Both the position numbers and the translations under genes were made by a program. DNA of 30,820 bases from a virus. The notes below the pieces were generated by a model. The model ran no database searches. It was not told where the DNA came from and saw nothing but the letters and a program-made list of their open reading frames with translations. Shown piece after piece: positions 1 through 30,820 of this stretch. The stretch is taken from positions 1 to 30,820 of IMG/VR virus record IMGVR_UViG_3300006071_000059; one strand, 5' to 3'. Each line of letters opens with the position of its first letter. Position 1 is the stretch's first letter.

Positions 1-744
1 ACCACTCATTCCATCAAATTGAGGCATAGCGATATTCACTCTTTGAACTTGTTGCAAGATGTTTTTACCGTTATCTTTCATGTAGTTCGATTGTAAAAGC
101 GCATTTAACGCTTTAGTACGCATCACTACATTCACAGCTGAACCTCCTGAATTTCCTACGTTACGCAAAAAATCTAATCCATATCCAATGTCTTGAATTG
201 GCAAAGCTGTAACATCATCCCAATATTTAGCACCCGGACCTGTAGAAACATTTACCATTGAAGTTGGTTTTCTTCTGTAGTCAATGTTGTCACCATTCAC
301 CAATGAAACAATACCTGTTTGCAATACGTCAGCTTGTTGCTTACGAATTGCACGAATGATTTTGTTTCTGTTTTTTTCAACACCCTTGTAAGCGTTTAAC
401 GTGATAATCTGATTGATTGTAGGATTATCAAGAATATTCGCTTGAGCAATGTTTGTCATGTAGATATTATCACGATTAAAATCGTAATCCTCTTTAAAAT
501 AAGGAGGTTGATACAAGTTTTCAGTAGCTCTAGTGTACTTGTTTTTATTACCTTCTGTGAAACGAACAACATCAGAAGCAATTAAGTCATTATCTCTTTC
601 AACTTCTACACTTACTAAAAGAGTTGGAGCAGTTTCTTCTGGAAACCATGCTGAAAATCCTGAACGAACAGGAATTACCTCTTCAAATTTACCTACGATT
701 TTCTTAACAATCGTATTACTATGGTTAATTATACTTAATGACAT
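1..744 (-). CDS. Major capsid protein E, 3' part missing
   Basis: The frame is open from an ATG at 744 to the window edge, giving 248 residues without a stop, so the C-terminus lies outside the window. The protein begins MSLSIINHSNTIVKK. It has features of the lambda gpE capsid family: an early FP/RSGF-containing segment (around residues 26-36), a run rich in N-x-Y/T near IYMTNIAQANIL, and a long helix-rich middle with KNRNKIIRAIRKQQADVLQ. It follows a gpD-like decoration gene by two bases and an S49 protease/scaffold gene, the same order as lambda C-Nu3-D-E, which supports the call. It would assemble the icosahedral head shell. The full gene should be about 330-350 residues. Family assignment comes from pattern and context, not a search. 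Confidence 0.82.
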   Translation of the reverse strand, partial: MSLSIINHSNTIVKKIVGKFEEVIPVRSGFSAWFPEETAPTLLVSVEVERDNDLIASDVVRFTEGNKNKYTRATENLYQPPYFKEDYDFNRDNIYMTNIAQANILDNPTINQIITLNAYKGVEKNRNKIIRAIRKQQADVLQTGIVSLVNGDNIDYRRKPTSMVNVSTGPGAKYWDDVTALPIQDIGYGLDFLRNVGNSGGSAVNVVMRTKALNALLQSNYMKDNGKNILQQVQRVNIAMPQFDGMSG

Positions 745-746
745 AA

Positions 747-1514
747 TTAGTTATTGAATTTAGTACCTTCAGTAACGTTGTTAAGAACGAAACCTTGAGT
801 TGTTAATATATCTCTTAATGCTTTTGAACCTACAATGGTATCTAAAGTAACTCCTATTGGAAGGATTAAGTTGGTTGCATCAATGTCACCATCAATTGCA
901 ATATTAGCTGTTAACGTTGTTCCATCAGCCATTGTATTCACACCTTCAATTTTCAAAATACCAATAACATTAGCTAAAGTAGATTGAGTTACAGGAGAAA
1001 CACCATTCAATGTTCCGCTTGTTCCTTGCTCGATTGTGATTGTTGGAGCAGTACCTGTACCTGTTGCAGCAAGGTCTGTTTTGTTTCCTACAGTAGTAGC
1101 AGTAAACAATACATCAGTACCACCATGTAAAACAGCACCTGTATTATAACCTGTCAATGAACCTGAATAAGTACCCGTTACTGTACCTGCTCCTGTTGTT
1201 GCACCTGCTAATAAATTAGCGAAAGCGGCAGCCAATTGAGCAATTGTAGTAGCACCTGTAGAAGTATAGGTTAAACCACCTAAAATCATTGTTTGACCAG
1301 CAGTTAAAGCTGTTCCAAAACGGACTTGAGCAGTTTCGTATGTTCCTGCATTTCTGTAAACCAAAATACCATCTTGAGCATCTAATGATTCTCCTAGATT
1401 GTTTACAAAAGTAGCAGCCATATATCTGTTACCATAGGTAAAGACACTTTGTGCATTGTAATCAACCGTTGATTGATTACGGGTGGCACCCCTTTGATTA
1501 GCGTATATATTCAT
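747..1514 (-). CDS. Head decoration protein (gpD-like) with inserted beta domain
   Basis: This 255-residue protein appears to be a lambda gpD-type capsid decoration protein split by an insertion. Residues 1-60 hold the start of the fold, with GESLDAQDGILVYRNAG. Residues about 180-255 hold the rest: VIGILKIEGVNTMADGTT, an IDGDIDA stretch and a terminal helix with ALRDILTTQGF. Between them, about residues 61-178 are a Thr/Gly/Ala-rich beta domain (LTAGQTMILGGLTYTSTGAT, then AAAFANLLAGA). This resembles repeat domains of bacterial surface adhesins. Ordinary gpD proteins are about 110-150 residues, so the insert accounts for the extra length. The gene lies between the protease/scaffold and the capsid gene, as gpD does in lambda. 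The insert would probably face outwards on the capsid. Confidence 0.75.
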   Translation of the reverse strand: MNIYANQRGATRNQSTVDYNAQSVFTYGNRYMAATFVNNLGESLDAQDGILVYRNAGTYETAQVRFGTALTAGQTMILGGLTYTSTGATTIAQLAAAFANLLAGATTGAGTVTGTYSGSLTGYNTGAVLHGGTDVLFTATTVGNKTDLAATGTGTAPTITIEQGTSGTLNGVSPVTQSTLANVIGILKIEGVNTMADGTTLTANIAIDGDIDATNLILPIGVTLDTIVGSKALRDILTTQGFVLNNVTEGTKFNN

Positions 1515-1525
1515 CTCTTAATTGA

Positions 1526-1858
1526 TTAAATTTTAAACTTAAACGCTTTTTCAAGTAAAGCAGCTTCTGCATCAGTAGCATTCTCTACCACCACAGTAGC
1601 AGCTTCAGTTACCACATCATTAGCGTTGTCAGCACCTAAAGCATTTACCTTACCTTTAGTAGCAATAGCCACTAAAAAGGCATTTTTTTGAGATTCTAAA
1701 ATGGCTTTACCACTTTTAATCCCTTCTACTACAGACTTTGAATCTGCTTCATAAAACGCCAACCAAGAATTTACAATCTCTTGTTGGGCGTTGGCTCCTT
1801 CAGTTAAGATACTTTGTACCAACTCCGGGTGCGCACTGTTTAATTCTGTTCTTGTCAT
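1526..1858 (-). CDS. Nested scaffold protein from an internal start
   Basis: Inside the protease gene and in the same frame, codon 323 is an ATG at 1858. It begins MTRTELNSAHPELVQSIL and runs to the shared stop, giving 110 residues. It sits exactly where the protease linker ends and the helical Ala/Glu-rich segment begins. The bases just upstream are A-rich (AATTCAAAA), as at other starts in this window. In lambda, the scaffold Nu3 is made from an internal start within gene C in the same way. The role as scaffold is inferred from this layout; the internal start is seen but its use is not proven. Confidence 0.55.
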   Translation of the reverse strand: MTRTELNSAHPELVQSILTEGANAQQEIVNSWLAFYEADSKSVVEGIKSGKAILESQKNAFLVAIATKGKVNALGADNANDVVTEAATVVVENATDAEAALLEKAFKFKI

Positions 1859-2824
1859 TTTTGAATTAGAATTTTGATTAATATTAGTATTCTTTTTTAT
1901 ACTTGTTGTTGTTTCTTGTTTTCTAGTTTTAACAAGAACCTTTTTGATAACTTCTTGTTTAGATGCAATCCCATCGATAAATTTCCCTACGGAATCCTTT
2001 GCAAAAGCATCATGTCCATTATCATAATCAGTTCCTTTTAATATCGGTCTGAATTTTGCTATTGAATCTAAAAACCTTTCGTTGATAGGGTCTAGCAAAT
2101 TATTTACAATCAGTTTATAGTTGTTATTATTCAACGCCTCTTCAATATCCTGATTCTTCTTTGTTGACTTGGTGGCATAAAGTCTAATATACTTTTCTCC
2201 ATCTTCATCCTCTGTATTAGCTGCTCTTCCTTCAAACTGAACCATTGTTCCGCAACTTCCTACATTACTCATTTCGCTTTCGGCACTTATCTCTTCACAA
2301 GCACTTAAAATACCATAACACGCACTACAAGCCATCCCTCCTTTTCTAACCAATCCATAAACAGGTTTGGTTTTTCTGATTTCAGTAATAGCATCAGTCA
2401 TTATTTCGACTGCACTTGTTGAACCACCTCCTGAATTAGCATAAATGATAAAACCTTTGATGTTATCATTCTTTGCAAGGTCAAGCATATTTTCAGAAAG
2501 CTGTGTCATTCCGTAGCTTGAAGCACCACCATCAACTGTAATAACCCCATTCAAGTTAACTATTGCTATTCCTTGAATATCCTCGCTTGTAGGCTCAAAA
2601 TCATCATCGTCGCACTCTACATAATCATCCAAATCGTTATCATCATCATCACATTTAGGACCACTTAAAATAGAGATTGAATTATACTTCTTTTCAGGCA
2701 ATTCTAAAACTTGTCCGTTTTTTGAATTTGCTAATATCTGAATCATAGCAGGTAAAGACTTCGCATCAACGCTCCAAGCACCTATTCCATAAACCTCTCT
2801 TGCTAATCCAAAATTCATACTCAT
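1526..2824 (-). CDS. S49-family prohead protease fused to scaffold
   Basis: This 432-residue protein has the lambda gpC layout. Residues about 84-300 are a ClpP/SppA-type serine protease: GIAIVNLNGVI opens the fold, GMACSACYG carries the nucleophile Ser167, and YATKSTKK carries the likely general base Lys219. The spacing between the two residues is that of the S49 Ser-Lys dyad. A very acidic loop (about residues 59-76) precedes the core. After a Ser/Asn-rich linker (305-322) comes a 110-residue helical Ala/Glu-rich segment that looks like a scaffold. It should process the prohead and remove the scaffold during maturation. The next gene, the decoration protein, starts 12 bases downstream. Upstream is a leader with a 15-bp hairpin that ends 17 bases before the ATG. 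Confidence 0.85.
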   Translation of the reverse strand: MSMNFGLAREVYGIGAWSVDAKSLPAMIQILANSKNGQVLELPEKKYNSISILSGPKCDDDDNDLDDYVECDDDDFEPTSEDIQGIAIVNLNGVITVDGGASSYGMTQLSENMLDLAKNDNIKGFIIYANSGGGSTSAVEIMTDAITEIRKTKPVYGLVRKGGMACSACYGILSACEEISAESEMSNVGSCGTMVQFEGRAANTEDEDGEKYIRLYATKSTKKNQDIEEALNNNNYKLIVNNLLDPINERFLDSIAKFRPILKGTDYDNGHDAFAKDSVGKFIDGIASKQEVIKKVLVKTRKQETTTSIKKNTNINQNSNSKMTRTELNSAHPELVQSILTEGANAQQEIVNSWLAFYEADSKSVVEGIKSGKAILESQKNAFLVAIATKGKVNALGADNANDVVTEAATVVVENATDAEAALLEKAFKFKI

Positions 2825-2841
2825 TTTACTTTTGATTTAAA

Positions 2842-2886
2842 ACACAAAAAGTGTTACCCGCTTTACGCAGATAACACTTTTTGTGT
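2842..2886 (-). terminator. 15-bp hairpin in the protease leader, terminator-like
   Basis: The arms 2842-2856 and 2872-2886 are a perfect 15-bp inverted repeat (ACACAAAAAGTGTTA and its complement) around a 15-base loop. On the minus strand it is followed by GTGTTTTAAATC, a weak U-tract, and ends 17 bases before the protease ATG at 2824. Its place after a promoter and before the gene suggests an attenuator, an RNA-stability element or a translation control hairpin rather than a plain operon end. Confidence 0.6.
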
Positions 2887-2942
2887 ATTTTTTCCTAAAT
2901 TTTGCACCTTTGTCATCACGACAATAGTTTTATAATTCGATA
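2842..2942 (-). ncRNA. Leader RNA A of the capsid operon
   Basis: This gene-free 5' leader lies between the -7 element at 2943-2950 and the protease gene. In order it holds a GAATTA box, a 5-bp hairpin TTGTC-GTGAT-GACAA (2910-2924), an AAAATTTAGG box and the long 15-bp hairpin. The same order, with near-identical spacing (45 against 44 bases from GAATTA to the end of the GG box), occurs at 24571-24654 before the gpW-like/portal operon. Conservation of layout between two places suggests a functional RNA. The nature of the signal is unknown. Confidence 0.55.
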
Positions 2943-2950
2943 CAAATATA
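2943..2950 (-). promoter_or_regulatory. Promoter -7 element for the capsid operon
   Basis: The minus strand reads TATATTTG, matching the Bacteroidota -7 consensus TAnnTTTG, followed by TA as at 24655-24662. No clear -33 TTTG is seen at 19-21 bases upstream, so strength is uncertain and a phage factor could be needed. It lies just after the terminator at 3042-3081, which supports a new transcription unit. Confidence 0.5.
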
Positions 2951-3041
2951 TAAAAAGATTTTAATAAATTACATTTCTGCAATTATTTTTATTTTTTTGA
3001 TGTTTTTATCATTAAAATTGTTTTAATGCTTTACACAAAGA

Positions 3042-3081
3042 AAAAACCCTATTTCTCTGTGTTATCAGGAATAGGGTTTTT
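3042..3081 (-). terminator. Terminator of the replication operon
   Basis: Arms 3042-3053 and 3070-3081 form a perfect 12-bp inverted repeat (AAAAACCCTATT and its complement). On the minus strand the 3' arm runs into a TTTTTTC tract. It lies 39 bases after the stop of the second gpW-like gene, so it should end the long early transcript and insulate the capsid operon. Confidence 0.82.
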
Positions 3082-3119
3082 AAATAAATAATCATTGTAG
3101 ATTATTCTTTTGTTGATTC

Positions 3120-3377
3120 TTATTTTTGTCTTATAGCTCTATTTTCCATTTCATTAATATTTTCTATATAAAAAGCTCTTAATTTTTCAAGACTTTGAAT
3201 ATTATTTACAATACCCGAAACACTTACATAAGTCGTTTCTGCTTTCATTTTACCATCATCTAATCTGTAATGATGTATGTGTTCTGAACCTTCTTGAAAT
3301 GCTTTAAAACATTTTTCAATTTTAGCATCAATTTGTTCTATCTTTTGGATAAAATATTCTACTGTTCTTGTTTCCAT
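3120..3377 (-). CDS. gpW-like protein, second copy
   Basis: This 85-residue protein is clearly related to the 97-residue protein at 24250-24543. The two align without gaps over about 50 residues from SEHIHHYRLDDGKMKAE against SGHLVQYELDDGQMKVR to the C-terminal YI-x-N segment. The motif (an aromatic/charged strand, DDG-x-M-K, then a helix with SLEKLRAFYI) recalls lambda gpW, the small protein that joins head and tail and lies before the portal gene. This copy is not beside the portal. It is the last gene of the replication operon, starting at the stop of the upstream gene, with a terminator after it. It may be a paralogue with a changed role. The gpW assignment rests on motif and on the position of the other copy. 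Confidence 0.5.
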   Translation of the reverse strand: METRTVEYFIQKIEQIDAKIEKCFKAFQEGSEHIHHYRLDDGKMKAETTYVSVSGIVNNIQSLEKLRAFYIENINEMENRAIRQK

Positions 3378-3745
3378 TATAATTCTAATTTTAAGTTTGT
3401 TTTGTTACTTGCATTATGCTTTTGTCTATTCTTAAACTCTAAACTAATCCACGTTTTCAAATCTCTACCATGAGCAACTTTATGTTTTGATTTTGTAAAC
3501 CCATGATGAAAGATAAGTTTTGCTTTTACAAGGTTACTGAATACTGCTCCGAATACTCTTGGCTCTTCTGGAACAACTCCACCTTGTGCAAAGTATGCTT
3601 CTTTCAAATCATCCGAACTGAACCACTTGAATTGTGTTTTAACCCATTGTTCAGCAAATGCAAATATCTTATTGAAGTTATGCTTGTTTCCGTACATTAC
3701 GCTTTCAATAGCCTCTTCCTTTGATTGAATTTCTTTTGATTCCAT
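3377..3745 (-). CDS. Unknown 122-residue protein, possible winged helix
   Basis: No family is recognised with confidence. The core (residues about 25-105) is compact and mixed: FAEQWVKTQFKWFSSDDLKE, then an EEPRVFGAVFSNLVKAKLI helix followed by a GFTKSKHKVAHGR turn and a final strand. Helix-helix-strand-turn-strand order with basic residues in the turn suggests a winged-helix DNA-binding fold, as in some phage proteins of replication operons. The C-terminal tail is basic and Asn-rich. It overlaps the next gene by one base and follows a small membrane protein by two bases, so it is translated as part of the recombination end of the operon. Function is not assigned. Confidence 0.7.
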   Translation of the reverse strand: MESKEIQSKEEAIESVMYGNKHNFNKIFAFAEQWVKTQFKWFSSDDLKEAYFAQGGVVPEEPRVFGAVFSNLVKAKLIFHHGFTKSKHKVAHGRDLKTWISLEFKNRQKHNASNKTNLKLEL

Positions 3746-3747
3746 AG

Positions 3748-3936
3748 TTACAAATCTTTAAATTGTTTGATTATAAATAGCATGGATACTACTAAAATTG
3801 ATTCAAAGCACCATAAACATAATCCACTTAAAAAATCAATTGAATTAAATGTTTTACAAATAATATAAGAGTTTCCAATTAAAGAAAAAACTACTAAAAT
3901 AATACCCGTATATAATAAAAAGTTATCTTCATTCAT
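3748..3936 (-). CDS. Small two-segment membrane protein
   Basis: This 62-residue protein has two strongly hydrophobic stretches: about residues 6-27 (LLYTGIILVVFSLIG) and about 36-57 (GLCLWCFESILVVSMLFII), joined by a short loop. It ends in a charged KQFKDL tail. It lies two bases after the exonuclease gene and two bases before the next gene, so it is an integral part of the operon. Phage early operons often carry such host-directed membrane peptides. No family is recognised. Confidence 0.6.
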   Translation of the reverse strand: MNEDNFLLYTGIILVVFSLIGNSYIICKTFNSIDFLSGLCLWCFESILVVSMLFIIKQFKDL

Positions 3937-3938
3937 AG

Positions 3939-4676
3939 TTATAATTCATTTAAAAGTTTGTTAGCCTTTGTTAATCTTTCAATAAGTTTGATTTTATCAT
4001 CAATAGGAACAACAAATCTAAACTTTGTCATGCTTGGAAAATCTGAATGACTTGGAATAAATGGTAAATTCCATAAATCTCTTTCGTAGATAAAACGATA
4101 CTTCCACAAATCATCTTTAATATGCTTTTCAATGTAGTCAGTTTCCTCAACTAATTGTCGCATTTCAATAAGGTTTTCCTCTGTTGGCATAAATGCTATT
4201 GCTTCCCCATACTTGGTATTGTGAATAAGACTATTACTTACAATTTGATAGTACTCCATTGGAAATTCTTTTTTAAGTAATTCAATGTCTTGTTTCTGTA
4301 AACACTTTGAATACTTATAATGGTTTTCCATTTGGTAGCACTTCAACTCCGAAATACAACCACCATCAACTTTAACTTGGAAATCCTCTGAACCACTATG
4401 CCATTCTATCTTTGGATTAATAGTTGTTCTGTCAATTACCAATTCGTATTCTGAACCCAACTGCCAATGAACCCAAACCTCCCAAAGTTTACCCCAACTC
4501 ATTTCCCATTTAGTAACAGGAAGTGAAATTCCTCTACCCAATTCAAGTTCCATTGCTTTCTGATTGATATAGGTAATGGCTCCTGCTCCGAAGCCATATT
4601 TACCTTTACCATCAAGCATAAGAACAGATAATTTACTAGAAGTAAATCTTGCTACTCTATTTGCTTTATTATTCAT
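3939..4676 (-). CDS. YqaJ-like recombination exonuclease
   Basis: This 245-residue protein shows PD-(D/E)xK nuclease features of the phage YqaJ/lambda-exonuclease type: GKLWE (residues 62-66) giving the helix Glu, then SGSEDFQVKVDGG (95-106) with Asp104, and ISELKCYQ (108-115) giving the Glu110-x-Lys112 pair. In YqaJ-type enzymes these residues bind metal. It should resect duplex DNA 5' to 3' to give single strands for the RecT annealing protein, whose gene lies just upstream with only a 30-residue ORF between. The C-terminal half is helical and charged. The length is close to the usual 200-300 residues. The family call comes from the catalytic pattern and the RecT partner. Confidence 0.72.
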   Translation of the reverse strand: MNNKANRVARFTSSKLSVLMLDGKGKYGFGAGAITYINQKAMELELGRGISLPVTKWEMSWGKLWEVWVHWQLGSEYELVIDRTTINPKIEWHSGSEDFQVKVDGGCISELKCYQMENHYKYSKCLQKQDIELLKKEFPMEYYQIVSNSLIHNTKYGEAIAFMPTEENLIEMRQLVEETDYIEKHIKDDLWKYRFIYERDLWNLPFIPSHSDFPSMTKFRFVVPIDDKIKLIERLTKANKLLNEL

Positions 4677-4768
4677 TACTTCTTAAATTTTTTGATTAAA
4701 GTAATAATCACAACCATTAGTAAGTTTCCTCCAACAAATCCACTAACTAATAATATTGCACTATTCAT
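4676..4768 (-). CDS. 30-residue membrane microprotein between RecT and exonuclease
   Basis: An ATG at 4768 opens a 30-codon frame: MNSAILLVSGFVGG, then a NLLMVVIITLI stretch and a KKFKK tail ending at TAA. It is one transmembrane helix with a positive C-terminal end. It overlaps the end of the RecT gene by 8 bases, and its stop overlaps the exonuclease ATG as TAATG, a tight coupling typical of genes translated together. It fills what would otherwise be an 84-base gap between the two recombination genes. Function unknown; it could tether the machinery to the membrane or simply be a coupling peptide. Confidence 0.5.
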   Translation of the reverse strand: MNSAILLVSGFVGGNLLMVVIITLIKKFKK

Positions 4769-5489
4769 TTTTCAATTTGTTAAGTTGGTAAATTACTTTG
4801 TCGTAGTTTGCTTTATCCTTATCATCAATTACTTTTTGAATAAACTCTAAATCTGATTCTTTTTCAATCAATGACTTTTTCTCTTCAAATAATTCAACCA
4901 ATTTTTCATACTTTGATACATCCTCAAATTCAGCATCAATAGTAGAAAAAACATCTTTCACTTCGTCAACAGTTTGCATCCCTTTCAAAATATCAGGAGC
5001 ATATAATCTTCCAAAGAAACTTGCTGAACGATATTGAAACATTAACTCTGGCATCGTTTGCCATTTAGAACCTGTTTTAGCTAACCATCCTTCCGATTTA
5101 ACCATTAACCAAGTAACAGTTGGACCAACTAATTTATTCCCATCCATATCTTCAGTATAGGCTCTACAACCATAATCATCAGACTTTGGAACACCAACAA
5201 ACTCAAATCTCAATGGCTTAAATCTTCCACATGAATTTATTGAAGCTATAATAAATGTTGAACTCCAACTAGGTTTCCCTTTGATAATATCTAAATTCTG
5301 CATTACTTCAAATGGAGAAATTTTCAATCTGTTTGCCATTTCCAAAGCAATCATAGTATTTGGAATATTGTTTTTGTATGCAGCAGGTACTAAATCTGAA
5401 CTTGCTAAACCTTTTGCAATTCTTTGACCATCCTCAAATGATGATATTGTACTAAATATTGAGGAATCTGTTTTTACTAAATTTGACAT
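4761..5489 (-). CDS. recT: RecT-family single-strand annealing protein
   Basis: This 242-residue protein matches the RecT pattern well. The N-terminus has a 'DLVPAAYKNNIPNTMIALE' segment followed by MANRLKISPFEVMQNLDII and KGKPSWSSTFIIASIN, which are conserved in phage RecT proteins. Later segments include GPTVTWLMVKSEGW, KWQTMPELMFQYRSASFFGR and YAPDILKGM. The last 45 residues are charged and helical. RecT coats single strands and anneals complementary DNA in phage recombination. Its partner exonuclease lies downstream; the coiled-coil repeat protein lies one base upstream. This is one of the surest calls in the window. Confidence 0.9.
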   Translation of the reverse strand: MSNLVKTDSSIFSTISSFEDGQRIAKGLASSDLVPAAYKNNIPNTMIALEMANRLKISPFEVMQNLDIIKGKPSWSSTFIIASINSCGRFKPLRFEFVGVPKSDDYGCRAYTEDMDGNKLVGPTVTWLMVKSEGWLAKTGSKWQTMPELMFQYRSASFFGRLYAPDILKGMQTVDEVKDVFSTIDAEFEDVSKYEKLVELFEEKKSLIEKESDLEFIQKVIDDKDKANYDKVIYQLNKLKNE

Positions 5490-5490
5490 C

Positions 5491-7014
5491 TTACAATTCG
5501 TTTAATTTGGTTAGTAATTCTTTTAATAGGTCAGAAACTCTGTTTGAACATTCAACTGAAAACTCTTTGATTTCGGGTTGGTCTGAATCATACATAATAG
5601 GAAATCTTGAAAGTTCATCCTTTAAAATACTTTCGTAAAACTCTTTACCATAAGCCAAACGTTTCACTCTTGCTTTGTTTTCGGAATCAGATTTCTTTTT
5701 CGCTTGTGATTCTCTTTCTTTTATTGCTTTTTCAACATCTGAAACAAATTTATCAAACCACTCTTTATTTCTTCCTACTAAAACTTCTCTGTTAGCAATA
5801 AGTTTTGAACTTCCTTCTAAAAATATAGGATATTCTTTAGTTGAATCATAAGTCAATCCTAATTTTAAAAGTATCTTAACTCTTTCTTGATATAGATTTT
5901 CTTTATCAGCAATCTCTTTTTGCTCTTTGGCATCAGCAATAGACTTTTTAGCATCTACTAATATCTGCTCAAATTCTGTGATTGAGGCATGGAATATTTT
6001 ATCAGTTGGAATACTTATATCTGGAAACTCTTTGCTGAACATAAAATATAAGTTATCAGTAATCCCAAAACCAATCTCAAATAATCTGTTTTTACGAATC
6101 TCAAACTGCTCGTCTTTTTGCTTTTTAAGCTCGGCATCACGTTTCTCTTGAACGACATCAGAAATGGTTTTTTTAATGGCTAACAAAACGTTTTCAAACA
6201 TTGTAGAATCACAACCATAAACATCATCATACGCATAAGTGCTTTCAATATCTTTAGAAACAAATAGCTTATCTACCAATTCAAATCCAACCTCTTTCAA
6301 ACGATTAACACGAACTTGGAAAATCTCTTGCTTCATAGCCTCGTTTTCTAACCTTTGGTTTTCCCTTGCAGTAATGTCGTTGGTTTTATCCATCAACGTT
6401 TTTGCAACACGTTCTTTCACTTGGTCAAGCATCAAATCGTACTCTTCAAAATCATACTCCCCATTCAAACTTTGGTCAACTAATTTAGTAGATGATTTCA
6501 AATTTTTAAAAGTCATTTTCTGAATAACATTGTAGCAGTAAGTTTCGATATTTTCAATATCGCTTTTGATTCTGTCAATACGGATTTGCTCTGCTTTTTC
6601 AGCCAATTCCTTTTCGTCTTTTTTGCGTTGTTCCTCTGCTTGTAGTTTCGTAGTAGCCTTATCCTCCAAAGTAACGTTAATCTCAATCAAATCTTTCAAA
6701 TTAGCTTTATCAGTTTTCTTGTAAGATTCAAAAACTGAAATGTTATTTTTCTCAATGTTCTGAATAAGGTATCTCGGCTCTCGAAGTTCAGCACGAATAC
6801 CATTCAACTCCTTCAATTCATCCGAAGTCAGTTTTTCAATAGCAACCAATTCCTCTAATCGGTCTTGATGCTTCTCTTTCAACTCATGCAAATTCTCTTT
6901 GGCTTTTGCATAATCTGATAAAAGCACTAAACTCTTATCACTTGAACCCATAAATTCTTTTACCGCAACCTCTTTCGTTCCGAATACTTCTAATTGTTTT
7001 TCCTCTAAAATCAT
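5491..7014 (-). CDS. Coiled-coil protein with internal repeats, RecT partner
   Basis: This 507-residue protein is highly charged and mostly helical. Residues 30-160 form an extended coiled coil rich in Glu and Lys. From about residue 231 there are three units of about 70 residues (231-300, 301-371, 373-443) and a partial fourth (446-500). Each has an N-R/K-L-x-E/K-x-G-F/L start, an aromatic/acidic middle and a helix ending in a charged linker. Phages that encode RecT often have a large coiled-coil protein just before it (for example DUF1351-type proteins in Gram-positive phages), which may be an analogue here. It ends one base before recT. Its own promoter/operator region lies directly upstream (7044-7089). 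No enzymatic motif is visible. Confidence 0.75.
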   Translation of the reverse strand: MILEEKQLEVFGTKEVAVKEFMGSSDKSLVLLSDYAKAKENLHELKEKHQDRLEELVAIEKLTSDELKELNGIRAELREPRYLIQNIEKNNISVFESYKKTDKANLKDLIEINVTLEDKATTKLQAEEQRKKDEKELAEKAEQIRIDRIKSDIENIETYCYNVIQKMTFKNLKSSTKLVDQSLNGEYDFEEYDLMLDQVKERVAKTLMDKTNDITARENQRLENEAMKQEIFQVRVNRLKEVGFELVDKLFVSKDIESTYAYDDVYGCDSTMFENVLLAIKKTISDVVQEKRDAELKKQKDEQFEIRKNRLFEIGFGITDNLYFMFSKEFPDISIPTDKIFHASITEFEQILVDAKKSIADAKEQKEIADKENLYQERVKILLKLGLTYDSTKEYPIFLEGSSKLIANREVLVGRNKEWFDKFVSDVEKAIKERESQAKKKSDSENKARVKRLAYGKEFYESILKDELSRFPIMYDSDQPEIKEFSVECSNRVSDLLKELLTKLNEL

Positions 7015-7043
7015 AATGTTTGTTTTTAAATTGTTTTTTAAGA

Positions 7044-7089
7044 TGTTGTAAATTTATAACATTTTATTTAATGCGACAAATTTACAACA
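7044..7089 (-). promoter_or_regulatory. Promoter with overlapping 12-bp operator-like dyad
   Basis: In the 106-base gap before the coiled-coil gene, TGTTGTAAATTT (7044-7055) and its perfect complement (7078-7089) form a 12-bp dyad. On the minus strand it overlaps a -33 TTTG (7077-7080), a 20-base spacer and a -7 TAAATTTA (7049-7056), one base off TAnnTTTG. The centre AACATTTTATTT-AATG plus CAAATTTA-type flank is nearly the same as at 29913-29945, suggesting one regulator binds both. It would give the recombination genes their own control within the long operon. Confidence 0.6.
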
Positions 7090-7120
7090 CTATTTTTTAC
7101 TTATTTTCGATAAATTTACA

Positions 7121-7435
7121 TCAGAAAGGTAAATCATCGTCCTCTTCCATCTGCTTAATATCTTCGGGAGTAGCTTCATGAGTTTTAGAAACAGGCTCCC
7201 AAATTTTACCATTACCTAAATAAACACTTTTAACTTCCTCTCCTGCCTTTTTAGCTTCTATCTGCTCTTTAGATAGACTTACCCTTACCGAGAAGTCATT
7301 GTCAAATTTGTCAGGCTCATCGTTATCCCAACTCTCTAAATTCAAATACTTCTTTCCGTTCTCATGGATTAAAATTCTCTCCTTTGGAATATCTGTTAAA
7401 CAGATGCTGAACGTTCTTCTTTTACCTTGTTTCAT
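7121..7435 (-). CDS. Probable single-strand DNA-binding protein with SSB-like tail
   Basis: This 104-residue protein ends in EEDDDLPF, which copies the acidic tip of bacterial SSB (DDDIPF in Escherichia coli) used to recruit repair and replication enzymes. The body has alternating strands (RRTFSICLTDIPKERILI, KKYLNLESW, DFSVRVSLS, VKSVYLGNGKIW) compatible with a small OB-like barrel, though no OB motif is certain. It sits in the early operon between methylase and recombination genes. SSB proteins are usually larger (110-180 residues). The best guess is a phage ssDNA-binding protein acting with RecT; alternatively it is only an adaptor that mimics the SSB tip. Confidence 0.6.
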   Translation of the reverse strand: MKQGKRRTFSICLTDIPKERILIHENGKKYLNLESWDNDEPDKFDNDFSVRVSLSKEQIEAKKAGEEVKSVYLGNGKIWEPVSKTHEATPEDIKQMEEDDDLPF

Positions 7436-7526
7436 CTTTCGATTCTTTATATTCAGTTAATACTACTTTTACAAGATTCTTTCTCGAATCCAACCATCCT
7501 TTTAAACATTCTTGACTGTGTTTCAT
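7422..7526 (-). CDS. Possible 34-residue peptide coupled to the SSB-like gene
   Basis: An ATG at 7526 opens MKHSQECLKGWLDSRKNLVK and runs 34 codons to TAA, overlapping the SSB-like gene start by 14 bases in another frame. The upstream bases are A/T-rich with AATTAAAA, like other starts. It may be a leader peptide that couples translation. There is no domain evidence, and the short length makes the call tentative. Confidence 0.35.
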   Translation of the reverse strand: MKHSQECLKGWLDSRKNLVKVVLTEYKESKDETR

Positions 7527-7538
7527 TTTTAATTGATT

Positions 7539-8240
7539 TTAAGTTAATTTTAATTTTTGAATTATAGCAGCAAGTACGCCTACGCAAATACTATTTCCTG
7601 CTTGTTTGTACAATTGTGAATCCGATATTAGCTTTGAGTTTATTGTTCTTTCAATCATATCTTCGTTGAAGTCCATAAGTCTGAAACATTCCGTTGGAGT
7701 TAATCGACGTATTCTTTGAGTAATTAAAGCATTTCTTTTTACAGAAGCAATGTATTCATCGCTTGAACCTGCTCTACCAATTGCGTGAGTAATACAACCC
7801 GCAATATTTTCATCAACTACTAAATTTTCAAGTTTTTTAAGCTGTTGGTTTGTTAGAAGTCCACTTCTACTGCTTCTTAACGCAGGAGAAAACTCTGTAT
7901 ATTCTCTTACTTGTTCTCCGAAATCATTTGTTAAATCATAAATAACCACATTATCTTTCTGAACCGTAGTCAAAGCATTAGATGTTCCGTTTTCGTTTAT
8001 CTCTAACATTTGCTCGGTTTCCAATCCGACTTGTCTACTTTTTGGATTCTCTGGATTACGAACTCTAATTGCTCCTATTTTAACAACAGGCTGACCACTT
8101 CCATCTTCTCTAGCTCTTGCCGGTATAGTAGGGCAATTATTATCTTCTGTAGGTCGAAAGCCTTTTCCATCTTCGTGAGTGCGCCAAGTACCTATTTTAA
8201 AAAATTCTTGGTCTGTTGACATTTTATGTTGATTTGCCAT
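7539..8240 (-). CDS. C5 cytosine methyltransferase, C-terminal half
   Basis: This 233-residue frame holds the target-recognition region and the last motifs of a C5-cytosine DNA methyltransferase: a repeat-like TRD segment (KIGTWRTHEDGKGFRPTEDN, PTIPARAREDGSGQPVVKIG, NGTSNALTTVQKDN), motif IX RRLTPTECFRLMDF, and motif X QAGNSICVGVLAAI. It lies in the same frame as the N-terminal half at 8262-8987, separated only by one TAA and seven sense codons. The seven codons (KNIANCV) run smoothly into this part as in intact relatives, so the stop looks like a nonsense change in one gene. The ATG at 8240 may allow separate translation, giving a two-piece enzyme. Activity is uncertain. Confidence 0.75.
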   Translation of the reverse strand: MANQHKMSTDQEFFKIGTWRTHEDGKGFRPTEDNNCPTIPARAREDGSGQPVVKIGAIRVRNPENPKSRQVGLETEQMLEINENGTSNALTTVQKDNVVIYDLTNDFGEQVREYTEFSPALRSSRSGLLTNQQLKKLENLVVDENIAGCITHAIGRAGSSDEYIASVKRNALITQRIRRLTPTECFRLMDFNEDMIERTINSKLISDSQLYKQAGNSICVGVLAAIIQKLKLT

Positions 8241-8261
8241 AACACAATTTGCTATATTTTT

Positions 8262-8987
8262 TTATGTTGGATTTGTAAAAGGTAAACTTCTTGGTGCTTT
8301 TTGAAGATAATCAATCATTTTATCGCTCAAAAAATACTTTTCATCAACTTCACTTTCCAAAACATCTTTAAGTCTTTTTTCCAAAGGAAATGGTTTTGGA
8401 AATTGAAAATCATTGTCTTCATCATCACGAATACCAATGATGAAAATACGTTCTCGATTTTGTGGAATGCCGTAATGCTTTGCGTTTAAAACTTGAAAGT
8501 AAATATGATAAGGCACTGCATCCTCATAAGGAAAAAATGTATGTACTCCGTTTACTGATTTACCACCTAAATAATTTATCCATTCCTGGAATGTTCTACC
8601 AAATTCTGCTTTTTTATCATCCTTATCGTGTGAAAGCAATCCCTTTACATTCTCAAAAATAAAGTATCTCGGATTGTTAACTTGAATAAACTCCAAAGAA
8701 TTAAAGAATAATATCCCTCGTTTATCTTCTTTTCCTAATCGCTTTCCTGCTAAAGAAAATGATTGACAAGGAGGAGAAGTCATATAAACATCTAAACTTT
8801 CGCTTGGAATTTCACGCTCGTAAACATTATTTGGAAAATACTTTGGCTTACCATAATTTAACTCAAATGTTTGTCTTGCGTACCTATCCATATCACAGGC
8901 AAATAATTCGTCATATTCAATCCCTAATCGAATTAACGCTTGATTAAATGCTCCTACACCGCTGAAATCTGAACCTATTTTAATCAT
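8262..8987 (-). CDS. C5 cytosine methyltransferase, N-terminal half
   Basis: This 241-residue part carries the catalytic motifs of a C5-cytosine DNA methyltransferase in order: motif I DFSGVGAFNQAL (residues 7-18, AdoMet binding), motif IV SPPCQSF (catalytic Cys74), motif VI FENVKGL (111-117) and motif VIII QNRERIFIIG (176-185). The chain ends at a TAA at 8262-8264 in the variable region, before motifs IX and X, which follow in frame at 7539-8240. The enzyme would transfer a methyl group to cytosine, probably to protect phage DNA from host restriction. With one stop between halves it may be broken, read through, or split into two subunits, as in the known two-subunit enzyme M.AquI. It overlaps the HNH-like gene upstream by 8 bases. 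Confidence 0.85.
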   Translation of the reverse strand: MIKIGSDFSGVGAFNQALIRLGIEYDELFACDMDRYARQTFELNYGKPKYFPNNVYEREIPSESLDVYMTSPPCQSFSLAGKRLGKEDKRGILFFNSLEFIQVNNPRYFIFENVKGLLSHDKDDKKAEFGRTFQEWINYLGGKSVNGVHTFFPYEDAVPYHIYFQVLNAKHYGIPQNRERIFIIGIRDDEDNDFQFPKPFPLEKRLKDVLESEVDEKYFLSDKMIDYLQKAPRSLPFTNPT

Positions 8988-9372
8988 CTGATAATCTATT
9001 TAATGAATAACCATTTTCTTTTGCCCATTCAGGGTTTTCCTCTACTAATTTATGACCTTCTCTACTCAATGCAATCCAATGTTTTGTATCTAAAAATAGA
9101 CTTCCTAAACGCCCTTTTTTATGATGTATGTCAGTAGTAGGCTGCTTGGTAATCGGACAAACTTTATTTTCAGGTTTCCCTAAAAACTCAATCCTCAAAA
9201 CTGAATACTTTAGGTTTTCTATTTTCCGCTTCTCGCTTACCTTTGGAATCACATATTTTTTGATTGCTTTAGGTTTTGCAACTGAACCTAAACATTTACA
9301 TTTCGTAAAAGAATTGTATTGTTTAAATTCAGTTTTACAAACCTTACAAACCTTTAGTTTGAATTGTGCCAT
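8980..9372 (-). CDS. NinG/HNH-like zinc-binding nuclease candidate
   Basis: This 130-residue protein opens with a zinc-binding pattern, CKVCKTEFKQYNSFTKCKC (residues 9-27), like the N-terminus of NinG-type phage recombination proteins. The C-terminal half has CPITKQPTTDIHHKKGR followed by HWIALSREGHKLVEENPEWA, a His-His then His arrangement typical of the HNH nuclease fold and of NinG-like proteins. It may cut branched DNA during recombination. It overlaps the methyltransferase gene and directly follows the unknown gene upstream with a one-base overlap. Motif-level evidence only. Confidence 0.6.
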   Translation of the reverse strand: MAQFKLKVCKVCKTEFKQYNSFTKCKCLGSVAKPKAIKKYVIPKVSEKRKIENLKYSVLRIEFLGKPENKVCPITKQPTTDIHHKKGRLGSLFLDTKHWIALSREGHKLVEENPEWAKENGYSLNRLSDD

Positions 9373-9938
9373 TACACCGCTTTCAAATGTTTCTCTTCGG
9401 TGTTATTCAATCCTGACTTATCCTCTTTTTGGTTGAACAAATCATTATCTCGCTTACCTTGATAAATGAATTTCCAAACTTCAGTAGTCAAATCAGCAAC
9501 TATTCCTTTGGCATCTAATACAGATTCTGATTCCTCATTTTCAAACTTAATCAATGGACTTGCCAAGCCTACTTTGCCATCTTCACAATCCAAAGAACCC
9601 GTAATCTTAATTCCTTTATCCGTTAAAGTGAATCCTGTTACATTACAGCGTAGAATTTCATCGTTGTAACCTCGAATAGCTTCTTTTAGTTTTTCTTCGT
9701 TATTTCGATTGTTTTCACGGGCAAAATTCCAACCAGTAAGCAATCCTAAAGATTCTGCAAATACCGATTTTAATTCGTTTAATTTGTTGACCAAATCCTC
9801 GTGTGGAATTGAATCACTCTCAACAGATAGTAAATCGTTTGGACTTGTAATGTCAAACCAATCTACTGATAATTGATTTTTTGAATTTAACTTTAAGTGC
9901 CTTAACTCAAAGTTTTTTACAGGCAATTTCGTGTTCAT
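9372..9938 (-). CDS. Unknown 188-residue early protein
   Basis: No family is recognised. The N-terminal third is basic/beta-rich (ELRHLKLNSKNQLSVDWFDI). A central helix follows (EDLVNKLNELKSVFAESLGL), then a beta segment with CNVTGFTLTDKGIKITGSLD and a C-terminal helix EVWKFIYQGKR. The tail is charged and flexible. The strands NVTGFTLTDKG-IKITG look like a beta hairpin, and such proteins are common next to SSB and recombination genes in Bacteroidota phages. Gene spacing (one-base overlap with the NinG-like gene, 12 bases after the upstream stop) places it in the replication operon. Confidence 0.7.
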   Translation of the reverse strand: MNTKLPVKNFELRHLKLNSKNQLSVDWFDITSPNDLLSVESDSIPHEDLVNKLNELKSVFAESLGLLTGWNFARENNRNNEEKLKEAIRGYNDEILRCNVTGFTLTDKGIKITGSLDCEDGKVGLASPLIKFENEESESVLDAKGIVADLTTEVWKFIYQGKRDNDLFNQKEDKSGLNNTEEKHLKAV

Positions 9939-9950
9939 TTTTATTTATAA

Positions 9951-10268
9951 TTAATTGTTAATAATTCTTAATGATATTCCACTCGGTTTTTGCATAACAT
10001 AATAAATACTACTACACGCACCATAACATTCAGATAGTTTTCTATCAATATTCATTTGCACTCTTTCAGGGGTTGTATTTTTAGAAAATTCCCTATCAAA
10101 TAAATACGGATTATCTTTTACTAAATTTAATTTGTCTTGTTCTCTAATGCAGTCAAATATTTTTGAAACCTTAATGAAATTTTCCCAATATATATGAAAA
10201 GCAGATAGACTGCAAGACAATGCCCCTTTTTCAACTTCCTCAAAAGGATTTACAAATGTTTCATTCAT
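9951..10268 (-). CDS. Unknown 105-residue early protein
   Basis: No family is recognised. It is mostly helical, with an acidic N-terminus (NPFEEVEKGALSCS) and a central aromatic segment (AFHIYWENFIKVSKIFDCIREQ). Cysteines at several places (ALSCSLSAF, DCIREQ, LSECYGACSS) do not form a clear zinc motif. The start at 10268 follows an A/T-rich leader and lies seven bases after the RusA-like gene, so it is in the same transcript. It may be a small accessory or host-directed protein; nothing in the sequence says which. Confidence 0.6.
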   Translation of the reverse strand: MNETFVNPFEEVEKGALSCSLSAFHIYWENFIKVSKIFDCIREQDKLNLVKDNPYLFDREFSKNTTPERVQMNIDRKLSECYGACSSIYYVMQKPSGISLRIINN

Positions 10269-10275
10269 AATAATT

Positions 10276-10887
10276 CTATTTAAAAAATAAGTCCATTTCC
10301 TTCTGTTCGTTTTTTACCCTACCATATATTCTAAAAGTCAAAACATTTTCTCCAAAATTAAAGTAATCCAAGTTCATATCAAAACCATATTTAGTGCTAT
10401 CATCGTATATAGCGTTCAAAGTAATAATTTCATTCTTTCTTTTTTTAGAATTTTCTACTTGTTTTGGTGTTGGTGTTTTTAAAATGTCGTGCATCAATTT
10501 TCTCCAAAAAAATGCTCTACCATCTAAATCAATATCTTTTGATGCTGAAACCTCAATCTCTACATTAATCTTTTCCATTGGAGGAAGATACTTTATTTTA
10601 TCTCTTAAAAAGATTTTACAACTTTGAATTATCTTAGTTGTAATGTGATAAGACAAAGTATTATTTACAAAAAGATTTGAAGTTAAATAATACTTCGTGA
10701 AAACATCTTCTCCTTTCAACTTACTTTCTTTAGAGTTTTTAATTTGATAATAGGTAGGAGCGTTTTCAATAACAATCTCTTTTATCAAAATCAAATTAGA
10801 CTTTTTAACCTTTCTTGAAAATCTCAAAACTTGGTCTTTTTGACAATCAGTTAATTTTGAAATTACATCGTTTAATTCGTTATTCAT
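10276..10887 (-). CDS. RusA-like resolvase candidate
   Basis: This 203-residue protein has a C-terminal half that resembles the RusA Holliday junction resolvase: a strand KINVEIEVSASKDIDLDG giving a D-x-D pair, then the helix FFWRKLMHDILK, then NAIYDDSTKYGFDMNLDYF with further acidic residues and a final strand VLTFRIYGRV. RusA uses conserved aspartates placed in this way to cut four-way junctions. RusA itself is about 120 residues; here about 85 extra residues form an N-terminal domain of unknown type (QKDQVLRFSRKVKKSNLILI). The setting in a recombination operon fits. The match is weak by eye, so an unrelated fold is possible. Confidence 0.45.
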   Translation of the reverse strand: MNNELNDVISKLTDCQKDQVLRFSRKVKKSNLILIKEIVIENAPTYYQIKNSKESKLKGEDVFTKYYLTSNLFVNNTLSYHITTKIIQSCKIFLRDKIKYLPPMEKINVEIEVSASKDIDLDGRAFFWRKLMHDILKTPTPKQVENSKKRKNEIITLNAIYDDSTKYGFDMNLDYFNFGENVLTFRIYGRVKNEQKEMDLFFK

Positions 10888-11105
10888 AACACTATCTCTT
10901 TATAGTTAATTTTGCTTTCTAATATAATCTCTCGCCTCTTATGAATGAAACGATAAACGTCAATCATGTTTTGTATCGTGTAAAATGGCAGAAACCCTAT
11001 TGATACCTTTGGATTAATATTCAAAACCTTAATAGCGTAATCAAATTGCCTACATTTTATATTAAGCATTTCTGAAATATCCCTTCTTGTAAAGTATTTA
11101 TTCAT
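10884..11105 (-). CDS. Small helix-turn-helix protein, MerR/excisionase-like
   Basis: This 73-residue protein starts MNKYFTRRDISEMLNIKCRQ, the classic start of a MerR/excisionase-type winged helix: an aromatic, R-R-D-I-S-x-M-L-N-I recognition helix region, followed by DYAIKVLNINP and a hydrophobic wing GFLPFYTIQNMIDVYRFI. The C-terminus is basic. It overlaps the RusA-like gene by 4 bases (ATGA) and the upstream gene by one base. It could regulate the operon or help recombination. No partner integrase is visible, so an excisionase role is not supported. Confidence 0.6.
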   Translation of the reverse strand: MNKYFTRRDISEMLNIKCRQFDYAIKVLNINPKVSIGFLPFYTIQNMIDVYRFIHKRREIILESKINYKEIVL

Positions 11106-11350
11106 TACATTTTGCTTGTTAAATCATTCCAATAGTACAACTGCGTTTTATCCAATGCCTCTTGAATATCATCATGCATAATCTCCTTCGCAAAGGTTTT
11201 TAACTTACCATGAATTGAAACTTGAATCTTCCATTTTTTAGTTCCTAAAACCGATATAGGATAGATCTTGATTTCATTTTGGAGAAGCAACTTGAATTGA
11301 TCCGCTGTCAACTTATTTTGAAATGAACTCGATTTCTTTTTTGAGGACAT
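11105..11350 (-). CDS. Unknown 81-residue protein
   Basis: No family is recognised. A basic Ser/Lys-rich N-terminus (MSSKKKSSSFQNK) is followed by one helix (TADQFKLLLQNEIK) and a strand-rich core with TKKWKIQVSIHGKLKTFAKE, then a final helix. It overlaps the upstream coiled-coil gene by 38 bases, so M1 at 11350 may be too far upstream, but no later in-frame Met lies near the N-terminus. It overlaps the HTH gene downstream by one base. The beta hairpin and basic charge would suit nucleic-acid binding, but this is a guess. Confidence 0.55.
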   Translation of the reverse strand: MSSKKKSSSFQNKLTADQFKLLLQNEIKIYPISVLGTKKWKIQVSIHGKLKTFAKEIMHDDIQEALDKTQLYYWNDLTSKM

Positions 11351-11756
11351 CTATTTCTTTGTTTTTATTTATCTCCAACTGCTCTTTCTCCATCTTTAAA
11401 ATCCTTATTTCAGTTTCTAACTTTCCGATTTTAGATTCATTTACACTATATTTTGAAACAGCAGTCTTACAAATTGTTTCTATGTTTTGGCAGTATGCCA
11501 TTACTCTCCAAATTGACATTAGCAAATCAGTAAGCTCTTTTTTACGCTTGGCATCTAACTTCGGATTCAAAATCCATTCAGAAAGCGAATTGGAAACAAT
11601 TGTCAAATCCTCTAAATTCTTATCTTGAGCTAACCATTGTGCAGTATCAGCATAATCAAAACGCTCTCTTACTTTTTTAGCCATTTCTAAAACAGCCTTC
11701 ACTTGGAATCGTTCTATCTTATCTGCTTCCTCTCTTTGTTTGTTTAGACTTTCCAT
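11313..11756 (-). CDS. Coiled-coil protein of unknown function
   Basis: This 147-residue protein has a helical N-terminal domain (KIERFQVKAVLEMAKKVRER, DYADTAQWLAQDKNLEDL) and a C-terminal coiled coil of about 40 residues (residues 105-145) with Leu/Ile/Glu/Lys heptads (KLETEIRILKMEKEQLEINK). It likely forms dimers or trimers. It follows a small membrane protein by three bases and overlaps the next gene. No enzymatic motif is seen. Similar small coiled-coil proteins are found in replication operons of Bacteroidota phages, where their function is unknown. Confidence 0.65.
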   Translation of the reverse strand: MESLNKQREEADKIERFQVKAVLEMAKKVRERFDYADTAQWLAQDKNLEDLTIVSNSLSEWILNPKLDAKRKKELTDLLMSIWRVMAYCQNIETICKTAVSKYSVNESKIGKLETEIRILKMEKEQLEINKNKEIDVLKKEIEFISK

Positions 11757-11759
11757 GTG

Positions 11760-11990
11760 TTAGAATAACTTAATTATGAATAATCCCGTTATTGCCCCAC
11801 AACCTGCTCCTAAAGCATAAATAAGTTTTTGGTTTAAATCAGATAAAGCAATTTTTGAAACATTAAACGCCCATAATAAACTGATTCCAAATGATGCTAT
11901 GAATATTCCAATCCAATTCAAATGACTAATAAAATAGGTATTTATAGCAACCAATCCTATTTGAAAAAATGATGTTAAAAATGTTTTCAT
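11760..11990 (-). CDS. Small membrane protein, two or three segments
   Basis: I chose the Met at 11990, one base after the methyltransferase stop; a longer frame from 12017 would overlap that gene by 26 bases. The 76-residue product has hydrophobic stretches around MKTFLTSFFQIGLVAINTYF, HLNWIGIFIASFGISLLWAF and LIYALGAGCGAITGLFIIKL. It is almost wholly membrane-embedded. It lies between a DNA methyltransferase and a coiled-coil protein. No family is recognised. The glycine-rich last segment could be a helix-packing face. Confidence 0.6.
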   Translation of the reverse strand: MKTFLTSFFQIGLVAINTYFISHLNWIGIFIASFGISLLWAFNVSKIALSDLNQKLIYALGAGCGAITGLFIIKLF

Positions 11991-11991
11991 A

Positions 11992-12660
11992 TTAAAATAA
12001 CTTTTGTTGTGATACATGATTTTTAATGCGTTCTACTGCTTTGTCGTAATATTCTTTGTCAAGTTCGCAACAAGTCAATTCAAATCCGTAATCGTGTGAA
12101 GCAATAGCTATTGAGCCACTGCCTAAGTGCGTATCGAGTATTTTGTCGCCTTGTTTAGCGTATTTGTCTAAAAGCCATTTGTACAATTGTACAGGTTTTT
12201 GAGTTGGGTGTATTCTTGTTTCTTTGTTTTTCATATCGTGTTGTATCATCCCGTGCCAAGCTATTTTAACCGATTTTATACTATTTAGCAAAGAACAATA
12301 AGCAAGTTCGCCATCGCTGTAAGTTGGCATCGTTACACATTTGTCCCAATAAATCCTTCCGCCAGCTAAAAAGTCAAATGGATAGTAATTTACACCCCAA
12401 ATAATTTGCTCTTTTGAAACTCTAAAAAGCTCAATAAAGTATTCTTTGGTTGGCACATCGGCATCCCATTTTTGCTCACCGTACTTTTTAGAGTTGGAAG
12501 CACTTTTTTTACTTTGCTTTTTATCGGTGCTGTTTTTTACATCAGCATTTATTCCGTATGGCGGGTCAACTATTGCCAAATCAAAATAATTATCAGGATA
12601 GCGTTTCATAAGCTCCATGTTATCCTCGTTTGTAATTGTAATTTTATCTGTTATTTTCAT
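11992..12660 (-). CDS. N6/N4-type DNA methyltransferase
   Basis: This 222-residue protein is an amino-methyltransferase of the N6_N4_Mtase family. The catalytic motif IV is DPPYG (residues 32-36). The AdoMet-binding motif I comes later in the chain, LDTHLGSGS, after HPTQKPVQLYKWLL; this order (IV before I) is that of the beta class. DPPY favours N6-adenine as the target. The protein ends with the helix ELDKEYYDKAVERIKNHVSQ. It likely methylates phage DNA to avoid host restriction. It lies three bases after the ATPase stop. With no restriction partner visible it is an orphan, and with the C5 enzyme it makes two modification activities. Confidence 0.88.
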   Translation of the reverse strand: MKITDKITITNEDNMELMKRYPDNYFDLAIVDPPYGINADVKNSTDKKQSKKSASNSKKYGEQKWDADVPTKEYFIELFRVSKEQIIWGVNYYPFDFLAGGRIYWDKCVTMPTYSDGELAYCSLLNSIKSVKIAWHGMIQHDMKNKETRIHPTQKPVQLYKWLLDKYAKQGDKILDTHLGSGSIAIASHDYGFELTCCELDKEYYDKAVERIKNHVSQQKLF

Positions 12661-12663
12661 ATT

Positions 12664-13653
12664 TTAAAATGGAATATCATCATCGCCATCATCAATATCA
12701 TCTGACATTGATATACCAATAGGCTTGACATAATTTTTACTTGCAAATGTTTGAACTCCGTTGTTTTCCCAATAGAATTTATTGAGTTTAAAATCAAAAA
12801 ATAGTTCGCATTGACCTTGCTTGGCAACCGTTTTAGGCTTTGCTTTGGTAACTATAAATTGTACTTTGTTAGCTTGTCCTTCAGGTCGATGTACCGTTAT
12901 CATAGTCTTTCCGTTATTCCACCATTCTGAACCTCCTTTTAAATCATCAGGTCTTGGTGGTTTACGATTTCCATCTTTATCTTTTTCAGTACCTGACTTC
13001 GGGTGTATAATCGTAGCGAAATGCATCTTGTGTTTTTCTGACATTGCATTACGATAACTCAAAACATCTTCAAGATACTTATCATCCCTTGCAAAGCCTT
13101 CTCCATTTAACCCAATACCATGTTGCATATCTTTCCAACTATCAATAGTTGCGGTTTGATAACCACTTTCTTTTTTATCTAATGATTCCTTATTCATTTG
13201 CGCTGCCATATTCCAAAATTCATAAGGAGTTAGCTTTGCGGACAAATCTTCTTTATGCAATATCTTAAAGTTTTCCAATACCCAATCTAATTCATTAGTA
13301 GCCTCTATTTCACTAATGTAATTTGAGTTAACAAATCTTTTATCAAATGTTTTTCCTGTTATCTTATGAATGATAATTGCTAAAATTTCGTTCTTATCTC
13401 CGACATCAGGAACATATAAAATATGCCTCCAACCATAAAACAAAGTAGTATTTAACAAAAACTCAATCCATAATTCTGATTTTCCACTTTGAGGAAACCC
13501 CGTAACATCTGTTACTCCTGGCAAACTTATAGTAAAGTATTCATGCAGTATTGGAAATCCAAGATATTTTCCCCGAATAGAACCTTGCTCACGATATTTT
13601 ATGAAATCCTCATAGCAATCGTTTCTTTCTAATATCTTAAATCCTTGTTTCAT
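12664..13653 (-). CDS. RecA-fold ATPase, DnaB-like helicase core, with SSB-like tail
   Basis: This 329-residue protein has a Walker A site GFPQSGKSE (residues 52-60), a Walker B strand TATIDSWKDM (167-176, Asp171), a sensor-like ATIIHPKSG (213-221) and DLKGGSEWWNNGKTMITVHR (237-256). The last matches the final core motif of DnaB-type replicative helicases, where Arg reaches the neighbouring subunit. It lacks the N-terminal helicase domain. The last 14 residues are acidic and end in DDDIPF, the same tip as bacterial SSB. Its likely role is DNA unwinding or loading at the fork. It lies in the middle of the early operon, after a probable accessory gene. A DnaC-like or RepA-like ATPase is an alternative. 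Confidence 0.75.
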   Translation of the reverse strand: MKQGFKILERNDCYEDFIKYREQGSIRGKYLGFPILHEYFTISLPGVTDVTGFPQSGKSELWIEFLLNTTLFYGWRHILYVPDVGDKNEILAIIIHKITGKTFDKRFVNSNYISEIEATNELDWVLENFKILHKEDLSAKLTPYEFWNMAAQMNKESLDKKESGYQTATIDSWKDMQHGIGLNGEGFARDDKYLEDVLSYRNAMSEKHKMHFATIIHPKSGTEKDKDGNRKPPRPDDLKGGSEWWNNGKTMITVHRPEGQANKVQFIVTKAKPKTVAKQGQCELFFDFKLNKFYWENNGVQTFASKNYVKPIGISMSDDIDDGDDDIPF

Positions 13654-13655
13654 TC

Positions 13656-14078
13656 TTAATGGTTTGTATGTCCTAAATTAACTTTTTTCTCGGTAAACGA
13701 TTTCAGCATTTTCAACTCTTGCTTTTCTTTGGCTTCACGCATCCATTTTCGCAATGTTAAAATCCAACCTACATCACTTGACTTTTTGTTTTTGCTTACT
13801 GACCACGCAAGGCAATCATCGATGTATCGATTTAAATCTACTCCTGCATATTGAGTTACGAATGATTTGTCTTTGGCTAATTCTAGCTTTAAAGTTTCAT
13901 AATCACTCCACTTGCTTTCAGAGAATAGTATCTGCTTGTTTTCCTTCGGTGGTAATGCTTTCTTTGGAAATAATGTCAAGTCCTTATCACGGTAACTTAA
14001 TAACTTTGAAACCGCTTCTGACTTACTTATTTCATGTTTCAAAAGTTGGTCGATTGTTTGTTTTATTTTCTGCTCCAT
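13656..14078 (-). CDS. Probable replication accessory protein
   Basis: This 140-residue protein is helical and basic. The first half has KIKQTIDQLLKHEISKSEAV. The second half has NRYIDDCLAWSVSKNKKSSD followed by GWILTLRKWMREAKE, a helix with aromatic and basic residues that resembles the end domain of phage replisome organisers and DnaT-like proteins. The stop lies two bases before the ATPase start, so the two products are likely made together. It may load the ATPase on DNA. This is inferred from context and the helix pattern; no exact family is named. Confidence 0.5.
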   Translation of the reverse strand: MEQKIKQTIDQLLKHEISKSEAVSKLLSYRDKDLTLFPKKALPPKENKQILFSESKWSDYETLKLELAKDKSFVTQYAGVDLNRYIDDCLAWSVSKNKKSSDVGWILTLRKWMREAKEKQELKMLKSFTEKKVNLGHTNH

Positions 14079-14083
14079 AGTTT

Positions 14084-14386
14084 CTATTCTTTACCGATTA
14101 AATCGTAAATCTCGCAATTCAATAAATCTTTTAGCTTTTTTAGCTTTTGGATTATCGGAACATCTAATTGACAATACAACTCAAAATTGTCAATCTGATT
14201 CTGCTTATTTTTAAACTTGAAGATTACCTCCGAATGCTTTTGAAACTGACTTGAATTATCAAGTTGAGATATTGCAGGAGTAGAAATACCTAATTCCTTT
14301 GCCACACTTCCCAAAGTCTTTTTTCGCAACTTTGGGTTCTTTCTATTCCATTCTGAAATAGCTTCTTTTATTGTTGATTTGTACAT
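14084..14386 (-). CDS. Helix-turn-helix DNA-binding protein
   Basis: I take the start at 14386 (MYKSTIKEAISEWNRKNPKL), because a longer frame from 14440 would overlap the upstream gene by 73 bases. The 100-residue product has a clear HTH of XRE type: KTLGSVAKELGISTPAISQL, with a recognition helix TPAISQLDNSS. Its C-terminal half is helical and may be a dimer or effector part. It sits ahead of the replication genes and could be an origin-binding protein or an early regulator. It overlaps the next gene upstream by 19 bases. Confidence 0.65.
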   Translation of the reverse strand: MYKSTIKEAISEWNRKNPKLRKKTLGSVAKELGISTPAISQLDNSSQFQKHSEVIFKFKNKQNQIDNFELYCQLDVPIIQKLKKLKDLLNCEIYDLIGKE

Positions 14387-14625
14387 TGCTTGTGTTCTTT
14401 TAATAGTTCTAAAAATTCTGCTTCGGTTACTGTTTCGCAAAAAGTACTTACATCATCAATCATCCATGCAGAAAATCCATAACCCATACCTTTTCTAAAA
14501 TAATCACCTTTTTTAAATTTATTCTCATTAGTTTCCAAATTATGTTCTTTTACTAAGTTTAATAATTTGATGTAATGATTTTTATTTTTCAATTCTACTT
14601 GTACGTTGTAAATTGTTTTTTTCAT
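14368..14625 (-). CDS. Unknown 85-residue protein
   Basis: No family is recognised. It has a beta-strand start (MKKTIYNVQVELKNKNHYIK), a helix, then FKKGDYFRKGMGYGFSAWMI, a Gly/aromatic-rich turn, and a helical C-terminus with EFLELLKEHKQ. The start at 14625 follows the small membrane protein by one base. The compact length and alternation of strand and helix suggest a single folded domain. It overlaps the HTH gene at its 3' end by 19 bases. Confidence 0.55.
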   Translation of the reverse strand: MKKTIYNVQVELKNKNHYIKLLNLVKEHNLETNENKFKKGDYFRKGMGYGFSAWMIDDVSTFCETVTEAEFLELLKEHKQCTNQQ

Positions 14626-14626
14626 T

Positions 14627-14896
14627 TTAACATTCTATTATATAATTTATAATATCAATCGCTTGTATTAAAAACAAAACAATACACATTGCTGAATATA
14701 ACCAATGTCTATATCCCCAATGCCAAGTTGGGTTATCGTGATAATCCCCACCATAAAGATGATGTGGAATATTGCAAAAATTATCTCCAAAAAATGAGTG
14801 TAAATAATCCCCAATAAATGTTGAAAATATTGCAACTATAAAAAGTAATATAACTTTTAACGATATTATTTGTGATTTTTTCATTATGATTTTCAT
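14627..14896 (-). CDS. Two-segment membrane protein
   Basis: I choose the Met at 14896 because the longer frame from 14950 would overlap the preceding small gene by 41 bases. The 89-residue product starts MKIIMKKSQIISLKVILLFI and has one membrane segment near the N-terminus (about residues 12-30) and another near the C-terminus (LYSAMCIVLFLIQAIDII). Between them is a His/Trp/Tyr-rich loop (HHLYGGDYHDNPTWHWGYRH) of about 35 residues that could bind metal. If the N-terminal segment inserts with the basic end inside, this loop lies outside the inner membrane. No family is recognised. Confidence 0.55.
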   Translation of the reverse strand: MKIIMKKSQIISLKVILLFIVAIFSTFIGDYLHSFFGDNFCNIPHHLYGGDYHDNPTWHWGYRHWLYSAMCIVLFLIQAIDIINYIIEC

Positions 14897-14909
14897 TTTA
14901 TTTATTTTT

Positions 14910-15083
14910 CTAGTTATACAAAGGATTTTCTTTTCTAATTTCTTCAACATCGCTTTTAAAGCGTTTTACGACATCTTTTGGAATGATGCCATCCGATTTA
15001 ATCCAACGCACATAAACGTCGTTTAAACTAACCTCTTTGTCCGTTTTGAACACTACTCCCACTTGTTTTTGTCGAATATCCAT
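14910..15083 (-). CDS. Unknown 57-residue protein
   Basis: An ATG at 15083 opens MDIRQKQVGVVFKTDKEVSL and runs to a TAG at 14910. The product has a beta hairpin-like start, then DVYVRWIKSDG and a helix PKDVVKRFKSDVEEIRKE. The composition is balanced and soluble, unlike random AT-rich frames. Its start overlaps the end of the membrane peptide gene upstream by 31 bases. Without it, a gap of over 150 bases would be left in an otherwise packed operon. Function unknown. Confidence 0.6.
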   Translation of the reverse strand: MDIRQKQVGVVFKTDKEVSLNDVYVRWIKSDGIIPKDVVKRFKSDVEEIRKENPLYN

Positions 15084-15166
15084 AATACTATTACAGTTAC
15101 ACTAATTAATACATAAAAAGCCAAAATAACCCCTAGTCCGATTAACACGTTTTCTAATGCTTCCAT
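15053..15166 (-). CDS. 37-residue single-pass membrane peptide
   Basis: The ATG at 15166 lies one base after the upstream stop. The frame encodes MEALENVLIGLGVILAFYVL and then ISVTVIVLWIFDKNKWE, one long hydrophobic helix with an acidic start and a basic end. Such peptides are common in phage early operons. The 3' end overlaps the 57-residue gene by 31 bases in another frame. Function unknown. Confidence 0.5.
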   Translation of the reverse strand: MEALENVLIGLGVILAFYVLISVTVIVLWIFDKNKWE

Positions 15167-15167
15167 A

Positions 15168-15368
15168 CTAATTTTTTCTAGGTGCGATTAACGTCATTGT
15201 TTTACCATCTTCGCTCATAACGTAGCGATGTCCTTTCTTAATCTTTTCAGCTTCTTGCTCTTTGGCAATTTCTAAAATCTCTTTAGCGGTTTTCTTTGCT
15301 AATTTGCGTTCCTCGAAGATTGTTAATTCTTGAACATCCTTTCTTTTTTTGTTGCGTTCTTTAGCCAT
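15168..15368 (-). CDS. Small basic helical protein
   Basis: The likely start is the Met at 15368 (MAKERNKKRKDVQELTIFEE), which overlaps the stop of the upstream gene by 8 bases. A longer frame from 15413 would overlap it by 53 bases. The 66-residue product is very basic and helical (KLAKKTAKEILEIAKEQEAE), ending with HRYVMSEDGKTMTLIAPRKN, a short beta hairpin. It could bind DNA or RNA, but no family is recognised. It belongs to the small-gene cluster at the head of the early operon. Confidence 0.55.
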   Translation of the reverse strand: MAKERNKKRKDVQELTIFEERKLAKKTAKEILEIAKEQEAEKIKKGHRYVMSEDGKTMTLIAPRKN

Positions 15369-15540
15369 AATATGTAGTTGTTTGGTCAATGGTTTTATCA
15401 AATTGTTTGTCATTTACATCAGTCATTAACGGAGGCATATTTACCATTAATGGTTTTGATACAAAATGCTTTCTTGGTGTGGTAGCAATCTTAATCAATC
15501 GATTGTTATTGCTTTGCTGAAAGAATTGGCTACTTGTCAT
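15361..15540 (-). CDS. Unknown 59-residue protein
   Basis: I use the Met at 15540 (MTSSQFFQQSNNNRLIKIAT), which overlaps the end of the upstream gene by 11 bases. A longer frame from 15621 would overlap it by 92 bases. The product is polar, with a basic centre (TPRKHFVSKPLMVNMPPLMT) and no membrane segment. It may be disordered. Its role is unknown. Confidence comes from the compact packing of the operon rather than from a domain. Confidence 0.45.
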   Translation of the reverse strand: MTSSQFFQQSNNNRLIKIATTPRKHFVSKPLMVNMPPLMTDVNDKQFDKTIDQTTTYYG

Positions 15541-15961
15541 ATTCTTGAAGTTTTTGAAGCATTGCATTGGAAACATTAAAACAATCAATAGCAAGAGTTT
15601 TTGGGTTAACGGGTTTTTCACTTGCTAAATCCCATTCTAATATTTGTTTTAAAGCAGTATTAGCAAACATAACTCTATACTCTTTCTCTTTTGATTTTTC
15701 AGAATCCGCTTTCTCTACAAACACCTTATCGGTATCTAACAATCTTTCATCAACTTGAATTGAGTTTTTAACTGATAAATCTGAATTTACAGTATCCCTA
15801 ATTCCACGAAATACTAAATATTCGTCAAAGCAATCAACTTTTATTTTACCTTGACCTTCAACAAATAGATAAGGAAACGCCTCAACTATCAACTTTTCAG
15901 AATACGAATTATTCTCTTTTAACTTTTGTAGTAAATCAATACTAATTTCAACTTTTGCCAT
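15530..15961 (-). CDS. Unknown 143-residue early protein
   Basis: No family is recognised. The N-terminal half starts MAKVEISIDLLQKLKENNSY and then has strands FPYLFVEGQGKIKVDCFDEY. The middle is charged and seemingly flexible (VEKADSEKSKEKEYRVMFAN). The last third is helical (TALKQILEWDLASEKPVNPK). It starts seven bases after the first gene of the operon and overlaps the next. It is the second gene read from the strong early promoter and so one of the first expressed, a position often used for host takeover proteins. Confidence 0.65.
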   Translation of the reverse strand: MAKVEISIDLLQKLKENNSYSEKLIVEAFPYLFVEGQGKIKVDCFDEYLVFRGIRDTVNSDLSVKNSIQVDERLLDTDKVFVEKADSEKSKEKEYRVMFANTALKQILEWDLASEKPVNPKTLAIDCFNVSNAMLQKLQEYDK

Positions 15962-15968
15962 TGTATTC

Positions 15969-16235
15969 TTATTTTAAGGTTATTTTAATGTTTTTCTCTT
16001 CTAAAAACCACTTCGGAGCAGTAATGAAATAACGCTTGGCGTCTATTTCCCTACCGAAGTAATCACGTTTGTATTCCTCTTCCTCTAGCGTACATAATAA
16101 TTTTGGAAACCAAACTAAATCCGTTCCTGCCATAGCATTTCCATTATCATCATACTTCAAATCAGTTAAAGCACCAATGCTTTTTTCAGATTCTCTCACT
16201 CCCGACACTTGTATTTTTATCATTTCGTTAACCAT
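15969..16235 (-). CDS. First early gene, 88-residue unknown protein
   Basis: This is the first gene downstream of the near-consensus promoter at 16256-16286. The start at 16235 (MVNEMIKIQVSGVRESEKSI) leaves a leader of only about 14 bases; the second Met at 16223 would leave about 26 and is an equal choice. The product has alternating strands (GTDLVWFPKLLCTLEEEEYK, then RYFITAPKWFLEE and a final basic strand NIKITLK). No family is recognised. Position suggests immediate early expression. Confidence 0.65.
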   Translation of the reverse strand: MVNEMIKIQVSGVRESEKSIGALTDLKYDDNGNAMAGTDLVWFPKLLCTLEEEEYKRDYFGREIDAKRYFITAPKWFLEEKNIKITLK

Positions 16236-16255
16236 ATACTTAACTTTTATTTCAG

Positions 16256-16286
16256 CAAATCTATAACTTTTTTTTAATATACCAAA
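16256..16286 (-). promoter_or_regulatory. Early promoter of the replication operon
   Basis: On the minus strand a -33 TTTG (16283-16286), a 19-base spacer and a -7 TAGATTTG (16256-16263) match the Bacteroidota vegetative promoter exactly in sequence and spacing. Transcription should start near 16249 and run to the terminator at 3042-3081. It is the best promoter in the window and lies right after the terminator at 16313-16346. Confidence 0.82.
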
Positions 16287-16312
16287 TAATATTTGAATTA
16301 TTTTTTAAACAC

Positions 16313-16346
16313 AAAAAAAGCAACCCTTGTACATAGAGTTGCTTTT
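16313..16346 (-). terminator. Terminator of the putative small RNA
   Basis: Arms 16316-16324 and 16338-16346 form a perfect 9-bp stem (AAAAGCAAC and complement) with a 13-base loop. On the minus strand the 3' arm runs into a 7-base T tract. It ends whatever is transcribed from the -7 element at 16440-16447 and separates it from the early promoter. Confidence 0.82.
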
Positions 16347-16433
16347 GTTATTAGCAGTTTTGGATTTCTAGCTAACCAATATAAGAGTTAGACAGATGCA
16401 CTTCATTTAATCCGAGAGGTGTTCTAACTACGA
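16313..16433 (-). ncRNA. Putative small RNA between lysis and early operons
   Basis: This 120-base gene-free stretch lies between a -7 TATATTTG and a strong terminator. On the minus strand it can form a long hairpin: GTTAGA (16423-16428) pairs with TCTAAC (16387-16392), with an inner CAC-C-TC against GA-A-GTG helix. A second stem TTGG/CCAA precedes the terminator. No reading frame of useful length is present. The promoter-structure-terminator layout is that of a stand-alone small RNA. Its target or role is unknown. A tRNA was considered and rejected. Confidence 0.5.
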
Positions 16434-16439
16434 TTGTTG

Positions 16440-16447
16440 CAAATATA
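16440..16447 (-). promoter_or_regulatory. Promoter -7 element of the putative small RNA
   Basis: The minus strand reads TATATTTG, a match to TAnnTTTG. It directly follows the T tract of the lysis-operon terminator. No good -33 TTTG is visible at the expected distance. Transcription would start near 16433 and end at 16313-16346. Confidence 0.45.
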
Positions 16448-16449
16448 AT

Positions 16450-16478
16450 AAAAAAAAGCGTACCATTTCTGATACGCT
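16450..16478 (-). terminator. Terminator of the lysis operon
   Basis: AGCGTA (16457-16462) and TACGCT (16473-16478) form a 6-bp GC-containing stem with a 10-base loop. The minus strand then has an 8-base T tract (16450-16457). It lies 26 bases after the stop of the spanin-like gene, so it ends the long fibre-lysis transcript. Confidence 0.8.
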
Positions 16479-16504
16479 CCCTAACTAGAAACTCAAACAA
16501 ACTT

Positions 16505-17221
16505 TTATTTTATCAGAATCATTTTTAGAATTACTGCTAATGCTCCGAATGTTCCAATCTTCCAAATATTTTTTTTCAACCTTTCGCTTTTGAATTGCTT
16601 TTGGCTATCTGCTACTTGTTGCTTTTGTGCATCAATCACAATATCTTTTTGACCTAAAGCCATGTTTGCGTTGTTATATTGCTTTGTTGTCATGTGCCAA
16701 AGGCTATCTTTTACCACTACTTCTTTGGTGGTATTTTCAAGTATTTGTTTTGTCGTATTCAATTCTGAAAATGTGGCATCACAATTGTATAATTCAGTAA
16801 TATTGAGTTTCGCAATCGTATCGCTTATTTCCGTTCCATTTGCGGTTGTTTTTACTTCCGTAGGTAAATTATATCGCTTGTCGTAAAATAATGCAATATC
16901 GGCTTTAGAAAACGTTTTTACTTTATCAGTTTTAGTTTTCGTGATAACTTTTAAATCAGCAATCTTTTTTTGCAATCCTAAATTATCAGCATCTAATTTG
17001 TTGTTCTCAATCCTCAATAACTCTTTTTGATTTTCGATGTAAGCATTTTGCTTTGCCAATTCATTTACTTTGTTGTTGGCATTTTCTATTTTCTGCTTAC
17101 TTAAATCATCTGCTAATACAGGTTGTCTATGACATTGAAACATCAATAATGCAAGTAGTATCAGTATTAATACAAAAGTCCAATTTGACTTTAACCATTC
17201 AATCGTTTTGTTTGTTTCCAT
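16505..17221 (-). CDS. Spanin-like protein: coiled coil between two membrane segments
   Basis: The chosen start at 17221 (METNKTIEWLKSNWTFVLIL) fits the gap after the preceding gene. The 238-residue protein has a membrane segment at about residues 14-31 with the positive end inside, then a long coiled coil (about 40-100, with NKVNELAKQNAYIENQKELL), a more mixed middle, another coiled coil (about 170-215) and a second hydrophobic segment at the very end (IGTFGALAVILKMILIK). Placement after the endolysin is where Rz-type spanins lie, and the topology could bridge or fold back on membranes. Homology to Rz is not claimed. It is the last gene before a terminator. Confidence 0.5.
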   Translation of the reverse strand: METNKTIEWLKSNWTFVLILILLALLMFQCHRQPVLADDLSKQKIENANNKVNELAKQNAYIENQKELLRIENNKLDADNLGLQKKIADLKVITKTKTDKVKTFSKADIALFYDKRYNLPTEVKTTANGTEISDTIAKLNITELYNCDATFSELNTTKQILENTTKEVVVKDSLWHMTTKQYNNANMALGQKDIVIDAQKQQVADSQKQFKSERLKKNIWKIGTFGALAVILKMILIK

Positions 17222-17237
17222 TTTTTCTGTGTTTAAA

Positions 17238-17477
17238 TTATTTTTCCTCAAATACACGTATATTCCATCCTTTGTAGTACTTCCATTGCGAAGGATTCCT
17301 TTTGCAAATTGTATAGTACTTAAAAAGCCTATCATATTTGTAGGCTTTAATAAATGTCTGTGTTGATAAAGTATGTTGTTTATGGTAGTAGTTTCTATAA
17401 AATGCTAAACTATCTACTTTCTGACTAAAGCATATTCCCGACATCAAGAATATGATAATGATTACAAGTTTTTTCAT
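17238..17477 (-). CDS. Small exported protein in the lysis cassette
   Basis: This 79-residue protein has a signal peptide: MKKLVIIIIFLMSGICFSQK, basic start, hydrophobic core, and a cleavage site after FS before Gln, as is usual in Bacteroidota. Cys16 is in the hydrophobic end but SGIC is a poor lipobox, so a lipoprotein is less likely. The mature part (about 60 residues) is rich in Tyr, Lys and Arg (YRNYYHKQHT, KYYTICKRN, QWKYYKGWN) and could contact the cell wall. Its ATG overlaps the stop of the 51-residue gene upstream (ATGA). It may be an outer spanin subunit or other lysis accessory. Confidence 0.55.
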   Translation of the reverse strand: MKKLVIIIIFLMSGICFSQKVDSLAFYRNYYHKQHTLSTQTFIKAYKYDRLFKYYTICKRNPSQWKYYKGWNIRVFEEK

Positions 17478-17629
17478 AATAATTCTAATGTTTGTTTTGT
17501 TGTTGTTTGAATTTTGCTACCAAAGAAATTACTCTTGATGGTATAGCTTTGTCTTTCGTGAATGAATAACTCTGGAATACCAATTACATTTACTCCTATC
17601 CAAAAGTATATTTTGATTAATTTTTTCAT
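17474..17629 (-). CDS. 51-residue unknown protein after the endolysin
   Basis: An ATG at 17629, one base after the endolysin stop, opens MKKLIKIYFWIGVNVIGIPE and runs to a TGA that overlaps the next ATG. The N-terminal 20 residues are hydrophobic with a basic start (a signal anchor or weak membrane helix). The rest (LFIHERQSYTIKSNFFGSKI) is polar. It fills the gap between endolysin and the exported protein and is translationally coupled on both sides. A small holin-like or lysis accessory peptide is possible. Confidence 0.5.
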   Translation of the reverse strand: MKKLIKIYFWIGVNVIGIPELFIHERQSYTIKSNFFGSKIQTTTKQTLELL

Positions 17630-17630
17630 G

Positions 17631-18050
17631 TTACAAGTTGTTTAAATCGTTAATTAATGTATCATCTAATTTCCCATTCTCTGCTAATCCTAGAATGTTT
17701 TGCGCTCTTTTAATTGCAGGAATTGTGCCTTCATTTACTCCGCTATCAATCAATAAATCTACTATTGATTGGTCATTTATCTCACTCATTCTACCCCAAA
17801 ACCGTACTTTGTAAAAGTCATTTATCAAAGCAATTAAACTTTGGTTATGTGTCATATTAACAGGAAAGTCAGGCTCTTGAATACAGTTATCAACAATCTT
17901 CCATCCTTCCCAATCCTTCCAAAATTTACGAGATATTCCTGCTATGGTTTCACCACCATTATCATCAGGGTCATTTACATATCCTAACGAATGTAATGTA
18001 ACACCTTCAAAAGCTAATACGGGTTTTATTGCTTGTTCAAAATTTGACAT
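17631..18050 (-). CDS. GH108 peptidoglycan hydrolase, endolysin
   Basis: This 139-residue enzyme has the GH108 (N-acetylmuramidase) start: FEQAIKPVLAFEGV with the catalytic Glu15, followed by YVNDPDDNGGETIAGIS (residues 24-40), the typical D-P-x-D-x-GG-x-T-x-GI segment. The usual EGG is EGV here. The C-terminal half (SIVDLLIDSGVNEGTIPAIK, then RAQNILGLAENGKLDDTLI) matches the small peptidoglycan-binding domain that follows GH108. At 139 residues it is shorter than the usual 160-190. It cuts the cell wall at the end of infection. No signal peptide is seen, so it depends on a holin. A terminator lies 23 bases upstream of its start. Confidence 0.88.
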   Translation of the reverse strand: MSNFEQAIKPVLAFEGVTLHSLGYVNDPDDNGGETIAGISRKFWKDWEGWKIVDNCIQEPDFPVNMTHNQSLIALINDFYKVRFWGRMSEINDQSIVDLLIDSGVNEGTIPAIKRAQNILGLAENGKLDDTLINDLNNL

Positions 18051-18071
18051 GATTTCTAGTTTTTAAGTTAA

Positions 18072-18101
18072 AGAAAAAAATAGGGGCGGTAAACCCCTAT
18101 T
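18072..18101 (-). terminator. Terminator just upstream of the endolysin gene
   Basis: AATAGGGG (18079-18086) and CCCCTATT (18094-18101) form a perfect 8-bp GC-rich stem with a 7-base loop. On the minus strand a 7-base T tract follows. It lies 5 bases after the stop of the 81-residue gene and 22 bases before the endolysin ATG, with no room for a promoter between. Endolysin expression must therefore depend on read-through or antitermination. Confidence 0.85.
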
Positions 18102-18105
18102 CAAT

Positions 18106-18351
18106 TTATGCTTGTGGAGCATCTTCTGTTGGAGCAGGAGCATCCTCTACAGCAGGAGCAATTGGAGCAGGTAAAATACCATCTACTCTATCTTGTAATA
18201 CTTGAACAGAAGCAATCAAACGATTTGCATCATCTTCTGTCAATTCATTTGCAGCACTAGCAGCTTGGCTATCACTGATTCTTGTTTCTAGGGCATCTAA
18301 TGATGTTCCCAATGAAGCGATTTTAGCTTCAACGTTGTCTAATAAACTCAT
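18106..18351 (-). CDS. Small coiled-coil protein with Ala/Pro tail
   Basis: The chosen start is the Met at 18351 (MSLLDNVEAKIASLGTSLDA), preceded by A/T-rich DNA; a longer frame from 18414 adds a basic stretch encoded by a probable leader. The 81-residue product has a 50-residue helix with heptads (VEAKIASLGTSLDALETRI, then DANRLIASVQVLQDRVDGI) and an Ala/Pro/Glu-rich tail (APIAPAVEDAPAPTEDAPQA). Such proteins are found near fibre and lysis genes in Bacteroidota phages. It may be a minor structural protein or a coiled-coil partner of the holin-like proteins upstream. It ends at a terminator. Confidence 0.65.
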   Translation of the reverse strand: MSLLDNVEAKIASLGTSLDALETRISDSQAASAANELTEDDANRLIASVQVLQDRVDGILPAPIAPAVEDAPAPTEDAPQA

Positions 18352-18416
18352 GGTTGAATTTGGATTAAAGATTAATTTTAATAGAATTTTAATTCTGTTT
18401 ATTTTTCGTAACATAG

Positions 18417-18815
18417 TTATTTGTTTTTTTGGTTATATGAAATTGGATTTTGATTTTGTTGTTTTGGAGAAGCTAAACTAAACAGAAATGCTATAAAAGC
18501 AATGACAATGGCACCATAAACATATTTCAAAGAACCAACAATAGGCTTATGTTCTTTCAACATTTTTTCGTGATCCTCAATATCTTTATCAAAAGCAAGT
18601 TGTTTTTGCTTAATCTCTTCTATATCCGATAAAATACCTTTCTTGCCATTAAACTCATTTCCCGTAATAGCAACCATGATAGTCTGAATGTTTTTATCAG
18701 TATTCAATTGATTATCACGATATACTTTCAAGTGAGCCTCTTGTTTTGTTTGATTTGCTAAAATCTGTGTAAGTTGTGCATTTATATCCATTTCTTCTTT
18801 ATTTTGCTTTGCCAT
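18417..18815 (-). CDS. Coiled-coil protein with C-terminal membrane anchor
   Basis: Taking the Met at 18815 (MAKQNKEEMDINAQLTQILA), the 132-residue product has a long amphipathic helix region (residues about 5-95, with KGILSDIEEIKQKQLAFDKD) and one membrane segment (YVYGAIVIAFIAFLFSLAS) followed by a polar Gln/Asn-rich tail. This layout resembles XhlA-type hemolysin proteins that act with a holin in lysis. It overlaps the holin-like gene upstream by 17 bases. It is probably a membrane partner of that protein. The family is not certain. Confidence 0.6.
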   Translation of the reverse strand: MAKQNKEEMDINAQLTQILANQTKQEAHLKVYRDNQLNTDKNIQTIMVAITGNEFNGKKGILSDIEEIKQKQLAFDKDIEDHEKMLKEHKPIVGSLKYVYGAIVIAFIAFLFSLASPKQQNQNPISYNQKNK

Positions 18816-19098
18816 CGGTGTTTCCATCTTTGTTATTATTATTTGCTACTGCGTTTATACCCATTAATATTGCTATGAATCCTGTTGAAATAGTTAATAT
18901 TGTCGGCAATAAACTAAAATCATTATGAGCAATCGCCCAAGACATCCATGCCCTTATCGGAGAAACAACACCTACAAATATCATTACAACTGCCATTTCT
19001 TTTTTCAATGAATATCCCTCATTTAGATTATTCATTGACTTAATTACATTATCGAAAGGAGCAGAAACCTTCTGCCAAAGTGTACTTGAATTTTCCAT
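18799..19098 (-). CDS. Holin-like membrane protein
   Basis: This 99-residue protein has a polar N-terminal 30 residues and two membrane segments: MAVVMIFVGVVSPIRAWMSW (about 35-54) and FSLLPTILTISTGFIAILMG (about 61-80), ending with a polar Asn/Lys tail. Size, topology and its place three genes before the endolysin fit a class II holin, the protein that opens the membrane at lysis time. The sequence family is not recognised. It starts two bases before the small 53-residue gene upstream ends. Confidence 0.6.
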   Translation of the reverse strand: MENSSTLWQKVSAPFDNVIKSMNNLNEGYSLKKEMAVVMIFVGVVSPIRAWMSWAIAHNDFSLLPTILTISTGFIAILMGINAVANNNNKDGNTDGKAK

Positions 19099-19100
19099 AA

Positions 19101-19262
19101 CTATTGCTTATCGTAAAAAGTTCGCCTACTCAAATCAAAATACGGGTTTGCCATTTCATCGGTGCGTAATTCATCGATTAAAATCTCATTGTCTTGCGGA
19201 GTGTATTCTATTGATGTTGCTCCTATTTCCTGACCTGTATTTTTGTCAATTATAGTTTTCAT
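19101..19262 (-). CDS. 53-residue unknown protein after the fibre gene
   Basis: An ATG at 19262 opens MKTIIDKNTGQEIGATSIEY and runs to TAG at 19101, ending two bases before the holin-like gene start and starting one base after the fibre stop. The product begins with a KTIIDKNTGQEI strand pair and then has acidic and aromatic residues (DNEILIDELRTDE, YFDLSRRTFYDKQ). This style is seen in small phage proteins encoded next to fibres, possibly an assembly or attachment factor. Function unknown. Confidence 0.6.
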   Translation of the reverse strand: MKTIIDKNTGQEIGATSIEYTPQDNEILIDELRTDEMANPYFDLSRRTFYDKQ

Positions 19263-19263
19263 A

Positions 19264-21735
19264 TTAGTTAGTTATATTGCATAAGTTAGGCGTAATACTA
19301 TCGCTAGACGTTCCTAATTGAACCGTAAAAAATAAATACAAAGTGTTAGCGGTGTTATAAGCGGTCGAACCTAATGAACCTCCAATTGTAACAACGTCTG
19401 TAGCGGAACTTAATGCAAATGGATAACCGTATAAATTGCCACCATTTAAAGAAAATGAACGTGATAATAAATTCACGTTAGCAGTTGATGTTGGTGCGAA
19501 AATTGCAATTTGTGTAGCTCCAGAAAGTGAGTTCGTAGTATTTATTTTCAATCGCATATTGACCGAACTCGTACCACTTGGTTTGTTTGCTCCAAACATA
19601 AACTTTAAAATATCGGTTGCGTTAAACGTACCCCCGTTAATAGTAGCAGAAGCTACAATTGTTTCACTAACAGAACCCGTTACCGCAGTTTGTGAAGTTG
19701 CAACGAATTTATAGGGAGTGAAATTCAATCCTATATCTGATAGGGTTAATGTTCTATTTGAACTTAAATCATAACCGTTGATTGTTCTAGTTGTAGGAAC
19801 TGCTGTAAAACCTAAAGATGCTTGCTTTCCGTTTAACTGCGTTTGAATGCTAGATGTTGCATCGTTATATGTATTTTGGTTTTCAGATTGGTATCTTTTT
19901 CCTGTACTATCTGATATATCAGCAGTTGTTAATATAACCGCACCCGTTTTGGTGTTAACTGAACTTACACCTGTTACAAGCGCACCAATATTACCTACTA
20001 TCTTCTGAATAGCTTGCAAAATAGTATCTGAACTACTAACCGCACCAGCACCGCTTGAAAATCCTGTAAGCGTGCTTGCGATTGTACGTGCATTTGTCCA
20101 CCATTTATTAGTAGGTGTTCCACTTTCTGCTATGTCGTCGGTTACCAAAGTAACATCAGTTGAAAGCGGCTTACTATTTACATTTCGTGTGTTTGGAACA
20201 GCTGTAAATCCAAGTGCATTTTGTTTCCCATTAAATGTATTCCAATCAGTTGCAGATAACCATCCATCTACAGAGGTTGTTGCTTGTCCTAAAAGGGTTT
20301 TAATCTTTGATGTATTGAAGTACGATACTATTGCACTCCAAACAGGAAATTTAATACTACTTCCACTATCGGAGGTTAATGTTGATTTGTTAGCGGTATC
20401 TTCAGGAACGTAATTAATATCATGGCTAATTAAATCCCAATTAGCAGAAGTTTGAGCAGGAGTGTCAACCAAAGCAATAATCAAATCACCACTTGTAACC
20501 GCAACCCCTCCCAATGTACCTGCAACTGAACAAATATAGTAATCAGCTTTTTTTATCGCTCCTGCAATTCCACTACCTCCCGTACTTGGAAATAAATTTG
20601 CAGAAGCATTATAACTTCCTCTATAATTTGAAAGTCCAATAACTGCATTATTGATAGCATTACTTACCGCTTGCGTTGTTGGATAAAGCGTATTATTCAG
20701 GGTAGTTAAATCTGTAGCTTTATTAGCAACATTTTCAGGCGTAAAACCTAAAGCACTTTGCTTACCATTCCAAGTTGCTTTTTCAGCAGTTGAAACACTT
20801 TGGTCAATAGAAGCTACTTTGGTTATTTCAGCACTTGTAATTAGCCTTGAACCCGTAGCCAATAACGTAGCTAATCCACTTGCAGCACCATCATAAGCGA
20901 TTTTTAAAGCATCAGTTAAATCATTTTTTGTTAGTGAATATCCATTTACTTTATCTACTTTGGTTGTAATTAATGATGCCACAGCAGAAGCAAAATCTGA
21001 TATGGTCGATGATAGTTGTGTACCCGTATGATTTGCTCTGCTTAATAAAGTAGCATCTGAACTATTGGCTGTTGCTCCCGAAGCTATACCTGCTAATTTG
21101 GTTTTTTCAGCAGTAGAATAATCCTCTGTTGATAGTTGTTTTCCCGAAACTTTGTCAACTTTATTTGCCAAAGCGGTTACGTTTCCACTATTATCAAAAT
21201 TAGTAACGGTTGATAATCTAGTTATTTCAGTATCTAAAATAAGTGATTTTCCTGATTCTTTATCAACTTTCCCACTAATATCATTAACATAGCCACTATC
21301 ATTTGTCAAATCGCTTGTTTTCGTAGGTATCGTTGGCTTATTCAATATTTCAGTATCCCCACTTGTAGCGTTCCAATCAGCATTTACGTTTTTTTCAGCA
21401 TCTATTGGAGCAAATTCAGTAGGTACATTATCGAGTTTGGTTTTCTCTTCGGTAGTGAAATCTTCGGTTGATAATCCCTTTCCTGCAACTACATCTACCT
21501 TAACATCTAAAGCATTTTGTAAATCTTCTTGATTTGTAATATCTCCCGTAATTCCACCCCAAGCACCACCACCCGTTCCATCAGCACCTTTCAAACTTGC
21601 CAACCATTCAGCTTGTGTACCACTAAAGCCATTTTTAACCGCTACAACATAAGCACTATCGCCAGGAACGCCCTCATAGATATTCATAGTGATTGGCTCT
21701 AATGTTTCCTCAATTGTTATGATTATTGTTTCCAT
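19264..21735 (-). CDS. Large fibre / receptor-binding protein
   Basis: This 823-residue protein is a trimeric fibre by composition. Residues 1-60 hold a short beta start and a collagen-like GVPGDSAYVV...GADGTGGG stretch. Repeats follow: GKGLSTEDFTTEEKTKL (85-101), GKQLSTEDYSTAEKTKL (198-214), VDKVNGYSLTKND (260-272) and three copies of NGKQ-x-x-LGFT (323-332, 502-511 and one further on). A YRGSYNASANLFPSTGG domain begins at 371. The last 160 residues are beta-rich (DILKFMFGANKPSGT, SRSFSLNGGNLYGYPF) and look like a tip domain. It probably binds the host surface. Because it follows the portal, it could be attached to the head rather than the tail. No enzyme motif is seen. Confidence 0.75.
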   Translation of the reverse strand: METIIITIEETLEPITMNIYEGVPGDSAYVVAVKNGFSGTQAEWLASLKGADGTGGGAWGGITGDITNQEDLQNALDVKVDVVAGKGLSTEDFTTEEKTKLDNVPTEFAPIDAEKNVNADWNATSGDTEILNKPTIPTKTSDLTNDSGYVNDISGKVDKESGKSLILDTEITRLSTVTNFDNSGNVTALANKVDKVSGKQLSTEDYSTAEKTKLAGIASGATANSSDATLLSRANHTGTQLSSTISDFASAVASLITTKVDKVNGYSLTKNDLTDALKIAYDGAASGLATLLATGSRLITSAEITKVASIDQSVSTAEKATWNGKQSALGFTPENVANKATDLTTLNNTLYPTTQAVSNAINNAVIGLSNYRGSYNASANLFPSTGGSGIAGAIKKADYYICSVAGTLGGVAVTSGDLIIALVDTPAQTSANWDLISHDINYVPEDTANKSTLTSDSGSSIKFPVWSAIVSYFNTSKIKTLLGQATTSVDGWLSATDWNTFNGKQNALGFTAVPNTRNVNSKPLSTDVTLVTDDIAESGTPTNKWWTNARTIASTLTGFSSGAGAVSSSDTILQAIQKIVGNIGALVTGVSSVNTKTGAVILTTADISDSTGKRYQSENQNTYNDATSSIQTQLNGKQASLGFTAVPTTRTINGYDLSSNRTLTLSDIGLNFTPYKFVATSQTAVTGSVSETIVASATINGGTFNATDILKFMFGANKPSGTSSVNMRLKINTTNSLSGATQIAIFAPTSTANVNLLSRSFSLNGGNLYGYPFALSSATDVVTIGGSLGSTAYNTANTLYLFFTVQLGTSSDSITPNLCNITN

Positions 21736-21736
21736 T

Positions 21737-22096
21737 TTACTGTGATACTACGTTTAAGATTTCCCATTCCAATTTGCAATAGGTTTGAATATTCTGATTT
21801 GGCAAAGTGATTTTTATATCCCCAATGTATTTGTATGCACCATAATTCATGTTTCTTGAAGCTAAAGTAATTTGATTTGTATCACTTACAATAGCTGTTC
21901 CATCACTTGTTTTGAACTCAAACACAGGATTTATTTGACTATAATTTAACTTGAACTGCACCAAAATAGCAGCATCAGTCAAATCAATAGGCGATACAAC
22001 CCCATCTACATTTTTGGTTAATATCAATACAAGTCCATCAAAGGTGTTTCCTTTGAATATAGAGGGTATTATCTTTGTTGGAATAGATGTTGTCAT
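21737..22096 (-). CDS. BppU-like beta-sandwich baseplate/fibre protein
   Basis: This 119-residue protein resembles the N-terminal domain of BppU-type baseplate proteins: KGNTFDGLVLILTKNVDGVV, then SPIDLTDAAILVQFKLNYSQ and a set of strands ending in KYIGDIKITLPNQNIQTYCK and LEWEILNV. The pattern 'I-D-L-T-D/G-A' followed by a beta sandwich is typical. It would anchor the fibre encoded next, whose ATG lies one base away. Placement between a CBM-like protein and the fibre supports a role in host attachment. Confidence 0.6.
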   Translation of the reverse strand: MTTSIPTKIIPSIFKGNTFDGLVLILTKNVDGVVSPIDLTDAAILVQFKLNYSQINPVFEFKTSDGTAIVSDTNQITLASRNMNYGAYKYIGDIKITLPNQNIQTYCKLEWEILNVVSQ

Positions 22097-22101
22097 AGCT
22101 T

Positions 22102-22590
22102 TTAGTTGTAAACTCGGATTTCTAATGTAGTATTATCTAATACACCATCTATAGTTGCCCCTGAATTTCTTGTGATTATTTGGGCAGATGAAACACCAAT
22201 AATAGCTGCATAAATTGTTCTTCCATTATTATCAAAACTATTAATTAAAATAGTTGATTTATTATTTATTAAAACATTACTTGAAAATGATATAGTATAT
22301 ATACCAACAGAAGCTCTATTAATATTACAAGTTGCTTCTAATGTATTTTCTAATTCTATTTTAGTAGGTGCGCTCGTACCTGTTTGAGTTAACAATGCTG
22401 AATAAACCTTATATGGTCTTTTATCCCAACTTATACAAATCCAATTAGAATCACTACTACTTGGCTCTGAATTAATCCCTGTAGTATTCTGCCAATCTAA
22501 ACCATTATGCGTAACAATAGCGTTAATTTTATAACGTCGTTTCGCATCCCAAGTATTATTACTATTTACGAGTTTTTGTTGTGTTTTCAT
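22102..22590 (-). CDS. Carbohydrate-binding-like adsorption protein
   Basis: This 162-residue protein has an N-terminal CBM5/12-like segment: TWDAKRRYKINAIVTHNGLD, then WQNTTGINSEPSSSDSNW (about residues 13-50). The Trp, Tyr, Gly-x-x-Trp and final Trp are spaced as in chitin-binding modules used on phage fibres. The C-terminal half is a beta-rich domain (GIYTISFSSNVLINNKSTIL, TRNSGATIDGVLDNTTLEIR). It likely binds glycans on the host and joins the BppU-like and fibre proteins. Its start overlaps the end of the portal gene by 29 bases. The second Met choice is not obvious, so the start is somewhat uncertain. Confidence 0.6.
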   Translation of the reverse strand: MKTQQKLVNSNNTWDAKRRYKINAIVTHNGLDWQNTTGINSEPSSSDSNWICISWDKRPYKVYSALLTQTGTSAPTKIELENTLEATCNINRASVGIYTISFSSNVLINNKSTILINSFDNNGRTIYAAIIGVSSAQIITRNSGATIDGVLDNTTLEIRVYN

Positions 22591-24241
22591 TTGGTTTTGA
22601 ATTTGAATTATTATTCGGTGCCATTGCTTGTTTTGGTAAATTGCTTACCGCTAATTGGTCAGGTGGTATCAATTTATTCTCTTCTTGACTTTTTAAGAAG
22701 TTTTCACTCCATTCGCCTGTTCCAAGTTGCTCCGTTGCTTGTTCTCTTGAAATAAGTGGTATCTCCCCATTTACCCCTAACATTTCTCTAATCGCTTTAA
22801 TCTCTTTTAAGGGGTCGATATGTGGCATATTTTTACCCGTAAATCGACATTGAGTATAACTTTCTGTTACCATCGGATTATCAATATTCTCAATGTAACC
22901 TTTAGCAACAATCTTTTTAGTCAATATTTGATGCTCCAACCATAATTTGTAAATAGGAACATAGAATTGATTTGCAAAGTTTTGTCTGTCAATAGAGATA
23001 AAGTACCCAAAACTATTTATCGCTGCTCTCGAAGCAGAATAATTGCTATTGAATTGTTGTTTTGCTACTTCGGGAGGAACATTAACACCACTAGACATAG
23101 AATCAAATACCGTATCATAAAATTGAGCAAAGTCAGTTTCTATACTGCTCTCAAATGCTTTCAAAGATGAACCTTGTGTCATATTGAAAGTTTGTCCTCC
23201 CGTAGTTTGTTGAATTTTAACCGCTAATCCATCGGTCAAAACCCTGTCTTGTCCTTCCTCATAAACTGGTGTTACAGATTCCCCACGTCTTTGTTTTATG
23301 ATTCTTTCAGTTGGACTTTCCCCCGTAGAAAATTCCTCATGCTCAATAGCGTAAACAATTTTTGCTCCTTGCTCTGCTTTTGTAACCGCTGCCTCAATGT
23401 ATCTATCTAGCTTGTTAATCTTCTCTAAAGATTGGCTCATTGAAGGGACTGCTCTCAAATGGTCAGGACTTAATTTATCCCCTGAAACTAACCAAGCTAA
23501 TGTCTTACCCGAATTTTCCCCAACAGCAGCAATACGCTCATAAGTATCAGGACCATCTTTGTGTCGTGTTCTTACATAAAACGCAACTATCTTTCCTGTT
23601 GTATCAACCTCAACACCTTGCTGAATGAAATTACCTATTTTAGTAGCATTCTCCCACTGATTATTATCGTAGTTTGGATTTTCAATAAATTCCCCTGAAA
23701 TAAATTGTACTGTTGGTCCTGAATCATCAAAACGTACTATAAGCAAATTATCCCCTCCTAAAAAAGCACCTTTATCAAAGTCTTGTGCTAATTCGTGAAG
23801 AGATTTTTGTTTAAGGTAATCCGCTTGTTTTGAGTTCGCCCAAATAGAGAAACGTTGTTCAACTAGCTTTTGGAAATTAGTGTATTCAGCATCAGTATTA
23901 TTAATTCCCTCCGAATTTAAAACTACTCTATTTGGCTCGGATTGTAGCTTTAATCCAGAACCTATTTTCCAATAGAAGTATTTAGAAGCTATCGTTTTGA
24001 AAGTATCTACTTTGGTATATGCATCGTAGGAGCGTATTCTCAAACGCAAATAGTCAGGAACACCTCTGATAATTGTACCAAGCTCTCCTAAATTCTTTTC
24101 TCCATCCCATTTTTTATTTAGGATTGGGTATGTATGTCCATAAACGATGTTGTCCTGATAAGATAAACTTCTTGGTTGCATCGAAGGAAGCGTACTACTT
24201 TCTTGCGTTTTTTCAAAAAAACTATATCCAAATATTTTCAT
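22562..24241 (-). CDS. Portal protein, lambda gpB type
   Basis: This 559-residue protein matches the lambda-type portal family: an N-terminal LRLRIRSYDAYTK segment, the GAFLGGDNLLIVRF strand region, the NSNYSASRAAINSFGYFI segment (lambda has a similar N-Y-S-S-x-R-A) and GKNMPHIDPLKEIKAIREML, close to the H-I-D-P-x-K-E-x-x-A motif of lambda portals. The C-terminal tail is Asn/Pro-rich and probably disordered. It forms the dodecameric ring through which DNA enters and leaves the head. The gpW-like gene lies 8 bases upstream. In lambda the portal is followed by the protease; here fibre genes follow instead. Confidence 0.9.
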   Translation of the reverse strand: MKIFGYSFFEKTQESSTLPSMQPRSLSYQDNIVYGHTYPILNKKWDGEKNLGELGTIIRGVPDYLRLRIRSYDAYTKVDTFKTIASKYFYWKIGSGLKLQSEPNRVVLNSEGINNTDAEYTNFQKLVEQRFSIWANSKQADYLKQKSLHELAQDFDKGAFLGGDNLLIVRFDDSGPTVQFISGEFIENPNYDNNQWENATKIGNFIQQGVEVDTTGKIVAFYVRTRHKDGPDTYERIAAVGENSGKTLAWLVSGDKLSPDHLRAVPSMSQSLEKINKLDRYIEAAVTKAEQGAKIVYAIEHEEFSTGESPTERIIKQRRGESVTPVYEEGQDRVLTDGLAVKIQQTTGGQTFNMTQGSSLKAFESSIETDFAQFYDTVFDSMSSGVNVPPEVAKQQFNSNYSASRAAINSFGYFISIDRQNFANQFYVPIYKLWLEHQILTKKIVAKGYIENIDNPMVTESYTQCRFTGKNMPHIDPLKEIKAIREMLGVNGEIPLISREQATEQLGTGEWSENFLKSQEENKLIPPDQLAVSNLPKQAMAPNNNSNSKPNENTTKTRK

Positions 24242-24249
24242 GTTGTATT

Positions 24250-24543
24250 TTATAAATTTCCTCCTGACAATCTAGTAACTCTACTATTGTATCGGTTAAT
24301 GTAATTCTGTCTTAAACGTTGTAAGCCTTCCATAGAAGATACTAAATCTTCTAATTTTCTGAAATTAGAACGCACCTTCATCTGTCCATCATCCAATTCA
24401 TATTGCACTAAATGTCCTGATTCTATACTTTTCATCATAGTAGATTCAAGTCCAGAAATCAATAAATCGTAAACAGCAACTTTATCAAGTAATTTGCACT
24501 TTTCCTCAAAGTAATGAGAAATAGTCATAAATTCATTATTCAT
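24250..24543 (-). CDS. gpW-like head-tail joining protein
   Basis: This 97-residue protein lies directly before the portal, as gpW does in lambda. Its C-terminal half has the gpW layout: LVQYELDDGQMKVRSN, then FRKLEDLVSSMEGLQRLRQN and a basic end. Lambda gpW (68 residues) has a similar strand followed by a helix of S-x-x-x-L-x-x-x-I type. The first 40 residues are helical and extra. It would fill the portal channel after packaging and offer a site for the tail connector. A second copy lies at 3120-3377. It is the first gene after leader B. Confidence 0.6.
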   Translation of the reverse strand: MNNEFMTISHYFEEKCKLLDKVAVYDLLISGLESTMMKSIESGHLVQYELDDGQMKVRSNFRKLEDLVSSMEGLQRLRQNYINRYNSRVTRLSGGNL

Positions 24544-24570
24544 ATCAATTCGTTTTAGCGTTAAAACAAA

Positions 24571-24606
24571 TAAAGGAACACCTACCCAAAAGCAAGTGTT
24601 CCTTTA
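24571..24606 (-). terminator. 11-bp hairpin in leader B, terminator-like
   Basis: Arms 24571-24581 and 24596-24606 are a perfect 11-bp inverted repeat (TAAAGGAACAC and complement) around a 14-base loop. The minus strand continues CCTTTATTTGTTTTAAC, a broken U-tract. It ends 27 bases before the gpW-like ATG. Like the matching hairpin at 2842-2886 it lies between promoter and first gene, so it may act as an attenuator. Confidence 0.6.
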
Positions 24607-24654
24607 CCCAAATTTTTGTTCGATGTTCTCACAACATTGAATTTTAATTCTCTA
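24571..24654 (-). ncRNA. Leader RNA B of the portal-fibre-lysis operon
   Basis: After the -7 element at 24655-24662 the minus strand has GAATTA, a 5-bp hairpin ATGTT-GTGAG-AACAT (24623-24637), an AAAAATTTGGG box and the 11-bp hairpin. Leader A at 2842-2942 has the same elements at the same spacing within one base. The stems differ in sequence but both pair, which is the pattern expected from selection on RNA structure. The role may be processive antitermination or attenuation of late genes. Confidence 0.55.
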
Positions 24655-24681
24655 CAAATATATATAATTTTTATTTACAAA
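24655..24681 (-). promoter_or_regulatory. Promoter of the portal-fibre-lysis operon
   Basis: The minus strand has a -7 TATATTTG (24655-24662) followed by TA. A TTTG (24678-24681), within the T tract of the preceding terminator, could serve as -33, but the spacer is 15 bases instead of the usual 19-21. The element and following bases are shared with the capsid operon promoter. Confidence 0.5.
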
Positions 24682-24710
24682 AAAGCCACTTGAATAAATC
24701 AAATGGCTTT
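24679..24710 (-). terminator. Strong terminator upstream of the portal operon
   Basis: AAAGCCACTTGA (24682-24693) pairs with TCAAATGGCTTT (24699-24710) over 12 positions with one G-U-type mismatch and a 5-base loop. A 6-base T tract follows on the minus strand. It separates the portal operon from anything started at 24751-24758 or read through from the terminase side. Confidence 0.82.
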
Positions 24711-24750
24711 CAGCAGAAAAACAAACAAACAAACATGAAAATAAGTGCTA

Positions 24751-24758
24751 CAAATATA
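24751..24758 (-). promoter_or_regulatory. Possible -7 element between two terminators
   Basis: The minus strand reads TATATTTG. It lies between the terminators at 24782-24811 and 24679-24710. A transcript from here would be about 65 bases and hold no gene. No -33 element is clear, so this may be chance in AT-rich DNA. Confidence 0.35.
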
Positions 24759-24781
24759 TCATTAATTTGTTAATAACATAA

Positions 24782-24811
24782 AAAAATCGATGCATCCCTA
24801 CACCGATTTTT
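24782..24811 (-). terminator. Terminator after the 65-residue gene
   Basis: AAAAATCG (24782-24789) and CGATTTTT (24804-24811) form a perfect 8-bp stem with a 14-base loop; a T-rich run follows on the minus strand. It lies 9 bases after the stop at 24820 and should end the transcript that carries the glycine-rich coiled-coil gene. Confidence 0.7.
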
Positions 24812-24819
24812 AATTTTCG

Positions 24820-25017
24820 CTAGACTATGTTAGCAGGATTAATTTGTTTTTCATTAAAAAAATCTTCAAGCATAGTGTAAGCAATAGCCAACTCCTTAAT
24901 ATAAGTTGGGTCTTTCTTTTTGCACTTGTGTTGCGCTACTTCAATTTGCTTGTGAATGACTTTTATGGCAGTCATGTCATTAAACTTTAACGGATATTTA
25001 GTAAAAAACGCTTCCAT
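24820..25017 (-). CDS. Unknown 65-residue helical protein
   Basis: No family is recognised. The protein is helical and basic (MTAIKVIHKQIEVAQHKCKK, then ELAIAYTMLEDFFNEKQ), with no membrane segment. It starts three bases after the glycine-rich coiled-coil gene and ends at a terminator, so the two are likely co-expressed and may bind each other. An internal Met at residue 15 could be an alternative start, but the upstream Met fits the spacing better. Confidence 0.6.
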   Translation of the reverse strand: MEAFFTKYPLKFNDMTAIKVIHKQIEVAQHKCKKKDPTYIKELAIAYTMLEDFFNEKQINPANIV

Positions 25018-25020
25018 GAC

Positions 25021-25764
25021 TTATACTTTTACATTGTTAGCAGTTGCAGTTTGACCACTTCCAACCATACTACCAAGATTGACAATGGAATTAGTTTGCT
25101 TGTTGATTTGGTCACCCAAGATTTGTAAAGCATTGGCAAATTGATTAGATTGTGTTTGTAATTGCGCTTGGAATTGATTTTGAGTTTGTTGATTAGTGTT
25201 TGTAATCGAAATCTCAACTTCTCTATTCTCACGCCCTCTTCTTTCAAGTTCTAACGCATCACGTAATGTTTGAATTTCAGCTTGAGTTAACAATGCTCTT
25301 GTTTTATCCCCATCTGAATTGATTGCCATCAACACTTGCGTATTTTGCGCATCTGTTTTTACTGAAAGCGCATTGATAGTACTCTGAATAGCATTTGTAC
25401 TTTCTAAAGTTGCTATTTTAGCCTCATAAAAGCTAGATAATGCAGTTTTAGTAGCTTCACAAATCGCTCCTTGAATACCTCTAAATTCATTTACAATACC
25501 CGCATTTGTTTGAGCAAGTGCGCCCTGTAATTCATTACCTAAAGCCTCTACCGTAGTATTAACTTCAGCAACATCTTTTCGTAATTCAGATACATTTTGT
25601 TCTGTTACGGTTGAACCTGAATCTGTGCCGCCACCTAATAAGCCACCATTACCATTTCGGAGTAATGCGCCTAAAATTAAACCTTCAAGGATTCCGCCTC
25701 CGCCAAATCCTCCTAATCCTGTACCGCCCATTACGTCGGTAGGTCCTGTCTGAATACCCATCAT
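25021..25764 (-). CDS. Gly-rich N-terminus plus coiled-coil protein, possible virion protein
   Basis: The chosen start at 25764 (MMGIQTGPTDVMGGTGLGGF) follows an A-rich leader. A longer frame from 25860 adds 32 basic-hydrophobic residues that occupy the region shared with the divergent regulator and is less likely. The 247-residue product has a Gly/Leu-rich first 50 residues (GGGGILEGLILGALLRNGNG), then about 150 residues of Gln/Asn/Ala-rich coiled coil (SELRKDVAEVNTTVEALGNE, then ELERRGRENREVEISITN). It has no catalytic motif. Such proteins in Bacteroidota phages near head genes may be minor virion or ejection proteins, but that is inference. It is divergent from the XRE gene. Confidence 0.65.
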   Translation of the reverse strand: MMGIQTGPTDVMGGTGLGGFGGGGILEGLILGALLRNGNGGLLGGGTDSGSTVTEQNVSELRKDVAEVNTTVEALGNELQGALAQTNAGIVNEFRGIQGAICEATKTALSSFYEAKIATLESTNAIQSTINALSVKTDAQNTQVLMAINSDGDKTRALLTQAEIQTLRDALELERRGRENREVEISITNTNQQTQNQFQAQLQTQSNQFANALQILGDQINKQTNSIVNLGSMVGSGQTATANNVKV

Positions 25765-25831
25765 TATTTTATTTTTAATTGTTAATAATGATACAATATT
25801 AAAGAGGATTAAAATCTTACCTGTAATCGTG

Positions 25832-25848
25832 AAATACTTGCGATATTT
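25832..25848. promoter_or_regulatory. Possible operator between divergent genes
   Basis: AAATA (25832-25836) and TATTT (25844-25848) form a short dyad with a 7-base centre CTTGCGA in the 108-base region between the XRE gene and the glycine-rich gene. Its length and place would suit an XRE dimer that represses one or both. Short dyads are frequent in AT-rich DNA, so this is weak. Confidence 0.3.
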
Positions 25849-25872
25849 GCCTAACAACAAACAAACTACAAA

Positions 25873-26103
25873 ATGATAACAAAACTAAACTCCAAGTTAA
25901 GCGATGTATTATTTATCATCGGTAAAAAAGTGAAAGAAGGAAGAGGTAAAAAGAGTTTTACGCAACAAGACTTAGCGTTTTACTCTGAAACAGAACGCTC
26001 AACCATTAGTAGGATTGAGCGTTTTAATTATGAGAATATCAGTATAAGGACTTTGCTTAAAATAGCAATTATTCTGGAAATAAATCTACATGAGTTTTTT
26101 TAG
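25873..26103 (+). CDS. XRE-family transcription regulator
   Basis: This 76-residue protein is a single XRE/Cro-type HTH domain: KKVKEGRGKKSFTQQDLAFY, then SETERSTISRIERFNYENIS and a third helix IRTLLKIAIILEINLHEFF. The recognition helix is ERSTISRIER. Bacteroidota XRE proteins share the S-x-I-E-R...N-I-S-I-x-T-L-x-K-I-A pattern. It has no ligand domain. It is the only plus-strand gene and is divergent from the glycine-rich gene and convergent with the gene cluster after the terminase. It may be a repressor of the divergent gene or a moron expressed apart from the phage programme. Confidence 0.85.
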   Translation: MITKLNSKLSDVLFIIGKKVKEGRGKKSFTQQDLAFYSETERSTISRIERFNYENISIRTLLKIAIILEINLHEFF

Positions 26104-26168
26104 AATTCAAGAATGTATCCTGCAATAATCCATTTTCCGTAATGGTATTTGTAGTATGGTGTTTTCAT
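26100..26168 (-). CDS. Possible 22-residue peptide
   Basis: An ATG at 26168 overlaps the stop of the small membrane gene as ATGA and opens MKTPYYKYHYGKWIIAGYIL to a TAA at 26100, ending four bases inside the XRE gene on the other strand. Coupling suggests it could be translated. The length is too small to judge by composition, so confidence is low. Confidence 0.22.
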   Translation of the reverse strand: MKTPYYKYHYGKWIIAGYILEF

Positions 26169-26344
26169 TGTTTTGGCTTTCTAGTATTAATCTCAATATC
26201 CATCAATTCCGTGTAGAAGTATGATAAGATAAGTGGAATTGCCATATTGTGTTCCTCAATGTAATTTCCATACAATAGAAGATAGTAAAAGAGAATTAAA
26301 TAAGCTAATCTAACTAATATATCTTTTAAAAGTTTTTTCCACAT
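26165..26344 (-). CDS. Small membrane protein
   Basis: I start at the Met at 26344 (MWKKLLKDILVRLAYLILFY), four bases after the upstream stop; a longer frame overlaps that gene by 29 bases. The 59-residue product has a basic start, one clear membrane segment (about residues 10-30) and a weaker second (NMAIPLILSYFYTELMDI). Its ATGA stop overlap with a possible 22-residue peptide suggests coupling. Function is unknown. Confidence 0.5.
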   Translation of the reverse strand: MWKKLLKDILVRLAYLILFYYLLLYGNYIEEHNMAIPLILSYFYTELMDIEINTRKPKQ

Positions 26345-26348
26345 AGCT

Positions 26349-26675
26349 TTAATCTTTAGCATTAATATCAAAACCAATTTCTCTTTTCAAAACTCTCAAA
26401 GCATTTTTTTTGTTCAATGCTGAAACATAAATGCAATCGGGTTTTTTTGTAATGCTTTTGGGAGCTTTTTTGATTCCTCTTTTTACATCGTGATATTCTA
26501 ATGTTTTTGAAATATCAAATTCCGCAACCTCAATGGTTTTTAGCTTGTGATTTACCTCAAACATTGTATGCCCTTTCTTTGGGTGTGCTGTTCCCAAAAA
26601 TACCGTTTTCTTTTCAACTGAAACTTGCCTTACATTTTCAATTTTGTCCGATTCTTTTTTCTTTAATTCCTTCAT
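26349..26675 (-). CDS. Unknown 108-residue protein after the terminase
   Basis: No named family is recognised. A charged N-terminus (MKELKKKESDKIENVRQVSV) is followed by KKTVFLGTAHPKKGHTMFEV, a set of strands with KTIEVAEFDIS, and a C-terminal part with PDCIYVSALNKKNALRVLKR. The sequence has the look of a compact, conserved phage protein: H-P-K-K-G-H-T near the start and Y-V-S-A-L-N-K-K-N near the end. It lies 13 bases after the large terminase gene, a place where Bacteroidota phages often have a small protein of this type. Role unknown. Confidence 0.65.
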   Translation of the reverse strand: MKELKKKESDKIENVRQVSVEKKTVFLGTAHPKKGHTMFEVNHKLKTIEVAEFDISKTLEYHDVKRGIKKAPKSITKKPDCIYVSALNKKNALRVLKREIGFDINAKD

Positions 26676-26688
26676 TTTTTATTTGGTT

Positions 26689-28728
26689 TTACATTCGACT
26701 ATTTATTCTTTCGCATAACTCTAACCAAGTTAGATTCTTATTTTTTGGGTCTATTAACCTCAAATCAGCAATAAAAATTTCCCTTGATGCTAACCCATAA
26801 ACCGCAACGTCAAAGAAGTGGTTATCCTCTCTTTTTTTCTTCCAAGCAAATCCAACTTCTTGTCCATTTTTAACAACAGGGATACGATGTTCCGATTCAT
26901 AGTGCGAAAAGAAGCTCTTTAGGTTGTATTTACCCTCACTTGGTTGTGGAAAATTCATAAAACCACTAGGCTGACTACCATCAGAACCTTGAATTAAAGC
27001 CATATTTGATGCTAATTGCTCTTTAAGTAGATTAACGTCAAGAATGTATAATAAGCCTTTATTTTCCCTAGAATGGCTTATAATTGGACTATTCTTATCT
27101 GTTGCTCTTGGCTTTTCAACAGTATCTCCTTTTATACCGACTACAAGCCTATCTTTTATGCCTGTAATGAAATTATAGGCTAATTTAGTGAAATGACCTG
27201 TATCTACTAAAGTTATATCAATATCATAGTACAATCCGCTTTCACCCTCTAGTGGCGTGTAGATTATTTCCTTGAATTTATCCCAAACTGAATTTGGCAA
27301 ACCATAATTGAAAGTCCACATTTGTCTGTCAGATTCCCTTTCTCGGTCTTTTTTGTTTCTCCAACGACTTCTTTTAAATGTTCCAACACTACCATGATTA
27401 ACAGAATAGGTTTGACCATTAGAAGTATGGACTACTATTTCCCAATCTAACCTAACATCCTCAATGCCATTTACCATATCCATAATACCACCTAAATCGC
27501 AACAAAGCGAAATCAATACTATCTTACCATTTCCATCAATATCACAAGTCTTATCAGGTATTTTGCCTATTTCGTAAACCCCGATATTACTCATTAAGCT
27601 AGTTGCTCTAGGCGTTGTTCCCCTATCTTCCCATAATTCCCCTAATTGTGTATTTGTAAATACTTTCAATGCATCAATATCAATAGGCTCATTTTTAGGA
27701 CACGCTTTTAACCATTGTCGTACTAAATCGGACCATGATTCAAATCCAGGAGGATTACATAAAGCATTGAAACTATAACTTCTATAACTTGGCTTTTCTG
27801 GAACAGCAGTTGGTACCCATTCACCCGTTAAATTCAAAGCGTATTTGCTTTTGTACTCAATTTTACCACGACATAACTGACATTCGTAGTGTACTGAATT
27901 ATCAATCAACTTATCGTTTTCGTCGAGCACCCACTTAATCCCTCCAAAGGTACCATCTTCACGTTCTACTCTCCAAAGGATAGGTATATATTGTGAACAA
28001 CAAGGACATTTCCAATTCCATTTACGTTTATCGCCCATTTCGTAAACCTGCTCAATGTTTGATATTCCCTTTGTTGTTGGAGAGGACATAAATACTAACC
28101 TACGAGTATCAGCATAAGATTTTGTCCTTGCTATAACCAAATCAAAAATGCTACCCTCTTTTTTATCAGTCTTGGGAGCATCATCATATTCATCAGCCAC
28201 AACTACTTCAACCGAGTGAAAACGTAAATTGGTTGGACTATAAGTAGCATTAATCATGGTACCACCCGTATATTCTTTTTTAAAGTCAGTATCTCCCGTT
28301 CTCTGATTTGCTTTCTTAACTGAACTTGTTTTGAGTAAGCTGCTTAATCCTGAACTTTCCATTACGGTATCAAACCTACCTCGAATAGTATTCTGTACCA
28401 TCTTATCTGAACTTGAAAGAAACATTACATTGGCAGGAGATTCCGCAATATGATAAATCATGCAAGGAATAGCCACAGATTGCGTATAACCTGATTGAGA
28501 ACACTTCATAATAGCAGTAACCTCAACTCCTGAATTTGGCTTCATATTATCCACAACTTCTCTAGTGTAAGGAGAACGATTATAACTGAACAACCCATAG
28601 AATTTAGATTCTGAACTCAAAATCAAATTCTTTTCTGCCCATTCACTAGGAGGAAGCGTTTTCATGCTGAAGTTATAAACGTTCTCCTGAATACGCTTTA
28701 CATTTCGTACTACTATTTCTTTTAGCAT
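26689..28728 (-). CDS. Terminase large subunit, GpA family
   Basis: This 679-residue protein is a GpA-type packaging motor. The ATPase domain has an adapted Walker A MKCSQSGYTQ (residues 74-83), Walker B VEVVVADEYDD (173-183, Asp179-Glu180) and coupling motif SSPTTKG (215-221). A zinc-finger-like CPCC (241-244) and CQLC (283-286) pair follows, as in GpA proteins. The C-terminal half has nuclease-like strands LISLCCDLGG and ITLVDTGHF with acidic residues. It cuts concatemeric DNA, probably at cos, and pumps it into the prohead with the small subunit. Length matches lambda gpA (641). It is not directly followed by the portal: about 2.4 kb of small genes lie between. Confidence 0.92.
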   Translation of the reverse strand: MLKEIVVRNVKRIQENVYNFSMKTLPPSEWAEKNLILSSESKFYGLFSYNRSPYTREVVDNMKPNSGVEVTAIMKCSQSGYTQSVAIPCMIYHIAESPANVMFLSSSDKMVQNTIRGRFDTVMESSGLSSLLKTSSVKKANQRTGDTDFKKEYTGGTMINATYSPTNLRFHSVEVVVADEYDDAPKTDKKEGSIFDLVIARTKSYADTRRLVFMSSPTTKGISNIEQVYEMGDKRKWNWKCPCCSQYIPILWRVEREDGTFGGIKWVLDENDKLIDNSVHYECQLCRGKIEYKSKYALNLTGEWVPTAVPEKPSYRSYSFNALCNPPGFESWSDLVRQWLKACPKNEPIDIDALKVFTNTQLGELWEDRGTTPRATSLMSNIGVYEIGKIPDKTCDIDGNGKIVLISLCCDLGGIMDMVNGIEDVRLDWEIVVHTSNGQTYSVNHGSVGTFKRSRWRNKKDRERESDRQMWTFNYGLPNSVWDKFKEIIYTPLEGESGLYYDIDITLVDTGHFTKLAYNFITGIKDRLVVGIKGDTVEKPRATDKNSPIISHSRENKGLLYILDVNLLKEQLASNMALIQGSDGSQPSGFMNFPQPSEGKYNLKSFFSHYESEHRIPVVKNGQEVGFAWKKKREDNHFFDVAVYGLASREIFIADLRLIDPKNKNLTWLELCERINSRM

Positions 28729-28731
28729 TAC

Positions 28732-29043
28732 CTAAAAATTATGTTCCTCTTTACTTTTAGTACACTTGTCTTTACCTCGTTTCAAAAGTCCTTTCTCAAA
28801 AGTACAATCACATGATTTTGACTTTCCCAATTCTTCAGAAGCCTTTACCTTAAGCTGACTTTCCAATGCATCTTTTACGTTAAAGTAAAATTTCATGCTC
28901 GGAACATTCTTAAAATCAAAAAATCGCTTCAACTGACTTCTATCAATATTTGTGATCTGCTCCAACTTATTCCAATTCAATTCTAATTCTAAACGTATTT
29001 TATCTAAACGTTTAATCTCTGTTTGCCAATTTTTCATTTTCAA
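28732..29043 (-). CDS. HTH-like protein before the terminase
   Basis: This 103-residue protein has a helical N-terminus (WQTEIKRLDKIRLELELNWN), then KLEQITNIDRSQLKRFFDFK, which reads as an HTH (Q-I-T-N-I-D-R-S-Q-L-K-R-F) of the XRE type, and a helix VKDALESQLKVK. The C-terminal 30 residues are basic with two cysteines (KSCDCTFEKGL, KDKCTKS). It overlaps the upstream gene by 32 bases and ends three bases before the large terminase start. It might bind the packaging site or regulate the operon; this is inferred. The Met at 29037 is an alternative start. Confidence 0.55.
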   Translation of the reverse strand: MKMKNWQTEIKRLDKIRLELELNWNKLEQITNIDRSQLKRFFDFKNVPSMKFYFNVKDALESQLKVKASEELGKSKSCDCTFEKGLLKRGKDKCTKSKEEHNF

Positions 29044-29587
29044 ATTGTTTATTTATAATTTCCCAACTACGTTCCCATCCCTCTAAACTCAATTCTTTAT
29101 CCTTTCCAGCAAAACTCATAAACTCCAAACACTTATAAATACTCCTTTCATTATTGTAGCACTCATTTATATAGTCTAAATGCTTATCAAAATCTTCATC
29201 TGTGTAGCGGTAATTATCTTCCGTACGTCTGTCTTTTAGCTTTTGAAGATATTGGTCGAATGATTGGGGGTTAGGGATTAATTGATGTTTAGGGATTAGT
29301 TTATAACGATTACCCCAATTTTCAGGATTAAAAATTCCTTCTATTAAAATATTATTTGGGTTATCAAATCTTTCTGAATATTTTTCTTTCTCAACCTCAA
29401 ACTCTACCCCACTTTCAATAAGTTCTACTTCTTGGGCGGTTAGTTGTTGGACTTGTTTTAAATTATCGTCGTTGGTTAGGATTACTTTATAATCAACTCC
29501 ATCACTTATCATTCCAAACTCTCCTTTTTTAGCTACCTCCCCATTAGTAATGTATATCTTTCCGTTTATTTTGTGAGTGTTTTTCAT
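29012..29587 (-). CDS. Unknown 191-residue protein with THKINGK start
   Basis: No enzyme family is recognised. The first 20 residues MKNTHKINGKIYITNGEVAK match the start of the protein at 29595-29870 (THKINGKI). The N-terminal 60 residues are strand-rich (GEFGMISDGVDYKVILTNDD), then a QQLTAQEVELIESGVEFEVE segment. The C-terminal two thirds are charged, helical and rich in Asn, Tyr and Glu (NECYNNERSIYKCLEFMSFA). It follows the paralogue by 7 bases and overlaps the HTH-like gene. Proteins of this style are widespread in Bacteroidota phages and prophages, usually with no role assigned. Confidence 0.65.
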   Translation of the reverse strand: MKNTHKINGKIYITNGEVAKKGEFGMISDGVDYKVILTNDDNLKQVQQLTAQEVELIESGVEFEVEKEKYSERFDNPNNILIEGIFNPENWGNRYKLIPKHQLIPNPQSFDQYLQKLKDRRTEDNYRYTDEDFDKHLDYINECYNNERSIYKCLEFMSFAGKDKELSLEGWERSWEIINKQFENEKLANRD

Positions 29588-29594
29588 AATCTAA

Positions 29595-29870
29595 TTATCT
29601 ATAAATAATACCATTTTCATTGCATTTTTCACATCCAGCTCCATCGCAAACGCAATAATATTTAATTTTTGTTACAATTTCAATATCTGAAATATCTTCT
29701 ATTTGTCCGCAAATCTCAATTGCACTTGCAGAATAAATACATCCATATTCATCAACCCCCTTTAAAGACACTTCTTTTGTATAAATGTCTATTGTTTCAA
29801 AATATTCATCTATTTCCCAATCAATACTTATTGATTTAATCTTCCCGTTTATTTTGTGTGTTTGTGTCAT
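29595..29870 (-). CDS. Small protein with THKINGK start and cysteine motif
   Basis: I take the Met at 29870 (MTQTHKINGKIKSISIDWEI), because the promoter at 29913-29945 starts transcription near 29905, so a longer frame from 29915 would start upstream of the RNA. The 91-residue product has a strand-rich core and a C-terminal YYCVCDGAGCEKCNENG, a C-x-C-x4-C-x2-C pattern resembling a DnaJ-type zinc-binding repeat. It shares its N-terminal motif and the corresponding DNA with the next gene, so the two starts are probably duplicates. It is the first gene of the packaging operon. Function unknown. Confidence 0.6.
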   Translation of the reverse strand: MTQTHKINGKIKSISIDWEIDEYFETIDIYTKEVSLKGVDEYGCIYSASAIEICGQIEDISDIEIVTKIKYYCVCDGAGCEKCNENGIIYR

Positions 29871-29912
29871 AACTCTCGTTTTAAAAATTCGTTGATTTGT
29901 TTGATTGTTCGA

Positions 29913-29945
29913 CAAACTTACAACATTTTATTTTAATGTTGCAAA
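29913..29945 (-). promoter_or_regulatory. Strong promoter with operator-like dyad for the packaging operon
   Basis: The minus strand has -33 TTTG (29942-29945), a 21-base spacer and -7 TAAGTTTG (29913-29920), matching the Bacteroidota consensus. Inside the spacer CAACATT (29921-29927) and AATGTTG (29935-29941) are a perfect 7-bp dyad, part of a longer imperfect 14-bp one. A repressor bound there would block the polymerase directly. The centre AACATTTTATTTTAATG is nearly the same as at 7058-7073. Confidence 0.75.
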
Positions 29946-29969
29946 TTTATCGAAACTTTTTTTAGGATT

Positions 29970-30713
29970 TTATTTTCTCTCTCCACGAGAACGGATTTCA
30001 GAATACTCTTCAATAAGTTTCTCAATATCAACATCCGACTTTTTTTTAGAATCTTTTACAGTAGTATCTAGTATCTGCTCCAACTCAATCATAATATTAT
30101 TCAAGTCCTCTTTGCTTCCTCCCAACTGCTGAACCATAACCATAGCTATATTTTTAATTTGAGAATGTATAGATTTGAAAACCGCCTTATAGTTTATGGT
30201 CATTACATTTTCAATCATATCCAAAGGCAAAGTATTTCCTGCTTTCTTCTCCAACTCCATCTGCTTCAGTTCAGCATTACGCTCTACCAAAGATAATTCA
30301 GCTTCCTTCCTTCTTATTTCCATCTGCAAAAGAGAATCCCTATGTTTTTTCTGTTCCTGTTGTTCTCTTCTTTCTTGAGCAGATAATTTAACCTCAACCT
30401 CTTTTTCGACTACTATTTTTTGCTTGGTGTTTTGCGACGGAGCAACCCTAACTGAAGCCTTGATTTTACTAGGTTTCTCCAAAACCACTTTTTTTGAATT
30501 TACCCTTGTTTTTGCAGTATTTGAGATATATTTATCGAATACACTTTGGTCTCCACCATTAATCTCCAAAAGATAAGCATAATTTTTAGGATGTTCTGTA
30601 TTCATTAATTTGTTTTTGTCGCAAATTAAACTACCTCTACTTATCCTATTTCTAATCGTGCTACCTACTATATTTAAAGCTAGTCCAAAATTTTTAATAG
30701 TTACTAAAGCCAT
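29970..30713 (-). CDS. Probable terminase small subunit, Nu1-like
   Basis: This 247-residue protein has the expected parts of a Nu1-like small subunit: an N-terminal winged-helix region (MALVTIKNFGLALNIVGSTI, then RNRISRGSL), a basic middle (KASVRVAPSQNTKQKIVVEK), a long coiled coil (about residues 108-160, with RREQQEQKKHRDSLLQMEIR) and a helical end with PLDMIENVMTINYKAVFKSI. Nu1 binds cos through its winged helix and its C-terminus binds the large subunit. Nu1 is 181 residues, so this is longer. Its place upstream of the large subunit supports the call, although three small genes lie between the two. Function rests on pattern and position. Confidence 0.55.
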   Translation of the reverse strand: MALVTIKNFGLALNIVGSTIRNRISRGSLICDKNKLMNTEHPKNYAYLLEINGGDQSVFDKYISNTAKTRVNSKKVVLEKPSKIKASVRVAPSQNTKQKIVVEKEVEVKLSAQERREQQEQKKHRDSLLQMEIRRKEAELSLVERNAELKQMELEKKAGNTLPLDMIENVMTINYKAVFKSIHSQIKNIAMVMVQQLGGSKEDLNNIMIELEQILDTTVKDSKKKSDVDIEKLIEEYSEIRSRGERK

Positions 30714-30733
30714 CTTGTTTTTTGTTTTCTTGT

Positions 30734-30772
30734 TGCGACAAATGTAATAAATTCAAAATATAAAATGTCGCA
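30734..30772 (-). promoter_or_regulatory. Promoter region with TGCGACA dyad before the small terminase
   Basis: TGCGACA (30734-30740) and TGTCGCA (30766-30772) are a perfect 7-bp dyad with 25 bases between. The minus strand has a -7 TACATTTG (30739-30746) overlapping one arm; no -33 TTTG is seen. The 10-mer TGCGACAAAT recurs at 7072-7081 in the promoter before the coiled-coil repeat gene, which suggests one regulator. The next 48 bases to the window end hold no gene I can support. Confidence 0.45.
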
Positions 30773-30820
30773 TTCCCCAAAAAAGGTGACATAGGGAAAT
30801 CAAAGCGGTGCGCAACCCAT

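Follow-up and report, generated by a model that had tools for sequence, protein, structure and literature searches.

A conserved RNA hairpin in the leaders of phage structural operons: a possible gate on a leader terminator

The DNA analysed here (the window, 30,820 nucleotides or 30.8 kb in full) is a phage record, probably a fragment, whose main genes all lie on the minus strand. This phage is related to FL-1 and FCV-1, two cultured phages of Flavobacterium. Two of its operons are considered here (Table 1). One begins with the head maturation protease gene and continues with the capsid, and the other begins with a small gene in the gpW position that is followed by the portal gene. Judging by gene content only, both would be late operons. 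The label "gpW", taken from an earlier note on this DNA, is a fair one: the protein is predicted to fold as alpha-beta-beta-alpha, with a weak fold match to lambda gpW, and its gene directly precedes that of the portal. A divergent second copy of phrog_5196 (29% identity; 3120-3377, minus strand) lies directly upstream of leader A.

The earlier note had placed a leader RNA before each of these operons, and both leaders are present there, read on the minus strand. In Flavobacterium the -7 box TAnnTTTG lies at -12 to -5, as mapped in F. psychrophilum (PMC9723704), and the G of GAATTA is therefore the predicted +1 in both leaders; GAATTA forms the extreme 5′ end of both predicted RNAs. Each leader then has a short hairpin (hairpin 1) and a longer, terminator-like one (hairpin 2). 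The latter had been described as perfect stems of 15 and 11 bp, but folding gives 20 pairs in leader A and 19 in leader B when G.U pairs are counted. The U-rich tract UUUUUGUGUUUU of leader A overlaps the lower stem of hairpin 2 and its tail. Independent assemblies (L003-L005, L009) hold identical copies, which disfavours an assembly artefact.

Table 1 Features of the two leaders and neighbouring genes in the window
Feature	Position	Strand	Assignment or support
Head maturation protease, first gene of protease-capsid operon	1526..2824	-	phrog_53, E=3.4e-51
Protease ATG after leader A	2824	-	
Leader A transcript, about 114 nt, before head maturation protease gene	2825..2938	-	
Leader A hairpin 2, terminator-like, 20 pairs, -29 kcal/mol	2842..2886	-	
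Leader A segment AAAATTTAGG	2903-2894	-	
Leader A hairpin 1, TTGTC GTGAT GACAA, starts +15	2910..2924	-	R1 match 2896-2950, 63.5 bits; covariation
Leader A GAATTA	2938-2933	-	
Leader A promoter -7 box TATATTTG (TAnnTTTG); predicted +1 at 2938	2943..2950	-	
Small basic winged-helix-like protein (predicted), pI 9.6	3377..3745	-	phrog_12515
Portal protein	22562..24241	-	phrog_21
gpW-position protein, 97 aa, predicted helix - beta hairpin - helix	24250..24543	-	phrog_5196
gpW-position ATG after leader B	24543	-	
Leader B transcript, about 107 nt, before gpW-position gene and portal	24544..24650	-	
Leader B hairpin 2, terminator-like, 15-bp core, -24 kcal/mol, then AUUUGUUUUAA	24572..24605	-	
Leader B segment AAAATTTGGG	24616-24607	-	
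Leader B hairpin 1, ATGTT GTGAG AACAT, starts +14	24623..24637	-	R1 match 24609-24662, 66.7 bits; covariation
Leader B GAATTA	24650-24645	-	
Leader B promoter -7 box TATATTTG; predicted +1 at 24650	24655..24662	-	

We built a covariance model, R1, from an alignment (A1) of 28 sequences that include both window sites. When the window was searched with R1, only these two sites matched, and IMG/VR relatives by portal and protease carry the same layout at the same genes. The likeness of the leaders, which the earlier note had claimed, is thus real and beyond chance. That note had also proposed a covariance-model search of related phages, which indeed yielded homologous leaders with covarying stems before gpW and protease genes. 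R1 scores in related phages range from 44 to 71 bits, the 28 training sequences matching by construction. Covariance searches and pattern scans together gave about 34 distinct leaders in the window's phage group (group 1), namely 32 sites and two further ones; 12 precede the protease gene and 22 the gpW-position or portal gene. All 32 sites precede one of these two operons.

The core shared by these leaders is a weak 5′-proximal hairpin, AAUGUUGUGA(N)AACAUCG, whose tetra- or pentaloop is of GNRA type. It starts between +5 and +19 from the predicted transcription start, close to the 5′ end in every case, and the distance from the -7 box to the first ATG is 113-134 nt in group 1. Two details that the earlier note had taken for shared parts did not hold up. 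An AAAATTT(A/G)GG box is unconserved in the relatives (alignments A1 and A2) and occurs in the window at chance-level frequency, without enrichment, and the exact spacing from GAATTA to the GG of this box is likewise unconserved. A two-codon uORF (ATG TTG TGA), noticed by eye inside the hairpin, was rejected, as it fails in window leader A, L010 and FCV-1.

Searches of whole records found exactly two strong sites, one per operon, in each of the window, FL-1 (53 kb) and two further genomes (G006, 48 kb; G012, 55 kb), and the second sites in G006 and FL-1 were new to the R1 model. FCV-1 and FCOV-F7 have one strong site each, before the protease gene. Since FCV-1 and the L064 phage carry the cassette before the protease and none before gpW, the cassette is held per operon. 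The model search found no element in Cellulophaga phi38:2, F. psychrophilum 2A, laban6-1 or Porphyromonas phage026a, and a blastn search of INPHARED with a consensus-like leader gave weak, chance-level matches only.

Some neighbouring features are worth recording. In six of the 32 group-1 sites (L011, L013, L014, L015, L021 and L047, the last being FL-1 10574-11284), the leader is separated from the gpW-position gene by an inserted gene for a GIY-YIG homing endonuclease (phrog_314), and the ATG of this inserted gene keeps the distance that is usual for the leaders. Immediately upstream of leader B (24690-24762, minus strand), and at 18 other W-type loci, there is a second promoter with a U-rich transcript of about 70 nt, of consensus CCUUAUUC...UUGUUUUUUGUUUUU, and its own terminator, whose stem varies but still pairs. 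The transcript is possibly a phage small RNA. Upstream of leader A (3029-3081, minus strand) and in L008 and L055 there is a terminator-like hairpin, and a similar loop (CCTGATAACACAGAG or variants) is kept in relatives.

The earlier note had argued that the two stems differ yet pair, as expected if RNA structure is selected, and a wider alignment bears this out. In alignment A2, which comprises 38 distinct sequences, 97.8% of pair cells are standard (97-98% across analyses). Two-sided compensatory changes occur in four of the six stem pairs; the changed cells are few (six), because the core is so highly conserved. None of 500 shuffled alignments reached any of the measures, although shuffling ignores relatedness, and sliding the partners by 1-3 columns destroyed the signal. 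The loop is GTGA, GTGAN or GGGA in nearly all leaders and TTGA in the FL-1 W-type leader, so that the spacing of the arms varies by one base. In essentially all sites the asymmetric GTGA centre points the same way. In the window itself the half-sites are TTGTC/GACAA at one operon and ATGTT/AACAT at the other, with pairing kept in both. Taken together, the variable spacing, the single orientation and the differing but pairing stems disfavour a palindromic DNA operator, and the sequence evidence supports selection that would act on hairpin 1 at the RNA level. In isolation hairpin 1 is weak (median -1.75 kcal/mol). Its upkeep is therefore better explained by conserved recognition than by stability.

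Hairpin 2 is found in most group-1 leaders as a stem of 12-21 pairs plus a U-rich tail, at about -13 to -33 kcal/mol. A stem-loop with U-tract between promoter and first gene, the arrangement of an intrinsic attenuator, is thus present in the window's group, and it is absent from many leaders of other groups. We applied fixed rules to 49 promoters preceding protease or gpW genes. Hairpin 1 and the terminator occurred together in 23 and were both absent in 21, while five had the hairpin only and none the terminator only (Fisher p = 3e-9, uncorrected for relatedness). In the five hairpin-only cases, either a stem with U-tract is still predicted, mostly weaker or bulged, or the script misplaced the promoter. 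Where hairpin 1 is missing, the promoter lies just 25-36 nt before the same gene. The co-occurrences are not independent, since the gpW cassette requires essentially one gain on the portal tree (a further change there comes from an artefactual label), and only one of the four changes needed on the protease tree is forced by starred branches.

Two further properties of the terminators were noticed. G.U pairs are enriched in the leader terminators, at 28% versus 10% in other terminators (positions 2-8), in a set whose related sequences are not independent. They lie 3-5 bp below the loop, often as U.G beside C-G, and protease-type leaders have a CUGC/GCGG top. An intrinsic terminator also occurs inside the structural or tail operon, where the following gene has no TAnnTTTG box in front of it, at FL-1 39025, at FCV-1 18027 and in six further genomes (G012, G001, G024, G013, G015, G017). 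We had considered such tail-operon terminators as support for processive antitermination and rejected them, as they are equally present in phages without hairpin 1.

Pattern scans revealed about 35 further leaders in phages outside group 1, where they precede portal, virion-structural or adjacent operons. The group-2 carriers have different portal proteins and few genes in common with the window group, and phages sharing the element share almost no proteins. The core lies before portal genes in L049 (phrog_12) and, by weak portal matches, in L135 and L137, and before a virion structural protein gene (phrog_7231) in L139 and L142. In L140 it precedes an operon starting with another virion structural protein (phrog_8510), and the first protein is otherwise unassigned in leaders of this type. 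A large related set of group-2 phages has hairpin 1 about 5 nt before the portal ATG, without a terminator. Four genomes have two sites each (G022, G042, G044 and G045). One group-2 leader, G042a, repeats the window's arrangement of hairpin, terminator and ATG exactly, while only the hairpin is present in what appear to be its counterparts in G022, G044 and G045. Four pattern matches (L050, L068, L144 and L145) were set aside as chance, because they resemble coding sequence and the leader layout is missing.

A chromosomal counterpart of the element in hosts was also sought and rejected. The exact hairpin pattern had no match in 84,980 bacterial and archaeal genomes, and among 398 genomes of one order the sole match was a phage contig within a MAG, under strict filters that may lose weak matches. 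Rfam 15 has no family matching above the curated threshold or at E <= 1. In a partial literature search, we found no described element of this kind and no transcriptome of infected cells, and the FL-1 genome paper (PMC5465603) is silent on the element. The earlier note, too, knew of no element with this layout.

We compared gene presence and absence across the phages for a protein that might read hairpin 1. No protein common to all carriers was found, in a comparison that may miss very small ORFs. The best match among group-1 phages is phrog_12515, present in 10 of 12 carriers and one of five non-carriers. In several genomes its gene lies a short way upstream of the protease leader, and its predicted structure is winged-helix-like, with weak PDB matches that are not diagnostic. 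Most group-2 carriers, some of them fragments, lack this protein, and it is therefore no more than a candidate partner. The near-identical core in phages with almost no common proteins points to a shared, perhaps host-encoded, reader, and a host-encoded one would explain how unrelated phages come to have that core.

Several known systems resemble parts of this arrangement. Like lambdoid N/nut, the element is a small hairpin near the promoter, with a tetra- or pentaloop of GNRA type; it precedes intrinsic terminators and comes in two copies before two operons. A loop of this type, as in boxB, is present in nearly all leaders. However, the operons are structural rather than early, the stem is AU-rich, the terminator lies in the same leader and no N-like protein was identified. 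Alignments A1 and A2 also show no conserved boxA-like segment outside the promoter and the hairpin. The put sites of HK022 (putL and putR) likewise come as two copies per genome downstream of promoters, with two hairpins within the first 70-100 nt and no partner protein among the genes common to carriers. Put is a sequence-specific RNA of about 70 nt with two stem-loops, and it serves early operons (PMC9378689). By contrast, only hairpin 1 is conserved in our leaders; hairpin 2 is unconserved in sequence, terminator-like and sometimes missing, and the operons are structural.

The lambda Q system (pR′, a promoter-proximal pause and the terminator tR′) also combines a promoter, a short leader and a terminator before late genes, with control by read-through. 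According to PMC6606751, Q works via a promoter-located DNA site together with a pause that depends on sigma. Unlike such a DNA-bound factor at fixed promoter spacing, the conserved part of our leaders is a transcribed hairpin at variable distance from the promoter, and its covariation points to RNA. Attenuators of the riboswitch or leader-peptide type share the terminator before the coding region, but consistent antiterminator pairing and a conserved leader ORF were not seen here. Since boxA and a second conserved stem were looked for and are lacking, we file the element as a new RNA family and a new form of phage leader control, not as nut or put.

Our preferred reading, held tentatively and with nearly even confidence, is that leaders A and B represent two copies of one modular regulatory RNA at the 5′ end of structural operons, acting as a boxB- or put-like gate on the leader terminator. 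Transcription would start at the host-type TAnnTTTG promoter, and the nascent RNA would first expose the weak hairpin with its GNRA-type loop. A phage-encoded protein, a host factor or RNA polymerase itself may recognize this hairpin as a boxB/nut or put site, and the elongation complex would thereby be converted so as to pass that leader's own intrinsic terminator. If the hairpin is not recognized, transcription would stop after about 70-100 nt, leaving the protease-capsid and gpW-portal operons off. Termination by hairpin 2, its suppression by hairpin 1, and the identity and timing of the factor are what we infer. Hairpin 1 is weak but highly conserved in sequence, as an RNA recognized by protein should be, and when phage N proteins bind boxB, the fold they recognize is a GNRA-type tetra- or pentaloop (PMC12550061). 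We also considered, and rejected, a switch formed by the RNA by itself: we sought alternative antiterminator pairing in the leaders, and the 5′ arms of the terminators pair with no consistent leader segment, which disfavours it. The earlier note had suggested a late-gene attenuator or antitermination signal, and the anatomy and the hairpin-terminator co-occurrence fit this suggestion, although no partner protein was identified.

What speaks against gating is that in many leaders of other groups the hairpin lies about 5 nt before the ATG and there is no terminator, so that read-through of a leader terminator cannot be its sole role. A hairpin useful without a terminator would have a processive antitermination or a post-transcriptional role. 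For the former, hairpin 1 might be a stand-alone processive antitermination RNA, read by a host factor or RNA polymerase and shared by unrelated virulent Bacteroidota phages, and the leader terminator would be an optional addition turning it into a late-gene switch; we regard this as a possibility of distinctly minor weight. The main rival to gating is a post-transcriptional one, which we think rather unlikely, whereby a protein-bound 5′-terminal hairpin alters the stability or translation of late mRNA, and hairpin 2 mainly protects or spaces the leader. The invariably 5′-proximal position of hairpin 1 suits this idea, as do the many group-2 operons without a terminator. Yet so weak a hairpin would be a poor stabilizer alone, a distance to the start codon that ranges from about 5 to more than 80 nt is odd for a translational operator, and hairpin 2 not only has a terminator's stem and U-tract but also comes and goes with hairpin 1 in group 1.

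It is improbable that the terminated leader is itself the product, a small RNA of 70-100 nt serving as decoy or regulator, with partial read-through giving rise to the structural mRNA. A promoter, the conserved hairpin and a terminator do make up a complete small-RNA unit, and 19 W-type loci have another short terminated unit, with a promoter of its own, immediately upstream, but the group-2 leaders without a terminator would yield no small RNA, and the element fronts structural or adjacent operons and does not stand by itself. We give equally little credence to hairpin 1 as a DNA operator, a palindrome ATGTT-N4/5-AACAT bound by a regulator just downstream of the promoter. The palindromic sequence near a promoter and the weakness of the RNA hairpin would favour an operator. 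However, the half-site gap is 4 or 5 bp, the distance to the promoter varies, and neither the fixed orientation of the GTGA centre nor the differing, still-pairing half-sites of one genome are as an operator would have them. Finally, the AT-rich genome and the chance-level AAAATTTRGG box could suggest two leaders alike by chance, each with an ordinary terminator. This explanation is refuted by R1/R2 matches of up to 70 bits at orthologous positions and in unrelated phages, two per genome.

Our partial literature search found nothing on late-gene timing in Bacteroidota phages and no described phage antitermination signal for the phylum. This timing is now directly testable, because the element is a defined, covarying RNA, usually in two copies per genome, and occurs in the cultured phages FL-1 and FCV-1. 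As it marks the start of structural operons, it would also help to annotate phage contigs. If hairpin 1 does act as a stand-alone antitermination RNA, it would be a counterpart of put and nut for the Bacteroidota.
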